DNA of 64,000 bases from Pseudomonadota bacterium (GTDB lineage Bacteria > Pseudomonadota > Gammaproteobacteria > Burkholderiales > Rhodocyclaceae), in NCBI GenBank assembly GCA_018262235.1, contig JAGTRY010000007.1:24327-88326 (forward strand), read 5' to 3'. The position numbers and the translations under genes are program-made. How positions within the stretch are numbered: the first letter of the stretch is position 1; each line of letters opens with the position of its first letter. The notes beneath the pieces were generated by a model. The model was not told the DNA's origin. It made no database searches and saw only the letters and a list, made by a program, of their open reading frames with translations. Below are positions 1 to 64,000 of this stretch, piece after piece.

Positions 1-319
1 CGCCCTGATACCAGCGGATGTTGCCGTAGGTCTTGCTGGCCGGATCCGTATCCTGCATGGGCGGCAGCGCTGCAAGCATGTTGCTGATCTGGCCTGGATC
101 CCCCTTGACGGCCACCGCGTCCAGCACCAGCCCCACGACATCGATGGAGGTCATGCGCTCACGCAATTGCCCCTGTGCAAACAGGCGGGCATAACGCGCT
201 TCGACCGCGGCACGCAACACCGGTTGCGCCACGAAATCGGCCTGCCCGCGCGTAACAGGCGCCTGTGCCAGAACGCTCCCGGTCAACAGCAACCAGCCCA
301 AAATCCACAGCCCACGCAT
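1..319 (-). CDS. Exported protein of unknown function, N-terminal part
   Basis: The first 106 codons of a minus-strand gene run off the left edge of the window, so its end is not visible. The ATG at 319 follows an AGAGGAG ribosome site at good spacing. The product opens with a hydrophobic segment and a likely signal peptidase site (LLLTGSVLAQA), so it is probably secreted to the periplasm or outer membrane. The remaining residues (for example DPASKTYGNIRWYQG) match no family I recognise with confidence. The gene diverges from the MFS gene across about 900 bp occupied by a tandem repeat array. It is absent from the ORF track because it has no stop inside the window. Confidence 0.7.
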   Translation of the reverse strand, partial: MRGLWILGWLLLTGSVLAQAPVTRGQADFVAQPVLRAAVEARYARLFAQGQLRERMTSIDVVGLVLDAVAVKGDPGQISNMLAALPPMQDTDPASKTYGNIRWYQG

Positions 320-450
320 GGCACGCTCCTCTTTTCCGCACAGAGTCGTTCACGGTAGCTGAAAACTGCAAAAGTCAACGAAAGCAGACCGATTTCATGA
401 AAATGACACATCTGTGCAATTTTTGAGCAACACACTTTTTTTCTTTTTGC

Positions 451-1164
451 TCAAGCACTTGTACCACTTTGCGGAAAATCATCCACAGGCTTCTCCACGT
501 TTTCTGTGGACAGACTGCGCGTGCACCGTATGGAGAGGAAAACTATCTGTCCTGAACGCTGCTTCGCGTCTTGACAGTTTCCCCCTGAAATGCCCCTGGC
601 TCATCCCGGCCGCCTCTGCGGGGGTTCTGCTCCATTTTTGCGCATCTGCGGGTTTTCCCTAGGCATCAGACACTTGCCTCACTTATCCGGCACTCATCCA
701 CAGGGTTCTCCACGCTTTCTGTGGACGCCGCCGGACTTGTGGAAAAATCCGGGCCGTTTTTTCCATCCAAAAGCCCTTTCACGGCTTGACAGAATTTCCC
801 GCGCATGCCGCGAAGACCCGCATCCATGGCCGATCTCCACAATGCTCACTTCTTGATCAAAGAGATTTTCTGCTACCCCGTCAAGCACTTGCCCCACTTA
901 TCCGGCACTCATCCACAGACTTCTCCACGCTTTGTGTGGATGAATGCAGCCTTGTGGAAAAATCCGGGCCGTTTTTTCCATCCAAAAGCCCTTTCATGGC
1001 TTGACAGATTTTCCTGCGCATGCCGCGAAGACCCGCATCCATGGCCGATCTCCGCATTGCTCACTTCTTGATCAGGGGAATTTTCCACTAGTCCGTCAAG
1101 CACTTGCCCTACTTATCCGGCACTCATCCACAGGCTTCTCCACGCTTTGTGTGGATGAATGCAT
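451..1164. repeat. 215-bp tandem repeat array carrying DnaA-box-like nonamers
   Basis: The segment beginning CACTTG recurs at 456, 671, 886 and 1101, exactly 215 bp apart. Units at 671 and 886 are nearly identical, the 456 unit is diverged and the 1101 unit is partial. Each unit contains TCATCCACA, one mismatch from the DnaA box TTATCCACA, at 479, 694, 909 and 1124. Two units contain TGTGGAAAA (738 and 953), whose complement TTTTCCACA fits TTWTNCACA exactly. Two units also carry an inverted TGTGGATGA (935 and 1150), forming CATCCACA...TGTGGATG dyads. The array fills the gap between divergent genes. It could be a DnaA titration locus, a replication-related element or simply a local duplication. 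Confidence 0.8.
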
Positions 1165-1229
1165 CGCAAGGCTTGGCGAAGCCCGCGCACACGGGTAGGC
1201 TCGCGTCCATTCTGCTGCACTGCCCCTGC

Positions 1230-2390
1230 ATGTCGACCTCTGCTTCCCCGCCCCGTGCTGCCCGCCTTGCCACCCAGGCGCACTTCTTCGTCAACGGCAT
1301 GCTGTTTGCCACCTGGGGCGTACATGTCCCCACGGTCAGGCAGCAATTCGGCCTCAGCGAAGCCAGCCTTTCCTGGTTGATGCTGGCGGTCTGCATCGGT
1401 GCGCTGATTTCGCTCACCCAGGTCGGTGGCTGGGTCGCCCGTCACGGTGCGAGACAGGTCGTCCTCCTTGGCGGTTTGCTGATTGCATTGCCGCTCGCCT
1501 GGTTGCTGTGGGTTCCCGCTTATGCCATGTTGCTGGCAAGCCTGTTCCTGTTCGGTCTGGCCAGCGGCGCCTTCGATGTCGCCATGAATGCCGAGGCTGT
1601 CGCAGTCGAACAGGCATACGGGCGCCCCATCATGTCTTCCTTCCACGGTTTCTTCAGTCTGGGTGGGCTGACCGGTGCGCTGCTCGGCAGCCTGGCAGCC
1701 GCCACCCACACGGTCCCCTGGCTGCATCTGGGCGGCAGTGCCCTGATCGGCTTCGCGATGGTCTGGCTGGCCAGCCAACACATGCTGCCGCTGCCCGCCG
1801 CATCTGCCACGAATGAAGATCAAGCGGGCTTTCGCCTGCCACATGGCACCATCCTGCTGCTGGGTCTGCTCGCCGCACTGGGCCTGATCGGCGAAGGTGC
1901 GATGTATGACTGGAGTACGCTCTACATGGTCAAGGAACTCGACAGCCCACAACAGATTGCCGCGCTCGGTTATGGCGCGTTTTCCGGCGCGATGGCGGCA
2001 GGCCGCTTCGGGGGCGACTGGCTGCGTGGCAGGCTGGGGGCAGCACGCACCCTGAGCCTGTCGGCCTGGATTGCGGCAGTGGCCATGAGCGCCACGCTGG
2101 CTATCGGCCACCCGCTGGCGGCACTGCCCGGCTTCGCCCTGGTCGGCCTTGGCTTTTCGAACATGATCCCGGTACTCTTCTCCGCTGCGGCCAAGGTGCC
2201 AGGCGTCACCGCAGCCCATGGCATCGCCGGGGTTTCCGGCGTCGGTTATCTGGGCTTCATGCTCGGCCCACCGTTGATCGGCGCCATCGCGCATGCCACC
2301 CGCCTGTCCATCGCCTTGCTGGTCGTCGCGGTCTTTTCCGCGATAGCCGCCCTGCTGACCCACCGCGCCCTGCGTGCTGCCAGCCGTTGA
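1230..2390 (+). CDS. MFS transporter, YbjJ-like
   Basis: This 386-residue integral membrane protein has about twelve hydrophobic segments and belongs to the major facilitator superfamily. The opening FVNGMLFATWGVHVPTVRQQFG and the glycine-rich helices resemble the E. coli YbjJ/FucP-like branch; its substrate is not known. The ORF track begins at 1104 inside the tandem repeat. The ATG at 1230 (MSTSASPPRAAR) is preferred because the earlier codons are repeat sequence and family members begin near here. It lies 36 bp upstream of the spermidine-synthase-like gene on the same strand, so the two may be co-transcribed. Confidence 0.8.
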   Translation: MSTSASPPRAARLATQAHFFVNGMLFATWGVHVPTVRQQFGLSEASLSWLMLAVCIGALISLTQVGGWVARHGARQVVLLGGLLIALPLAWLLWVPAYAMLLASLFLFGLASGAFDVAMNAEAVAVEQAYGRPIMSSFHGFFSLGGLTGALLGSLAAATHTVPWLHLGGSALIGFAMVWLASQHMLPLPAASATNEDQAGFRLPHGTILLLGLLAALGLIGEGAMYDWSTLYMVKELDSPQQIAALGYGAFSGAMAAGRFGGDWLRGRLGAARTLSLSAWIAAVAMSATLAIGHPLAALPGFALVGLGFSNMIPVLFSAAAKVPGVTAAHGIAGVSGVGYLGFMLGPPLIGAIAHATRLSIALLVVAVFSAIAALLTHRALRAASR

Positions 2391-2426
2391 AAACCATTGT
2401 CATCCATCCACGAACGAGCCCTTGCC

Positions 2427-3197
2427 ATGAACCATTCCTCCATCGACATCAGCGAAGAAGCCGGCATCCGTTACCTGCATTTCGGTTCGGAATGGGTCCA
2501 GGGGGCGATGCGCATCCGCCGCCCCATTGATCTTGAACTCGAGTACACCCGCGAGATGATGTTCGGCCTGCTCTTGCGGGGTGGGTTCGGCGCCGATGCG
2601 AAGTGGCCCAAGCGCATCCTGCTGATCGGCCTGGGTGCGGGTTCGCTGACCAAGTTCTGCTACTGGAAGCTGCCACAGGCCCGCGTGACCACCGTGGAGA
2701 TCAGCGAGGCGGTATGGGCTGCAGCCAGTTTCCACTTCAAGCTGCCGGCGGAAGACGCGCGCCTGCGCATCGTGATCGAGGATGGCGTGGATTTCGTCAG
2801 CCAGCCCGGCCCCGGCTATGACTACATCCTGATCGATGGCTATGACGAAGACGCCAAGGTCGGGCTCCTCGACAGCCTGCCCTTCTACCAGGCCTGCTGG
2901 GCACGCCTGAACGAAGGCGGGGTGCTGGCGACCAATCTGTTTGGCCGCTCGCGCCAATACGGGCCACCGCTCAAGCGGCTTTCCGAAGCCTTTGAAGGCC
3001 GCACGCTGGCGCTGCCCCAATGTGCGAGCGGCAATGTCATCGCCCTGGCCACGCGTGGTACGGCCATCCAGGTGCCCCTGACTATGCTGCATACGCGTGC
3101 CGTCGCACTCAAATCAGCCACCGGGCTGGACCTGCGCAGCACGCTCAAACGCTTCACCAAGACGGGGACACTGAAAGACGAAATCCTGGTGTTGTAA
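2427..3197 (+). CDS. Spermidine-synthase-like protein (class I SAM-fold)
   Basis: The 256-residue protein has the Rossmann-like core of the SpeE family: ILLIGLGAGSLTKF near residues 60-75 (glycine-rich nucleotide loop), an acidic residue at the end of strand two (TTVEIS), IEDGVDFV, and YDYILIDGYDED in the catalytic region. The N-terminal beta domain is short, as in the many standalone paralogs of unknown specificity, so polyamine synthesis should not be assumed. The track starts at a TTG (2397); the ATG at 2427 (MNHSSIDISEE) fits family length better, although its ribosome site is weak. It may be in an operon with the MFS gene. Confidence 0.75.
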   Translation: MNHSSIDISEEAGIRYLHFGSEWVQGAMRIRRPIDLELEYTREMMFGLLLRGGFGADAKWPKRILLIGLGAGSLTKFCYWKLPQARVTTVEISEAVWAAASFHFKLPAEDARLRIVIEDGVDFVSQPGPGYDYILIDGYDEDAKVGLLDSLPFYQACWARLNEGGVLATNLFGRSRQYGPPLKRLSEAFEGRTLALPQCASGNVIALATRGTAIQVPLTMLHTRAVALKSATGLDLRSTLKRFTKTGTLKDEILVL

Positions 3198-3305
3198 TCA
3201 CGCGTATTCTTATAAGCAATTCAATTTTTATTCGTTCCCTTGATAAGCACCGCGCCCTACATTGGATCCGTCTCCTGACCCCAAAATCCTGAAAGGGCGC
3301 TGTTC

Positions 3306-4310
3306 ATGAAATCCACACCTCGTTTCCACTGGCTCATCGCTGCATTGCTGGGCCTTGCCACGGCTGGCCAGGCACTTGCAGACACGACGCTGCTCAATGT
3401 GTCCTACGACCCCACCCGCGAGCTGTATCAAAGCTATAACGCAGCTTTTGCCAAGTACTGGAAGGCCAAGACCGGCGAGACCGTCTCGATCAAGGCCTCC
3501 CACGGAGGTTCCGGCGCCCAGGCCCGTACCGTGATCGATGGCCTCGAAGCCGATGTCGTCACCCTGGCACTGGCCTACGACATTGATGCAATTGCCGAGA
3601 AGGCCAAGTTCATCGCGCCGGATTGGCAGAAACGTCTTACGCACAACGCCTCGCCTTACACTTCGACCATCGTGTTCCTGGTTCGCAAGGGCAATCCCAA
3701 GAAGATCAAGGACTGGCCGGATCTGGCCCGCTCCGGCATAGAAGTCATCACCCCGAACCCGAAGACCTCCGGCGGCGCACGCTGGAACTATCTGGCCGCC
3801 TGGGGCTATGCCCTCAAGCACAACGGTGGCGATGAAGCTTCGGCAAAGGCCTTCGTGAAACAGATTTATGGCAACGTCAAGGTACTCGACTCGGGAGCCC
3901 GTGGCGCAACCACGACTTTCACCCAGCGTGAAATCGGTGACGTGTTGATCGCCTGGGAAAACGAAGCCTACCTGGCCGTGAAGGAAGAGCCGAACAAGTT
4001 CGAGATCATCACCCCGTCGCTTTCCATCCTCACCGAACCGCCGGTTTCAGTGGTCGACAAGGTGGTCGACCGGCGTGGCACCCGCAAGATCGCCGAAGCC
4101 TATCTGCAATACCTGTATTCGCCGGAAGGTCAGGACATCGCGGGCAAGAACTTCTACCGCCCGATCGATCCGAAGATCGCCGCGAAATATGCCAAGCAGT
4201 TCGCTCCGGTCAAGCTCTTCACCATCGACGATGTGTTTGGTGGCTGGCAAAAAGCCCAGAAGACCCACTTCTCTGACGGTGGTGTGTTCGACCAGATCGG
4301 TCCGCGCTGA
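3306..4310 (+). CDS. sbp: Periplasmic sulfate-binding protein
   Basis: The product is the substrate-binding subunit of a sulfate/thiosulfate ABC importer, 334 residues, close to the family norm. A cleavable signal peptide ends at GQALA. The mature protein has family signatures: [60 protein letters not shown] and a C-terminal FYRP region. No cysTWA membrane or ATPase genes are in this window, so the partners must lie elsewhere. The gene is followed by a clear intrinsic terminator, indicating a single-gene unit. The AT-rich leader (3205-3240) probably holds the promoter; I could not identify a CysB site. Confidence 0.93.
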
Positions 4311-4342
4311 GCGAAACGTCTTTCCGCCCTAAAAAAAACCGG

Positions 4343-4380
4343 AAGGGCTGCGTGAACGCGGGTTCATGCAGCCCTTTTTC
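4343..4380 (+). terminator. Intrinsic terminator after sbp
   Basis: A stem AAGGGCTGC/GCAGCCCTT with an internal TGAA/TTCA extension is followed by TTTTTC, 32 bp after the sbp stop codon. Confidence 0.85.
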
Positions 4381-4399
4381 CTGAACGGGAGCCCCACCC

Positions 4400-5047
4400 A
4401 TGTCCACCATCCTGATCGTACCCGGCCTCCACGGCAGCGGCCCGACGCACTGGCAAAGCTGGTTCGAACAGAAACTGCCCAACACCCTGAGGGTCGAACA
4501 AAGCGACTGGGCGGATCCCTATCTGCCACGCTGGTCCGGCACCCTCCGCCGCGAACTGGATCGTGCCACCGGACATGTCTGGATCATCGCCCATAGCTTC
4601 GGTTGCCTGGCCAGCGTGATGGCCGCGGCAGACTATCGCGACAAGCTGGCCGGCATGATGCTGGTGGCCCCGGCCGATCCCGAGAAATTCGGCGTCAGCG
4701 ACATCCTGCCCGCGCAGCGTCTCGATTTCCCGAGTGTCGTCGTCGCCTCCAGCAACGATCCCTGGGTACGTCTGACCAAGGCTGCCTATCTGGCCGACCA
4801 GTGGGGCTCACGCCTGATCAGTCTGGGCGCGGCCGGACACATCAATGCAGACTCGGGCTTCGGCCCCTGGCCGGAAGGGCTGGCCATCTTCGACCAGCTG
4901 CGCAACACCCAGTCCGACCTGCCCCTCGGCCCGCTGGACCCGGATTACCGCTTCACCGCCCGCAAACCCTTCGCCCGCTCGCGCAAGCCAAAACCCCTCG
5001 CCAATCGCCTGCTCGCCAACTGGCAGCAGTGGCTGTACGGGCACTGA
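4400..5047 (+). CDS. RBBP9/YdeN-type serine hydrolase
   Basis: This is a 215-residue alpha/beta hydrolase of the RBBP9/YdeN family. The N-terminus has the family hallmark VPGLHGSGPTHWQSW. The nucleophile is the serine of AHSFG, the acid is the aspartate of SSNDPWV and the histidine lies in AGHINADSGFG, a complete triad in the usual order. There is no signal peptide, so it is cytoplasmic; the physiological substrate is unknown for most family members. A GGGAG ribosome site precedes the ATG. The basic C-terminal tail after residue 180 (ARSRKPKPLANRLL) extends beyond the usual core. It converges on the asparaginase gene and shares a terminator with it. Confidence 0.85.
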   Translation: MSTILIVPGLHGSGPTHWQSWFEQKLPNTLRVEQSDWADPYLPRWSGTLRRELDRATGHVWIIAHSFGCLASVMAAADYRDKLAGMMLVAPADPEKFGVSDILPAQRLDFPSVVVASSNDPWVRLTKAAYLADQWGSRLISLGAAGHINADSGFGPWPEGLAIFDQLRNTQSDLPLGPLDPDYRFTARKPFARSRKPKPLANRLLANWQQWLYGH

Positions 5048-5070
5048 GCGGACGAGCCGGCTGCTTGTGA

Positions 5071-5105
5071 AAAAGGCCCTGGGATGCATACCCAAGGCCT
5101 TTCTC
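5071..5105. terminator. Bidirectional terminator between hydrolase and asparaginase
   Basis: The hairpin AAAGGCC-TGGG/CCCA-GGCCTTT is flanked by an A-run on the left and TTTCT on the right, as expected for two convergent genes. Confidence 0.75.
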
Positions 5106-5150
5106 AAGACAAGCGGGGAAAGCGTTTCCGCCCCCGCAAATCCCTGTCGA

Positions 5151-6251
<1,101 letters not shown>

Positions 6252-6524
6252 TTAAGCCAGAACGATATATGCGCCAGAATGACCCGGCGCAAAACACAGG
6301 CTGAACCCTGCTATTGCAAATAGCTTGCCAAACTTTCCATAAAGTCTGGAATGCCCTGCAAGCAACTGATGTGTAAGGCTGTTTTCAGGACGCACACACG
6401 TCACGATGCCGCCAGACAGTGCCAACAGGCACTCTTTAGGTGCAAAGGTGCAAGGCTGCAACCGTGCCGGAACGGCTGCCGCATGGCAGGCGCCCGGTCA
6501 GGCGCTCAGAAGCAGTGTCCCGGG

Positions 6525-7232
6525 CTAACGCATCACCTGGGTATAAACCGTCCGGTCGGCCTCGTAGCAGGAGCACGACACAGCCTCCAGGCCACCGCGA
6601 TCCAGGATCGTGATATCGCCGCGGCGATAGCTGATCAGCTTGTGATCCTGCAAGGAACTCGCCGCCTTGGTCACGCCGACCCGCCTGACCCCCAGCATGT
6701 AAGCCAGGAATTCCTGGGTGACGTGAAACGCGTTGGAATGGGCACGATCCTGGGTCATCAGAAGCCAGCGGGCCAGACGTGCCTCGACCACATGGAAACG
6801 CGTGCAGATGGAGGTTTGCGCCAGCTGGCAGATCTGCACATAGAGATAGTGCTTGAGTACGTCCTGCAAGGCCGGGTTACGCTCAAGCGCACGCATGAAC
6901 AGCGCGGCATCCATGCGCAATGCAGTCCCCGCGCCCTGCACCATGGCCTGTAGCGGTGAAATATCCACGCCCAGAATCAGCGCAACGCCGAACATGCCTT
7001 CGTCGCCAATCAATCCAACTTCCAGATGCGTCCCTTCATCAACCGATGCGAGCAAAGAAATGAAACTCGTCGTCGGAAAGTAAACATGGCGGATGCGTGT
7101 GCCGGGTTCGGCCAATATCTCTGCAAACTTGAGTTCTACAGACTCACAAGCCGCCAGAAAGCGCGGCCTGTCTTTGTGCGGCATGGCGCCGAGGAGTCGA
7201 TTGGTTCCAGCGCTGGGGCTAGGGAATGGCAC
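6525..7232 (-). CDS. Crp/Fnr-family transcription regulator (paralog 1)
   Basis: The 235-residue protein has an N-terminal cyclic-nucleotide-binding-like barrel (about residues 15-130) and a C-terminal winged helix, with recognition helix in VTQEFLAYMLGVRRVGVTKAASSLQ. The barrel lacks the canonical GE...RSA phosphate-binding cassette, so cAMP is unlikely to be the ligand. The C-terminal motif SCSCY is shared in CxCY form with the paralogs at 7413 and 45801. The track ORF begins at 7286, but the GTG at 7232 has an AGGAGA site six bases upstream and is the better start. A copy of the shared palindrome lies 105 bp upstream. The gene is tandem with paralog 2, in the same direction. Confidence 0.85.
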   Translation of the reverse strand: MPFPSPSAGTNRLLGAMPHKDRPRFLAACESVELKFAEILAEPGTRIRHVYFPTTSFISLLASVDEGTHLEVGLIGDEGMFGVALILGVDISPLQAMVQGAGTALRMDAALFMRALERNPALQDVLKHYLYVQICQLAQTSICTRFHVVEARLARWLLMTQDRAHSNAFHVTQEFLAYMLGVRRVGVTKAASSLQDHKLISYRRGDITILDRGGLEAVSCSCYEADRTVYTQVMR

Positions 7233-7337
7233 GCAGATTCTCCTGTCAGTGGGGATCTGCAAGCAGCACGTGCGGATGCAACGCACATTGCAGAGTGGGA
7301 CTCACAGGAAAGCATGGGGGCCACTGTGCGGCCTGTC

Positions 7338-7353
7338 TGCGCGCCAGCACACA
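7338..7353 (-). promoter_or_regulatory. Palindromic operator-like site facing crp-like paralog 1
   Basis: Read toward the gene the site is TGTGTGCTGGCGCGCAGAC, a match to the shared TGTnCGnnnGCGnACAGAC motif with one change in the proximal half. It sits 105 bp from the GTG start, nearly the same distance as the site before paralog 2. Confidence 0.5.
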
Positions 7354-7412
7354 CAAGGTACGAATCATCGAAGGGACGGCCAGGACTCCTGCCTGACAGC
7401 CGCGCGCCAGGC

Positions 7413-8132
7413 CTAGAGCTTGTGGAAATCCGGCAGCAGGCGATCAAACTCTTTCTTGACAACGCCATAGCACTCACAGGTCCGGGCTTCGAGCCCGGGC
7501 CGGTCCAGCACCGTGATGCGCCCGCGGTGGTACTCGATCAGGCCGGCTCGCTGCAGATTGCCTGCGGCTTCCGTCACCCCCTCGCGGCGAACCCCGAGCA
7601 TGTTGGCGATCAATTCCTGCGTCATGACCAGATCACTTGAACACAGCCGGTCCAGGCTGAGCAAGAGCCACCGGCACAACTGCTGATCAAGAGAATGATG
7701 CCTGTTGCATACTGCGGTTTGCGCCATCTGGGTCAGAAGCGCCTGGGTATAGCGCAACAGCAAACGCTGCATCGGCCCCGCACGATGGAACTCGTCCTTG
7801 AGCAACTGTGCCTTGACACGGTAAGCATGCCCCGCACTCTGCACCACAGCCCGGCTGGGCGTGGTATCTCCACCCATGAAGAGCGAGATGCCCACGACGC
7901 CTTCATTCCCGACGACGGCTATTTCTGCCGAGGATCCATCCTCCATGACATACAACAGCGACACGATGGTGTCAGTGGGGAAGTAGACGTGACGCATCTG
8001 GACGCCGGATTCATAGAGCACATCCTCCAGCGGCATCGTGACAAGTTCCATCATCGGCAGGATCCGCGCATATTCTTCAGGCGGCAGTGCGGCAAGCAGA
8101 TGATTCTGATGGGGCGAGTGATTTTCAGGCAT
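7413..8132 (-). CDS. Crp/Fnr-family transcription regulator (paralog 2)
   Basis: This 239-residue regulator combines a cNMP-binding-like N-domain with a winged-helix C-domain (LVMTQELIANMLGVRREGVTEAAGNLQ). It is strikingly similar to the third paralog at 45801 (shared GNEGVVGISLFMGGDTTPS, RYTQALLTQMAQTAVCNRHHS and CECYGVVKKEF) and more distantly to paralog 1. The ligand cassette is non-canonical. The conserved CxCY motif and a conserved AVCNRHH cysteine could support redox or metal sensing, which is inference. In the recognition helix the arginine and glutamate corresponding to CRP R180/E181 are kept. A near-perfect copy of the shared palindrome sits 103 bp upstream, suggesting autoregulation. 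Confidence 0.88.
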   Translation of the reverse strand: MPENHSPHQNHLLAALPPEEYARILPMMELVTMPLEDVLYESGVQMRHVYFPTDTIVSLLYVMEDGSSAEIAVVGNEGVVGISLFMGGDTTPSRAVVQSAGHAYRVKAQLLKDEFHRAGPMQRLLLRYTQALLTQMAQTAVCNRHHSLDQQLCRWLLLSLDRLCSSDLVMTQELIANMLGVRREGVTEAAGNLQRAGLIEYHRGRITVLDRPGLEARTCECYGVVKKEFDRLLPDFHKL

Positions 8133-8445
8133 GGGCGGCTTCCAGAATATTCATGACAGATCCGGCCGCATTGCGGCGACAGCACGGAGCAAGCTCTGCT
8201 CCCTTGCAAGTGTTATGGAAACCCCGGGCTTGGTATGTTCGCTAGCGTACACACAATCATGCGCGTCATTGCAACGCCCATTCAAACTATTTAGTGGATA
8301 AGTAGCTGATATTTTTCAGCAAATCACGCGTACTTCGGCGCACTGAGCGGCACACCTGATCCGGGCATGCCCTTTGGTCCGGTAGATCACGTCCTCTCCG
8401 CGCCTGATGTTTCCGGGCGAACACGACCGGGATAGCCCGCACCGG
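8133..8445. other. Intergenic region upstream of crp-like paralog 2
   Basis: This 313-bp gap holds the promoter region of paralog 2, including the palindrome at 8236, and the end of the antiporter unit. No further gene or clear terminator was seen. Confidence 0.6.
8236..8251 (-). promoter_or_regulatory. Palindromic operator-like site facing crp-like paralog 2
   Basis: TGTTCGCTAGCGTACA is a 16-bp palindrome with one mismatch pair; TGT and ACA are 10 bp apart as in CRP/FNR sites. It is one of the best copies of the shared motif. Confidence 0.65.
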
Positions 8446-9762
8446 TCAGAGCCTGGCCCGGCGCGCTTTGCGGCGCGCATAGCGATCCATCAACGGCGTC
8501 ACGGAAATGCCATGCAGGATGATGGAAACCACAATCGTACTCAGCGTGAGGGCAATGATCTTTCCTGCCAAGGCTTGCGGCAAGCCATGGTTGATGGCGT
8601 ACATCAGGTAATAGATTGAACCGATACCGCGAATGCCGAACCAGGCAATCAACAATTGCTGGTCGCGCAGCACCGGAGCCCCGAGCAACCCCAGCCATAC
8701 CGACACGGGGCGCACCAGCACCAACAGAAGCAGGACAAACCAGCCTGCACTGATCGTGAAATAGGAGTACGCCAACATGGCGCCCACCACCAGCACCACT
8801 CCGACTTCGGCAACCCGCTCCAGTTGATCGTTGAAACCTTGCATCTGCTGTCGCATGAATGCACTGGCATACGCAGAATGAACAGAGAGCGCCTCATTGG
8901 CCATGCGGCTCTGCAACCCGGTTTCACGGACCACGGCAGAATCGGGATCCCCAGGGCGTTCTTTCACCCGTTGCAACGCCAGGCCCGCCGCAATCACGGC
9001 CAGGAACCCGTTCGCGTAGACGAACAGTGAAATTCCGTAGGCCAGCGCGACCAGCCCGAGAGCGAGAAATTCGTCGTGGCCAACAGACTCTCCATGACGA
9101 CTGCGCAAGTAGACCACCAGCCTGCCAATCAGGGTTCCCAGCACACTACCGATGGCCACGCCACTCATGACCGACCACAGCACATCCACAGCAATCCAGT
9201 GCCAGCCCCCCGTGCCCAGGTCGTGCAGCCCCAGCAAGCCAAGGCCCAGCAACACAAAGGGAAACGCTGCGCCATCATTCAAGCCGCCTTCGCCGGTCAG
9301 GCTGAATCGCAAGCGATCTCTGTCGTTCGCTTCCAGCACCTGTACATCGGAAGCCAGCACCGGATCGGTCGGGGCCAGGATCGCCCCCAGCAATACCGCC
9401 GCGCCCAAAGGCAAGCCCAGCCCCAGGTAACCGATCAAGGTGATCAGGGCTACGGTAATGCACATCGAGATCGTGGCGAGCCGTAGCGGCAAGCGCCATC
9501 CCTTGTTCGACAAAGGCAGCCCCAGCTTGAGGCCTACTGCAAACAGGGAGATCAGCACCGCCACTTCGGCGACCCGTTCGAGCACGCCGGAATAGACCAA
9601 AGGATCCGGCGTCAGGAGCGCCCATCCGGCTGGACCCAGGCCATACCCCACGGCCAGATAGAGCATTGCAGCACTGACCGGCAGGCGCCGCAAGGCGGTT
9701 CCGGACAGCGCCATGGTCGTCAAAAGCACACCGATGATGAACGCCCACATTGCGAAAACCAC
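8446..9762 (-). CDS. CPA1-family sodium/proton antiporter
   Basis: The 438-residue polytopic membrane protein belongs to the CPA1 cation/proton antiporters. The conserved core is visible as GAILAPTDPVLASDVQV followed by EGGLNDGAAFPFVLLGLGLLG, which contains the family ASP pair of the ion path. The C-terminal half has further helices including RGIGSIYYLMYAINHGLP, typical of the NhaP-like branch. It likely exchanges monovalent cations for protons at the inner membrane. The start used is GTG at 9762 with a GGGGTG element upstream; ATG at 9750 is an alternative. The gene is apparently monocistronic. Confidence 0.85.
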   Translation of the reverse strand: MVFAMWAFIIGVLLTTMALSGTALRRLPVSAAMLYLAVGYGLGPAGWALLTPDPLVYSGVLERVAEVAVLISLFAVGLKLGLPLSNKGWRLPLRLATISMCITVALITLIGYLGLGLPLGAAVLLGAILAPTDPVLASDVQVLEANDRDRLRFSLTGEGGLNDGAAFPFVLLGLGLLGLHDLGTGGWHWIAVDVLWSVMSGVAIGSVLGTLIGRLVVYLRSRHGESVGHDEFLALGLVALAYGISLFVYANGFLAVIAAGLALQRVKERPGDPDSAVVRETGLQSRMANEALSVHSAYASAFMRQQMQGFNDQLERVAEVGVVLVVGAMLAYSYFTISAGWFVLLLLVLVRPVSVWLGLLGAPVLRDQQLLIAWFGIRGIGSIYYLMYAINHGLPQALAGKIIALTLSTIVVSIILHGISVTPLMDRYARRKARRARL

Positions 9763-10090
9763 GACTTGTCACCCCGGGTCAAACCAACAGGAAAAAAACA
9801 TTACGAAAACATATCCAGACTGCTGCACAGGAACGTGGATATCTACCGTGATGCCGCCTTGCGTCACGAAAAGATACGCGACTCGCCCGACGCACTGTGT
9901 GCGCGAACAGACAGACCGGGCATGGTCTTCCGGATATCTTTCATCCATCTCTGCGAGATGAGACGTGATGCATGGCCTGCCGCACCAAGTTGCGTGGGTC
10001 ATGAACTGCGCAGCCTTGCCGAAGATCGCGGAGCACCAGACCAAACACGCTGGCGCCCCACGCCAGAAACGATCCAACGAAGGAAATGAC
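9763..10090. other. Divergent promoter region, antiporter and periplasmic repeat protein
   Basis: This 328-bp gap contains one copy of the shared palindrome (9894) facing the plus-strand gene. No additional gene could be supported. Confidence 0.55.
9894..9909 (+). promoter_or_regulatory. Palindromic operator-like site facing the 10091 gene
   Basis: ACTGTGTGCGCGAACA followed by GACAG keeps the strong proximal half GCGAACAGAC; the distal half is degenerate. It lies 181 bp upstream of the start. Confidence 0.45.
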
Positions 10091-10702
10091 ATGAACAATC
10101 TCAATATCAAAGCGCTCACCCTGGCGATCTGCATGGCATTCAGTGCCGGTGCTATGGCACAAAGCATCTCGAACAATGAATTCAAAGCCACCAAGGAAAA
10201 AATCGCCACTGAATACAAAACCGCCAAGGCGGCCTGTGCTGCACTGAACAGCAATCCAAAGGACATCTGCATTGCCGAAGCAGATGCCAAACAGAAAGTC
10301 GCATTGGCCGAGCTGGATGTCAGCTACACGCCGACACCGAAGACCAGCCACACCCTGGCCATCACCAAGGCAGAGTCCGCCTATGCTGTCGCGAAGCAGC
10401 GCTGCAGTGACCAGACCGGCAATGCCAAGGATGTCTGCATCAAAGAAGCCCAGGCCCTTGAAACCAGCGCGAAGGCTGATGCCAACACGCAGATGAAGAC
10501 CACGGAAGCCAACACCACCGCCAAGGACAAGACCTCCGCAGCACGCACCCAGGCACAGAGCAAGAAGGCTGCTGCCCGCAAGGACGCCAGCGAAGAGAAG
10601 ACCGACGCGCAGTACCAGGTGGAAAAGGAAAAGTGCAATGCCGTAACGGGTGACTCCCGCGACAATTGCCTGACGCAGGCCAAGACCCGCTTCGGCAAGT
10701 AA
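10091..10702 (+). CDS. Periplasmic protein with three Cx10C repeats
   Basis: The 203-residue product has a signal peptide (cleavage near GAMAQ) and a lysine/alanine/threonine-rich, probably helical body. Three repeats share the pattern AK..C..........C..EA: CAALNSNPKDIC, CSDQTGNAKDVC and CNAVTGDSRDNC, each with ten residues between cysteines. These would suit disulfide-closed helical hairpins in the periplasm. I do not recognise a named family with assigned function. The ATG at 10091 follows AAGGAAA; the longer track ORF (from 9965) adds only upstream leader. A shared-motif operator upstream and the terminator downstream suggest a single-gene stress unit. Confidence 0.75.
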   Translation: MNNLNIKALTLAICMAFSAGAMAQSISNNEFKATKEKIATEYKTAKAACAALNSNPKDICIAEADAKQKVALAELDVSYTPTPKTSHTLAITKAESAYAVAKQRCSDQTGNAKDVCIKEAQALETSAKADANTQMKTTEANTTAKDKTSAARTQAQSKKAAARKDASEEKTDAQYQVEKEKCNAVTGDSRDNCLTQAKTRFGK

Positions 10703-10764
10703 GCCTGAGACCGGACATCGCGCTTTCTGCTCCGTGCAGCATCGGCGCGCATTGCCCGGACGAT

Positions 10765-10799
10765 GAAAAAGGGGTGATCCATCGGATCACCCCTTTTCA
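10765..10799 (+). terminator. Intrinsic terminator after the Cx10C protein
   Basis: Perfect stem AAAAGGGGTGATCC/GGATCACCCCTTTT with loop ATC, about 60 bp after the stop codon. Confidence 0.88.
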
Positions 10800-10824
10800 C
10801 GACATCACGGACCAGACCTCCCAC

Positions 10825-10840
10825 TGTTCGATGCCGAACA
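10825..10840 (+). promoter_or_regulatory. Palindromic operator-like site facing DUF883 gene
   Basis: CTGTTCG-ATGC-CGAACAG is a perfect 7-bp inverted repeat, followed by AC; core TGTTCGATGCCGAACA. It is the most symmetrical copy of the shared motif in the window. Confidence 0.6.
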
Positions 10841-11165
10841 GACACAGGAAGCGGCCATGCACAGAATCAACAGATGCCATCAGGAATGAACACTTCGTGT
10901 CGGGCCCCGTCCTTTGTGACGATGTTCATTCACCCGCAATCCGGTCATCGGCTCTCATCAGGAAAGGAATGTCATCGTGCCAAACGGCATTGTTCTCATC
11001 GTGTTCCTCGTCACGGCGACCCTTCTGTTCAGACGCTATTACCGCCGATGCCATGGCGACCAGCAAAGCTTTGTTCACCTCATCTCTGCGCGTATCCATC
11101 AGCACATCGAGGATGGCTATGAAGCAGACCTGTTTCCCGTCCTTACATTCACCCCAGGAGGCATC

Positions 11166-11495
11166 ATGAATACCGGAACCACCATTCACCGCGCCATCAC
11201 CGGCGACAAAGACCGGCTCGTCAACGATTTGAAAAACGCCTTTGCCGACGCCAACAACCTGCTTCAGGACATCTCGGAAGGTTCGGTCGAAGAGTTCTCC
11301 GCTGCCTGCACGAAAATCGAAGAAACACTCATTGAAGTCCGTAGCCGACTTGGCGAATCATGCGATACCGCTACACGCACGGCACATTGCACAGCGGCCG
11401 CGGCCAAAGACTATGTCATACAGAACCCAGGCAAGATCGTCGGTGCTGCCGTCGCAACCGGGCTCATCATCGGTATCCTGCTGGCGCGCCGCTGA
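11166..11495 (+). CDS. DUF883 (ElaB/YqjD-type) membrane-anchored protein
   Basis: The 109-residue protein has the DUF883 layout: a charged helical N-terminal region (DKDRLVNDLKNAFADANNLLQD) followed by a single C-terminal transmembrane helix ending in a double arginine (VGAAVATGLIIGILLARR). ElaB/YqjD proteins are stationary-phase or stress-induced inner-membrane proteins, some of which bind ribosomes. The start is set by an ideal AGGAGG seven bases or so before ATG 11166. The gene converges on the OmpA-like lipoprotein gene. Confidence 0.85.
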   Translation: MNTGTTIHRAITGDKDRLVNDLKNAFADANNLLQDISEGSVEEFSAACTKIEETLIEVRSRLGESCDTATRTAHCTAAAAKDYVIQNPGKIVGAAVATGLIIGILLARR

Positions 11496-11533
11496 GCCAG
11501 ACCGGCCAATCCCGCCGGGAAGGAAAGCAAGCC

Positions 11534-11570
11534 ACAGCGCCCCGCCATCCAGCGCGATCCGGGGCGCTGT
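11534..11570. terminator. GC-rich hairpin downstream of DUF883 gene
   Basis: An 11-bp perfect stem ACAGCGCCCCG/CGGGGCGCTGT with a 15-base loop. No T-run follows, so it may act as an RNA-stabilising hairpin rather than a terminator. Confidence 0.45.
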
Positions 11571-11611
11571 CACAAGCATTTCAAGAAGACCGATGTTCGA
11601 GAAACCCTCAC

Positions 11612-11660
11612 AAAAAAATAGCGCCTGGCAAACCATCGGGTCGCCAGGCGCCTTGTTTTG
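11612..11660. terminator. Bidirectional terminator between DUF883 and OmpA-like genes
   Basis: Stem GCGCCTGGC/GCCAGGCGC with an A-run on the left (T-run for the minus strand) and CTTGTTTT on the right. Confidence 0.8.
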
Positions 11661-11667
11661 AGACGAT

Positions 11668-12558
11668 TCAGCGTGCGGAAATCACACCACTATCGTCGGA
11701 AAGAATGATCTCGACGCGGCGGTTCATCTGCCGACCACCGGCACTGTCATTACCGGCTACCGGATAGGCCTGGCCGTACGCATGGGTCGTGATGCGCTCA
11801 CCGCCGATACCGAATCCGATCAAGGCCGTCCGTACGGCATCCGCGCGCCGGCCAGAGAGTTCCTGATTGTGGCTGCTGCTGCCGGTGCTATCGGTAAAGC
11901 CTTCGATGAGTGTTTTGCGCTGCGGGAATTGCTTGAGGATGTTCGCCAGTTGCTCGACATTGCGTGCGCCTCCCGTTTTCAGCACCGCCTGATCCGTGTC
12001 GAACAACATGTCACCGATGGTGATCACCATCCCGCGGTCTGTTTTCTGCGCTTTCAGTTCATCCAGCTGAGTCTGAAGCTGTGCGTTGCGTGCCATCGCG
12101 TCATTGGCTTCGCGCTGCGAGGCCGCCGATTGGCGCTGTGCCCCGGCTGCTTCGCGCTGGGCGGTGTCGGCGTTGTGCTGGGCAAGATTGGCTTCGCTCG
12201 TCCTGGCGGCAAGCCGGACTTTGTCCCGTTCGCCTTCGGCACTGCTGACGGCCAGTTCTGCGGTTTTCTGAATACCCGTTTCCTGCGCAATCGCGGTCCG
12301 CTGTTTGGCCAGATAGGCCAGATGGTTAACATCCTCCGGCTTGTCTTCCCTCATCCAGGCATCATTCGCCCGGGCCAGTGCATCACCGGCTTGTTTGAGC
12401 TCGCCACCGGCGAGATCACGGGTCTGGGGATTGTCTTGCGCCGCGCGATAGTCGCTGCGCGCCTGATCAAGCTGGGCGTTGTTGGCAGGCAGGGTACTGC
12501 AAGCCGCCAGCACCGCCGCAGCGATGAGGGTCAGTGCAAATGTCCGGTTCATGTTCAT
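11668..12558 (-). CDS. OmpA-family lipoprotein with N-terminal DUF4398-like coiled region
   Basis: A lipobox (LAAC at residues 17-20) marks this 296-residue protein as a lipoprotein. Residues 25-175 are helical and Ala/Gln/Glu-rich, resembling DUF4398 followed by a coiled coil (SAASQREANDAMARNAQLQTQLDELKAQ). Residues 180-290 form an OmpA C-terminal peptidoglycan-binding domain with GDMLFDTDQAVLK, EGFTDSTGSSSHNQELSGRRADAV and NRRVEI. It should tether the outer membrane to the cell wall. It follows the DUF4398 lipoprotein gene by 23 bp, so the two form an operon, and AAGGAT precedes the ATG. Confidence 0.9.
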   Translation of the reverse strand: MNMNRTFALTLIAAAVLAACSTLPANNAQLDQARSDYRAAQDNPQTRDLAGGELKQAGDALARANDAWMREDKPEDVNHLAYLAKQRTAIAQETGIQKTAELAVSSAEGERDKVRLAARTSEANLAQHNADTAQREAAGAQRQSAASQREANDAMARNAQLQTQLDELKAQKTDRGMVITIGDMLFDTDQAVLKTGGARNVEQLANILKQFPQRKTLIEGFTDSTGSSSHNQELSGRRADAVRTALIGFGIGGERITTHAYGQAYPVAGNDSAGGRQMNRRVEIILSDDSGVISAR

Positions 12559-12581
12559 GATCGAATCCTTAAAGTGGGTGA

Positions 12582-12986
12582 CTATTTGCTTTTGCGATCA
12601 AGTTCTTCGCGCAAGACCTGGATGCCGGTCTGCAACTCGGAGGCTGCCTTGCGTGCCTTGATCGAACGGGCCTTGGCCTCGGCAAGCTGGGCATCGACCT
12701 GGGCTTCCTGTGCCAGGGTCCTGGCCTGGTCGTAATCTTCGGCAACCATGGCAAGCTTGGCGCGATCAAGCTTCTCGCGAGCAGTCTGCATCTCTGCCGG
12801 GGCCAGCTCAGCGCCGCCGGAACTGGTGGCCCGCGCAACGGCTGCGGAGGACACGGCAATCTGCTCGGTCGGCGCGGGAGTACTCGCGCAGGCCAGCAAC
12901 AAGAACGAAGAGCCTGCGATCATCGCAAGCAAACCGATCCTGTCCACACGCAGAGATGCACGGCTATAGCATGGGGTTTTCATCAT
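12582..12986 (-). CDS. DUF4398-domain lipoprotein
   Basis: This 134-residue lipoprotein has a basic N-terminus, a hydrophobic stretch and lipobox LLAC near residue 33, followed by a helical DUF4398-type domain (ELAPAEMQTAREKLDRAKLAMVAEDYDQARTLAQEAQVDAQLAEAKA). Its role is unknown, but the family is typically encoded next to an OmpA-like lipoprotein, as here. It is the first gene of the two-gene operon. Tandem ATGs at 12986 and 12983 are both possible starts. I found no good copy of the shared palindrome upstream. Confidence 0.82.
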   Translation of the reverse strand: MMKTPCYSRASLRVDRIGLLAMIAGSSFLLLACASTPAPTEQIAVSSAAVARATSSGGAELAPAEMQTAREKLDRAKLAMVAEDYDQARTLAQEAQVDAQLAEAKARSIKARKAASELQTGIQVLREELDRKSK

Positions 12987-13194
12987 TTATCCATTCGTAG
13001 AGTAATTCGGGGAAGGGGCGCGATGGCCACACCGGAACCTTTCCGGTGGCGGCACACTTGGCAAAATCAGCTTGAGGCCGACGCACGTTGGGCGGCGTGT
13101 GGCAAGCACACATCAAACAAGCAAACCCGGGCACCCTCACAAGATGCCGATAACTTGGTCCGCAGCACCGGAAGACACCCACCCTGCAAACACT

Positions 13195-13228
13195 GGAATC
13201 ACCGCCCGCAATCGCTGGCGGTGATTCC
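13195..13228 (-). terminator. Hairpin downstream of BON lipoprotein gene
   Basis: A 12-bp perfect stem GGAATCACCGCC/GGCGGTGATTCC lies just past the minus-strand stop. The following AGTGTTTG is only weakly T-rich. Confidence 0.6.
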
Positions 13229-13244
13229 ACACAGGCGTGATTAA

Positions 13245-13559
13245 TTATTTGACGTGCATGCTATTTCTGACGGACTTCACACCGCTGACCTGGCGCGTCA
13301 CTTCAACGGCCTTGTTCACCTGCGTCTGCGTGCTCACGAAACCGCTGAGCTGAACCGTGCCCTTGAAAGTTTCAACATTGATTTCTGCCGATTTGAGGGT
13401 CGATTCGCCAAGGATGGCCGCCTTCACCTTGGTGGTGATGACGCTATCGTCAACATATTCCCCTGTACCTTCCTGCTTGGGCGTTGCCGCGCAGCCCATG
13501 AGTGTCGTCAGGGTCAACGCAAGAAAAATGACGGAAAGAAGCTTGCTTATTTTGTTCAT
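13245..13559 (-). CDS. BON-domain lipoprotein, OsmY-like
   Basis: The 104-residue product starts with a lipoprotein signal (lipobox TLMGC) and carries one BON domain (VDDSVITTKVKAAILGESTLKSAEINVETFKGTVQLSGFVSTQTQVNKAVEVTRQVSGVKSVRNSM). BON domains associate with membranes or phospholipid, and single-BON periplasmic proteins are commonly osmotic or envelope stress proteins. The ATG at 13559 follows GGAG at proper spacing; the longer track ORF from 13604 adds untranslated leader. The upstream region has a TCTGGTTACAGACGG segment that only loosely resembles the shared motif. Confidence 0.87.
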   Translation of the reverse strand: MNKISKLLSVIFLALTLTTLMGCAATPKQEGTGEYVDDSVITTKVKAAILGESTLKSAEINVETFKGTVQLSGFVSTQTQVNKAVEVTRQVSGVKSVRNSMHVK

Positions 13560-13685
13560 GATGAATTCTCCAGAGTGAGGTGAAACAGGACGTCTGGTGT
13601 CCACAATGTCGACGACACACTGCCGTCTGTAACCAGACCATCCACCGCCCGCCGAGATGACGCTGCACGGCAGTGTGAATTGCTT

Positions 13686-13940
13686 CTAATGCGGGCCTTT
13701 GAGCAAGGCGTGATAGATCACCAGTAGCAGCACCGCCCCCACCACCGACACCAGCAGGCTGTAGAGGTTGAAACCGGCCACACCACTGAGCCCGAAGGTA
13801 TTGAACAGCCAGCCGCCGATGATGGCGCCCACGATTCCGAAAACGATGTCCATCACCATACCCTGCCCGCTTCCAACCACGATCTTGCTGGCAATGAATC
13901 CAGCCAGAAGACCCATGACAATCCACCCCAGTAGTGACAT
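13686..13940 (-). CDS. GlsB/YeaQ/YmgE-family small membrane protein
   Basis: This 84-residue hydrophobic protein matches the transglycosylase-associated (GlsB/YeaQ) family: three helices with glycine motifs GLLAGFIASKIV, DIVFGIVGAIIGGWLFN and a C-terminal helix. Family members are general-stress inner-membrane proteins; despite the family name no enzymatic activity is established. AAGGAA precedes the ATG. A shared-motif copy at 14018 lies 77 bp upstream, pointing toward this gene. It appears to be a single-gene unit. Confidence 0.9.
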   Translation of the reverse strand: MSLLGWIVMGLLAGFIASKIVVGSGQGMVMDIVFGIVGAIIGGWLFNTFGLSGVAGFNLYSLLVSVVGAVLLLVIYHALLKGPH

Positions 13941-14017
13941 GACAGTTTTCCTTTCGTGTGCCGATCCGGCACTGTCTTGAATACGGCCCCAGATTAGTCA
14001 TCCACGCGGCCTGTGTC

Positions 14018-14033
14018 GGTGCGTTGTCGAACA
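14018..14033 (-). promoter_or_regulatory. Palindromic operator-like site facing the GlsB-type gene
   Basis: Read toward the gene: TGTTCGACAACGCACCGAC. Both half-sites are recognisable, with C for A in the proximal ACA. Confidence 0.5.
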
Positions 14034-14059
14034 TAAGAAGGCCCTGGAATCCGGCTGAC

Positions 14060-16231
14060 TCATGATGGGAACAGGAGATCGGGGTGACTCAAGCGCGCAG
14101 AGAAATCCTTGGCGTTCAAGGGTTGGCTGAACAGAAAACCCTGCCCTTCGTTGCATTGGTGCTTGAGCAGAAAGGCGAATTGCGCCCGGGTTTCAACCCC
14201 TTCAGCAATCACCCGCTGGTGCAGGTTTCGCCCCATCCCGATCACGGCGCTGACGATGGTGGGGTTATCCGCATCGCTGGCCAGTTCACGTACAAAAGAT
14301 TGATCGATCTTCAAGGTATCTATCGGAAAACGATTCAGATAACTCAAGCTCGAATAACCGGTACCAAAATCATCAATGGCCAGGCGGACCCCCATGGCTT
14401 TGAGCGCATCGAGGACGGACGCCGAGGATTCGGCATCGTGCATGAGCACGCTTTCGGTCAACTCCAGTTCAAGAAAAGCGGGAGGCATACCGGTGTCCTG
14501 GAGGATCTGGGCCACCCCCTTCAGGAAATCCTTGTGGCAAAACTCCAGCGCGGAAATGTTGACCGCGACCGGCACGGCACACAGTCCTGAATCGATCCAG
14601 GCACAGACCTGTCTGCAGGCTTCATGCAAGACCCAGCGACCGATCGGCACGATGAGCCCACACTCTTCGGCAATCGGGATGAACTGCATGGGATAGACCA
14701 GCCCATTCTCCGGATCCTGCCAACGCAGGAGCGCTTCGGCTCCCGTCATTTTCCCCGTGGCAAGGTCTATCTGTGGCTGAAAATACAGTTGAAACTCGGC
14801 TTGCTTGAGCGCACGCCGCAAACCATTTTCAATCCCCAGACGCCGCATGGCGCGGGTATTCATCTCGGCTCTGAAGAACTGATAATTGTTGCGCCCACAA
14901 TCCTTGGCATGGAACATCGCCGTATCCGCATCCTGCATCACGGCATCCATGTTGTCGCTGTCATCCGGATAGATGCTGATGCCGATGCTCATGGTGACGT
15001 GCAATTCATTGCCGCCGATCAGATGCGGCAAGGCACACGCAGCGAGCAGTTTTTCCGCTACGCGGGCAGCGTCCGCAGGCTGCTCCACTTCAGCCAGCAG
15101 GATCACGAATTCATCGCCGCCCTGACGGCATACCGTATCGGTATCGCGCACTCCGGACACCAAACGACCCGCAACGGACTGCAGCAACTGGTCGCCGATA
15201 ACATGTCCCAGGGAATCATTGACATGCTTGAACCCATCCAGGTCTACAAACAGCAGGGCAGCCCGAGCATGGCGCCGGTTGGCGAGTTTCATCGCTTGCG
15301 AAAGTCGCTCCGTCAACAGCGCCCGATTCGGCAAGTCGGTCAGGAAATCATGCTGGGCCAGATAAGTCATTTTCAGTGCCATGGCCCGTGAAACGCTGAC
15401 ATCATGAAAGACGATCACCGCGCCACTGACTGCCCCATCCCGATTGTGGATCGGCGATGCGGAATCCTCGATGGAAGACTCGAATCCATCACGATGTATC
15501 AGGATGCAATCGGCCGCCAGCCCCACGGTCTTGCCGCCCTCAATGGCACGCAGGGCCGGATTCACCGCCGGCTCACGTGTTGCCCCATCAACGATGTTGA
15601 ACACCTCGGGCAGTGCCCGCCCCAAGGCCTCGACACTGGGCCATCCGGTCATTTTCTCCGCCACCTGGTTCAGGTAGCTCACCTGCCCCGCCAGATCGGT
15701 GGTCAGCACTGCGTCGCCAATGGAATTGAGGGTGACCTCGGCGCGTTCCTTTTCATAGAACAGGGCGTCTTCGGACAGCCGCAAATCCCGCTCTGCCGCT
15801 TTGCGTTCGGAGATGTCCTCAACGGTCTGGACACGCCTGCCCGCCTCTACCCCATCATGCATCCCTGCCGCATTCAGGCGCGTCCAGATGGTGCGCTGGT
15901 CTGCCCGCAGGAAACGCACTTCCGATTTGAACGGGGTCTGGCGACTGACCGCCTCCTGCCATTCAGCCAGCGCCCGCTCGCGGTCCTCGGGCAGGATTGC
16001 CATGCTCCAGTGGGTTCCCAGGATCTGCTCGGAATGCAGGCCCGAAATCTTTTGATAGGCCGCGTTGGAATAGACGCAGTGCCCCAGATCATCCGAGACA
16101 AGAATCCCCAGCGGTGAGGCGTCGCTCATCATCCGGAAGAGTGCTTCGCTGGGACGCAAACCACCGGAAATATTTTGGGCATTTTCCGGATCGTTCTCGA
16201 CAAGAAGTAGCGTGGCAGGCGTGTCGTTCAT
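14060..16231 (-). CDS. PAS-PAS-GGDEF-EAL cyclic-di-GMP enzyme
   Basis: The 723-residue protein has two PAS domains (about residues 25-145 and 160-285), a GGDEF domain with the intact signature [10 protein letters not shown], and an EAL domain with [23 protein letters not shown] and EGVET, i.e. the residues expected for metal binding and catalysis. It could therefore both make and degrade c-di-GMP. There are no transmembrane helices, so the PAS domains sense cytoplasmic cues. The first 20 residues ([13 protein letters not shown]) look like the beginning of a receiver domain that is otherwise missing. A copy of the shared palindrome faces its promoter. It is divergent from the SDR gene. Confidence 0.93.
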
Positions 16232-16380
16232 GGCATGAACCTCAGAGAGAAAGCACCTCGACTCGATCAGGCAGCGAGCCCTCCGGCAGATGGATGTCAG
16301 CAGTGTCTGGACCGGGACCCCTTGTTACGCCCCCGGAAAGCCTGCACTCCAGCAGATTGCTCAGATCGGCAGCCCCGGTC

Positions 16381-16396
16381 TGTTCGCTAATGCACA
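16381..16396 (-). promoter_or_regulatory. Palindromic operator-like site facing the GGDEF-EAL gene
   Basis: Read on the minus strand: TGTGCATTAGCGAACAGACC, with a perfect proximal half GCGAACAGAC. It forms a back-to-back pair with 16406. Confidence 0.6.
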
Positions 16397-16405
16397 CACT
16401 CACTG

Positions 16406-16421
16406 TGTGTGACAGCGTACA
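16406..16421 (+). promoter_or_regulatory. Palindromic operator-like site facing the SDR gene
   Basis: TGTGTGACAGCGTACAGAAC reads toward the SDR gene, 85 bp upstream of its ATG; the proximal half AGCGTACAGA is conserved. Confidence 0.55.
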
Positions 16422-16506
16422 GAACTACCCTGCCCCTGCGCGCATCGTGGCGACAAGGACTCACTTCAGGATAGTTATTCGTCATTCATTCACGAAAGGT
16501 CAAAAC

Positions 16507-17286
16507 ATGAGCATCACAGGAAAAGTCGCCGTGGTTACCGGCGCCGGCCAGGGAATTGGTCGCGGCATTGCATTGCGTCTGGCCAGGGATGGCGCAGACA
16601 TCGCCCTCATCGACATCAATCAGGACAAGCTCGCCAGCGTGACCCTCGAAATCCAGGCGCTGGGCCGCAAGGCAACCAGCTTCGTGGCGGATGTGAGCGA
16701 CCGTGCCCTGGTGTATGCCGCCATCGATCACGCCGAGGCAAAACTCGGTGGCTTCGACATCATGGTCAACAACGCCGGGATCGCCCAGGTCCAGGCCATT
16801 CTCGATGTCACCCCCGAAGAGGTTGAGCGGATATTCAGGATCAATGTGCAGGGCGTGCTGTGGGGCATCCAGGCCGCTGCGAAAAAATTCAAGGCACTCG
16901 GGCACAAGGGCAAGATCATCAACGCTTCCTCCATTGCCGGTCACGACGGCTTTGCCCTGCTCGGCGTGTATTCGGCCACGAAGTTCGCCATCCGCGGTCT
17001 GACCCAGGCTGCCGCACGCGAATTGGCCAGCGACGGCATCACCGTCAACGCCTATTGCCCGGGCGTGGTGGGAACCGACATGTGGGTTGAAATCGACAAG
17101 CGCATGGCCGACATCACCGGTGCCCCGATCGGCGAGACCTACAAAAAATACGTACTGGGGATAGCTCTGGGGCGGGCCGAGACCCCGGACGATGTGGCTG
17201 CGCTGGTCTCATTCCTGGCCGGTCCGGATTCCGACTACATGACCGGCCAGGCCCCCCTCATCGATGGCGGCATGGTTTATCGCTAA
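16507..17286 (+). CDS. budC: Acetoin/diacetyl reductase-like short-chain dehydrogenase
   Basis: This 259-residue SDR carries the cofactor loop [10 protein letters not shown], the NNAGIA motif and the catalytic Ser...YSATK set. Its C-terminus ([21 protein letters not shown]...[18 protein letters not shown]) closely matches acetoin reductase/2,3-butanediol dehydrogenase (BudC/ButA), which interconverts diacetyl, acetoin and butanediol with NAD(H). No acetolactate decarboxylase is nearby, so the physiological carbonyl substrate is uncertain. The start at 16507 follows AAAGG; the track ORF from 15997 overlaps the divergent gene and is not real upstream. A shared-motif operator sits upstream. Confidence 0.85.
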
Positions 17287-17338
17287 AGCAACAGGGCGGG
17301 CCTGCCCGGCAGCCCTGCCGGGTCATCATCGGAAATGA

Positions 17339-18712
17339 TCAGCGCCCGTCGCCTTTCACCGCAAACGAGACGCCCTTGTTCAGCCTCACCGGCTGAAATT
17401 CCGGCAGCGCCTTGGGATCGACCGCAAAAGCAAACACGTAATTCGGAAAGGTGTCGGCAAAGTCATTGTCATTGGTCGCCAGCAGCAGATGACGGCCATC
17501 GGGAAGATCCGGGCCAAAGGCGTAGCCTTCAATCTTGTCCGGCAAGCCATCGGGCGTCGTGTACGGATTGGCCGCATTGATCAGCTTGCCTACATCCGCA
17601 AACAGCGTTTTCTGCAGCGGCACAAGGGTCGAGGTCTTGTCGTCATCCGCAGGCAACCTGTCGACCCCGCTCACATCGGTCGGCGCAAGGTCCTGCTTCA
17701 GGTCGACAAAATAGAGCAGCTTGCGGCCAGCAGAGCCGGGAACACCATCGCGCTCATCCACCAGAAACTGGTGATCATTGATCGCCAGCACTTCGCTGAT
17801 TGCCAGCTTCGTCGAATCGCACACATAGACGAATTGACGCGGCGCTTTTTGAGGTTGAGTCAGATCGTAGACCAGAAAACGCGTCTTCCGGCTGGACATT
17901 CCACCGTCCTGAACAATGGCGCTTTGCAGCGCCACCAGCAGGGTCTTGCCATCCGGGCTCAGCGCCAGACCCTCGGCACCACGATTCGTGTAACGCCCTG
18001 TCCGGTTGTTCTCCGGCTTCATTTCCTCAGCCAGGGTTCGCGCGGGTCTGGCAATCCGGAATTCCGGCGGTACCGCCAGCGTGCCTATCCGTTTGCCCTG
18101 TTGGTCAAAGTGATCAATCACGGGGCCATACTCGTCTGAAATCCAGACCGTGCCATCCGGTGCCACGCGAATGCCTTCGGGATCCAGCCTCAGATTCCTG
18201 TCCGGATCCGCCTGCGAGAAAGCCGATGAAATCCCCACAAACTGCTGCCCTGCTTCATTCACGAGCACAGACGTACCAACATGTTTCACGGCAACACGCC
18301 AGGCATTGCCTGCCGGGCTCACGTCGATATCGACAATCTGGAACCTGTTGTCATACGTTGTGGTGAAATCGAAGGCACTTCCGCCCGGATACTGATACTT
18401 GTTCGGCCCGCGGTCTTCGAGCGCCAGGTAGCGATTGGCAAAGCCCGTGTACGCCAGCCCCGAACCAAAGCCATCGAACGAATCCTGATAGCTCTTGCCA
18501 TCTTCGAGCAGCACATGTGGCAAGCCGGATTTGTCCGGCATCGCCCGCGATCCGCCCGGAATCGCCGCGGCCCCGAGAAACACCACCGCATCTTCACCGA
18601 ACACCGGAGGGGAAAGGCGGGTCGCCGTCCCGGCGCAGCCTGCCACCAGCCACGGCAAGAGCACTACGCCCAGCCAACACCTGCCACACACAGAATTCGA
18701 GATGTGCTTCAT
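17339..18712 (-). CDS. Phytase-like/esterase-like domain lipoprotein
   Basis: The 457-residue product begins with a lipoprotein signal (lipobox VAGC near residue 26) and continues as a beta-propeller-like phytase-like domain: YLALEDRGPNKYQYP, RLDPEGIRVAPDGTVWISDEYGP, NRGAEGLALSPDGKTLLVALQS and KIEGYAFGPDLPDGRHLLLATNDND. Proteins of this family are extracytoplasmic, and some are annotated as esterase-like or alkaline phosphatase-like; the substrate here is unknown. It is convergent with the SDR gene, with 52 bp between stops, and separate from the Q/P-rich protein gene upstream. Confidence 0.8.
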   Translation of the reverse strand: MKHISNSVCGRCWLGVVLLPWLVAGCAGTATRLSPPVFGEDAVVFLGAAAIPGGSRAMPDKSGLPHVLLEDGKSYQDSFDGFGSGLAYTGFANRYLALEDRGPNKYQYPGGSAFDFTTTYDNRFQIVDIDVSPAGNAWRVAVKHVGTSVLVNEAGQQFVGISSAFSQADPDRNLRLDPEGIRVAPDGTVWISDEYGPVIDHFDQQGKRIGTLAVPPEFRIARPARTLAEEMKPENNRTGRYTNRGAEGLALSPDGKTLLVALQSAIVQDGGMSSRKTRFLVYDLTQPQKAPRQFVYVCDSTKLAISEVLAINDHQFLVDERDGVPGSAGRKLLYFVDLKQDLAPTDVSGVDRLPADDDKTSTLVPLQKTLFADVGKLINAANPYTTPDGLPDKIEGYAFGPDLPDGRHLLLATNDNDFADTFPNYVFAFAVDPKALPEFQPVRLNKGVSFAVKGDGR

Positions 18713-18931
18713 TGCCGATACCTGCTGAAATCAAGACCAGATGACCACGATAAGACGGAATTGTTACAGCCAGACGTCAAGCGCCTGTCCACAAAAAGTA
18801 TTCCGTCTTCGGACACCTCGAACACGCTTTTCAGCCGGGATTGACACGGCCTCCATCCCATGAAAACGGGCCGTCCGGCCGTGGCGTGAAAGCCCCTGCC
18901 GCACAGCCCGTGCCGGACCAGATCATTCGCG

Positions 18932-19795
18932 CTATTTGCGGTCCGGACCACGCTCGTCCGGCTTTTCCCTGTCCTTGCCCGGACCTTGCCGGGATTCGTT
19001 CTTCTGCGCCGGCGCCCTGCCCTGTGGGGTAGCACCACCCTGCGGGGCATTGTTCCTGCCACGGGATTGTGGCTCCGGCTGAGCCCGGGGCGTCTTCTGC
19101 TGTTGTTGCGGCTGCGCCTGCTGCGGGGTGGGTGATGCTGCGCGTTGGGGCGCATCCCGCTGGGGGGCCGTCTGCGTACGCGGTGCCGGTGTGGCCTCAC
19201 GACCACGTGGCGCTTCATGTTGCTGCTGGCGGATCTGCGGATCGCGTGCCTCGTAACGATAATGCTGGTCCTGCAGGGTCTGCTGCTGCGCGCCCTGCGG
19301 ATAGCGCTTGCCCGAATACTGGCGCTGGTAGGTCGGCAGGGGTGGGCGTTCCGGCGAGGCTTCACGTCCGCGTTGATCCCAGCCACTGCGGTGCTGAGCC
19401 CACTCGGATCCCCAATGTTCTCCCCAACGCGGCGGCGCATCGCGCTGCCAGCCACGGAAAAATGCCGGCGCGTGCCGGTAATAGCGGACAGGAATTCTCA
19501 GGAGATCGAAGGGCACCGCTTCCGGCGTCACGGCTCCCCACGGCCCGTTGTACCAGGTGCTGGCGTACCAGTTATCTTTCTGAAATACCCAGTACATCCC
19601 GTCGTAGAAAAAGTAATTCGACTGCATCCCCGGCGCGTAATAGACCGGATAGCCGGGCACCGGAACCAGATCCGGAAACACTGGAACATTGATCCCGATG
19701 CTCAAACCCGGCGCACTGAACCCAATGCTCAGCTGTGCCACGGCCGGTAACGCCGGACACAACAGCATCGACAGCACAAACAATTTCGTACGCAT
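18932..19795 (-). CDS. Exported aromatic-rich protein with Q/P/R-rich tail
   Basis: This 287-residue protein has a signal peptide (to AVAQ), then a Tyr/Trp/Gly-rich domain (residues 30-140: YFFYDGMYWVFQKDNWYASTWYNGPWGAVTPEAVPFDLLRIPVRYYRHAP) and a long low-complexity tail rich in Gln, Pro, Arg and Lys. The folded part resembles the unnamed exported proteins common in Burkholderiales, sometimes labelled YXWGXW-like; function is unknown. The ATG at 19795 follows GGAGG; the track start at 19972 is upstream leader. A shared-motif operator lies 91 bp upstream. Confidence 0.78.
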   Translation of the reverse strand: MRTKLFVLSMLLCPALPAVAQLSIGFSAPGLSIGINVPVFPDLVPVPGYPVYYAPGMQSNYFFYDGMYWVFQKDNWYASTWYNGPWGAVTPEAVPFDLLRIPVRYYRHAPAFFRGWQRDAPPRWGEHWGSEWAQHRSGWDQRGREASPERPPLPTYQRQYSGKRYPQGAQQQTLQDQHYRYEARDPQIRQQQHEAPRGREATPAPRTQTAPQRDAPQRAASPTPQQAQPQQQQKTPRAQPEPQSRGRNNAPQGGATPQGRAPAQKNESRQGPGKDREKPDERGPDRK

Positions 19796-19886
19796 AAATC
19801 CTCCAGTCCGCCCACAAACATCGCTGCCCGGCACACAGGCCGGAGCAGCCGCTCGTAGTACTTTGAAATGCCGGACAACATGCGTC

Positions 19887-19902
19887 TGTACGCCACCGTA
19901 CG
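19887..19902 (-). promoter_or_regulatory. Palindromic operator-like site facing the Q/P-rich protein gene
   Basis: Read on the minus strand: CGTACGGTGGCGTACAGACGC, with a perfect proximal half. Confidence 0.6.
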
Positions 19903-19938
19903 CATCCGGGAGAGACCGCCGACAAGCACCCGCCAGAG

Positions 19939-19954
19939 TGTTGTCTGGCGCACA
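19939..19954 (+). promoter_or_regulatory. Palindromic operator-like site facing the FMN reductase gene
   Basis: TGTTGTCTGGCGCACAGAC reads toward the plus-strand gene; proximal half perfect, distal half TGTTGTC weaker. Confidence 0.55.
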
Positions 19955-20122
19955 GACTGCCCGGCTAGGCATTTGTAAGCTTTTATCCAGAGCAAGCCCG
20001 GGGCATCACGGTAAAACCCTGCCCTGCCCCCACCACAAAAGCTTGTGCGCCTTAGCGGGTCTCCCGAAGACTGGAACCCACGAGGTCTCGTCCGCTTGTT
20101 CCCCTTTCCCAAGGAGCGCCTC

Positions 20123-20674
20123 ATGACCCAATACCCGATCGCCGTGATCGTCGGCAGCCTGCGCCGTGATTCATTCAATCGCCAACTCGCCGATGGCATG
20201 GCCAAACTGGCACCACCGGAGTTCTCGTTTAAGCAGGTCCAGATCGGTGATCTGCCTCTCTACAATCAGGACGACGACGCAAATCAGTCCGTCGCCGTCA
20301 AACGTCTGAAAAGCGAAATCAGTGCCGCAGCCGGCCTGCTGTTCGTCAGCGCCGAATACAACCGTTCCATCCCGGGCGTGCTCAAGAACGCCATAGATCA
20401 GGCTTCACGGCCGTATGGTCAAAGCGTCTGGGGCGGCAAACCCACCGGCATCATCGGTGTATCGCTCGGGGCCATTGGTACCAGCCTGGCGCAACAGCAT
20501 CTGCGCAACATCCTCGCCTATCTGGATGTACCGACCATGGGCCAGCCCGAAGCCTTTCTCCAGGCCCGCGAAGGCTTGTTTGACGCCAGCGGCAACATCG
20601 GCGAGCCCAGTCTGAAGTTCCTGCAGAACTGGATGGATCACTACGTGGCCTGGGTGAAGAAACACAGCGCCTGA
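20123..20674 (+). CDS. NADPH-dependent FMN reductase, ChrR/YieF-like
   Basis: The 183-residue flavoprotein belongs to the NADPH-dependent FMN reductase family. The phosphate-binding loop GSLRRDSFNRQLA, the SAEYNRSIPGVLKNAIDQASRP segment and the GxxG region before LRNILAYLDVPTMGQPEAFL are all present. Relatives reduce quinones, chromate or azo dyes and protect against oxidative stress. The ATG at 20123 follows AAGGAG; the track ORF from 20045 adds leader. The universal stress gene starts 86 bp downstream on the same strand, so a two-gene stress operon is likely. Confidence 0.88.
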   Translation: MTQYPIAVIVGSLRRDSFNRQLADGMAKLAPPEFSFKQVQIGDLPLYNQDDDANQSVAVKRLKSEISAAAGLLFVSAEYNRSIPGVLKNAIDQASRPYGQSVWGGKPTGIIGVSLGAIGTSLAQQHLRNILAYLDVPTMGQPEAFLQAREGLFDASGNIGEPSLKFLQNWMDHYVAWVKKHSA

Positions 20675-20760
20675 GCACTCAGTCGCCGTTCGCGTGCCAG
20701 AGCGCACGCGTCGGCCCTTCAACCGGTAGTGCGGATCCATTCTCCGCCACGAGACACACA

Positions 20761-21588
20761 ATGAACTACTCAAGCTTGATGGTGAATCTGGAACTTGGAC
20801 ACCTGAATACGGGGCTTCTCCAGGTCGCGAGTGACATGGCCGATCTGTTTCACGCCGATGTGATCGGCATCGCAACTTGTCAGCCCATGCAGATGACTTA
20901 CGACGCCGCCTATGTGGCCACGGATTTTTTCGAGCAGGCGCGGGACCAGATCAACCAGAACATGCGCGAAACCGAAGCCGAGTTCCGCCAGGCCATGCAG
21001 ACCCATGCCCAGTCACTGGAATGGCGTTCCTGCGTCATGACCGGTTCGCTCGCCGATTATGTTGCCAATGAAGCCCGCAGTACCGATCTGCTCATCACCG
21101 GCGTGGGCGCCATCAACACGACCGATGCGCCGCGCAACGTTGACACAGGTAGCCTCATCATGCAGCTGGGCCGCCCGGTCCTGATGGTGCCAATCGCCAT
21201 CGAAAAACTGGGGTTGGACCAGGTGATGATCGCCTGGAAAGACTCACGCGAATCCCGCCGTGCCGTGCTGGACGCTTTGCCACTGCTGAAAATGGCCGCC
21301 CAAGTCAGCGTTGTCGCGCTCTTCGGCAAGGATGAAAAACCTTTGATGCGCAAGAGCCTCGACGACGTAGTGAACTGGCTCAAAAAGCACGGGGTGATCG
21401 CCGAATCCATCGAAGCGGCCGCCGACGAGCATGACGCCAGGCAACTGGACGCCATCGCCAAGGCCCACGGAATCAGCATCATCGTGGCCGGCGCTTACGG
21501 CCACAGCCGCCTGCGCGAATGGGCGCTGGGCGGCGTAACGCGCGATCTACTGCTCAAGGGCACGCACTGCGCGTTCGTTTCGCACTGA
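20761..21588 (+). CDS. Universal stress protein with two UspA modules
   Basis: The 275-residue protein contains two tandem Usp-type modules. The second (from about residue 155) ends with VAGAYGHSRLREWALGGVTRDLL, close to the UspA nucleotide-binding signature GxxGx9G(S/T). The first has ITGVGAINTT instead and is probably degenerate. Tandem UspA proteins respond to starvation, oxidants or respiratory arrest. It lies downstream of the FMN reductase gene, probably co-transcribed. Its own ribosome site is weak (CGAGACACACA), consistent with dependence on the upstream unit. Confidence 0.88.
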   Translation: MNYSSLMVNLELGHLNTGLLQVASDMADLFHADVIGIATCQPMQMTYDAAYVATDFFEQARDQINQNMRETEAEFRQAMQTHAQSLEWRSCVMTGSLADYVANEARSTDLLITGVGAINTTDAPRNVDTGSLIMQLGRPVLMVPIAIEKLGLDQVMIAWKDSRESRRAVLDALPLLKMAAQVSVVALFGKDEKPLMRKSLDDVVNWLKKHGVIAESIEAAADEHDARQLDAIAKAHGISIIVAGAYGHSRLREWALGGVTRDLLLKGTHCAFVSH

Positions 21589-21657
21589 GCGAACAAACCC
21601 ACGGGGAATCGCTCCCCTGCAATCCGGGCATGCGTGATTTGCGCCACACGCCCGTTC

Positions 21658-21673
21658 GGTTCGATAGCGAACA
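21658..21673 (+). promoter_or_regulatory. Palindromic operator-like site facing DUF3309 gene
   Basis: GGTTCGATAGCGAACATACAG contains the symmetrical TTCG-ATAG-CGAA core and reads toward the DUF3309 start, 184 bp away. Confidence 0.55.
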
Positions 21674-21857
21674 TACAGCCCGCGCCGATCTGCCTACACT
21701 GCCCCAAACGATGCGTCACCCATCCACCCCTGACCCCGCTTCTGAATGACAGAGTCTTTGCCCATAAAAACAATTCGTCATTGAATTCAATCAGCATCAA
21801 AAACACGTTCTCGCAATCGAATGAAGTTCGCCCCCAACCCCCACCAAGGAGTACCCC

Positions 21858-22016
21858 ATGAGCTTAGGATCCATCCTCTTGATCATCCTGATTCTGATGT
21901 TGATCGGCGTCATCCCGAACTGGCCGCATAGCCGCAATTGGGGTTATGGCCCCAGCGGCGGGGTCAGCCTGGTCCTGCTTGTCGTTGTCGTCCTGCTGAT
22001 CATCGGGAGGATTTGA
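21858..22016 (+). CDS. DUF3309 small membrane protein
   Basis: This 52-residue protein is too short for the supplied ORF track. Its sequence opens [17 protein letters not shown], has the central [18 protein letters not shown] and ends with a second hydrophobic helix [15 protein letters not shown], a textbook DUF3309 protein. AAGGAG precedes the ATG. Function is unknown; the family recurs among stress genes in proteobacteria. Its stop codon overlaps the start of the next gene (TGATG), so the two are translationally coupled. Confidence 0.9.
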
Positions 22017-23374
22017 TGAACACCCCCGGACGCCCTTCTGCAGCCCTGCGGCGGCAATCCCGCCTGTGCCTGTCCGGGCTGGCCGCCGGCAGCCTCTTGC
22101 TGTCGCTTGCGGCCTGCGGTGAAACCTCCACCGTGCCGCTTTCAGCCGGCGTCGGGGTACAACCCGCATTACCTGCGCCCACCCATGACAAGATCCCCAC
22201 CGTAAACATCGCTCCGGCCAAGGGCTGGCCGGTGGGCATCCTGCCGCTTTCCACCCCCGGGACGCGTGTGGCCGCCTTTGCCAGCGAGCTGGATCACCCG
22301 CGCTGGCTGTATGTGCTGCCCAACGGCGATGTGCTCGTTGCCGAAACCAATTCCCCCGCCAAGCCTGAAGACGCCAAGGGTCTCAAGGGCTGGGTAATGG
22401 GGCTGCTCATGAAGCGGGCAGGCGCTACCGTAGCCAGTGCCAACCGCGTCACCTTGCTGCGTGACACGGATGGCGATGGCATCGCCGACATGCGCTCGGT
22501 GCTGCTCGAAGGGCTCAATTCCCCCTTCGGCATGGCCTTGGTCAACAACGACCTGTACATCGCCAACTCCGATGCCGTGATGCGCTTCCCGTACGTTACG
22601 GGAGACACCCACATCACCGCCGCCGGGATCAAGGTCGTTGCCCTGCCGGCCGGGCCGATCAACCATCACTGGACCAAGAATATCCTCGCCAGCCCGGATG
22701 GCAGCAAGCTCTACATCACCGTGGGTTCAAACAGCAATGTAGGCGAACGCGGCATGGAAGCCGAAGCGCAGCGCGCCGCGATATGGGAGATGGATCTGCA
22801 CACCGGCGCCTACCGCGTTTTTGCCAGCGGCCTGCGCAACCCCAACGGACTGGCCTGGGATGCCGACAACAGCAAGCTGTGGGCCGTAGTCAATGAACGG
22901 GACGAACTCGGCAATGACCTTGTTCCCGATTTTCTCACCTCGGTACGCGATGGTGCCTTCTACGGCTGGCCCTACAGCTATTACGGCCAACACATCGATA
23001 CCCGCGCAACCCCGCCACGCCCCGATCTGGTCGCCAGCGCCACGGTGCCGGACTATGCCCTGGGCGCCCACACCGCGCCGCTCGGCCTCGCCTCATCCGC
23101 CGGCACCAGCCTGCCCGCCTCGTTTGCCAACGGTATGTTCATCGGCCAGCATGGCTCGTGGAACCGCAAGCCCTTCAGCGGCTACAAGGTCATCTTCGTG
23201 CCCTTCGTCGAGGGCAAGCCGGTGGGCGCCCCCGTGGATGTCCTGACAGGTTTTCTCAGCAAGGAAGGCACCGCCTACGGCCGACCGGTCGGCGTGGCCC
23301 TCGACAAACAAGGGGCCTTACTCGTTGCTGACGATGTGGGCAATGTGGTCTGGCGCGTCAGTTCCGTACCCTGA
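22016..23374 (+). CDS. PQQ-dependent sugar-dehydrogenase-like lipoprotein
   Basis: The 452-residue protein has a lipoprotein signal (lipobox LAAC near residue 33) and a six-bladed propeller of the glucose/sorbosone dehydrogenase type: [87 protein letters not shown] and [11 protein letters not shown]. Relatives oxidise aldoses in the periplasm using PQQ, but the cofactor and substrate here are not proven, and many lipoprotein relatives remain uncharacterised. The ATG at 22016 overlaps the DUF3309 stop and uses GGGAGG inside that gene. Confidence 0.83.
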
Positions 23375-23390
23375 ACCCCATCACCCAATT

Positions 23391-23419
23391 CAAGGCGGCC
23401 GCTCGGCCGCCTTTTTTTG
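23391..23419 (+). terminator. Intrinsic terminator after sugar-dehydrogenase-like gene
   Basis: Stem AAGGCGGCC/GGCCGCCTT followed by a run of T, 18 bp after the stop codon. Confidence 0.9.
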
Positions 23420-23590
23420 CGTCCACGTGCATTTGATACGCACCAGGCGTACCACGCAGCGAACGGACTTCAACCCGGCCTGGCCGGATCGACAGGCTCC
23501 TGCTGCTTAATAAATTTGAAACTCCCGGCAAACAGCCAGGTCAGATCGCATACTTCAGCCTTTCTGCCACGCCTGTCGTCGAGCCCAAAC

Positions 23591-26110
23591 ATGTCCTTCT
23601 CCACAGTCTTGTCCCGCACTGCCACAGCCTTAGTGCTGCTCGGCGCAATGCCCATGCCTTTTGCATCCGCAGCGACGGAAACCACCGACAACGGCTACAA
23701 CCTGCCGCCCAGGAAAATCCTCGATGTGATGCGAGCCCCCAGCCTGCCGGTCCCCAGCGTCAGCCCTACGCGCGAAAAAATGTTGCTCGTCGCCTGGCAG
23801 GAATATCCCTCTCTGGAACGTGTCGCCACGCCCATCGTGAAGCTCGCAGGCGTGCGTATCGAGGTGAAGAACCACAGCCGGCATGACACGCCTGGAGGCT
23901 ACGGCATCACGCCGTGTGCTGCGAGCTATGCGCTGGTGACGATCGCCAGCGGCCAGCAGCGCGCCGTGGCGCTGCCTCCCGATGCATGCCCGGGCGCACC
24001 GCTCTGGTCGGCCGACGGTAAGCATTTTGCATTCACCAACACGGCGGCCGACGCGGTCGAACTGTGGGTGGGAGACGCCGCCACCGGCAAATTGCGCCAG
24101 ATGAAGGGGGCCCGGCTCAACCCCGCATTCGGCGATGCATTGCAGTGGCTGGACAACCAGACGTTGCTGGTGAAGCTGCTGCCCAAGGGGCTGGGCCTGC
24201 CCCCTGCCGCCACAGGCACACCGGTCGGCCCCAGCATCCAGGAAGCCGATGGCAGCAAAGGCCAGAGCAGTACCTATGAAAACCGCGACACGCTCAGCAA
24301 CAAGCACGACGAAGACCTGTTCGACCATTACGCGGCCAGCCAGATCGCGACGATCAACATCGGCACCGGCACCATCCGCCCCATCGGCAAGGTCGCCAAC
24401 TACCTCGAAGTCGACTCCGCCCCCGATGGCCGCCACATCCTCGTGTCCGCCATGCACAAGCCCTATTCCTACGTCACCACCTACGACCGCTTCCCGCGTG
24501 AAGTGCAGGTGTGGGACGCCCCCGCGCATGGCGAGCTCACCCTCCACAGCGTGGCCTCCTTGCCCCTGGCTGATCGCGTCCCCATCCAGGGAGTGCCGAC
24601 CGGTCCGCGCGACTTCGCCTGGCGCCAGAACGAACCCGCCACGCTGATCTGGGCCGAAGCGCTTGACGGGGGGGACTGGAAGGTGAAAGTCCCCGCGCGC
24701 GACAAGCTGCTCATGCAACGCGCGCCATTCACGGCAGCACCTGTCGAAATCCTGCGTACCGAACAACGCTTCGGTGGATTCGCCTGGGGCGAACGCAAGG
24801 ATTTCTCCCTGATGAGCGAATTCGACATGAATCGCCACTGGCAGCGCAGCTTCATCGTCAACGTCGATGATCCGCAACAGAAGCCCCGCCTCTTGTGGGA
24901 TCTGTCCTACGACGAAAAGTATGCCGCGCCCGGCAATCCCGTCATGCGCCGCATGGCCAATGGCGCTCTGGTCATCCGTCAGGAAGGCGACGCCATCTAC
25001 CTCGCCGGCAAGGGTGCATCGCCTGACGGCGACCGTCCTTTCCTGGACAGGCTCTCACTCGCAACGCTCAAGAGCGAACGCCTGTTCCGCAGTGGCAAGG
25101 ATGCCTACGAGGTCTTCCTCGCCTTCACCGGCGCAGACGCCAGCAGCTTCCTCACCTGGCACCAGTCGCCTGTCGATCCACCCAACGCCTTCATGCGCAC
25201 CCTCGGCCAGTCTGCGACGGCAGAGGCTGGCGAGCCCGCGTACGTTTCCACCGCCCGCGCGCTCACCCATATCCCGGATCCCGCACCGGCCGTGCGCAGC
25301 ATCAAGAAGCAACTCGTGAAGTACAAGCGTGCCGACGGTCTCGACCTCTCGTTCACGCTGTACACCCCGCCTGGCTACAAGCCGGGAACGCGCGTGCCGG
25401 CGATCCTGTACGCCTATCCGCTGGATTACGCGAATGCCGCATCGGCAGGGCAAGTCAGCGGCTCGGAGCAGACCTTCACACGCCTGCGCGAATATCGTCT
25501 CCTGCTCCTTGCCGGATACGCGATCATCGACAACGCCTCCTTTCCCGTCGTAGGCGATCCGAAGACGGCCTATGACACTTATATGGATCAGCTCGTAGCC
25601 GATGCCAAAGCTGCTGTCGATGAAGCGGTGAAGCTTGGCGTGGTCGACCCCGAGCGCATCGGCGTGACCGGCCACAGCCATGGCGCGCTGATGACAGCCA
25701 ACCTCATCGCACACACCCGGCTCTTCCGCGCCGGCGTAGCCACCAGTGGCTCCTTCAACAAGACCCTCACGCCCTTCGGCTTCCAGAGCGAGCGTCGTTC
25801 ACTCTGGGAAGCGCCGGAGGTGTATCAGAAAGTCTCCCCGTTCTTCTATGCCGACAAGTTCCAGGCGCCGCTCCTGATCGTCCATGGCGCAGACGATGCC
25901 AACCCGGGCACCACGCCCTTGCAGGCCACCAAGCTCTTTGAAGCCATCCGTGGCAACGGCGGGACCGCACGGCTGGTGATGCTGCCGCACGAGCCGCACT
26001 GGTACACGGCGCGCGAATCGAACGAACAGCTGATCTACGAAATGGTCCGCTGGTTCGACAAATACGTGAAGAACGCCGCACCACGCCCGGAAAATTCTGC
26101 GCAGCCATAA
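23591..26110 (+). CDS. Exported S9-family (prolyl oligopeptidase-like) serine peptidase
   Basis: The 839-residue protein has a signal peptide (to FASA), an N-terminal propeller region (about residues 60-580) and a C-terminal alpha/beta-hydrolase domain. The catalytic set is visible: nucleophile in GVTGHSHGALM, acid in HGADDANPGTTP and histidine in LPHEPHWYTARE. The pattern, with GHSHGA rather than GxSxGG, is nearest to the glutamyl-endopeptidase-like S9 branch. It should digest peptides in the periplasm or outside. The ATG at 23591 is chosen because the signal peptide starts there; the track start at 23417 adds non-conserved residues. A terminator precedes it, so it has its own promoter. Confidence 0.87.
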   Translation: MSFSTVLSRTATALVLLGAMPMPFASAATETTDNGYNLPPRKILDVMRAPSLPVPSVSPTREKMLLVAWQEYPSLERVATPIVKLAGVRIEVKNHSRHDTPGGYGITPCAASYALVTIASGQQRAVALPPDACPGAPLWSADGKHFAFTNTAADAVELWVGDAATGKLRQMKGARLNPAFGDALQWLDNQTLLVKLLPKGLGLPPAATGTPVGPSIQEADGSKGQSSTYENRDTLSNKHDEDLFDHYAASQIATINIGTGTIRPIGKVANYLEVDSAPDGRHILVSAMHKPYSYVTTYDRFPREVQVWDAPAHGELTLHSVASLPLADRVPIQGVPTGPRDFAWRQNEPATLIWAEALDGGDWKVKVPARDKLLMQRAPFTAAPVEILRTEQRFGGFAWGERKDFSLMSEFDMNRHWQRSFIVNVDDPQQKPRLLWDLSYDEKYAAPGNPVMRRMANGALVIRQEGDAIYLAGKGASPDGDRPFLDRLSLATLKSERLFRSGKDAYEVFLAFTGADASSFLTWHQSPVDPPNAFMRTLGQSATAEAGEPAYVSTARALTHIPDPAPAVRSIKKQLVKYKRADGLDLSFTLYTPPGYKPGTRVPAILYAYPLDYANAASAGQVSGSEQTFTRLREYRLLLLAGYAIIDNASFPVVGDPKTAYDTYMDQLVADAKAAVDEAVKLGVVDPERIGVTGHSHGALMTANLIAHTRLFRAGVATSGSFNKTLTPFGFQSERRSLWEAPEVYQKVSPFFYADKFQAPLLIVHGADDANPGTTPLQATKLFEAIRGNGGTARLVMLPHEPHWYTARESNEQLIYEMVRWFDKYVKNAAPRPENSAQP

Positions 26111-26380
26111 GCCAGGCAAGCAGAAGACGACAGAAGTTTCGTCCAGATGCCTGCGCTGAGGTACCCGCCCGGTATCTGCTCGGGAGGCGAGTGAGCCCGC
26201 TGCCATCCTTCCGGCGAAGAACTGCGCAATCTAGTGAACTTGATCACCCCTTCTGAACCGACATGATCACGGCGCTGTTACTACAATGTCAGCGTGCTGG
26301 TCGATGTGATCAGTCGGCCATGAAGGGACGCTCACAGCCTCCTTTTACCGGCCATTCAGATGACCGCTTCACTTTGAAAC

Positions 26381-26608
26381 CTGCCGGATACCCTCGTCAT
26401 CAATGGCGTCTCAAAGACCTATGCAATGACCGGCTGGCGAATCGGCTACGCTGCCGGCCCGACGGACTTGATTCGGGCCATTGATACACTGTTGTCGCAA
26501 TCATCCGGCAACTGCTGTTCGGTGAGCCAGGCCGCAGCGGCTGCCGCCATGAACGGTGATCAAAGCTTTGTAAAGACCAGCGTGACGATTTATCGTCAGC
26601 GGCGCGAT
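26381..26608 (+). pseudogene. Class I/II aminotransferase fragment
   Basis: Translation reads PDTLVINGVSKTYAMTGWRIGYAAGPTDLIRAIDTLLSQSSGNCCSVSQAAAAAAMNGDQSFVKTSVTIYRQRRD, the PLP-lysine region (SKTYAMTGWRIGY) of an aspartate-type aminotransferase. A stop lies just upstream in frame, the N-terminal 230 or so residues are absent, and homology stops abruptly after RRD. It is a truncated relic, joined end to end with a paiB fragment. Confidence 0.8.
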
Positions 26609-26879
26609 ACCAACCTGGCGTTATATAGGCCTGCGGCCCCTGGAACATGATCACCGAAGCAAGCCCCTTATCGCCTAGGCGGCGCCATACTTCATTCGCG
26701 CGGGAGACGTGACCGATCAGTGTGCCGTAAGGCCCCTGCTCGCGATCCAGAAAGAAAGGGACGTGGTTGGCAATTAAGCCCTCCGTGTCGTGACATACCC
26801 AGGCCCCCAGCGGATGTTGCTCGATCAGTTCAAGAATGATTGCCCGGTCTTCGAGCCTGTGATGCTTTGAAACGTACAT
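26609..26879 (-). pseudogene. PaiB-like FMN-binding regulator fragment
   Basis: From the ATG at 26879 (behind AGGGGAG) the protein reads MYVSKHHRLEDRAIILELIEQHPLGAWVCHD...GTLIGHVSRANEVWRR...FQGPQAYITPGWY, the first 90 residues of the PaiB family. It then runs into the opposite-strand aminotransferase relic and loses similarity. PaiB proteins are normally about 200 residues, so this is a 3' truncation; a short fusion peptide could still be made. Confidence 0.78.
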
Positions 26880-27148
26880 GGCACTCCCCTAAAAACCCTG
26901 ACATACCTAGCGTATTAGCAGGAGCGCCAGAGAGCACATCGTCTGCCCGATCTAGGCATCCAACGCCTGCCAGGCTCTTGTCCGCGCAAACAACGGCGCG
27001 CGCCCGCGCGCCTCAAAACCGAGCAGCCCGAACCAGCGCGTGCTTGTAGTGCAGGCCCCTAGCACGAACCAAGCCCGCAGAGCAATGGGCTTCGATGATT
27101 TACTTTGCCAGACTATCGACGCTTTTACTCGTAAGGACACGTAGGCCT
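26880..27148. other. Intergenic region next to the gene scar
   Basis: No gene could be supported. Both strands have a short open frame (for example minus 27140-26952), but neither resembles a known family. Confidence 0.4.
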
Positions 27149-28018
27149 TTAGCGCTCCAGGATGAACGCCTGTGCCTCAGCAACGTCTGCCCGGCCAGAC
27201 GGCTGTACGGGGACGTACACCTCGAAGCGACGGTCGAGGAATGAGGGCAGGTGTTGCACATTGCGACAGCGGCGCAGCCATGGCCCTTCGACAGCGCGCC
27301 AGCCTGTTTCCTCTTCGATGCGTGTCATGAGCAGCGGCGCGGCAGGAATGTCGACGCCACTCTCGAAACGGAACACCGCATACGCGCCGCCACGCAGTCG
27401 TCCTTCATCGAGACCGGAAATCCTGTGCGCCAACGGCGCGTGCAGCAAGGCGGCCTCAGTGTCGATGCGGCTCGTGCCGGAAGCATATAAATTGGCTTCG
27501 ACATCCACCGCCCACCCGAAGCGTTTGTCACGCTCGATGCCACAGGCCATGGCCCGCGCGCGCAGTTCGTTTGAGGCCTGCTGCAAATCCGAACGTTGCC
27601 CCGAGTAGGGAATGTACTGGATCACCATCTCAGGCAGAAGCTCGATACGCAAGGCTGCATGCGTCACTGGTGAGTACTGGCGAAATACCGAAGGCGCCTG
27701 TCCGTGCAGACGGCTGAAAGCGCGGCTGAAAGCCTGCGTCGAGGCATAGCCCGCCTCACAGGCAACGTCGAGCAGCGAGCGCTCGGGCTGCGCGATGATC
27801 GCCTGGCGTGCGCGCTGCAGGCGCAGACGCCACACGCGGCCCATCGGCGTCTCGTGCGCATACGCATGGAAGCCACCATCGAGACGATGACGCGAGATGC
27901 AGGCCACCTCGGCAAGCTGCGCGAGCGTCAGCGTGTCATCGAGATGACCGTCGATATAGCGCGCGAGCGTGCCGAAGCGTTTGATCTGGCGTAGCTGCCT
28001 GTCAATGTTGATGCTCAT
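27149..28018 (-). CDS. AraC-family regulator with C-terminal GyrI-like effector domain
   Basis: The 289-residue protein has an N-terminal AraC/XylS double helix-turn-helix (LTLAQLAEVACISRHRLDGGFHAYAHETPMGRVWRLRLQRARQ...VACEAGYASTQAFSRAFSRLHGQAP) and a C-terminal AraC-type effector-binding (GyrI-like) domain (about residues 135-288), the architecture of Rob-type regulators that bind small hydrophobic ligands. It is divergent from the ABC exporter, with 92 bp between starts, and probably regulates it. The start at 28018 (MSINIDRQ) is preferred; ATG 28027 is possible. The track start at 28120 would overlap the exporter gene. Confidence 0.85.
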   Translation of the reverse strand: MSINIDRQLRQIKRFGTLARYIDGHLDDTLTLAQLAEVACISRHRLDGGFHAYAHETPMGRVWRLRLQRARQAIIAQPERSLLDVACEAGYASTQAFSRAFSRLHGQAPSVFRQYSPVTHAALRIELLPEMVIQYIPYSGQRSDLQQASNELRARAMACGIERDKRFGWAVDVEANLYASGTSRIDTEAALLHAPLAHRISGLDEGRLRGGAYAVFRFESGVDIPAAPLLMTRIEEETGWRAVEGPWLRRCRNVQHLPSFLDRRFEVYVPVQPSGRADVAEAQAFILER

Positions 28019-28110
28019 GCCATGCATACCTGTCTGTGGAATCGGGCAATTCCGATCACTGCCCGCATGAGGACCAATGATACTTTTTCGGCGTCCCTTC
28101 ATGCACTGAA

Positions 28111-29823
28111 ATGCAAACATCCATGCCGATACTGAAGCCGATCAAATTTGTCGCCACAACCATGCTGCTGTTTCTCGCCGAGGACAGAAAGCGCTATTTC
28201 ATCCACATGCCCATCGTGCTCATCACCGAGACCGGTGAGCTGCTGCCACCATTCCTCAACGGCATGCTGATCACCCTGCTGATGGGCTACCGGCCAGGAG
28301 ACAGCTTACTGCCACTCGCAATGCTGATCACTGCACTGGCCGCGTCGCGCGGCGTGGTGGCATGGTTTCGTCTGCGCAGCAAGCGCGTGCTTGGCCAGAT
28401 CGCACTCAACTGTCGCTACCGCGCTCGCGTGTGGGGCTTCGAGCGTCTCGTTGGCTTCTCGATGAACTGGCATCACCAAGAGTCAGCAGGCAACAAGGTG
28501 CAGCGTCTGATTACGGGCGCCGATGCAGTGCGCGACTGGGGCAACTTCCACAACGAGATTGCCCAGCCGCTATCGGCCATGCTCGGCGTTGTCATTGCCT
28601 GCGCCTTCATCAGTCCGTGGTTCATCGCCTTCGGCGTCTACTTCGTGACCGGCATGGTGCTGATCGAACGCACCTATGACATAAAGATCGCGCGACTGAG
28701 CATGCACATCAACAGCGGGGTAGAGAATGCCAGCGGCGCCATCGTAGAAGGCACGACAAATATGCTCACTATCAAGGCATCCGGTGCGGGGTCCATGGTG
28801 CGCAATGCGGTAGAAAACAGAGAGGCCAGTGCGAAGGCGCTCGGCCACAACCGCGTCGCGCTCAATGCCGGCAAGGCGCTAACATTTCACGTACATATCG
28901 GCATTGCCTTCGGCATCTTCTTGACGGCGATCTCGTGGGCGACGCTCAATCACGTCATCGCTGTCGGCTTCGTCGTGACCTATCTGCAATATTTCAACAG
29001 CCTGCGCGCCAGCACGAATGCCTTTACTGATCGCTTCCAGACCATGATTGAGCGTTACGCGGAACTGATGCGCCTGATGCCGCTGTTCGAGCACGCGGGA
29101 ACAAGTGCGGCGACAGTTCCATTCCCGAGCAACTGGAGGCAGATTTGCGTCCGAGATTTACACTACTCATGGGGCGACAAGACGGCACTACGCGGAGTTA
29201 GCTTCACACTGACGCGCGGCGAACGCATCGGCATTGCGGGCTCGTCAGGCAGCGGTAAGTCTTCGCTGATCAAGCTCATGCTGGGTCTGTACGTGCCAAA
29301 CTCGGGCAGCATTGGGATCGGCGGCACGTGCAATCAGTTGATTGCTCAGGAAGAGCTGGAGAAGCACATTGCCGTGGTGCTACAGGAGGTAGAGCTGTTC
29401 AACGTCTCACTGCGCGACAACATCACGCTGATGCGCGAGGTGAATGAAGAACTGTTCGCTCGAGTGTGTAAGGCATCTGCGCTGGATGAACTAATCATGC
29501 GATTGCCGCTGGGTGCAGCCACGCCGCTCGGAGAGCGTGGTCATGCCTTGTCCGGTGGCGAACGCCAACGCGTTGGCATTGCACGGGCGTTATATCGCCA
29601 GCCCGACATCCTCATCCTCGATGAAGCCACCTCGGCGCTGGATGACACCACAGAGGATAGCGTCATGCACGGCATCATGACCAGCATGCGTGCCGACGCG
29701 GTACTAATCGCCATCGCGCATCGCACGCGCTCGCTGCGCGACATGCATCGCGTGCTGCAACTCGAGAATGGACGGCTGCATGAAGAATTTGCCCCGCAAA
29801 CAATCACGGAGGCAGACGCATGA
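28111..29823 (+). CDS. ABC exporter with fused permease and ATPase domains
   Basis: The 570-residue half-transporter has an ABC type-1 membrane domain (about residues 25-320) and a C-terminal ATPase with Walker A GSSGSGKSS, signature LSGGERQRVGIARALYR, Walker B ILILDEATSALD and the IAHRT switch histidine. It would export an unidentified compound as a homodimer. The N-terminal membrane part is atypical, with HHQESAGNKVQRLITGADAVRDWGN in place of the usual coupling sequence. The adjacent divergent AraC/GyrI regulator suggests drug-responsive expression. Codon choice looks less GC-biased than in neighbours. Confidence 0.87.
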   Translation: MQTSMPILKPIKFVATTMLLFLAEDRKRYFIHMPIVLITETGELLPPFLNGMLITLLMGYRPGDSLLPLAMLITALAASRGVVAWFRLRSKRVLGQIALNCRYRARVWGFERLVGFSMNWHHQESAGNKVQRLITGADAVRDWGNFHNEIAQPLSAMLGVVIACAFISPWFIAFGVYFVTGMVLIERTYDIKIARLSMHINSGVENASGAIVEGTTNMLTIKASGAGSMVRNAVENREASAKALGHNRVALNAGKALTFHVHIGIAFGIFLTAISWATLNHVIAVGFVVTYLQYFNSLRASTNAFTDRFQTMIERYAELMRLMPLFEHAGTSAATVPFPSNWRQICVRDLHYSWGDKTALRGVSFTLTRGERIGIAGSSGSGKSSLIKLMLGLYVPNSGSIGIGGTCNQLIAQEELEKHIAVVLQEVELFNVSLRDNITLMREVNEELFARVCKASALDELIMRLPLGAATPLGERGHALSGGERQRVGIARALYRQPDILILDEATSALDDTTEDSVMHGIMTSMRADAVLIAIAHRTRSLRDMHRVLQLENGRLHEEFAPQTITEADA

Positions 29824-30192
29824 CACTTCGGCTAACAGAACGCAGCGGTCATCCGTAGCATGACTAGGTCAGGTGAAAAGATGCATCTGTCTGGAGGAGC
29901 GAAGGGGCTAGAGCGGTCGCTCTTACGCGGCACGCCGACGGGCCGCTTTGGCCGATGATTTGCCGGTGAGCCGTTCCTCAGAATGACGGCTTCACTCGAA
30001 AGCCGCTGCTCAGCCTAATCAGCGGAGTGCGCAGATACCGCCAGCGCGGTGATCAAGTTGGCCAGACAGGCGCTCGCGAATGACCAGATTCCGCAAGAAC
30101 GGAGTCCAGCGCCTTTTGCGACGATCTCTGGATCCCGGCCTGCGCCGGGATGACGCCAGGCGTCCGTACCTTCGCTCGCGATCCGCGATGCC
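29824..30192. other. Intergenic region with a hairpin repeat
   Basis: No gene could be supported in these 369 bp between the ABC exporter and the convergent P-type ATPase. The only distinct feature is the repeat at 30127. Confidence 0.5.
30127..30155. repeat. GGATCCCGGC hairpin repeat, single arm
   Basis: CTCTGGATCCCGGCCTGCGCCGGGATGACG folds as ATCCCGGC/GCCGGGAT. The same sequence, with a different loop, is the right arm of the larger inverted repeat at 62912-62984, so this is a dispersed intergenic repeat. Confidence 0.75.
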
Positions 30193-32793
30193 CTACGCAT
30201 CGCCGGAAGTTCGTCCCGTCCGCGCACCCCGGCCGAAGCGGAACCATTGTGACTTGATCCCTTCCAGCAGCAGCAAGCAGGCCAGGCCGGCGAGCACGGA
30301 GAAACCCAGGTCATCCCAATGCAATTGGCCGAAATGGAACAGGCTTTGCGCCGGATGCCAGGCCACGGCGATAGTCAGCAGCACGGAGACGCTGCCCAGC
30401 AGGATCCACAGCGAACGATTGGGGCTCAGGAAGGCGCGGATCAGCGAGGCCTTGAACGAGCGGTTGACCAGGATGAGGCCCATGTTCATGAGCACCAGCG
30501 ACACGAACACCAGGGCGCGCAGATCATCATCAGCCATGCCGAGGCGCGCGGCACTGATCAGGATCGTGGCCAGGATGGCCAGCACGATCACGCCTTGCAG
30601 CACCGCCCACACCACCCGGTTCGTCCGCAGCAAGGGGCTGGCGGGATCTCGCGGCGGGCGTTGCATGACATCGTCTTCCTCGCCTTCGGCTTCGAGCACC
30701 ACCGAGCAGGCCGGGTCGATGACCATTTCCAGGAATGCGATATGGATTGGCGTGAGCATGAGCGGCAGGCCCAGCAGCAAAGGCAGGAGCGCCAGCCCGG
30801 CAATCGGGATGTGCACGGCCACGATGTATTCGATGGCCTTGCGCAGATTGTCGTAGATACGCCGGCCGAGGCGGATGGTTTTGACAATCGAGCCGAAGTC
30901 ATCGTCGAGCAGTACGATCGCCGAGGCTTCGCGTGCCACATCCGTCCCCCGTCCGCCCATGGCGATGCCGATGTGCGCGGCCTTGATGGCGGGCGCGTCG
31001 TTGACGCCATCACCGGTCATGGCCACGACTTCGCCACGGGCCTTGAGGCTCTGGACGATGCGCAACTTCTGGTTGGGACGGATGCGCGCAAAGATCGACG
31101 TAGTCTTCACGCCCACCGCGAGCTGGTCATCCGACATGGCTTCGATGGCGTCACCATCCAGCACCGCGCTCGCGTCAATGCCGGCCTGGCGCCCGATGGC
31201 ACAGGCGGTCGCCGGATAGTCACCCGTGATCATCACCACACGGATCCCTGCAGCGCGGCATTCGGCCACGGCTGCCGGCACATTGGCGCGCAAGGGATCG
31301 GCAAAGGCGATCAGCCCGACATATTCAAACTTGATATCGCAAGGCGATTCAGGTAACTCCTGCACGGACTTAAGCGTCAGCACGGCAGACTTCGCCACGG
31401 CCAGCACGCGGAAGCCCTGATCGGCCAACTGATCCTGCTGGACGCGGATACGGGCGAACTGGTCTTCCGGCAAGCGGCAGATCTGCGCAATCGCTTTGAG
31501 GGCACCCTTGGCATAGGCCACACCCGTGCCTTCGGCTTCGCCGGCCATGACGTTTGCCACAGCGAGCAGATCCTGGCGCAGGCCATAGGCGCGCAGGAGC
31601 CTGGGCGCTGCAGCATCCGCAAGGGCCGGAAACTGTCTGGCGAAGAGCGTATGCACCGCCACATCCATCGGATCGGTGGGCTCGGCGGGACACGCGGCCC
31701 GCGCTGCCGCAAGGGTTTCCTGCAAGCCGCCCGAAACCGGCGCGGCGCCTGGGTTCCAGCTTTCCTCGGCACGCAGCATGGCAACGAGGGTCATGCGGTT
31801 TTCGGTCAGGGTACCGGTCTTGTCGGTACACAGAACAGTCGTGGCCCCCAGCGTTTCGATAGCGGAAGCCCGACGGGTCAGCACCCGTGCCTGCGAAATC
31901 CGCCAGGCACCCATGGCCATGAAAACTGCCATGACCAGGGGAAACTCCTCAGGCAAGAGTGACATGCCCAACGCGATGCCGCCCAGCATGGCTTGCAGCC
32001 ACGAACCGCGCAAGAATCCGAACAGCAGCACGGCACCAACGCCGACCACCCCACCGATGATGGCGAAATTGCGGACGAATACGCCGATCTGTTTTTGCAG
32101 GGAAGGCTGCTCGGTTTCTATCGTGTGCAAGGCATGGCCGATCTTGCCCATTTCACTGCGCGCCGCCGTTGCGTGCACCAGGGCATTGCCGGTGCCACGC
32201 ACGACCAACGTACCGGCAAACACATAGGGCAGGTCTTCGCCACCCGGCACCGGATCAAGGTGTTTCGCGGCAGGTGCAGCGCCGGCTTCCGGTGCCATCT
32301 TGCGGACCGGCACCGATTCACCGGTGAGCAAGGATTCGTCCAGCAGCAGATCGTGTGCGGATAAAAGCGTGGCGTCGGCCGCTACGCGGTCGCCCTCCGA
32401 AATGACAATCAGATCACCACACACCACCTCGCGCCCCGCGATCTGGATCCGCCGGCCATCGCGGATCACTGTGGCGCGCGGACTCGCCAGATTGCGCAAA
32501 GCTTCGAGCACGCGCTCGCTACGCGACTCCTGAACGATGGTGATGGCCACCGAGAGTGTGGCAAACCCCAGCAGCAGCAAAGCCTCGATCCGGTCGCCAA
32601 GGAGCAGGTAGACCACGCCGCCACCGATCAGCAAGGCAAACATCGGCTGGCACACCACCTCGAAGAGGATGCGCATGAAGCCGCGTTGCTCGGGCCTGGG
32701 CAGTTCGTTATAGCCATCGGCCTTCAGGCGCGCGGCAGCAGCTGCGGCGCTCAGGCCGCCGGAGGCCGCCCCTTCCTTGATTGCTTCAGGCAT
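30193..32793 (-). CDS. P2-type cation-transporting ATPase
   Basis: The 866-residue pump shows all P-type ATPase landmarks: LTGESVPV, phosphorylation site CTDKTGTLTENRM, and hinge motif MTGDGVNDAPAIKAAHIGIAMG. A P2A-like layout has four N-terminal and six C-terminal membrane helices; the transmembrane-4 motif is PEEFP rather than the PEGLP of classical calcium pumps, so the ion specificity is uncertain. The C-terminal helices contain LEMVIDPACSVVLEAE. AAGGA precedes the ATG. It may be connected with the DUF1269/BON stress genes upstream, although a 213-bp gap separates them. Confidence 0.9.
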   Translation of the reverse strand: MPEAIKEGAASGGLSAAAAAARLKADGYNELPRPEQRGFMRILFEVVCQPMFALLIGGGVVYLLLGDRIEALLLLGFATLSVAITIVQESRSERVLEALRNLASPRATVIRDGRRIQIAGREVVCGDLIVISEGDRVAADATLLSAHDLLLDESLLTGESVPVRKMAPEAGAAPAAKHLDPVPGGEDLPYVFAGTLVVRGTGNALVHATAARSEMGKIGHALHTIETEQPSLQKQIGVFVRNFAIIGGVVGVGAVLLFGFLRGSWLQAMLGGIALGMSLLPEEFPLVMAVFMAMGAWRISQARVLTRRASAIETLGATTVLCTDKTGTLTENRMTLVAMLRAEESWNPGAAPVSGGLQETLAAARAACPAEPTDPMDVAVHTLFARQFPALADAAAPRLLRAYGLRQDLLAVANVMAGEAEGTGVAYAKGALKAIAQICRLPEDQFARIRVQQDQLADQGFRVLAVAKSAVLTLKSVQELPESPCDIKFEYVGLIAFADPLRANVPAAVAECRAAGIRVVMITGDYPATACAIGRQAGIDASAVLDGDAIEAMSDDQLAVGVKTTSIFARIRPNQKLRIVQSLKARGEVVAMTGDGVNDAPAIKAAHIGIAMGGRGTDVAREASAIVLLDDDFGSIVKTIRLGRRIYDNLRKAIEYIVAVHIPIAGLALLPLLLGLPLMLTPIHIAFLEMVIDPACSVVLEAEGEEDDVMQRPPRDPASPLLRTNRVVWAVLQGVIVLAILATILISAARLGMADDDLRALVFVSLVLMNMGLILVNRSFKASLIRAFLSPNRSLWILLGSVSVLLTIAVAWHPAQSLFHFGQLHWDDLGFSVLAGLACLLLLEGIKSQWFRFGRGARTGRTSGDA

Positions 32794-33006
32794 CTTGCAT
32801 TCCTTGATGTAACAGAAAATCCTGATCTTTCAGCATAGACACCACAAGCGCAGGGCATGACGAACTTTCAGGAACTGTTCACGATATTTGGCCTGTCATT
32901 CAACGCCCTCCCTTTCAAGGGAAGGGTTGGAGAGGAATTGATTACCCGGAATTGCCGCCAAATTTATGGCTTTTGCAATCTCGGAGACAGATTCCTAGAC
33001 GACAGG

Positions 33007-33498
33007 CTACGCCTTCAGATCCGCCAGCAGCGAGCGGGCACGTTCTTTCTCGTCCGCACTGCCATGCACGATGAGGATGTAGTTATCCACCTTGAGTGCG
33101 CTCTCATACTTGATGACCTGATCTTTCGGCACGCCGATCTGGGTCAAGGCCGCGCCCAGAGCCGATGCGCCCCCAACAACGACCGCGCCTTCCAGCGCAC
33201 CCACCAGTGCTGCGACAACAGGCCCTGCCATTGCCATCAGGCCCAGGCCAGGCAGGAAAAAGACGGCGGGGCCCAGCAACAGGCCCCAGATGCTTCCCCA
33301 GAAAGCGCCAATGCCGCCCCAGGATTTGATCTTGTCTTCCGAGGTGTAGAAGCCGACCGGATTTTCTTCACTGTGGTAACCCTTGCCGACCAGCGAAAGC
33401 ATCTTCATGTTGAAGCCGGCACGGCTCAGCGCAAGGATCGCGCCTTCTGCAGCCTGATGGGTATTGAAGACATGAATGCACGAGTCTTTGTTGTCCAT
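33007..33498 (-). CDS. DUF1269-like glycine-rich membrane protein
   Basis: This 163-residue protein combines a cytoplasmic N-terminal alpha/beta region (SCIHVFNTHQAAEGAILALSRAGFNMKMLSLVGKGY) with two hydrophobic Gly/Ala-rich helices (IGAFWGSIWGLLLGPAVFFLPGLGLMAMAGPVVAALVG) and a C-terminal ferredoxin-like half. This is the layout of DUF1269/GSP17M-type stress proteins; no biochemical activity is known. It starts 40 bp after the triple-BON gene, implying one operon under the operator at 34259. Confidence 0.75.
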   Translation of the reverse strand: MDNKDSCIHVFNTHQAAEGAILALSRAGFNMKMLSLVGKGYHSEENPVGFYTSEDKIKSWGGIGAFWGSIWGLLLGPAVFFLPGLGLMAMAGPVVAALVGALEGAVVVGGASALGAALTQIGVPKDQVIKYESALKVDNYILIVHGSADEKERARSLLADLKA

Positions 33499-33538
33499 GA
33501 TTTTTCCAGTTGAAAGAATGAATCAAACCTCAAGCCGC

Positions 33539-34201
33539 TCACAGGATGGCGATGTCCATCTTGTCCACCACGCCGCGCACACCGGGCGCATCCCAGGCGG
33601 TATTCAGCGCCAGATTGCGTTCAGCCCAGTTATGAACATGCCCCTCCAGCGTGACTTCGTCACCTTTCACACTGACTTTGACATTGATGTTGCGGGCATC
33701 GCCCTTGGCATAGCGCTTCAAGGCGGATTCGATGCCCAGCTTGATGTCACCCATCGTGCTTTCCGGATGGATGAGGATCTGATCGCTGACGCCGGTCACG
33801 CCCATCAGATGCTGCACCGAGGCCACGGCCGCGCGCCGCTGGTATTGCCAGTCCAGATTGCCCGACAAGGTGACCCAGCCATTCTCGACCACGACCTTGA
33901 GCGCATCACGCGGAAAATGGGTAGACCAGAGCAACACGTTTTCCACTGCGCCGGCAATATCCGCATCGGTCCGCAGGCTGAAGGCCGGCAGGGCGACATC
34001 CATCGCAACCGCCATGGCCTTGACGCCGGAGACACGCTGCGCGGCGCGCTCGGCATCAAATTTTTCTGCATAGCTCGCCACATGGCCGGTCAGGGTCACC
34101 ACCCCGCCATTGACCGTCACACCGATATGCGCGGCATCGACGGAAGGTTCCCAGTCAAGCTCGGCAATCACATCACGCTGTACATCCAGATCCGTTTTCA
34201 T
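33539..34201 (-). CDS. Triple BON-domain protein (copy 1)
   Basis: The 220-residue protein has three BON domains (about 1-70, 75-145 and 150-218) with the repeating GGVVTLTGHV, NGWVTLSGNL and GDEVTLEGHV strands. There is no signal peptide, so it is cytoplasmic, like the multi-BON stress proteins of many proteobacteria. It is a clear paralog of copy 2 at 34356. GGAGG precedes the ATG. First gene of an operon with the DUF1269-like gene. Confidence 0.88.
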   Translation of the reverse strand: MKTDLDVQRDVIAELDWEPSVDAAHIGVTVNGGVVTLTGHVASYAEKFDAERAAQRVSGVKAMAVAMDVALPAFSLRTDADIAGAVENVLLWSTHFPRDALKVVVENGWVTLSGNLDWQYQRRAAVASVQHLMGVTGVSDQILIHPESTMGDIKLGIESALKRYAKGDARNINVKVSVKGDEVTLEGHVHNWAERNLALNTAWDAPGVRGVVDKMDIAIL

Positions 34202-34258
34202 AACAAAACCTCCACTCGGTCAAGAGGGGCCAGCGTGCGCACAATCCGTCTTCCCATC

Positions 34259-34274
34259 TGTTCGATGGCGCACG
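34259..34274 (-). promoter_or_regulatory. Palindromic operator-like site facing BON copy 1
   Basis: Read on the minus strand: CGTGCGCCATCGAACAGATGG, 57 bp before the start codon. The surrounding sequence aligns with that before BON copy 2. Confidence 0.55.
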
Positions 34275-34355
34275 TAGCGAGACCCTTCATTCAGACCATT
34301 CAAGGCAGACAAGACGGAAGCTCCCGACACGGGCCGGGCATTCCGTGCAAGCGTC

Positions 34356-35009
34356 TCACCCGGCAATCGTCATATGGTCCACCACGTTCCGGACCCCGGG
34401 CGTGCCCCAGGCGGAGTTCTTGACCAGCTCGCGTTCGGACCAGTCATGCACGGCGCCGGAAAGGACCACGCTATCGCCCGTCACATCGACGATGATGCCG
34501 CCGTCACCGGTCTTGGCCACCCGTTTCAAGGCCGCCTCGATCTCCGATTTCACTTCGCCGATGACCGGATTGGTCTTGATCGTGACTTGATCACTGATCC
34601 CGGTGACGCCCACCAGATTGGAGACTGCCTGCATGGCAGCCTGCTTTTGATAATCCCAATCGACTTCACCCGACAGGGTGACCCAGCCACCCTCGACCAT
34701 GACCTTGATTGAATCCGTCGGGATGGTACTCATCCATTTCAGGACGTTTTGTGCCGCATGGGCCACCACCACGTCACTGCGCTGGTTCCAGTCTGCCAGC
34801 TTGACGTTCAGGCGAACGGTCAAGGCCTGTACGCCCGCCACGCGCTGCGCCGCACGCTCGGCACTCCACTTTTCGGCGTAGCTTCTCACCGTGCCATCAA
34901 GGGTGACAATTCCGTCCTTGACCTCGACGCATATGTTTTCCGCATTCACCGCGTTTTCCCACTTCAGCTCTTCAATCACGTCCTGTTGCACACTTGCATC
35001 CGTTTTCAT
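34356..35009 (-). CDS. Triple BON-domain protein (copy 2)
   Basis: This 217-residue cytoplasmic protein has three BON domains (DGIVTLDGTV, GGWVTLSGEV, GDSVVLSGAV) and aligns along its whole length with copy 1. The start at 35009 (MKTDASVQQD, matching MKTDLDVQRD of copy 1) follows GGAG; the track start at 35150 lies in the promoter. The gene is a separate unit with its own operator-like site, 154 bp upstream of copy 1. Confidence 0.88.
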   Translation of the reverse strand: MKTDASVQQDVIEELKWENAVNAENICVEVKDGIVTLDGTVRSYAEKWSAERAAQRVAGVQALTVRLNVKLADWNQRSDVVVAHAAQNVLKWMSTIPTDSIKVMVEGGWVTLSGEVDWDYQKQAAMQAVSNLVGVTGISDQVTIKTNPVIGEVKSEIEAALKRVAKTGDGGIIVDVTGDSVVLSGAVHDWSERELVKNSAWGTPGVRNVVDHMTIAG

Positions 35010-35067
35010 GGTTCTTTCTCCGTTGCGTTCAGAAGCATCGAGCCTGCGCAAAACCGGCATACCGATC

Positions 35068-35083
35068 TGTACGCCAGCGCGCT
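35068..35083 (-). promoter_or_regulatory. Palindromic operator-like site facing BON copy 2
   Basis: Read on the minus strand: AGCGCGCTGGCGTACAGATCGG, 58 bp before the start; spacing and flanks match the site before BON copy 1. Confidence 0.55.
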
Positions 35084-35109
35084 TATGACCCGGATTTGCG
35101 GCGCGCTTG

Positions 35110-35125
35110 CGTACGTTGGCGAACA
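35110..35125 (+). promoter_or_regulatory. Palindromic operator-like site facing OmpA gene
   Basis: CGTACGTTGGCGAACAGACC reads toward OmpA, 213 bp upstream of its start, and matches the consensus at both halves. Confidence 0.6.
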
Positions 35126-35338
35126 GACCTTCACACCGCCCGGCGTGCAAGCTCCGGTTCAGGTTCCCGGGGGGGCATCAGGTTTTTCGCAAAACCCCCG
35201 GAAAACTGCTTGAAGAGCACGGAGCAACGCCATCAGTTTTGGTTTCCTCGATGCGCCAGCACTTACGGCTCTGCCATCAAGGGCGGCGACACCGCTCCTC
35301 TGCATTGTTTGCAGGCCAAACCATTACACGAGGTCATC

Positions 35339-36424
35339 ATGAAAGACAGCAACAACATGAAATGCATAGCTGGCGCAGTCATGCTCCTGGGATGCATCGC
35401 ATCCGGCAACGCCGTAGCGCAGGACAACAGCTTCCAGGCGCCTGCCAAAGGCAATTACAACCCCTCCTGGTATATCGCCCCCAGCCTCAACGGGATGAAT
35501 CCGGACGACAAGTTCGGTACCGATCATCGTGGCGGCGGTGTGGGTCTGCGCGTAGGCAAGCCGATTGCAGAATCATGGGACATCCAGTTCGGCACCACCT
35601 ATTCCCGCGCGCACACTGGTGAATCCAGCATCCGCGAAAACACCCTGGGCGCCGATGCGCTCTACCTGTTCTCGCGTGGCCGCATCCGCCCCTTCCTGCT
35701 CATCGGTGGCGGAGCGGAATACGACAAATATGATCGTCCGGGCTCCAAGGGCAACCGCTATTCACCGTATGCCAACGCCGGCCTCGGAGTGCAATACTCC
35801 TTCAACAACCAGTGGGGCATGCAGGCAGATGTGCGCTATGCAGAAACCTTCATCAGGGGCAACAGTCTCGGCTTTGACCGCGCACATGGCAGCATTGCCA
35901 CGCTGGCAGTGACTTACGCGTTCGACAAACCGGCTGCTCCGGCGCCGGTCGTGCGTGCCGCGCCCGCCCAGGCAGAACCTGTTGTGCAACCCGTCGTGGT
36001 CGTCGTGCAGGCCGCTCCGGCAACACCGGTCGCCCCGCCGCGTTTCGAGCGCCATACCCTGTCTTCAACCGAGCTGTTCAGCTTTGATAGTGCCGAGTTG
36101 CGCAGCGCACAGCCCAAGCTCGATGAAATCAGCGATGTGCTGACCCGCGACGCGACCATCACCAATGTCAATATCATTGGATACACGGATCGTCTGGGTT
36201 CGGAAAAATACAACCAGAAGCTCTCGCAACGTCGTGCCGATGCGGTCAAGACCTACATGACCAACAAAGGGATCGACGGCAAGCGCCTGACCGCTACCGG
36301 CAGGGGTGAAAGCAACCCGGTCGTTGAATGCTCGGAAAAGGGCCGTAGTGCGCTGATCAAGTGCCTGGAGCCGAATCGTCGTGTCGAAGTCGAACAGATC
36401 GTGATCGAACGTCGCGTTCCCTGA
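35339..36424 (+). CDS. OmpA-family outer-membrane protein
   Basis: The 361-residue protein has a signal peptide (to AVAQ), an eight-stranded beta-barrel region (about residues 35-200, ending in ATLAVTYAF), a proline/valine/alanine linker (APAPVVRAAPAQAEPVVQPVVVV) and a C-terminal OmpA domain with TELFSFDSAELR, IIGYTDRLGSEKYNQKLSQRRADAVK and NRRVEV. It anchors the outer membrane to peptidoglycan. A cysteine pair (ECSEKGRSALIKC) lies in the C-terminal domain, as in many OmpA proteins. GAGG precedes ATG 35339. Confidence 0.92.
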   Translation: MKDSNNMKCIAGAVMLLGCIASGNAVAQDNSFQAPAKGNYNPSWYIAPSLNGMNPDDKFGTDHRGGGVGLRVGKPIAESWDIQFGTTYSRAHTGESSIRENTLGADALYLFSRGRIRPFLLIGGGAEYDKYDRPGSKGNRYSPYANAGLGVQYSFNNQWGMQADVRYAETFIRGNSLGFDRAHGSIATLAVTYAFDKPAAPAPVVRAAPAQAEPVVQPVVVVVQAAPATPVAPPRFERHTLSSTELFSFDSAELRSAQPKLDEISDVLTRDATITNVNIIGYTDRLGSEKYNQKLSQRRADAVKTYMTNKGIDGKRLTATGRGESNPVVECSEKGRSALIKCLEPNRRVEVEQIVIERRVP

Positions 36425-36441
36425 TCCACGCATAACCCTGC

Positions 36442-36470
36442 AAAGAGCCAGCCCGAAAGCTGGCTCTTTT
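36442..36470 (+). terminator. Intrinsic terminator after OmpA
   Basis: Stem AAAGAGCCAGC/GCTGGCTCTTT with loop CCGAAA and trailing T's, immediately after the gene. Confidence 0.9.
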
Positions 36471-36486
36471 GATGTGTGGCAAGCAC

Positions 36487-36502
36487 TGTTCGGCACCGCA
36501 CA
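36487..36502 (+). promoter_or_regulatory. Palindromic operator-like site facing the efflux operon
   Basis: TGTTCGGCACCGCACAGACG, 54 bp before the NodT-type start; proximal half CGCACAGAC is intact. Confidence 0.55.
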
Positions 36503-36556
36503 GACGTTCGGCCAGCCGCCTGTGCATCCTTGCCGCAAAAGGAGTTTCATATCCCC

Positions 36557-38038
36557 ATGACCCGCATTTCAGGTTACGGCCACGGTACCCCGCGCAGGCA
36601 TATGAGCATCGCCCTCGCCCTGCTGCTGGCAGGCTGTGCCTCGATGGCGCCGACCTATGAAGTCCCTCCCCTGCCGGTCGCCTCCCGCTACAGCGAAGCA
36701 GACCAGGATGGCGCCAATGCCGCTGCCATCGCCTGGCATGATTACTTCACCGATCCACGCCTGCAGGGCTTGATTACCCGGGCGCTGGACAACAACCGCG
36801 ATCTGCGCAGCGCCATCCTGCATGTGGAAGAAGCGCGGGCCAGTTACGGCATCCAGCACGCCGGCCTGTTTCCCACGCTCGATGCCCAGGCAGGTGTGAC
36901 ACGCTCGCGGGTACCGGCCGACCTGAACCTGACCCGAAAGCCGCTGCTCGGCAACGAATTCCAGGTGGGCCTGGGCATGGCAAGCTGGGAACTCGATTTC
37001 TGGGGACGTGTGCGCAGCCTGCAGGATGCCGCGCTGCAGGACTACCTGGCCACCGATGCCGCACGCCGCGCCACCCGCCTCGCCTTGATCACGCAGGTGG
37101 CCAACAGCTATCTGGGCCTGCGCGAACTGGATGAGCGGATCATCCTGGCCCGCCAGACCATTGCCAGCCGCACCGAAACCCTGCGCATCTTCTCGCGGCG
37201 GGTGGAGGTGGGCTCGACCTCGCGGCTCGACCTGACCCAGGTGCAGACCTTGCTGACCCAGGCCCAGGCGCTCGGCGCCCAGCTTGAGCAGGCCCGCGCC
37301 AGCCAACTCAATGCCCTGACGCTACTGGTCGGCACTCCGGTCGACCTGCCTGCGCAGAGAGCCTCCAGCGACGATCAGGATATGTTCATGGAATTGCGCG
37401 AGGGGCTTCCCTCGGCACTCCTGATCCAGCGCCCCGACATCATTGCGGCCGAACACCAGTTGCGGGCAGCCAACGCCAACATCGGCGCAGCACGTGCAGC
37501 CTTCTTTCCGCGTGTCGCCCTGACCGGTTCGCTGGGCAGTGCAAGTGCCGAGCTGGATGGACTGTTCGCCAACGGCAGCATGGCCTGGCAATTCGCGCCG
37601 AGCATTTCGCTGCCGCTGTTCGATGGCGGACGCCGGCGCAACAACCTGAGTCTGGCCGAAGTCCGCCGCGATCTGGCCGTTGCCCACTACGAAAAAACCG
37701 TGCAGGGCGCGTTTCGCGATGTGTCCGATGCGCTCGCAGCCCGTCGCTGGCTGAGCCAGCAACTCAGGATTGCCCAGAATGCGCTGGCCACGCAAACCGA
37801 ACGGGCACGCCTGTCGCGCCTGCGTTATGACAATGGCGCAAGTGCTTTCCTGGATGTGCTGGATGCCCAGCGTGACCTGCTCGTCGCCGAGCAGCAGCTG
37901 GTGCAGACCCGGCGTGCCCTGCTGTCCAGCCGCGTCAGCCTGTACGCCGCGCTGGGCGGCGGATCGCTCGCCGCAGATGCCGTACCGACCGATGCACAGC
38001 CCCCTACCGAACCCGCCCGAGGCGCTCGCTTGCCATGA
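36557..38038 (+). CDS. NodT/OprM-family outer-membrane efflux lipoprotein
   Basis: This 493-residue TolC-like channel has a lipobox (LLAGC) and two tandem outer-membrane efflux repeats: the helices DPRLQGLITRALDNNRDLRSAILHVEEARA and GLPSALLIQRPDIIAAEHQLRAANANIGAARAAFFPRVALTGSLG are characteristic. It would supply the outer-membrane exit for the HlyD/RbbA transporter encoded just downstream. The ATG at 36557 has GGAG slightly far upstream; ATG 36602 is an alternative. The HlyD gene overlaps its stop by four bases (ATGA). Confidence 0.9.
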   Translation: MTRISGYGHGTPRRHMSIALALLLAGCASMAPTYEVPPLPVASRYSEADQDGANAAAIAWHDYFTDPRLQGLITRALDNNRDLRSAILHVEEARASYGIQHAGLFPTLDAQAGVTRSRVPADLNLTRKPLLGNEFQVGLGMASWELDFWGRVRSLQDAALQDYLATDAARRATRLALITQVANSYLGLRELDERIILARQTIASRTETLRIFSRRVEVGSTSRLDLTQVQTLLTQAQALGAQLEQARASQLNALTLLVGTPVDLPAQRASSDDQDMFMELREGLPSALLIQRPDIIAAEHQLRAANANIGAARAAFFPRVALTGSLGSASAELDGLFANGSMAWQFAPSISLPLFDGGRRRNNLSLAEVRRDLAVAHYEKTVQGAFRDVSDALAARRWLSQQLRIAQNALATQTERARLSRLRYDNGASAFLDVLDAQRDLLVAEQQLVQTRRALLSSRVSLYAALGGGSLAADAVPTDAQPPTEPARGARLP

Positions 38039-39234
38039 CCCCCACTGAACCCACCCCGTCCGTGCTGCCTGCGCCAACTGCCACGCCAGCCGCTGCGCCA
38101 CCGGCCGCAACGCCCCCTGCCCCGGCCGCCGTGGCTGCGGAGCCGCCCGCCCCGCCGAGCTTTTTCCAGAAATGGAAGAAATGGATTATTGCGGCGGCAC
38201 TCATCGTGATCCTCATCGTGGTCGCCCTGGTGATCTGGAAAATGCTCCAGCCCACCGGGCCCGGCGAGGGTTTCGTCAGCGGCAACGGCCGCCTCGAAGC
38301 CACCGAAATCGATGTCGCGGCCAAGCTTGGCGGACGCGTTGAGGACATCCTGGTCAGTGAAGGCGATGTCGTGACCGCCGGCCAGGTGCTTGCCCACATG
38401 CAGGTGCAGACGCTGGAAGCCCAGCGCGACGAAGCGCGTGCCCGCCAGCAGCAATCCGTCACCGCCGTTGCCAGCGCCGAAGCGCAACTCGCGGTACGCG
38501 AGAGCGACCGGCAAGCCGCGCTGGCTATCGTCGCCCAGCGCGAGAGCGAACTCGATGCGGCACAACGCCGCTTGGCCCGTTCCGAAACCCTGTCGCATGA
38601 AGGCGCCTCCTCCGTGCAGGAGCTCGATGACGACCGCGCCCGTGTGCGCACCGCGCAAGCCACACTCGGCGCAGCCAAGGCCCAGGTGGCCGCCGCCCAG
38701 GCCGCCATCCTGGCTGCGCGCACCCAGGTCGCAAGTGCCCGGAGCGGGGTCACTGCGGTCGAAGCCACCGTCACCCGCATCAAGGCCGATATCGATGACA
38801 GTGCGCTCACCGCACCCCGCGCGGGTCGCGTGCAATACCGCATCGTCCAGCCCGGCGAAGTGCTCGGCGCAGGCGGCAAGGTGCTCAACCTGATCGATCT
38901 CACCGACGTATACATGAGTTTCTTCGTGCCCGAAACCGTCGCCGGCAAACTCGCGCTGGGTGCAGAGGTCCATCTGATCCTGGACGCCGCACCGCAATAC
39001 GTGATCCCGGCCAAGGTGAGTTTCGTGGCGAGTACCGCGCAGTTCACCCCGAAAACCGTGGAGACCGCCAACGAACGGCAGAAGCTGATGTTCCGCGTCA
39101 AGGCGCAGATTGATCCGGCACTATTACAAAAGCATTTACAGATCGTCAAAAGCGGCCTGCCGGGCGTGGCCTGGCTCAAACTCGATGCACAGGCGCCGTG
39201 GCCGGCCGAGCTGGCCGTCAAGGTGCCGTGGTGA
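38035..39234 (+). CDS. HlyD/YhiI-family periplasmic adaptor
   Basis: The 399-residue membrane-fusion protein has a proline/alanine-rich cytoplasmic N-terminus, one transmembrane helix (about residues 49-69), a barrel-sandwich/lipoyl half ([29 protein letters not shown]), a long coiled-coil hairpin (about 120-255) and the returning half [31 protein letters not shown]. It bridges the inner-membrane ABC unit and the outer-membrane channel. It overlaps both neighbours by four bases, indicating a tightly coupled operon. Confidence 0.9.
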
Positions 39235-41990
39235 CGCCGGCAAGCCCTCACGATCCGCAATGCGTCGCCCGGCTGAGCAGCATCGGCCTGCGCTACGGCA
39301 AGACCCTCGCGCTGGATGACATCAATCTGGAGATCCCCGCCGGCTGCATGGTGGGCCTGATTGGCCCGGATGGCGTCGGCAAATCCAGCCTGCTCTCGCT
39401 GCTGGCCGGCGCGCGTGCGGTACAGCAAGGCCGGCTCGACGTGCTCGGTGGCGACATGACCAGCACGTTGCATCGGGAAGCCATCTGCCCGCGCATTGCC
39501 TATATGCCGCAAGGCTTGGGCAAGAACCTCTACCCGACCCTGTCGGTGGAAGAGAACCTGCAGTTCTTCGGCCGCCTGTTCGGCCATGACAAGGCCGAGC
39601 GCCGCCGGCGCATCGACGAACTGACCGGCAGCACCGGCTTGCGCGCCTTCCTGTCGCGCCCGGCCGGCAAGCTTTCCGGTGGCATGAAACAGAAGCTGGG
39701 CTTGTGCTGTGCGCTGATCCACGACCCCGATCTGCTGATCCTGGATGAGCCCACAACAGGCGTCGATCCGCTCTCGCGCAAGCAATTCTGGGATCTCATC
39801 GATCATATCCGCGCCGAGCGCCAGGACATGAGCGTGCTCGTCGCCACCGCCTACATGGAAGAAGCCGAACGCTTCGACTGGCTGATCGCGATGGATGCCG
39901 GCAAGGTGCTTGCGACCGGCACGCCGACCGAACTGCATACCCATACCGGTACGCGCTCGCTCGAAGAGGCCTTCATCGCGCTCCTGCCCGAAGCCAAACG
40001 CAGCGGCCATGTCGCCGTGGTGGTACCGCCGCTGGTGGTGACCGCAGACAATGCCATCGCCATCGAAGCACGCGGTCTGACGATGCGCTTTGGCGATTTT
40101 GTGGCCGTCGATCACGTCGATTTCCGCATCCAGCGCGGCGAGATTTTCGGCTTCCTCGGCTCCAACGGCTGCGGCAAGTCGACCACCATGAAGATGCTCA
40201 CCGGGCTCCTGCCTGCCACGGAAGGCACGGCCTGGTTGTTCGGCAAGCAGGTCAATTCGCGCGACATCAACACCCGGCGGCGTGTCGGTTACATGTCGCA
40301 GGCATTTTCCCTGTATGGCGAACTCAGCGTCCGCCAGAATCTGGTGCTGCATGCGCGCCTGTTCCAGGTGCCTGAAGACGCCATCCCGGCGCGGGTTGAC
40401 GAGATGGTGAGCCGCTTCAGCCTGGGCAGTGTGGTGGACGCCATGCCCGAGAACCTGCCGCTGGGCATCCGCCAGCGCCTGTCACTGGCCGTGGCCATGG
40501 TGCACAAGCCCGAGATGCTGATCCTCGACGAGCCCACCTCGGGCGTTGATCCGGTTGCGCGGGACACGTTCTGGCAACTGATGATCGACCTTTCACGCAA
40601 GGACCACGTGACGATCTTCATCTCCACCCACTTCATGAACGAGGCCGAGCGCTGCGACCGCATCTCGCTGATGAATGCGGGCAAGGTGCTGGTCACCGAC
40701 CAGCCCGCCGCACTAGTGAGCCAGCGCGGCACGAAAACGCTGGAAGAAGCCTTCATCGCCTATCTGGAGGAGGCCTCGGGCGACTCGCCCGGCGGCAAGC
40801 AGCCCCCCGCCAGCCAGACCCGGAACGCAAAACCGGCCGCAAGCAATACGCCTCCGCGCCGTGTGCACTTCAGCCTGGCCCGCGCCTTCAGCTACACCCT
40901 GCGCGAAACCCTGGAACTGCAGCGCGATCCGGTGCGCGCCACGCTGGCACTGCTGGGCACCGCGATCCTGATGTTCATCATCGGCTACGGCATCAGCCTG
41001 GATGTTGAAAACCTCACCTATGCCGTGCTGGATCGTGACCAGAGCGTACTCAGCCAGAACTACACCCTGAATCTTGCCGGCTCGCGCTATTTCATCGAGA
41101 GACCGCCGATCACCGATTACACCGGTCTCGACCAGCGCATGCGCAGCGGTGAACTCTCGCTGGCCATCGAGATCCCGCCCGGTTTCGGGCGCGACATCCA
41201 GCGTGGCACGCCGGTGCAGGTCGCAGCCTTGGTCGATGGCGCGATGCCGACGCGCGCCGAAACCGTGCGCGGCTACATCCAGGCGATGCACCAGCTGTGG
41301 CTCGTCGACATGGCCACCCATCGTCTCGGTATCCCGCTGAGCGCGACCAGCACGCTCGAAACCCGTTACCGCTACAACCCGGATGTGCGCAGCCTGCCCG
41401 CCATGGTACCGGCGGTGATTCCGCTGCTGCTGATGATGATCCCGGCCATGCTCACCGCATTGTCGGTGGTGCGCGAGAAGGAGCTCGGCTCGATCATCAA
41501 CCTGTATGTCACGCCGGTCACACGCAGCGAATTCCTGCTCGGCAAACAGCTGCCCTACATCGTGCTGGCGATGATCAACTTCCTCTTGCTCAGTGCGCTG
41601 GCCGTCACGGTTTTCGACGTGCCGATCAAGGGCAACTTCCTCACCCTGGCGACGGGTACCCTGATTTTCATCATCAGCTCCACGGGCTTCGGCCTGCTAG
41701 CCTCGACCTTCACCCGAAGCCAGATCGCCGCATTGTTCGTCACCATGATCGGCACCATCATTCCCTGCGTGCAGTTCGCCGGCCTGCTCAACCCGGTGTC
41801 ATCGCTTGAAGGTGTCGGCGCCTTCATCGGGCGCATCTACCCGGCCACCCACATGCTCCTCATCAGCCGCGGCGTGTTCAGCAAGGCGCTCGGCTTCAGC
41901 ACCCTGGCGCCGTCCTTCTGGCCGCTGCTGATGGCGGTGCCGGTAATCCTCGGCCTCTCCATCCTGTTGCTGAAAAAGCAGGAAGCCTGA
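39231..41990 (+). CDS. rbbA: RbbA-type double-ATPase/ABC-2 permease fusion
   Basis: The 919-residue protein has two ABC ATPase domains followed by an ABC-2 membrane domain. Domain 1 shows [24 protein letters not shown] and [11 protein letters not shown]; domain 2 shows [24 protein letters not shown] (a degenerate signature) and [11 protein letters not shown]. The membrane part (from about residue 565) has a large periplasmic loop between helix 1 and the last five. This matches E. coli RbbA (YhiH), reported as ribosome-associated but encoded with export partners. The GTG at 39231 overlaps the HlyD stop (GTGA) and is preferred to the track start. Confidence 0.88.
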
Positions 41991-43114
41991 TGAACCACAT
42001 CGCCAACATCTACCGTCTGGGCATCAAGGAGCTGTGGAGCCTGATCCGCGATCCGATCATGCTGCTGCTGATCGTGTGGACCTTCACGGCCGGGATCTAC
42101 GTGGCCGCCACGGCCATGCCGGAGAGCTTCCACAAAGCGTCCATCGCGATTGTCGATGAAGATGGCTCGCCACTCTCCGCGCGCCTGGTGGCGAGCTTCT
42201 ACCCGCCGCACTTCAACACGCCGAAGATGATCTCGCTGGCGCAAGTCGATGCCGGCATGGATCGTGGCGACTACACCTTCGTACTCGATATCCCGCCGAA
42301 CTTCCAGCGCAACGTTCTGGCCGGCCGCAGCCCGGCCATGCAGCTCAACATCGATGCCACGCGCATGACCCAGGCCTTCACCGGCAACATCTACATCCAG
42401 CAGATCGTAGCCGATGAAGTCAGTGAATTCGTGCAGCGCTACCACCGCAACACGGCTCCCCCGGTCGATCTGGTGACGCGCATGCGCTTCAACCCCAACC
42501 TTGAGAACAGCTGGTTCGGATCGGTGATGGAACTGATCAACAACGTGACCATGCTTTCCATCATCCTGACCGGTGCCGCGCTGATCCGCGAGCGCGAACA
42601 TGGCACCATCGAGCACTTGCTGGTGATGCCGGTCAGCCCCACTGAAATCATGCTCGCCAAGGTCTGGTCGATGGGTCTGGTGGTGTTGATGGCCGCCCTG
42701 AGCGCGCTGGTGTTCATCGTCCAGGGGGCGTTGAGCGTGCCCATCCAGGGCTCCATCAGCCTGTTCATGTTTGCCGCCGCGCTGCACCTGTTCGCCACCA
42801 CTTCGATGGGCATCTTCCTCGCCACGCTGGCGCGCTCCATGCCGCAGTTCGGCATGCTGCTGGTGCTGGTGCTCCTGCCGCTACAATTGCTTTCGGGCGG
42901 CATGAGCCCGCGCGAAAGCATGCCCGAACTGATCCAGAACGTGATGCTCGCCGCGCCCACCACCCATTTCGTCGCCGCAGCCCAGGCCATCCTCTACCGC
43001 GGCGCCGGCCTTGACGTGGTGTGGCCACAGCTGCTCGCCATCATCGCCATCGGCAGCGTGCTGTTCGCGGCATCCCTGATGCGTTTCCGGAAAACCATCA
43101 GCCAGATGGCCTGA
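41990..43114 (+). CDS. ABC-2 type permease, YhhJ-like
   Basis: The 374-residue inner-membrane protein has an N-terminal helix, a periplasmic region to about residue 175 and five further helices, the ABC-2 permease pattern. FGSVMELINNVTMLSIILTGAALIREREHGTIEHLLVMPVSPTEIMLAKVW is the conserved core. It pairs with the RbbA permease half as in yhiI-rbbA-yhhJ clusters. The start overlaps the RbbA stop (TGATG). Last gene of the four-gene export operon. Confidence 0.9.
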   Translation: MNHIANIYRLGIKELWSLIRDPIMLLLIVWTFTAGIYVAATAMPESFHKASIAIVDEDGSPLSARLVASFYPPHFNTPKMISLAQVDAGMDRGDYTFVLDIPPNFQRNVLAGRSPAMQLNIDATRMTQAFTGNIYIQQIVADEVSEFVQRYHRNTAPPVDLVTRMRFNPNLENSWFGSVMELINNVTMLSIILTGAALIREREHGTIEHLLVMPVSPTEIMLAKVWSMGLVVLMAALSALVFIVQGALSVPIQGSISLFMFAAALHLFATTSMGIFLATLARSMPQFGMLLVLVLLPLQLLSGGMSPRESMPELIQNVMLAAPTTHFVAAAQAILYRGAGLDVVWPQLLAIIAIGSVLFAASLMRFRKTISQMA

Positions 43115-43121
43115 TCCGCTT

Positions 43122-43137
43122 TGTACGCCAGCGCACA
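43122..43137 (+). promoter_or_regulatory. Palindromic operator-like site facing the PAS-kinase operon
   Basis: TGTACGCCAGCGCACAGACC, 135 bp before the kinase start; half-sites TGTnCGC/GCGnACA are both complete. Confidence 0.6.
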
Positions 43138-43272
43138 GACCGGCGCGGAAAAGCCTGCGATCCTCCAACGATATCTCGCACGAGCCCCTTCTGGCTTCTC
43201 CGCGCCAGCTCACCCCCACGCGCTACCAGGCCGATACCCCCCTGCCTGGCACGCTATTCACGGTAAGCATTC

Positions 43273-44466
43273 ATGCCCGAAACAGGATATGGCCCCCTTG
43301 GTGACGCAGCGCGCCAGGCAGCAGGCATCACCGAAGTACGCCGCCAGGCGGCTTTGCTCAAAACAGGGGCCTTGCAGAGCGCGATCCTGACCAGTGCCAA
43401 TTTCTCGATCATCGCGACCGATGAAAAAGGCATCATCCAGCTCTTCAATGTGGGCGCCGAACGCATGCTGGGTTACCAGGCCGAGGAGGTCGTCAACAAG
43501 ATCAACCCGAGCGACATCCACGATCCGCAGGAAGTCCGCGCCCGCGCCAAGGCGCTCAGCCTGGAACTGGCGACCACCATCTCGCCGGGCTTTGAAGCCC
43601 TGGCATTCAAGGCCTCGCGCGGGATCGAGGACATCTACGAGCTGACCTACATCTGCAAGAACGGCAGCCGTTTCCCGGCCATCGTGTCGATCACGGCACT
43701 GCGCGACGACTTTGAAAACATCATCGGTTACCTGTTGATCGGCACCGACAATTCGGTTCGCAAACAGGTCGAGCTGGAGCTGATCGAAGCCATGGCGGTT
43801 GCCGAGAAGGCCAATCTCGCCAAATCGGATTTTCTCTCCAGCATGAGTCACGAATTGCGCACGCCACTGAGCGCCATCCTTGGCTTTGCGCAATTGATCG
43901 AATCCGGCACGCCTGCGCCGACGCTTTCGCAAAAGCGCAGCGTCGACCAGATCCTCAAGGCCGGCTGGTACCTGCTCGACCTGATCAACGAAATCCTCGA
44001 TCTCGCCTTGATCGAGTCCGGCCGACTGTCGCTGTCACTGGAACCGATCTCGCTGACCGAAGTGATGCTGGAATGCCGGGCCATGATCGAACCGCAGGCA
44101 CAGAAGCACGGCATCCTCGTTACCTTCCCCAACTTTGAAGTGAGCTACTACGTCAAAGCCGACCGGACACGTCTGAAACAGGTCCTGATCAATCTGCTTT
44201 CCAACGCGATCAAATACAACCGGGTCGCCGGCACAGTGGTGGTGGCCTGCGTCATCCACGACCCGGAGCACGTCCGCATCTGCGTGGAGGACTCCGGCGA
44301 GGGCTTGAGCCCGGAGAAACAGGCCCAGCTCTTCCAGCCCTTCAACCGCCTCGGCCAGGAAGCCAAGGTCGGCGAAGGTACCGGCATCGGTCTGGTGGTC
44401 TCCAAGCGCCTGACCGAGTTGATGGGCGGCACGATCGGTCTGGAAGCATGTTCTGGATTGAGATGA
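43273..44466 (+). CDS. PAS-domain histidine kinase, C-terminally frameshifted
   Basis: The 397-residue protein has a PAS domain (about residues 35-160), a coiled linker, the phosphoacceptor helix SDFLSSMSHELRTPLSAILGFAQLIE and a complete HATPase domain (NLLSNAIKYN, VEDSGEGLS, GTGIGLVVSKRLTELMGG). Reading ends in IGLEACSGLR, while the next frame continues MFWIEMSLVAEPQ into the receiver. Homologs are single hybrid kinases with a GxGSxFWxEL strand at this point, so a small out-of-frame deletion appears to have split the gene. Kinase catalytic motifs are intact. The operon carries a shared-motif operator. Confidence 0.85.
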   Translation: MPETGYGPLGDAARQAAGITEVRRQAALLKTGALQSAILTSANFSIIATDEKGIIQLFNVGAERMLGYQAEEVVNKINPSDIHDPQEVRARAKALSLELATTISPGFEALAFKASRGIEDIYELTYICKNGSRFPAIVSITALRDDFENIIGYLLIGTDNSVRKQVELELIEAMAVAEKANLAKSDFLSSMSHELRTPLSAILGFAQLIESGTPAPTLSQKRSVDQILKAGWYLLDLINEILDLALIESGRLSLSLEPISLTEVMLECRAMIEPQAQKHGILVTFPNFEVSYYVKADRTRLKQVLINLLSNAIKYNRVAGTVVVACVIHDPEHVRICVEDSGEGLSPEKQAQLFQPFNRLGQEAKVGEGTGIGLVVSKRLTELMGGTIGLEACSGLR

Positions 44467-44960
44467 GCCTGGTCGCCGAGCCACAAACGGCCGCGCATGC
44501 CACCGATGTCAACCCGATCGACCCGAACACCATCGCCAGCGATGCCCAGCTCAGCACCTTGCTGTATATCGAAGACAACCCGGCCAACCTGATGCTGGTC
44601 GAAGACCTCATCGCGCGCCGCCCGGACATCCGCCTGGTCAGCGCACGGGATGGTTACAGCGGGATCGAGCTGGCCCGTACCGAGCTGCCCGATGTGATCC
44701 TGATGGACATCAATCTGCCGGGCATCAGCGGCATCCGTGCGCTGAAGATCCTGGCCGAAGATCCGACGACCGCACGCATCCCGGTGGTGGCGCTCAGCGC
44801 CAACGCCATGCATCGCGACGTGGAAAAAGGCCTGGAGGCCGGTTTCTTCCGCTATCTCACCAAACCCATCAAGGTCAACGAGTTCATGAAAACCCTGGAC
44901 GTGGCACTCGAACATGCCAAAGAACAATTGCCCCTCGCCAGCAAGGTGGCCGCGCAATGA
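44448..44960 (+). CDS. Receiver protein split from the hybrid kinase
   Basis: The 170-residue product starts at an ATG inside the kinase gene, in the frame that resumes the hybrid-kinase sequence (MFWIEMSLVAEPQ). Residues 40-155 are a receiver domain: LLYIEDNPANLMLVEDLIA, phosphoacceptor aspartate in DVILMDINLPGISG, LSANA and YLTKPIKVNEF. Expression would rely on reinitiation, as the ribosome site is poor (GGAAGC). It overlaps the next gene by four bases. If the frameshift is a sequencing error, this and 43273 are one hybrid kinase of about 560 residues. Confidence 0.8.
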   Translation: MFWIEMSLVAEPQTAAHATDVNPIDPNTIASDAQLSTLLYIEDNPANLMLVEDLIARRPDIRLVSARDGYSGIELARTELPDVILMDINLPGISGIRALKILAEDPTTARIPVVALSANAMHRDVEKGLEAGFFRYLTKPIKVNEFMKTLDVALEHAKEQLPLASKVAAQ

Positions 44961-45820
44961 TGCTCAGCCACACGGAAATACGGGATGCCCGCATCCTCAT
45001 CGTTGATGACAAGGAAGCCAATGTCGTCTTGCTGATGCAACTGCTCGCAGAAGACGGCTACACCCATGTCAGCTCGACCACCAATCCGCTCGAAGCCTGC
45101 CTGCTGCACCGGCAGAATCGTTACGATCTGATCCTGCTGGATCTGCAGATGCCCGGCATGGATGGCTTCGAAGTCATGGCCGGCCTCAAGGCCGATGATC
45201 CGGAAGGTTATCTGCCGGTGCTGGTCCTCACGGCCGAACCCGGCCACAAGCTGCGCGCCTTGCAATCCGGCGCCAAGGATTTCATCAGCAAACCGTTCGA
45301 CCTGGTCGAAGTCCGCACCCGCATCCACAACATGCTGGAGGTCCGGCTCCTGTACAAGAAAATCAGGGATTACAACCAGACCCTGGAGCAGACCGTGGCT
45401 GAGCGGACCTTCGAACTGCGTGAAAGCGAAGCACGCTATCGCAGCCTCGCCGAACTGGCCTCCGACTGGTACTGGGAACAGGATGAGAACGGCCGCTTCA
45501 CAGCCGTCTCCGGCCCGGTCCTGGACATGCTCGGCATCCAGGCCGACGCGCTGGGCGATGACCCGGCCCAGGCGCAGGACTCTGGCTGGCATGAAGACGA
45601 GCGCGCCTACCTGCGTGCAACGATTGCGGCACGCCAGCCCTTTCTGGATTTCATCTTCAGCCGCGACAAACCCGATGGCACGCACCAAACCTTCCGGGTC
45701 AGCGGGGAGCCGATGTTCAACACCGCCTGCCGCTTCGTCGGCTACCGGGGCATCGGCGTGGAGCTCACCCCGACCACCTACCACAGGAAAACCACCGAGA
45801 ATGCCCATGCCATTCTCTAA
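44957..45820 (+). CDS. Response regulator with C-terminal PAS domain
   Basis: The 287-residue protein has a receiver (residues 10-130; ILIVDDKEANVVLL, DLILLDLQMPGMDG, VLTAEPG, FISKPFDLVEV), a coiled segment (YNQTLEQTVAERTFELRESEARYRSLAELA) and a PAS domain with no catalytic output. It could pass a phosphorylation signal through protein contacts. Start and stop overlap its neighbours, so kinase, receiver, this protein and the Crp-like regulator form one operon. Confidence 0.87.
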   Translation: MMLSHTEIRDARILIVDDKEANVVLLMQLLAEDGYTHVSSTTNPLEACLLHRQNRYDLILLDLQMPGMDGFEVMAGLKADDPEGYLPVLVLTAEPGHKLRALQSGAKDFISKPFDLVEVRTRIHNMLEVRLLYKKIRDYNQTLEQTVAERTFELRESEARYRSLAELASDWYWEQDENGRFTAVSGPVLDMLGIQADALGDDPAQAQDSGWHEDERAYLRATIAARQPFLDFIFSRDKPDGTHQTFRVSGEPMFNTACRFVGYRGIGVELTPTTYHRKTTENAHAIL

Positions 45821-46610
45821 CAACCCCAACCACAACCATCTTCTTGCCGCGCTGCCGCAAGAGGAATTCGAGCCGGTTGCCGCGCATCTGGAACTGGTCA
45901 CCCTGCGACTCGGCGAAATCCTCTATGAGCCGGACGAACAGTTGCAGTACGCCTACTTTCCGACCACCGCCATCGTCTCCCTGCACTATGTCATGGCCAG
46001 CGGCGCCTCGGCCGAAAGCGCCGGCGTCGGCAATGAAGGCGTGGTCGGCATTTCGCTGTTCATGGGGGGCGACACCACGCCCAGCTCGGCCGTGGTACAA
46101 ACGGCAGGCCACGCCTTCCGCCTCGCCCGCCAGCTGTTCAAGCAGGAATTCCAGCGTGCCGGCCTGCTGCAAGGATTGTTGCTGCGCTATACGCAAGCCT
46201 TGCTGACCCAGATGGCACAGACCGCCGTATGCAACAGACATCACTCCGTGGAACAACAGTTATGCCGCTGGCTGCTGCTGACCCTGGACCGCCTGCCTTC
46301 GCAAGAGCTGATCATGACCCAGGAACTGGTCGCCAGCATGCTCGGAGTCCGCCGCGAAGGAATTACCGAAGCCGCCGGCAATCTGCAACGCGCCGGATGC
46401 ATCAGCTACCGGCGCGGTCACATCTCGGTGCTCGACCGGACCGGGCTGGAGAAGCGCAGTTGCGAATGCTACGGCGTGGTCAAGAAGGAATTCGCGCGTC
46501 TGCTCTGTGACGTGCAATACCGCCAGGGCCTACCCAACACGATCCAGCAGGTCTTCCCGCAGCAGCCCCACCACACGGCAGCCTTCACCCGACCGGATCT
46601 GACGCGCTGA
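45801..46610 (+). CDS. Crp/Fnr-family transcription regulator (paralog 3)
   Basis: This 269-residue regulator is very close to paralog 2 (7413): the barrel GNEGVVGISLFMGGDTTPSSAVVQ, RYTQALLTQMAQTAVCNRHHS, and helix-turn-helix MTQELVASMLGVRREGITEAAGNLQRAG are nearly the same, so it should read the same DNA sequence. The CxCY motif (SCECYGVVKKEF) is retained, and a tail of about 30 residues is added. It overlaps the RR-PAS gene by 20 bases and is probably translationally coupled, linking it to the kinase/receiver phosphorelay. The ATG at 45801 is used; 45807 is possible. Confidence 0.88.
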   Translation: MPMPFSNNPNHNHLLAALPQEEFEPVAAHLELVTLRLGEILYEPDEQLQYAYFPTTAIVSLHYVMASGASAESAGVGNEGVVGISLFMGGDTTPSSAVVQTAGHAFRLARQLFKQEFQRAGLLQGLLLRYTQALLTQMAQTAVCNRHHSVEQQLCRWLLLTLDRLPSQELIMTQELVASMLGVRREGITEAAGNLQRAGCISYRRGHISVLDRTGLEKRSCECYGVVKKEFARLLCDVQYRQGLPNTIQQVFPQQPHHTAAFTRPDLTR

Positions 46611-46635
46611 AACGTACCGGCAGGCATGCCGCCAT

Positions 46636-48933
46636 TCATGCCCGCAACAGGCGCAGTCCGTTCGCCACGACCAGCAGGCTGGTCCCCACGTCGGCGAACA
46701 CGGCCATCCACATGCTGCCCGCACCGATCAGGGTCAGGACCAGAAACACCGCCTTGATGCCCAGAGCCAGCGCGATGTTCTGCACCAGCAGTGCGTGCGT
46801 GGCGCGCGACAGGCGCACGAAGCGTGGCAGCTTGCGCAGGTCATCATCCATCAGCGCTACATCCGCCGTCTCGATGGCCGTTCCCGTGCCGGCCGCGCCC
46901 ATCGCGAAGCCGATATCGGCACGCGCCAGCGCCGGCCCGTCGTTGATGCCATCGCCGACCATGCCGACCGCAGCACCGGCCGAGAGTTTGCCCTCGATCA
47001 CCTTGAGCTTGTCCTCGGGTAACAGATCTCCGTACGCCTCGTCGATACCGACCTGTACCGCGATGGCGCGCGCCGTGTGGGCGTTGTCGCCGGTCAGCAT
47101 CAGCGTCCTGATGCCTAGGGCATGCAATTCGCGGATGGCCTGAGCGCTGTGCGCCTTCACCGTATCGGCCACGGCGAACAGGCCATGCACGCCTTGCGCA
47201 TCGGCCAGCAGGATGACGCTCTTGCCCTGCGCTTCGAGCGCCGACAGGCGTGCCTCGAATTCGTCCGAGCACAGGCCCTGCTCGTGGATCAGGCGATGAT
47301 TGCCGAGGACGTACAGCCGGCCTTCGATCACGCCGCGCGTGCCGCGTCCCGGCAAAGCCTCGAAGTCCGCCACCTCCCTGGGCAGGATGCCGTCCCGCTG
47401 GGCGGCTTCGCTCAAGGCCCGCGATACCGGATGATCGGACCGGCAGGCAAGACTCGCCGCCAGACTGCGGATCTCGTCCTCCCCTTCCTTGCCGAGGCGG
47501 ACGAAATCGGTCTGGGCAGGTTTGCCGTGGGTGATCGTGCCGGTCTTGTCCAGCGCCAGCCAGGCAAGCTTGCGTCCTTCTTCCAGATAGACGCCGCCCT
47601 TGACGAGAATGCCATGGCGCGCCGCAGCCGCCAGGCCGCTGACGATGGTGACCGGGGTGGAGATCACCAGCGCGCAGGGGCAGGCAATCACCAGCAGCAC
47701 GAGGGCTTTGTAGAGCCATGCAAACCAGTCACCGCCCATGAACAGCGGCGGCAGGATGGCGACCGCCACCGCAATGGCAAACACAATCGGCGTATAGACC
47801 CGCGCGAACTGGTCGACAAAGCGCTGGGTTGGTGCACGTGCGCCCTGCGCGGCTTCGATGGCATGGATGATCCGGGCCAGCGTGCTGTCACCGGCAAGCG
47901 CGGTAACCTGATATTCGAAAGAACCGGCTTCGTTGATCGTTCCGGCAAACACCGGGTCGCCCTCGGTTTTTTCGACCGGCAGGCTCTCACCGGTGATCGG
48001 GGCCTGGTTGATCGTCGAACGCCCGCTCAGGATTTTTCCGTCCAGCGCGACGCGTTCGCCGGGTTTGACGCGAACCCGCGCATCAAGCGGCACGCGCTTC
48101 GCCTCAATGGCCCGCCAAGTGCCGTCTTCCTGCTGCACGGTCGCCTGCTCGGGTGCCAGCTGCATCAGCCCGGCAATCGCATTGCGGGCACGATCCAGCG
48201 AGCGGGCTTCGATCAGTTCGGCAATCGTGAACAGCACCATCACCATCGCCGCTTCCGGCCACTGGCCGAGTAACAAAGCACCGGTGACGGCAATGCTCAT
48301 CAGAGCATTGATGTTGAGGTTCCCGTTGCGGACCGCGATCCAGCCTTTCTTGTAGGTCGTGGTGCCACAGGCCAGCACGGCCACCACGGCCAGCACGGCG
48401 ACCAGCCCGCCGGGCAGCCCCAGCCAGTGGGTAAGCTCGGAAGCCAGTGCTGCGCCACCCGCCAGGGCCAGCGGCCACCAGGGTCTGGCCGGTTCCGGCG
48501 CAGCGGCCGGCGCTTGCGCGTCGGCGACTTCCGGCGTGAAGCCGAGGGAACGGATACCGGCCAGAATCGCCTCGATGACCTGGGGTTCGTGCGTCACGGT
48601 CAGCACACGCTGCATCAGGTTGAACTCCATGCCGACGACCCCACGCATGCCACCGAGCTTCTTGCGCAGCAAGGCCTCTTCGGTCGGACAATCCATCTGC
48701 ATGATGCGGATCGGCGTCTGGACGCCATCGTCACGCACGGCCGGTTTGCCCAGTTTCCGCAGCGAGATGTTGCCACCGGCGCCGCAACACCCTGGCGTAC
48801 AGATCAGCGTGGCCGGCTGAACCGGCGTCGCACAGCAGGCCGTGCTGCCTTCACCATGCGTGTGGGCGTGATCATGCTCGTGCTCGGGGGAATGCTCGTG
48901 GCGGTGTGCTTCCGGCGGAGTTGGGACAGACAT
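46636..48933 (-). CDS. cadA: Zn/Cd/Pb-exporting P1B-type ATPase
   Basis: The 765-residue pump has a His-rich and Cys-rich N-terminus (HRHEHSPEHEHDHAHTHGEGSTACC), an HMA-like domain with the MDCPTEE motif in place of CxxC, and the P1B core: CPC in VIACPCALVIS, DKTGTITHGKP, SDHPVSRAL (the HP motif) and VGDGINDGPALARA. This combination is that of Zn/Cd/Pb exporters (CadA/ZntA). The divergent MerR-type regulator and its operator support metal-inducible expression. Start 48933 (MSVPTPPEAHR) follows AGGA; the track start at 48969 would overlap the promoter. Confidence 0.93.
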   Translation of the reverse strand: MSVPTPPEAHRHEHSPEHEHDHAHTHGEGSTACCATPVQPATLICTPGCCGAGGNISLRKLGKPAVRDDGVQTPIRIMQMDCPTEEALLRKKLGGMRGVVGMEFNLMQRVLTVTHEPQVIEAILAGIRSLGFTPEVADAQAPAAAPEPARPWWPLALAGGAALASELTHWLGLPGGLVAVLAVVAVLACGTTTYKKGWIAVRNGNLNINALMSIAVTGALLLGQWPEAAMVMVLFTIAELIEARSLDRARNAIAGLMQLAPEQATVQQEDGTWRAIEAKRVPLDARVRVKPGERVALDGKILSGRSTINQAPITGESLPVEKTEGDPVFAGTINEAGSFEYQVTALAGDSTLARIIHAIEAAQGARAPTQRFVDQFARVYTPIVFAIAVAVAILPPLFMGGDWFAWLYKALVLLVIACPCALVISTPVTIVSGLAAAARHGILVKGGVYLEEGRKLAWLALDKTGTITHGKPAQTDFVRLGKEGEDEIRSLAASLACRSDHPVSRALSEAAQRDGILPREVADFEALPGRGTRGVIEGRLYVLGNHRLIHEQGLCSDEFEARLSALEAQGKSVILLADAQGVHGLFAVADTVKAHSAQAIRELHALGIRTLMLTGDNAHTARAIAVQVGIDEAYGDLLPEDKLKVIEGKLSAGAAVGMVGDGINDGPALARADIGFAMGAAGTGTAIETADVALMDDDLRKLPRFVRLSRATHALLVQNIALALGIKAVFLVLTLIGAGSMWMAVFADVGTSLLVVANGLRLLRA

Positions 48934-48965
48934 GGCGCGTTCCTGATGCGGGATTGGCCCATTCC

Positions 48966-48990
48966 ACACCCTGAAGCTACTATAGAGTCA
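48966..48990 (-). promoter_or_regulatory. MerR-type operator/promoter of cadA
   Basis: Read toward cadA: TTGACTCTATAGTAGCTTCAGGGT, i.e. a -35 hexamer TTGACT and the ACTnTATAGTAGCTnnAGGGT dyad characteristic of CadR/PbrR/ZntR operators with an over-long spacer. It lies between cadA and the MerR gene. Confidence 0.85.
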
Positions 48991-49010
48991 ATGACTTTCC
49001 GGGAAGCATC

Positions 49011-49442
49011 ATGAAAATCGGTGAATTGGCACACGTCGCGCAGTGCACGGTCGAAACCGTGCGCTACTACGAGAAGGAAGGACTGCTTCCCGCAGCCACC
49101 CGCACGGCGGGCAATTTCCGGCAATACGGTCCGGCCCACGTCGAACGCCTGCGCTTCATCCGCAATTGCCGGGCGCTGGACATGAGCCATGGCGAGATCC
49201 GCACCCTGCTGAGTCTTGCCGATCAACCCGGGGCGGGATGCGGCGCCATCAATGCCGTGTTCGATCAGCACATTGCCCATGTCGATGAACGCATCCAGGA
49301 ACTCGTACAGCTCAAGGCCCAATTGAGCAGCCTGCGCAAACGTTGCCAGGCCGAACAGGCCGTCGATGCCTGCGGCATCCTGCACGGGCTGGCCGCAATG
49401 GAAACCGAAGCCAAACACAAACGCCATACGCATCTGGGCTGA
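49011..49442 (+). CDS. cadR: MerR-family heavy-metal regulator, CadR/PbrR-like
   Basis: The 143-residue regulator begins MKIGELAHVAQCTVETVRYYEKEGLLP, the MerR DNA-binding domain, followed by the dimerisation helix. Metal-site cysteines are in place: IRNCRALDM, GAGCGAINAVFDQH and the C-terminal RCQAEQAVDACGIL loop, and a His-rich tail ends the protein (KHKRHTHLG), a layout of CadR/PbrR. It faces cadA across a typical operator and should activate it on binding Cd, Pb or Zn. Confidence 0.9.
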   Translation: MKIGELAHVAQCTVETVRYYEKEGLLPAATRTAGNFRQYGPAHVERLRFIRNCRALDMSHGEIRTLLSLADQPGAGCGAINAVFDQHIAHVDERIQELVQLKAQLSSLRKRCQAEQAVDACGILHGLAAMETEAKHKRHTHLG

Positions 49443-49555
49443 CCCTCCGGACCTGCCGGACGCAACCACTTCCACCGGGTGGACCACTCCCTGCTTTAAC
49501 TATCGATTGGCCATATGAAGTTCATGTACCTGTCGATAATAAAGAGGAGATGGTT

Positions 49556-52069
49556 ATGCAGAGCGCTGGTCTGTCGAGGCTTGGAGTTTCCTGGGACATC
49601 ATCGGCCGGATCGCCGATGCCGTGCTGTCTCACCGCGCATCCCGGATCCTGCAGATGATCCGCAGCACGCGCGATGAATTCCTGGTTCTCGAGCAGGTGC
49701 TGCAATCCGAGCTGGATGCCGCCACACACAAGAATTCCCTGTCGCTGCTGCGCTTTCGTGCCCGCCAGGCCGTGGATATCCTGTTCCGCAACCTGTATGA
49801 ACGCACGGCGGACATCGGCTATCTCTCGCAAGATGCCGATATCCGGCGCTTTGTTACCGCCGGTGCGGAAGAGGATGTGGAATCGATCCGCCACCGACTG
49901 GCGGAATACACACAAAAGTACAGCGTCTATCGCGATGTTGTGATCTTCTCGACAAAAGGCGAGATCCTCACCCGCCTCGATGCCCAGGCAACAGGTGGCA
50001 CGACAGGCAACGCATTTTTCCAACGCACGCTGCATGCGACAGGCTACGTCGAATCATTCGGCGCTTTCGACTTTCTCGAAGGCACGCGCAACCTGATCTA
50101 CTCACAGACCATTTGCGACGATGCAGGCCAGATCATCGGTGTCCTGGCGCTTGTCTTCCTGTTCGAGAACGAGATGGCCGGCATTTTCCGCGATCTCGGC
50201 GTGCTGGGAATGACTTGCATGTGCCTGTCGGATGCGGAGGGCCAGATCCTGGCCTCCAGTGACGAAGCCTATCTCGAACCCGGCAAACACATTCCCGTCA
50301 TCGAGAATGAGGACGGGCGGGAAGTCGTCTTCATGGGACGCAAGTTCCTCATGGTCTCCCACCGCGGGAAACCGTATCAAAGCTATCAAGGCCCCGCCTG
50401 GTACGGGCATGCGCTGGTCCCGAAGGAATACCTGAGCGAGACCGGCATCCGCGAACTGCCGGAAGGCACGCTGGGCGATGTGCTCGGCTATGTGGATGTG
50501 CTCTGCCCGGCCTTGCGCAGCATTCTGGATTCCGCCCAGCGCGTGAATACCGCGCTCCGCATCGTCGTGTGGAATGGCAGCATCGAGGCCATCCGGAATC
50601 AGGACATCTCGCATGAGCCGCTGAAAGCCATCCTGCGCCAGATCCAGCAGGCCGGTGCGGAAACGGCACAGGCCTTCTCGGATGCCATCGGCAAGCTGAT
50701 CACGATGGAAGTGTCGTCCTACCTGCGCACGGGCAGCGATCTGGCGCGCCTGGCAGGCAACATCATGGATCGCAACCTCTACGAACGCTCGGATGACTGC
50801 CGCTGGTGGGCACTGACCTCCGAGCTGCGCGCCATCCTCGCGCAACCGGCACTGAGCGCCGAAGACAGCGGGCGCATGGAAGGCATCCTGACCGAAATCA
50901 ACACGCTCTACACCGTTTATACACGGCTGTTCGTGTTCGATACGGCGGGGTGTGTACTGGCCGCGTCCAATCTGCATGGCGACGAGATCACGCTGCGTGG
51001 CGAAGTGCTTTCTGACGATTGGGTCAAGCATGCGCTGGCCCTCACCCAGACGCGGCAGTACGTGGTCTCGCCGTTTTCACCCACCTATCTGTACGCCGGT
51101 TTCCCGACCTACGTGTATGCCGCTGCCATCCGTGCCCCCGAACATGAAGACAAAGTGGTCGGCGGTATCGGGATCGTCTTTGATTCAGGCCCGGAATTCC
51201 GCCGCATGCTCGACGACTGCCTGCCAGACTTCCCCGGCGCCTATGCGCTCTATGTCGAACGTGACAGCCGGCGGGTGATTGCCGAGAGCTCCGGCGCGGG
51301 GCTGGGCATCGGTGAAGCTGTCCAGCTGGATCCGGCATTCTTCGATCTGCTGCCCGGCCAGTCGCATGAGGCCTTGACCGTGTTTCGCGGGCAGTACAAC
51401 GTGGTCGCCGCCGTGGCCTCCAATGGTTACCGCGAATACAAGACCAGCGGCGATTACTGCAATCCCGTCATCAGCCTCGTGGTCCTGCCTGTCGGAGTTC
51501 CGCCCGCAGACAGCGCCGCGCAATCCGCCCAGGGACAAACGTTCGAGAACACCGAAGTCATCACCCAGGCGGCGCACTTTGCGACCTTCTTCGTGTGTGG
51601 CGAACGCTACGCCCTGCCCGCGGCCAGCGTCTGTGAAACCATCCCCGCAGATACGCTGACAGCGGCTTCGTCTGCCGCCACGCCTTACCTGGCCGGCACC
51701 ATCCTTTATCGCGACAGCACTTCGAGCGGCAGCAACCTGCCCACGCATCTCACCGTCCTGGATGCCGCACGCTTCTTCAGCCATCACGAAACGCCCCTGC
51801 CAGTGCGGGCCTACATCATCGTCATCCGCGTGCAGAAGAAACTGCTGGGCCTGCTCGTGGACAGCCTGGATGCCGTGCCGACCATTGATGCTTCGCGGAT
51901 CGGCCACGCCAATCTGCTGCCCCAGGAGCACTACGGTTTTTCCCACGCGGCCATCCTGCCCGCTGCCGATGCGCCGGGGCAACGCCCGATCCTGGTCCTC
52001 GATGAAACCTTCATGCTGCGCCTGGTTGAATCGCTGTCTGCCTTGGCTCCTGCCGTGCAGATCGCGTGA
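49556..52069 (+). CDS. Soluble double-sensor protein with C-terminal CheW domain
   Basis: The 837-residue protein has two similar sensor segments, each starting with a helix containing NLYER (ILFRNLYERTADIGYLSQDADIR and IMDRNLYERSDDCRWWALTSELR) and continuing as a Cache/PAS-like fold (YRDVVIFSTKGEILTRLDAQ; YTRLFVFDTAGCVLAASNLHGDEI). The last 150 residues form a CheW-like domain (AHFATFFVCGERYALPAASVCETIPADTL...VIRVQKKLLGLLVDSLDAV). No transmembrane helix or MCP signalling domain is evident. It may feed a cytoplasmic cue to a CheA complex. Start 49556 follows GAGGAG; no other chemotaxis gene is in the window. Confidence 0.8.
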   Translation: MQSAGLSRLGVSWDIIGRIADAVLSHRASRILQMIRSTRDEFLVLEQVLQSELDAATHKNSLSLLRFRARQAVDILFRNLYERTADIGYLSQDADIRRFVTAGAEEDVESIRHRLAEYTQKYSVYRDVVIFSTKGEILTRLDAQATGGTTGNAFFQRTLHATGYVESFGAFDFLEGTRNLIYSQTICDDAGQIIGVLALVFLFENEMAGIFRDLGVLGMTCMCLSDAEGQILASSDEAYLEPGKHIPVIENEDGREVVFMGRKFLMVSHRGKPYQSYQGPAWYGHALVPKEYLSETGIRELPEGTLGDVLGYVDVLCPALRSILDSAQRVNTALRIVVWNGSIEAIRNQDISHEPLKAILRQIQQAGAETAQAFSDAIGKLITMEVSSYLRTGSDLARLAGNIMDRNLYERSDDCRWWALTSELRAILAQPALSAEDSGRMEGILTEINTLYTVYTRLFVFDTAGCVLAASNLHGDEITLRGEVLSDDWVKHALALTQTRQYVVSPFSPTYLYAGFPTYVYAAAIRAPEHEDKVVGGIGIVFDSGPEFRRMLDDCLPDFPGAYALYVERDSRRVIAESSGAGLGIGEAVQLDPAFFDLLPGQSHEALTVFRGQYNVVAAVASNGYREYKTSGDYCNPVISLVVLPVGVPPADSAAQSAQGQTFENTEVITQAAHFATFFVCGERYALPAASVCETIPADTLTAASSAATPYLAGTILYRDSTSSGSNLPTHLTVLDAARFFSHHETPLPVRAYIIVIRVQKKLLGLLVDSLDAVPTIDASRIGHANLLPQEHYGFSHAAILPAADAPGQRPILVLDETFMLRLVESLSALAPAVQIA

Positions 52070-52073
52070 GGCG

Positions 52074-53414
52074 TCACGCAAGCGTCGGCGTGCGTGGCAG
52101 CACCATGGTGGCGGAGAAACCGCCACCAGGCCGATTGGCCAGCAGCAGCTCGCCGCCGTGCATGAGCACGATGTCCTTGACGATGGAAAGCCCTAGCCCG
52201 ACGCCACCGGTTTCGCGGCTTCGCGAAGCATCCGGCCGATAATAGGGTTCGGTCACCCGTTCAAGCTCGTCAGGCGGAATGCCCGGCCCCTCGTCTTCAA
52301 CGGCGATGCGCAGTGCGCTCGCATCATCGCGGATACGGATCTGCGCGCCCTGGCCATACTTCACGGCGTTGTCGATCAGGTTCTGCAAGGCACGCCGCAA
52401 TCCGGAGAGACGGCCGGGATAAGGGGAACCTGCCGCGCCCTCGATACGGATGTTCCGGCCCAGGACACCGGCATCCTCGGCCAGACTCTGCAGCAGGGCA
52501 TTCATGTCGATGCGTCGTGGCGCTTCGCTGTCCCGCAGGCCGCGCATGTAGTCCAGCGTCGCATCGATCATGACCGCCATTGCATCCAGATCTGCCACCA
52601 TCTGCTCACGCAACTTCTCGTCGTCGACCAGTTCGGCGCGCAGCCGCATGCGCGTCAGCGGCGTTCTCAGATCATGCGAAACCGCTGCCAGCGCGCGTGC
52701 CCGGTCATCCATCAGCCGTTTGATGCGGGCCTGCATCCGGTTGAAGGCCTGCGCGGCACGGCGCGTTTCGGCCGAGCCCGATTCACGCAGCGGGGGCGCA
52801 TCCAGATCCTGGCCGAATGAGTCAGCGGCCCGGGCCAGCTGCTTCAAGGGTTCGCTGACCTGGCGGACCGCGATCATCACCACCGCGATGATGATGGCCA
52901 GGGTGGCCAGCAACTGGACGATGAGCTTGTTGGGCAGTGCAGGCGCGGCACTCTCCACGGAGGCTGTGACCCGGATCCACTGCCCATCCCGCAGGCGTAT
53001 GTCGAAACTGCGCACCGGACTCATCCGTTGCTGCATGCCGCCTCCGCCAGCGTTCGAACGGATATCACGCTCGCTCCCCAGACTCGCGCGGATCATGGTC
53101 TGGATCTGCCCGTGCGGGACCACCGGCGAGACCTCGGATTCACTGATCGCCAGCACCTGCAATTCGGGTGATTGAAGCGCCGCGAGCGTGGCACTGCGAC
53201 GCCCCGGATCCACCGATTCCAGCAAACGGATGGCCTCGGCAATGCGGCCGACGAAATTCTGCCCTCGCGCCTGCGAAACTGCCGCCGCGCGTTCGTCCGA
53301 TTGCAACCAGATGCTGGTCAGCTGGGAAGCGAGCAAGCCCAGCAGCAGGATCACCGCCACGCGCGCAAACAGGCTGGACGAGAACTGGCGCAAGCGCTCC
53401 ATGCTCAGGCGCAT
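52074..53414 (-). CDS. EnvZ-like sensor histidine kinase
   Basis: The 446-residue kinase has two transmembrane helices (about residues 15-38 and 168-190) around a periplasmic sensor domain, a HAMP domain (RQVSEPLKQLARAADSFGQD...), the H-box AAVSHDLRTPLTRMRLRAEL and a HATPase domain with NLIDNAVKYG, VEDEGPGIPPDE and GGVGLGLSIVKDIV. It is cotranscribed with the OmpR-type gene, overlapping it by ten bases. The signal is unknown; the nearby divergent Met/Gly-rich exported protein could be a target. Confidence 0.9.
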   Translation of the reverse strand: MRLSMERLRQFSSSLFARVAVILLLGLLASQLTSIWLQSDERAAAVSQARGQNFVGRIAEAIRLLESVDPGRRSATLAALQSPELQVLAISESEVSPVVPHGQIQTMIRASLGSERDIRSNAGGGGMQQRMSPVRSFDIRLRDGQWIRVTASVESAAPALPNKLIVQLLATLAIIIAVVMIAVRQVSEPLKQLARAADSFGQDLDAPPLRESGSAETRRAAQAFNRMQARIKRLMDDRARALAAVSHDLRTPLTRMRLRAELVDDEKLREQMVADLDAMAVMIDATLDYMRGLRDSEAPRRIDMNALLQSLAEDAGVLGRNIRIEGAAGSPYPGRLSGLRRALQNLIDNAVKYGQGAQIRIRDDASALRIAVEDEGPGIPPDELERVTEPYYRPDASRSRETGGVGLGLSIVKDIVLMHGGELLLANRPGGGFSATMVLPRTPTLA

Positions 53415-54139
53415 GTGTCACCTGCCTCGACAGTCGTGGCCAGGACATAGCCTTCTCCACGCACGGTCTTGATCAATTCCGGCTCACGGCTGTCGTCACG
53501 CAGTCTCTGGCGCAACCGACTGACCTGCACATCAATGGCACGGTCATACGGCTCAGCCTCGCGGCCATGAATCATTTCAGTCAGCTGATCGCGGTTGAGG
53601 ACCCGGTTCGGATGATCAAGAAAGATGCGCAGCAGACGGTATTCGCCACCGGACAGCGGCATGTCGACAGCATCCGGCGCGGTCAGCAGGCGTGTCGCGG
53701 TATCCAGGCGCCAGCCTGAAAAATGCAGGAAGCGTATCGGTTCGAGACGCAGGTTGGGCGGCAAGGCTCGCGTCCTGCGCAGGATCATCTTGATCCGAGC
53801 CAGCAGTTCGCGCGGATTGAAAGGCTTGACCAGATAGTCATCCGCCCCCATCTCGATTCCGATGATGCGGTCCGTCTCCTCGCCACGCGCGGTCAACATC
53901 AGAACCGGCATGTTCGATCTGACCCGCAAATCGCGGCACAGCGTCAAGCCATCGGTATCGGGCAGCATCAGATCGAGCACGACCAGATCCACCGCATGCC
54001 GATCAAGCTCCCGCCACATTTCCCGGCCATCGCGTGCGGCAAAGGCTTCGAAACCATTGCGCGCCAGATAGTCGACAAGCAGCCGACGGATTTCCAGGTC
54101 GTCATCAACGATAAGGATGCTGTCTGCTTTTTCCATCAT
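53405..54139 (-). CDS. OmpR-family response regulator
   Basis: The 244-residue protein has a receiver (ILIVDDDLEIRRLL, DLVVLDLMLPDTDG, LTARGEETDRI, DDYLVKPFNPREL) and a winged-helix output domain (LSGGEYRLLRIFLDHPNRVLNRDQL...YDRAIDVQVSRLRQRLRDD...IKTVRGEGYVL). It is partnered with the EnvZ-like kinase. ATG 54139 follows GAGG; the track start at 54154 is five codons longer. The direct repeats at 54256 in the divergent promoter are a plausible binding site. Confidence 0.9.
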   Translation of the reverse strand: MMEKADSILIVDDDLEIRRLLVDYLARNGFEAFAARDGREMWRELDRHAVDLVVLDLMLPDTDGLTLCRDLRVRSNMPVLMLTARGEETDRIIGIEMGADDYLVKPFNPRELLARIKMILRRTRALPPNLRLEPIRFLHFSGWRLDTATRLLTAPDAVDMPLSGGEYRLLRIFLDHPNRVLNRDQLTEMIHGREAEPYDRAIDVQVSRLRQRLRDDSREPELIKTVRGEGYVLATTVEAGDTCA

Positions 54140-54254
54140 CAAGAACCTCTGCAAGCATTGCCCATCCAGTCAAAACCGTGCAACCGGACAGCCCTGCAAC
54201 CGGGCCGGGCGCACTTGGATTTAACCCGCTTTCCCCGCATCCGGGCCACGTGTT

Positions 54255-54290
54255 TGTAACGCACTGTAACGCAATCCGCAGCCGTTACGC
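54255..54290. promoter_or_regulatory. GTAACGC direct repeats, candidate OmpR-type operator
   Basis: GTAACGC occurs at 54256 and 54266, ten bases apart, and as GTTACGC at 54284, between the response-regulator gene and the divergent Met/Gly-rich protein gene. One-turn-spaced direct repeats are the usual binding pattern of OmpR-family proteins. Confidence 0.5.
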
Positions 54291-54411
54291 AGCGATGCAA
54301 AACGGCCCGGCCCTGCAACATCCAGCTTACATGTTTGATCTTAAATGCAACTCAAGGACGAACGCGATGGGACCCACGTCCTGAACCGACTCAACAAACC
54401 AGGAGATCACC

Positions 54412-54870
54412 ATGAAAACCACCACTACACTGACCCGCCGCCTCACCCTCATCACGCTGTTGGGCGCCGCACTCGCCATGCCTGCACTCGCGCAATCCGG
54501 CCCCGGCATGGGCGGCCCCGGCATGCGCAATGCCGCACAGAGCACCCCCGCCGCCAACCCGGGCATGGGCCAGGGAATGAACCAAGGAATGGGCCAAGGC
54601 ATGGGACGCAGCATGGGGCACCGTGGCAACCGCCAGGGAATGATGGGCGCTGGCCAGAACGGCACCCGGGGCTACGCGCTGATGACCCAGGAAGAACGTA
54701 GCGCACATCAAGCCCAGATGCGTCAGGTCAAGACCGTTGATGAATGTACGCAACTGCAGACCCAGCAGCGTGTCGCCATGGAAGCCCGTGCCAAGGAGAA
54801 AGGCATCACCCTGCCGACGCCGCGCCAGAACGCCTGCGCCAGGATGCAGGCACGCGGACTGATCAAGTAA
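54412..54870 (+). CDS. Small exported Met/Gly-rich protein
   Basis: The 152-residue product has a signal peptide (to ALAQ) and a region of GMGQ/GMNQ-type repeats (residues 31-75: GPGMGGPGMRN...GMGQGMNQGMGQGMGRSMGHRGN). The rest is helical with two cysteines (DECTQLQ, NACARM). Met-rich periplasmic proteins often bind copper or silver, so metal handling is a guess supported by the adjacent two-component system. No named family was recognised. AGGAG precedes the ATG, and a strong hairpin follows the gene. Confidence 0.75.
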   Translation: MKTTTTLTRRLTLITLLGAALAMPALAQSGPGMGGPGMRNAAQSTPAANPGMGQGMNQGMGQGMGRSMGHRGNRQGMMGAGQNGTRGYALMTQEERSAHQAQMRQVKTVDECTQLQTQQRVAMEARAKEKGITLPTPRQNACARMQARGLIK

Positions 54871-54878
54871 GCCGCACG

Positions 54879-54908
54879 CCGTTCCAGCCAGCCTCCTGGC
54901 TGGAACGG
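54879..54908 (+). terminator. Hairpin after the Met/Gly-rich protein gene
   Basis: 13-bp perfect stem CCGTTCCAGCCAG/CTGGCTGGAACGG with a four-base loop, 8 bp after the stop. No T-run follows. Confidence 0.6.
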
Positions 54909-54978
54909 ATGCATTCGTCGGGATACCCCGCTCCGGCCAGGTACCCACCCACGTTTTCCCTGCATCAAGGAGTCACCC

Positions 54979-55683
54979 ATGTTCAAACCCGCACTGATAC
55001 TCGGATTGCTGCTTGTCACCGCCCAGGCCAGCGCAGCAGACCCCATCACCGATGCGATGCAGAAAGCTTACGGCCCATATCGCGCAGCCCTGTTCAAGAC
55101 CAACAGCAATTCGCAAACCGAAGCCCTGCAGGCCGTCACCCAGGCCCAGCAAGGTTGGAGCCAGATCGCCACACAATTTGGCGCCAAACCAGCCGCCCCG
55201 TACGACCGCGACACCGACTTCGCGAAGTCTCTGGCGGAGGTCAGCAAGGTCTACGCCAAAGCCACCGAACAGATCGGCAGGAACGAACTCGCCGAAGCGC
55301 ACGAAACCCTGGAGCATGCCCGCGACATCATGTCCGACATGCGCCATCGCAACAACGTGAGCATCTACAGCGACCACATGAATGCCTATCACGCCCAGAT
55401 GGAAGTGGTGCTGATCGACGGCCCGAAAACACTGGCTGGCCCCCACGGCATGCAGGAACTGACCGCACAGACCGGCGCGCTGGAATTCCTGGCCGTCCGC
55501 CTCAAGACCGAAGCTCCGGCGGAGTATCTGCAGAACGAGGAATTCAACGCTATGCTCAAGATGGTTGAAAAGTCTGTGGCAGAGCTCAAGGCAGCGCTTT
55601 TTACCAATGATGCATCTCAGGTCAAGGTCGCTCTCGGCAAGCTCAAAGCACCGTACTCGAAACTGTTCCTGAAGTTCGGCTGA
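54979..55683 (+). CDS. Exported helical protein of unknown function
   Basis: The 234-residue protein has a signal peptide (to ASAAD) and an all-helical body containing EQIGRNELAEAHETLEHARDIMSDMRHRNNVSIYSDHMNAYHAQMEVVL, rich in His and Met, which recalls four-helix cytochrome-b562-like bundles. There is no CxxCH haem motif. I do not recognise the family. AAGGAG precedes the ATG. The gene lies 170 bp upstream of the ABC transporter operon on the same strand and could be functionally linked. Confidence 0.7.
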   Translation: MFKPALILGLLLVTAQASAADPITDAMQKAYGPYRAALFKTNSNSQTEALQAVTQAQQGWSQIATQFGAKPAAPYDRDTDFAKSLAEVSKVYAKATEQIGRNELAEAHETLEHARDIMSDMRHRNNVSIYSDHMNAYHAQMEVVLIDGPKTLAGPHGMQELTAQTGALEFLAVRLKTEAPAEYLQNEEFNAMLKMVEKSVAELKAALFTNDASQVKVALGKLKAPYSKLFLKFG

Positions 55684-55724
55684 GAGGGGGGCAAATCTGC
55701 TACGCGGAATGACCTCGCAATTCC

Positions 55725-55757
55725 GGTGCACGACGTACCGCAGTACGTCTTTGCACC
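55725..55757. repeat. Inverted repeat before the ABC operon
   Basis: GGTGCA-C-GACGTAC-CGCA-GTACGTC-T-TGCACC is a 13-bp two-part dyad in the 170-bp gap ahead of the ABC ATPase. It may be an operator or a transcript hairpin. Confidence 0.6.
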
Positions 55758-55853
55758 GCGTCGCGACCTCAGCCCGCTCGCCAGGATTTCTTCCACCCGC
55801 AGTTTCCGGCCCAATCAGATCAAAAACAAACCACCGATATTCAGGAGGCACTC

Positions 55854-56543
55854 ATGTCACTGATACATGCTACAGACATCAAGAAGCATTACCGGGTCGG
55901 GGAAATAGACGTCCCCGCTTTGAAAGGTGTCGATTTCGAAATCGATACATCCGCTTTTGTGGCCATCGTCGGCCCTTCAGGCAGCGGCAAGTCGACCCTG
56001 CTCAACCTGATCGGTTGTCTCGATCACCCCAGCAGCGGCACCCTGCTGGTCAATGAAGTCGAAGTCAGCAAGCTCTCGCGTGCCGATGCGGCCGACTTCC
56101 GCGGTGAGCATCTGGGCTTCGTGTTCCAGGATTTCAACCTCGTCCCCGTGCTCACGGCCTACGAGAACGTGGAATACCCGCTGCTGATGGTGCGTGGCTG
56201 GAGTGCCGACAAACGCCATGAACGCGTGATGAAGATCCTGGATGCCGTCGGGATGAAAGAGCAGGCGCACAAGCGGCCTGACCAGCTCTCCGGCGGGCAG
56301 AAGCAACGCGTGGCCGTCGCCCGCGCCCTGGTGGGCGAACCCAAGCTGGTCCTGGCGGATGAACCGACGGCCAACCTCGATCACGACACCGCTTACCGCA
56401 TCCTCAACCTCATGAAGAAGATGCGCGACGACTTCGGTACCACCTTCGTGTTCTCCACGCATGATCCGAAGATCATGAGCGAGGCCGAAGTGACCTTCAT
56501 CCTCGAAGACGGAAAACTTTCACGTCAGGGAGAAAACGCATGA
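55854..56543 (+). CDS. LolD/MacB-type ABC ATPase
   Basis: This 229-residue ATPase has Walker [10 protein letters not shown], signature [15 protein letters not shown], Walker [13 protein letters not shown] and the switch histidine STHDP, plus the LolD/MacB signature [23 protein letters not shown]. It powers the FtsX-like permease encoded next, with a four-base overlap. AGGAGG precedes the ATG. Confidence 0.92.
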
Positions 56544-57787
56544 TCGCCACCCTCAAACTCTCCGCGCGCAACCTCCTGCGCTACCGCCGCCGTACCCTGC
56601 TGACGGCGCTCCTGATCACGCTCGGCGTGGTCGCCCTGCTGCTCTTCGTCTCCACCGCCAGCACCTTCCGCAACGTGATGGTCGGCTCGATCACCGACAG
56701 CATGCTGGGCCATCTGCAGATCCATCGCAAGGGCTATACCTCGGCCATCGACAACCTGCCGCTCAACCTCAATCTCGGTGCAGGCGCACTCACGAAAGTC
56801 GACAAGATCCTCAAGGCGGAACCGGCGATTGCCGCATATTCCACTCGGGTCAAGATCGGAGCGATGTTCAGCAATTTTGCGGAAACCACCAGCATCCGCC
56901 TGAATGGCGTAGACCCGGTCGCAGAAGACGCCACCGTACCGGCATTGCGGAAACGCATCCTGGATGGCGGCCAGACAGGTTCCCTGGTGGAGCCCGGCCA
57001 GGTACTGATTCCGCAGCTGATTGCCAAGGGCATGAAGGTGAAAGTGGGAGATGCCATCGTACTGGTGGTGACCAATGCCTCCGGCTCGGTGAATGCCAAG
57101 AACTTCACTGTGCGCGGTGTGCTCGATTCCGTGACCGGCCCGGGCGGGCGGGATGGCTACATCAACATCCAGGATGCCCGTGAGTTGCTGCGCATGGACA
57201 AGCCCGAGGCCATGGAAATCGCCATCCGCCTGAAGGATTTCGACCAGCTCGAAACCGTCAGCGCACGCATCCAGGATCGCCTGAACACCGAGGTGTTGAA
57301 CAAGGACGACAAGCCGGTCACCGAACTGCATCTGTGGAGCGATCTCTCGCCCTTTGCCACCATCGTCAAGATGATCGGGCTGATGACCACCTTCATCCGC
57401 ATCATGCTGATTTCCATCGTACTGGTGAGCGTCATGAACGTGATGCTGATGGCCGTGTATGAGCGCATCCGCGAGATCGGCACGCTGGCCGCCATCGGTA
57501 CGCGGCCGGGCAAGATCATGGGCCTGTTCCTCGGCGAAGGTCTGCTGCTCGGGCTGGCCGGCGCGGCGGCCGGCATCGCGATCAGCTACGGGCTGGTGGT
57601 GCTGTTCCACGCCTGGCCGATCAACTTCACCTACGGCCGCAACGAACTGTCACTGGTCCCGGAACTGGCGGCGAGCGAAGTGTTGATCGTGCTCGGCATG
57701 GCTGTGCTGGTCTCGGCGCTGGCCAGCCTGCAACCGGCCTGGCGTGCGGCCAACATGGATCCTGTCACGGCCCTGCGCCACGTCTAG
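56540..57787 (+). CDS. FtsX/MacB-like ABC permease
   Basis: The 415-residue protein has an N-terminal transmembrane helix, a large periplasmic domain (about residues 40-270) and three C-terminal helices (MIGLMTTFIRIMLISIVLVSVMNVMLMAVYERIREIGTLAAIGTRPGKIMGLFLGEGLLLGL), the MacB/LolCE topology. These permeases are mechanotransmitters that extract lipoproteins, drugs or lipids rather than conduct solutes. The ATPase stop overlaps its start. A REP-like hairpin separates it from the LolA-like gene. Confidence 0.9.
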   Translation: MIATLKLSARNLLRYRRRTLLTALLITLGVVALLLFVSTASTFRNVMVGSITDSMLGHLQIHRKGYTSAIDNLPLNLNLGAGALTKVDKILKAEPAIAAYSTRVKIGAMFSNFAETTSIRLNGVDPVAEDATVPALRKRILDGGQTGSLVEPGQVLIPQLIAKGMKVKVGDAIVLVVTNASGSVNAKNFTVRGVLDSVTGPGGRDGYINIQDARELLRMDKPEAMEIAIRLKDFDQLETVSARIQDRLNTEVLNKDDKPVTELHLWSDLSPFATIVKMIGLMTTFIRIMLISIVLVSVMNVMLMAVYERIREIGTLAAIGTRPGKIMGLFLGEGLLLGLAGAAAGIAISYGLVVLFHAWPINFTYGRNELSLVPELAASEVLIVLGMAVLVSALASLQPAWRAANMDPVTALRHV

Positions 57788-57826
57788 AACCTGTTGGAGC
57801 GGTCATTGGCCGCGAAGCAATCACGG

Positions 57827-57882
57827 TGGGAGCGACGTCCACGTCGCGATCGCGCATTTCGCGATGTGACTATCGCTCCCAC
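57827..57882. repeat. REP-like palindromic element
   Basis: GTGGGAGCGA...TCGCTCCCAC flanks inner CGTCGCGATCGCGCATTTCGCGATG, the nested-dyad pattern of bacterial REP elements. It sits between the permease and LolA-like genes, inside the presumed operon. No REP-associated tyrosine transposase is in the window. Confidence 0.75.
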
Positions 57883-57905
57883 AAACGAACCGAACGGAGA
57901 TTGTC

Positions 57906-58649
57906 ATGAAAAAAATTCTTTTCGCATCATTGGCACTGGTTGCCCTCCTGGCTTCAGCCCTGAGCCAGTCCGCCATCGACGGTGTTGCCATTCTGCAGAA
58001 GGTGGACCGCAATCTTGAGCCGGAGAGCTACGAGATGTACCGCAAGCTCATCAACATCGAGCCGGACGGCACGAAGAAGGAGTTCGTGCTGTTCTCGGTG
58101 AAAAAAGGCAAGAGCAATGTCGCCGCGCTGTTCCTCTCGCCCACCAGCGACAAGGGCCGCAGCACCCTGCGCCAGGGCGACAACATGTGGCTCTACATCC
58201 CCAGCGTGGGTAAACCGATGCGCATCACCAGCCAGCAATCGATCACTGGCGGCGTGTTCAGTAATGCCGACATCCTGCGCATCGACTACACCGAGGAATA
58301 CAACGTCACCAGCACCGAAGATCAGGGTGACACGTATCTGCTCAAGCTGAAGGCCAGGACCGGCGAGGTGGCTTACGACCAGCTGAAGATGGTTGTCGAC
58401 AAGAAGACCGTGCTGCCGCTGGAAATCGAGGCCTATGCCAGCTCCGGCATGCTCATCAAGACCTTGCGCTTCAAGGACATCAAGGATTTCGGCGGTGGCA
58501 TCAAGCGCCCGGCCACAGTCGAGACTGACAGCCCCCTGTACAAGGGCTACAAGTCGGTGATGCTGTACTCGGGCCTGAAAAAGCGCGAGGTACAGGACGA
58601 AGTGTTCACCCAGGGCTTCATGCCGCGCCTGGAGGAACTGCGCAAATGA
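57906..58649 (+). CDS. LolA-like outer-membrane lipoprotein-sorting protein
   Basis: The 247-residue exported protein has a signal peptide and the LolA-like fold of the outer membrane lipoprotein-sorting protein family: ESYEMYRKLINIEPDGTKKEFVLFSVKKGKSNVAALFLSPTSDKGRSTLRQGDNMWLYIPSVGKPMRI. It probably carries a hydrophobic cargo across the periplasm between the ABC permease and the outer-membrane barrel encoded next. GGAG precedes the ATG; its stop overlaps the barrel start (ATGA). Confidence 0.87.
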   Translation: MKKILFASLALVALLASALSQSAIDGVAILQKVDRNLEPESYEMYRKLINIEPDGTKKEFVLFSVKKGKSNVAALFLSPTSDKGRSTLRQGDNMWLYIPSVGKPMRITSQQSITGGVFSNADILRIDYTEEYNVTSTEDQGDTYLLKLKARTGEVAYDQLKMVVDKKTVLPLEIEAYASSGMLIKTLRFKDIKDFGGGIKRPATVETDSPLYKGYKSVMLYSGLKKREVQDEVFTQGFMPRLEELRK

Positions 58650-59932
58650 AAACAGCATTCGTCACCATCCTTCTGGCGCTGGCCGCAATGGCGGCGAATG
58701 CCGAAGAGGAATTCAAATTCGACGCCAGCGAGTTCGACAAGAAGCCCTTCGAGTTCAACGGCTACCTCGAACAGAAACTCGAAACCCTCAAGCTGCGCGG
58801 CGACAGTCCAGCCTATCGCCTGACCTACCCCGGCGAATCCGCACAGGACTGGCTGCTGCGCAGTACCAGCACCCTGGAGCTCTCCGGCAAGGCCTATTAC
58901 AAATCGCTCACGGCGGATGTTCGCGCACAGGCCAGTTATCAGGGCGATGATCTGGTGAACACCACCAATTATGGCCAGGTCATGGAAGGCGGGCTCCGCT
59001 GGAGCGCCGGAACCGACCTGAGTTTCGACATTGGCAAGCGCGTACAACGTTGGGGCAAGGGCTATGCGTGGAGCCCGGTCGGCTTCGTCGAGCGGCCAAA
59101 AGATCCCGCCGACCCGACAGCCAGCCGTGAAGGATTCGTGATGGCCAGTGGCGAATGGACACGCAGCTTCAGCGGCCCGCTCAGCACACTTGGATTCACC
59201 GGCATGGTGGTGCCCACCAACGACAATCTGAACACCGATTTCGGCCGCGAGGCCGACCTCAACCCCGCCGCCAAACTCTATTTGCTGGCTTTTGATACCG
59301 ATTTCGATCTGATGTGGCGTGGCCAGGGCGCCAAGCCTGAAGCCTTCGGCCTCGACTTCTCACGCAACCTCACTCCCGCGCTGGAAGTGCATGGCGAATG
59401 GGCCCGCACGCTGGATGCGCCGCGCAACACCGTCAGCGCCAGTGGCCTCACCCGCAGCACGCAGGTGAATTTCAATTCATGGCTGCTGGGCCTGCGCTAC
59501 CTGACCCGAAGCGAAATCACCTGGATCGCCGAGTACTACCGCAACGGTGCCGGTTACAGTGCCGATCAGCTTGATGATTACTACACTTTCCTGGACCGGG
59601 CGATGGCGCCTGAGGCTTCCCCCACGCTCAGCAGCAAGGCACGCACGGTCGCACAGTCCGGTTACGGCAAAGCCAATCCAGGCCAGGATTACCTGTACCT
59701 GAAAGCCAGCGTCAGCGAACCCTTTGACTGGGTTTATGGCGCAGCCTCCCTCACCACGATGACGAATCTGCAGGACGGCTCCTGGCAGATCCAGCCCGAA
59801 GTCAGCTACACCGGCTTTGCCAACTGGGAACTGCGCGGCCGCGTGGTCTTCTTCGGGGGTCAGCCCGATGCGGAGTTCACCACCAAGGCCTCCAGCGCGC
59901 GGCTGGAAGTGTACGCCCGCTATTTCTTCTGA
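58646..59932 (+). CDS. Outer-membrane beta-barrel protein
   Basis: The 428-residue protein has a signal peptide (to ANA), many alternating amphipathic strands (SLTADVRAQASYQGDD, LRWSAGTDLSFDIGKRVQRWGKGYAWSPVG) and ends in VYARYFF, the C-terminal phenylalanine signature of outer-membrane barrels. I do not recognise a named porin family. Overlap with the LolA-like gene and the preceding ABC pair suggests a dedicated inner-to-outer-membrane transfer system. GGAGG precedes the ATG. Confidence 0.82.
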   Translation: MKTAFVTILLALAAMAANAEEEFKFDASEFDKKPFEFNGYLEQKLETLKLRGDSPAYRLTYPGESAQDWLLRSTSTLELSGKAYYKSLTADVRAQASYQGDDLVNTTNYGQVMEGGLRWSAGTDLSFDIGKRVQRWGKGYAWSPVGFVERPKDPADPTASREGFVMASGEWTRSFSGPLSTLGFTGMVVPTNDNLNTDFGREADLNPAAKLYLLAFDTDFDLMWRGQGAKPEAFGLDFSRNLTPALEVHGEWARTLDAPRNTVSASGLTRSTQVNFNSWLLGLRYLTRSEITWIAEYYRNGAGYSADQLDDYYTFLDRAMAPEASPTLSSKARTVAQSGYGKANPGQDYLYLKASVSEPFDWVYGAASLTTMTNLQDGSWQIQPEVSYTGFANWELRGRVVFFGGQPDAEFTTKASSARLEVYARYFF

Positions 59933-60171
59933 CACGCCTGCCGGATCCGGCTGGCGGGCCGCCCCCCGGATGGCGCGCGGCCTGCCCGGCTCGATGGGCG
60001 CCCCGGGCTGGTAAGATATCCCCGGTTGGAGGTGCCGGATGCACGTGTATCCGTGCTCACCGTGATAGCCTTTCCGGAAAACCGTCGCGGATCGCCCTGC
60101 CGAACCGGCCGATGCCGGCACAGGCTGGCATCTCCGCCCGTTCTCCGTAGCCCGCTCACCCAGAACCCATC

Positions 60172-62787
60172 TTGAACATCGATACCTTGCAAAATTCCCA
60201 GGAAAAAAACGGCGTCTTTTCCGAAGACGAGATCAGCAAGCACACGCCCATGATGCAGCAATATTTGCGCATCAAGGTGCAACACCCGGACACGCTGCTG
60301 TTCTACCGCATGGGTGACTTTTACGAGCTGTTTTTTGCCGATGCGGAAAAGGCCGCACGCCTGCTGGACATCACCCTGACAACACGCGGCGCCTCGGCGG
60401 GCCTGCCGATCAAGATGGCCGGCGTGCCACATCACGCGCTGGAACCCTATCTTGCCAAGCTGGTGAAAATCGGTGAATCGGCCGTCATCGCCGAACAGGT
60501 CGGCGAACCGGGCGCAACCAAGGGTCCGATGGAGCGCGCCGTCAGCCGCATCGTCACCCCTGGTACCCTGACCGACGCCGCGCTGCTGGACGACCGGACC
60601 GAAGCCCCGCTGCTCGCCGTGCAACTCCATCGCGGCATACTCGGCCTGGCCTGGCTGAATCTGGCCAATGGCGACTTGCGCATCGTCGAGACCGACCCCG
60701 AGGCGCTGATCAGTCACCTCGAACGCCTGCGCCCGGCCGAAGCGCTGATTCCGGAATCCCTCAAACTGCCCGCGCTCGAAGCTCGCGTGCCGGCCATCCG
60801 GCGGCTTGCCGACTGGCAGTTCGATGCAAAAACTGCACAAGAATTATTGACTTCGCATTTCGGCACGCGCGATCTGGCCGGTTTCGGCGCCGAAGGGCTG
60901 AACGTGGCTCTTGCTGCAGCCAGCGCACTCTTCGACTACGCGCGCAGCACCCAGCGCCAGACGCTGGCCCATATCACCACCCTGCGCGTGGAATCCGAAG
61001 GTGATTACCTGCGCCTGGATGCCCAGACGCGCCGCAACCTGGAGATCACCGAGACCCTGCGCGGCGAGCCCGCCCCCACCCTGCTCTCACTGCTCGACCT
61101 GACCGAGACCAGCATGGGCTCCCGCTGGCTGCGCCACAACCTGCATCACCCGCTGGTCAGCCGCGAGGCGTGTCGCGCCCGCCACGCTGCCGTCGGCGCC
61201 TTGCTTGGCGACGCAGGCGATGGCCCGCTGACAGCCATCGCTGCCGCCTTGCGCCCGATTGCCGACATCGAACGGATCGCCACCCGGATCGCGCTGCGCA
61301 GCGTGCGCCCCCGCGAGCTGGCCGCCCTGCGCGAAAGTCTGGCCACTCTGGATGCGCTGCGTGCGCCCTTGCCGCAGAGCGGGGCAGACCTGCTTGAGCG
61401 CATTCACACCGATCTCGCAACCCCGCTCGACACCCTGCTCCTGCTCCAGGCCGCCATCGCCGACGAACCCGCCACCCAGGTACGCGATGGTGGCGTGATC
61501 AATCGGGGGTATGACGCCGAGCTGGACGAACTGCGTGACATCCAGAACAACTGTGGCGAATTCCTTGTAGCCCTCGAAGCAAGCGAGCGCGAGCGCAGCG
61601 GCATCAGCACCCTGAAAGTCGAATTCAACCGCGTGCATGGCTTCTACATCGAAGTCACCCATGCGAACACCGACAAGGTGCCGGACGACTACCGCCGTCG
61701 CCAGACCATGAAAAACGCCGAGCGCTACATCACGCCCGAACTCAAGGCCTTCGAAGACAAGGCCCTGTCCGCGCAAGACCGCTCGCTGGCCCGCGAAAAA
61801 CTGCTCTACGAAGCACTGCTGGAAGAACTCGTGCCGCAAGTGCCGCGCCTGCAGGCCATCGCTCACGCCGTGGCCCTCCTCGATGGCCTCAACGCCTTTG
61901 CGCAAGCGGCCGCTCGCTTCGACTACCGCGCCCCGGAACTCGTTGATGAACCTGTCATCGAAATCGTGGCCGGCCGCCACCCGGTAGTGGAACGCCAGGT
62001 TGATGCCTTCATCAGCAACGACACCCAGCTCGCCCCCACGCGCCGCATGCTGCTCGTCACCGGCCCCAACATGGGCGGTAAATCGACCTACATGCGCCAG
62101 GTCGCACTGATCGTGCTGCTCGCCCACTGCGGATCATTCGTGCCCGCAAGCAGCTGCCGCATCGGCCCCATTGACGCCATCTACACGCGCATCGGCGCCT
62201 CCGACGATCTTGCCTCCGGCCGTTCGACCTTCATGGTCGAGATGACCGAAGCCGCCGCCATCCTCAACGGTGCCACCGACAGGAGTCTGGTACTGATGGA
62301 CGAGATCGGCCGCGGCACCTCCACCTTCGACGGCATGGCGCTCGCATACTCGATAGCCCGTCACCTGCTGGACAAGAACCGCAGCTATGCATTGTTCTCG
62401 ACCCACTACTTCGAACTGACCCGCCTGGGCCACGAAACCCCGGAATGTGCCAACGTACATCTGGGCGCAGTCGAGCACGGCCACAGCATCGTCTTCCTGC
62501 ACGCCGTGCAGGACGGCCCGGCTTCGCAGAGCTACGGGATCGAAGTCGCCGCGCTGGCCGGCATCCCGCCCACCGTGGTCCGCGACGCCAAACGGCGCCT
62601 GCGTGCGCTGGAAAACCGCGAGATCGCCAGCGGCCCGCAAGACGATCTGTTCGCCTCGCTGCCCGAACCGGAACCCACCCAGGTCAGCCACCCGGCACTC
62701 AGTCAGCTCGCCAGCATAGACCCAGACAGCATGACCCCGCGCGAAGCCATGGAAGCACTCTATGCGCTGAAGAAACATCTGGGTTGA
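60172..62787 (+). CDS. mutS: DNA mismatch repair protein MutS
   Basis: MutS recognises mismatches and recruits MutL. The 871-residue protein has the mismatch-binding [11 protein letters not shown] (residues 44-54), connector, lever and clamp regions, and an ATPase with GPNMGGKST (631-639), the ABC-type segment [16 protein letters not shown], Walker [17 protein letters not shown] and STHYFELT, and a C-terminal helical region. The start is TTG at 60172: the conserved [12 protein letters not shown] lies about 23 codons in, so the internal ATG at 60250 would delete it. It is not visibly in an operon with neighbours. Confidence 0.97.
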
Positions 62788-62794
62788 ACCCCGG

Positions 62795-62835
62795 CAGCCA
62801 GCAGCAGGAACACGGAGCGTTCCTGCTGCTGGCTG
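62795..62835 (+). terminator. Long hairpin after mutS
   Basis: 17-bp perfect stem CAGCCAGCAGCAGGAAC/GTTCCTGCTGCTGGCTG with a seven-base loop, 7 bp after the stop. There is no T-run. Confidence 0.65.
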
Positions 62836-62911
62836 GTGGTATGGCGTTCAAAATCAGTCTCGTACCAGCGCGGCGCAGGCCAGGCTCTATGCCATAAAAT
62901 TAGAACCTTAC

Positions 62912-62984
62912 CGTCATCCCGGCGAAAGCCGGAATTTAGCGCTCCAGGCCGACGCTCTGGATCCCGGCTTTCGCCGGGATGACG
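62912..62984. repeat. 21-bp inverted repeat element
   Basis: CGTCATCCCGGCGAAAGCCGG at 62912 is exactly complementary to CCGGCTTTCGCCGGGATGACG ending at 62984; each arm is itself a small hairpin. The right arm (CTCTGGATCCCGGC...) recurs at 30127. Confidence 0.88.
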
Positions 62985-63190
62985 CCGATGTCACGGTTTC
63001 ACGCTTGATTGAATGGCTTTGAGCCCAGGCGCAGGCTGGTCATGCATCAAACCGTCAGGCTTGCCGGAAAAGTTTTATTGGTCATAATGGCGTTCATTCA
63101 AAGAGGAAACGCCTTTCACTTCAAGGCACTACCTGAACAAGCGTTTTGACCAATATTCCAGTAAACGGACGTTTTGGTGACCACTTAACG

Positions 63191-63904
63191 TTAGGCCTCA
63201 AGGAGCGGTTATGACCCCACAGATCGCAATTTTTCACGTCAACACGATCCCGAGCGACGAATTCGAAGAATTCAGGCAAGTCATTTCAGTATCTGGCTTG
63301 GATGTGCAGATTGTTGACCGCGACCCACCCGGTCCGATGGCAGGAGTCGAATGGCTGATGCCAACGCTTGTCATCGGGTTTGTGGCTTCCTCTTATTTCG
63401 GTGGCTTCTTTCAGGAGATGGGAAAGGATCACTACCTTTTGGTCAAGGAGCAATTCAAGAAGCTCTACGCAAAGGTGGCTGGCCCGGACGCACCTGATGT
63501 CAAGCTGCTTGGTAGTGCGGGTAAGGTCAAACCCGTCCAGCCATACTCGTTGTACTTCTCTCTTGTCGGTCAAGTGCCGAACGGCATCTCTGTAAAGCTG
63601 CTATTGAAGAAGCCGATCTCGCAGCTTGAGTACGAGCAAAGCGTTGAGGCCTTCCTAAATCTTCTTCGCGATATCAATACTGGCTCTCTCGACGAAGAGG
63701 CGACAAGAAGATTTCAGTCTGTCACGCCGATGGGGAAAACACTCTTGGTCGTATTTGACAAAGCTACGCAGAAAGTTGTGCCAATCAACCCAAGAAGCGG
63801 AGAGTTGGTGCATTGAGGCCTAACAATTCCGTCGAGAGGGACAGCCCAAAGCTGCGCTTTGGGTTCCCTTCGCCTGCGGCTCCGGCTGCCCCTCACGTCA
63901 AACG
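63191..63904 (+). mobile_element. Single integron-type gene cassette
   Basis: The core-site sequence G/TTAGGC at 63190 and the end of an attC site at 63904 bracket one short-spaced gene of lower GC content. This is the structure of an integron cassette, about 714 bp. No integron integrase is in the window, so it is an orphan cassette or the first of an array continuing to the right. Confidence 0.72.
63211..63816 (+). CDS. Cassette-encoded protein of unknown function
   Basis: The 201-residue protein has one probable membrane-associated segment (WLMPTLVIGFVASSYFGGFFQEMG, residues 48-71) and a charged, mixed alpha/beta remainder. It resembles no family I can name. The gene begins 15 bp after the cassette boundary with GGAG in front, and stops one base before the attC site, exactly as cassette genes do. 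Its base composition is lower in GC than the surrounding genes, indicating transfer. Confidence 0.75.
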   Translation: MTPQIAIFHVNTIPSDEFEEFRQVISVSGLDVQIVDRDPPGPMAGVEWLMPTLVIGFVASSYFGGFFQEMGKDHYLLVKEQFKKLYAKVAGPDAPDVKLLGSAGKVKPVQPYSLYFSLVGQVPNGISVKLLLKKPISQLEYEQSVEAFLNLLRDINTGSLDEEATRRFQSVTPMGKTLLVVFDKATQKVVPINPRSGELVH

Positions 63905-63911
63905 TTGAGGC
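63818..63911 (+). repeat. attC recombination site
   Basis: The site opens GCCTAACAATTC (R''-L'') and closes CAAACGTTGAGGC (L'-R'). GCCTAAC pairs with GTTgAGGC with one bulged base, and the interior is an imperfect palindrome around AAAGCTGCGCTTT. Length is about 94 bp, within the normal range. Confidence 0.78.
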
Positions 63912-63952
63912 TGTAGAAAAACCCGTTTTTCATCAAAATTGCAGCTGTAAAA

Positions 63953-63987
63953 AATGGCGTATCCATCGGGATGCGCCATTTGTTTTT
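63953..63987 (+). terminator. Intrinsic terminator at right edge
   Basis: Stem AATGGCGTATCC/GGATGCGCCATT (one T-G wobble) with loop ATCG, followed by TGTTTTT. Confidence 0.8.
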
Positions 63988-64000
63988 CATATTCTGGATT

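Follow-up and report, generated by a model that had tools for sequence, protein, structure and literature searches.

A tandem array of four putative DARS-type DnaA-reactivation modules in Uliginosibacterium

At one end of the window (the whole 64,000-nucleotide stretch analysed here, positions 24327-88326 of contig C34 in the 3.96-Mb genome G000), DnaA-box-like nonamers recur in a tandem repeat, and the question that this locus raises is whether the boxes withhold DnaA, reactivate it or serve as an origin of replication. The initial annotation had offered a datA-like titration locus, a DARS-like element and an ectopic origin as possibilities. We compared the repeat with the E. coli DARS and datA loci, with related genomes and with sites elsewhere in the class, and conclude that it is probably a tandem array of four DARS-type DnaA-reactivation modules.

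Layout of the array and geometry of its units

The four units lie at an exact spacing of 215 bp, as initially described, with TCATCCACA at 479, 694, 909 and 1124; TRF reported 2.3 copies of period 215 with a 90% match at 671-1163. The setting is a divergent intergenic region, between the start of a minus-strand gene at 319 and that of a plus-strand MFS gene near 1230. The true unit exceeds the box cluster, and unit 1 starts near 414 with a Fis-like site. The features of the locus are as follows.

1-319, minus strand: left neighbour, the 5′ end of the gene for a 764-aa secreted-type protein, which runs on beyond the window (flank only)
414-513, plus strand: unit 1, with Fis-like GTGCAATTTTTGAGC at 414-428, IHF-like GCTCAAGCACTTG at 449-461, box III at 479-487, box II at 491-499 and inverted box I TGTGGACAG at 505-513
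629-728, plus strand: unit 2, with Fis-like GCTCCATTTTTGCGC (one mismatch) at 629-643, IHF-like CATCAGACACTTG at 664-676, box III at 694-702, box II at 706-714 and box I TGTGGACGC at 720-728
738-746, minus strand: additional DnaA-box-like TTTTCCACA, following the unit 2 core
844-943, plus strand: unit 3, with Fis-like GCTCACTTCTTGATC at 844-858, IHF-like CGTCAAGCACTTG at 879-891, box III at 909-917, box II at 921-929 and box I TGTGGATGA at 935-943
953-961, minus strand: additional DnaA-box-like TTTTCCACA, following the unit 3 core
1059-1158, plus strand: unit 4, with Fis-like GCTCACTTCTTGATC at 1059-1073, IHF-like CGTCAAGCACTTG at 1094-1106, box III at 1124-1132, box II at 1136-1144 and box I TGTGGATGA at 1150-1158
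1230-2390, plus strand: right neighbour, an MFS transporter gene (PF07690) whose start codon was read from the sequence (flank only)
2427-3197, plus strand: spermidine-synthase-like gene, found near the array more consistently than any other gene across the genus (flank only)

In each unit, box III is followed after 3 bp by box II in the same direction and after a further 5 bp by box I in the opposite direction (9-3-9-5-9, reading TCATCCACA-NNN-TTCTCCACG-NNNNN-TGTGGNNNN), and boxes I and II thus oppose each other in the head-to-head manner defined as a feature of DARS (PMC8682772). The inverted TGTGGATGA pointed out initially is box I of units 3 and 4, at 935-943 and 1150-1158; compared with it, units 1 and 2 have a decayed box I (TGTGGACAG and TGTGGACGC, respectively). 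The exact box noted in two units is the minus-strand TTTTCCACA behind the cores of units 2 and 3. The estimate of about eight boxes in 700 bp stands, at least eight being found there, but they form four organised triplets and are not independent boxes.

The core sequences taken from E. coli MG1655, TAATACACA-TGG-TTATCCACA-GGAAT-AGTGGATAA for DARS1 and TTCTTCACA-ACT-CTATCCACA-GAAAA-GGTGAATAA for DARS2, have the same 3-bp and 5-bp spacers as all four units of the array, and a scan of the MG1655 datA locus found no 9-3-9-5-9 triplet. Within the window, the four units were the sole sites of this geometry, even when eight mismatches were allowed, and at six mismatches or fewer these four real sites compare with 0.0 in 30 Markov-simulated windows. 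When all spacer pairs of 0-12 bp were scanned in the window, the pair (3,5) gave four sites and (9,5) gave two, with none for any other pair. The DARS-like option is hence strongly supported by the geometry, since both spacers and the head-to-head pair of boxes I and II equal those of E. coli DARS1 and DARS2.

The boxes themselves agree less evenly with the consensus. Relative to TTATCCACA, box III of the array has one mismatch, box II two and box I one to three, compared with two, one and two in E. coli DARS2. Box II is kept in its two-mismatch form, TTCTCCACG. As E. coli DARS2 depends critically on its boxes 1 and 2 (PMC4585315), a weak box II suggests that the activity of the array may be weak or conditional, and a box that is both weak and conserved could possibly reflect either titration or a modified DARS.

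We also examined the sequence upstream of the core. A Fis consensus match, always centred at -61, is complete in units 1, 3 and 4 and has one mismatch in unit 2. Over 21 units from the genus, the conserved GnnCAnnnnnTGnnC (G..CA.....TG..C) at -68 to -54 equals the published Fis consensus GnnYAnnnnnTRnnC (PMC8682772), and the motif TCARNNNCTTR, conserved in the same 21 units at -31 to -21, equals the centre of the IHF consensus WATCAANNNNTTR. This IHF-like site, labelled -33, differs from WATCAANNNNTTR by two mismatches in the array. An IHF site near -101, sought because it is common in the class, was absent from the array. The array had no match in Rfam, even at E ≤ 1, so we do not regard it as an RNA element.

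Like the array, E. coli DARS2 is non-coding and distant from oriC, and its IHF site lies between its core and its Fis site, the place that the IHF-like site takes in the array. It differs in being a single unit with matches to the IHF consensus at -90 and -74, 3 bp apart and in agreement with PMC4245941, and a Fis match at -121, whereas the units of the array stand in tandem and place Fis at -61 and the IHF-like site at -33; furthermore, box II is weaker in the array and the neighbouring genes are unrelated. E. coli DARS1 shares the core geometry and spacing of the array and is single, and our consensus scan found neither an IHF nor a Fis match near its core.

E. coli datA resembles the array as a non-coding cluster of DnaA boxes distant from oriC. 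In the review PMC5742627, clusters of DnaA boxes outside oriC in Bacillus subtilis and Streptomyces coelicolor are described as restraining initiation, and by that description these chromosomal datA-like clusters resemble the array. A datA-like function, in which the boxes would sequester DnaA from oriC or promote ATP hydrolysis and tandem copies would raise the capacity, is the strongest rival to the DARS reading. It would fit the density of the boxes (at least eight in 700 bp), a copy number of two to six that differs by species, the extra TTTTCCACA boxes in two units and a weak box II, which would favour binding over catalysis. However, DARS has this triplet geometry and datA lacks it. The essential boxes of datA have a common orientation and flank a single IHF site (PMC5742627), and what is conserved here is a head-to-head pair together with an upstream Fis site at a fixed position. 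As the layout argues against it, we consider the datA-like option unlikely.

Conservation and genomic setting in Uliginosibacterium

We then compared the locus across eight Uliginosibacterium genomes, six of which carry homologous arrays. The comparison of copy numbers, proposed across strains by the initial annotation and made here among relatives, gave two to six units per array: four in G000, four in U. aquaticum (G002), three in Uliginosibacterium sp. 31-16 (G007), six in G003, two and one more truncated by an assembly gap in G005, and two in G001, with homologous units mostly about 170-217 bp apart. In the remaining two genomes, G004 and G006, the spermidine-synthase-like gene is present and the array absent. 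Since the units of one array share descent, the weight rests on the comparison between species. In the 21 units, strong conservation falls on the core, on the -61 Fis site and on the IHF-like columns at -31 to -21, whereas the spacers between the sites vary freely, and to a striking degree in G003, where they are AT-rich. Selection on the boxes, as initially suspected, is thus confirmed by their conservation in six species.

This pattern bears on whether the array is a relic or decaying DARS duplication with no present function. The absence of the array from two congeners, the weak box II and a box I that has decayed in the first two units would all fit a relic. Nevertheless, the core, Fis and -31 to -21 columns were kept across six species while the spacers diverged, which argues against a non-functional remnant and makes this explanation very unlikely.

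The genes around the array are less constant than the array. Most arrays lie beside the spermidine-synthase-like gene, with other neighbours varying; in U. aquaticum this gene is about 3 kb from the array, and in G001 the two are on different contigs. The left gene occupies the same place in G007 and G002 and was unmatched near the arrays of G003, G005 and G001, and the MFS gene adjoins the array in G003 and is not directly adjacent to it in G007 or G002. If the units were DnaA- or Fis-dependent operators controlling divergent neighbours, their position between divergent genes, with the array ending about 65 bp upstream of the MFS start codon, would be well explained. Yet the neighbours change and the array stays, both for the MFS gene (G007, G002) and for the left gene (G003, G005, G001), the G001 array is on a contig other than that of the spermidine-synthase-like gene, and the geometry and distances fit DARS, so that we regard an operator array as distinctly unlikely. 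Further into the window, at 6525-8132 on the minus strand, lie two adjacent genes for Crp/Fnr-type regulators (PF13545), probably from an old duplication.

As for an ectopic or secondary origin, or a mobile or plasmid iteron origin, tandem repeats bearing DnaA boxes are the kind of structure that would suggest one. In U. aquaticum, however, GC skew, sampled along the array contigs of two relatives, is positive along the whole 1.67-Mb contig that carries the array, and in Uliginosibacterium sp. 31-16 it is negative from about 90 to 905 kb with the array inside, with no switch at the array in either; the array therefore sits mid-replichore in these two relatives, and the uniform skew argues that it is not an origin. 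No dnaA gene adjoins the array, as had been noted at the outset: in G000, dnaA and dnaN are on another contig, C58, and the search for oriC there found the dnaA-dnaN intergenic region to be rich in DnaA boxes; it is the probable oriC. The array is a single locus in the G000 genome, so that the initial concern that the repeat might be widespread does not apply, and neither the 72,556 plasmids nor the 50,697 phages searched contained a match to it, on which grounds a mobile or plasmid repeat was rejected. An origin of any of these kinds is hence extremely unlikely.

A single copy in G003 (contig C27) was considered as the oriC of that genome and rejected, with dnaA of G003 on contig C149 and no DARS triplet in the dnaA region of G000. 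Within the probable oriC of G000 (L019:4260-4919), a stretch of 216 bp is tandemly duplicated at a spacing of 411 bp with 81% identity, and takes in a DnaA box as well as the region where dnaN starts.

DARS-type sites and partner proteins in the genome, and sites across the class

G000 carries two single-copy triplets in addition to the array, one between hemE and priA (C124; L020:9675-9709) and one between xseA and exbB (C105; L236:1496-1530), both with strong boxes (TTATCCACA and TGTGGATAA) and an IHF site at about -101. Sites of both types are found repeatedly in the genus, and the majority have an IHF site at -100 to -103. They share the core geometry and the genomes of the array, and differ from it in having strong boxes, IHF near -101 and one unit each. 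With its weak but conserved box II, no IHF site at -101, Fis at -61 and an IHF-like site at -33, the array is by its sequence features a third, distinct class of DARS-type site in G000. In G006, a congener with no array at the usual place, contig C89 holds two DARS-type triplets 5.7 kb apart (L253:9693 and L253:15377). On contig C6 of U. aquaticum, a single-copy DARS-type site at 1,007,924 lies just 11 kb from the array (1,018,867-1,019,510).

DnaA, Hda and Fis, three of the proteins that such sites would need, are encoded in G000. Its DnaA is 53% identical to that of E. coli, with R399, P423, D433, H434, T435 and H439, which we take to be the box contacts, all identical. Also identical are D269 and L290, which E. 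coli DnaA needs at DARS1 and DARS2, respectively (PMC5742627). Hda passes its curated score cut-off, and the genome also encodes a Fis homologue.

Beyond the genus, a scan of genome contigs with a core-only pattern matched at least 116 stretches, and among the matches listed, columns outside the pattern were conserved as expected of DnaA boxes (TTA before box III and GATAA finishing box I). Among 84 dereplicated elements, with Uliginosibacterium left out, 21 had the published Fis consensus centred at -64 to -60, against 0.34 on average in controls, and 21 had an IHF site at -104 to -98, against 0.36; with stricter dereplication, the counts were 13 and 10 of 54 elements. The -33 IHF site was found in 6 of the 84 elements (Herbaspirillum and others) and in one of the strictly dereplicated 54, and is thus clade-limited.

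We also looked for facing consensus boxes, TTATCCACA-N(0-20)-TGTGGATAA, in 140 genomes representing one per family of the class, and 67 of them matched. The matches listed comprise 75 distinct sites, 73 with the boxes 5 bp apart and two with 17 bp; as 17 bp is the distance from box III to box I and both of these sites contain the middle box, all 75 listed sites fit a DARS triplet. Facing consensus DnaA boxes thus occur, among the matches listed, almost only at the 5-bp spacing, and in about half of the families sampled. Triplets of DARS geometry with TTTTCCACA-type boxes were also seen in L077, L083, L090, L113, L117, L124 and L158, mostly MAGs of Acidobacteriota, and some of these non-Proteobacteria triplets carry the -61 palindrome; we treat them as a lead, since the core pattern itself imposes the geometry.

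Proposed function and its meaning

DnaA reactivation at DARS has been worked out in E. coli, where ADP-DnaA bound head-to-head on boxes I and II releases its ADP and the resulting apo-DnaA reloads ATP, DARS2 requiring IHF and Fis (PMC4245941, PMC5742627, PMC8682772). By analogy, ADP-DnaA would bind boxes III, II and I of each unit of the array, and the molecules on boxes II and I would meet head-to-head over the 5-bp gap, driving ADP release, after which the apo-DnaA so formed would reload ATP. Bending of the DNA at the Fis-like -61 and IHF-like -33 sites would couple the reaction to growth phase and to the cell cycle, in the way that IHF and Fis do at E. coli DARS2. Two single-copy DARS-type sites, with stronger boxes, are also found in the genome; the array would then be a third site, in multiplied form, and would supplement their capacity for reactivation. 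Binding of DnaA, Fis and IHF to the array, ADP release and an effect on initiation are what we infer from the sequence, and our confidence in the DARS reading is kept moderate chiefly by the weakness of box II, the decay of box I in the first two units and the two mismatches in the IHF match.

Published work describes conservation of the DARS2 core in those gamma-proteobacteria that are related to E. coli (PMC4245941, PMC8682772). In the open-licence literature, we found neither a tandem DARS nor a betaproteobacterial DARS reported, and nothing relevant on DARS outside the gamma-proteobacteria. Here, a tandem array of the same geometry occurs in a betaproteobacterium, and single-copy sites occur in every genome of the genus; this suggests that DARS-type timing control reaches well beyond the relatives of E. 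coli and can be multiplied in tandem. The search for inverted consensus boxes exactly 5 bp apart provides a sequence rule for finding DARS-type sites across the class, and the arrays together with the single-copy sites form a natural copy-number series (two to six units) on DARS dosage against initiation timing. As a tentative view, which we hold to be possible rather than probable, DARS-type control of DnaA may be class-wide, perhaps wider, with fixed IHF and Fis positions, and Uliginosibacterium may have evolved a tandem third form with a constitutively weak box II, in which copy number would tune the rate of ATP-DnaA regeneration.
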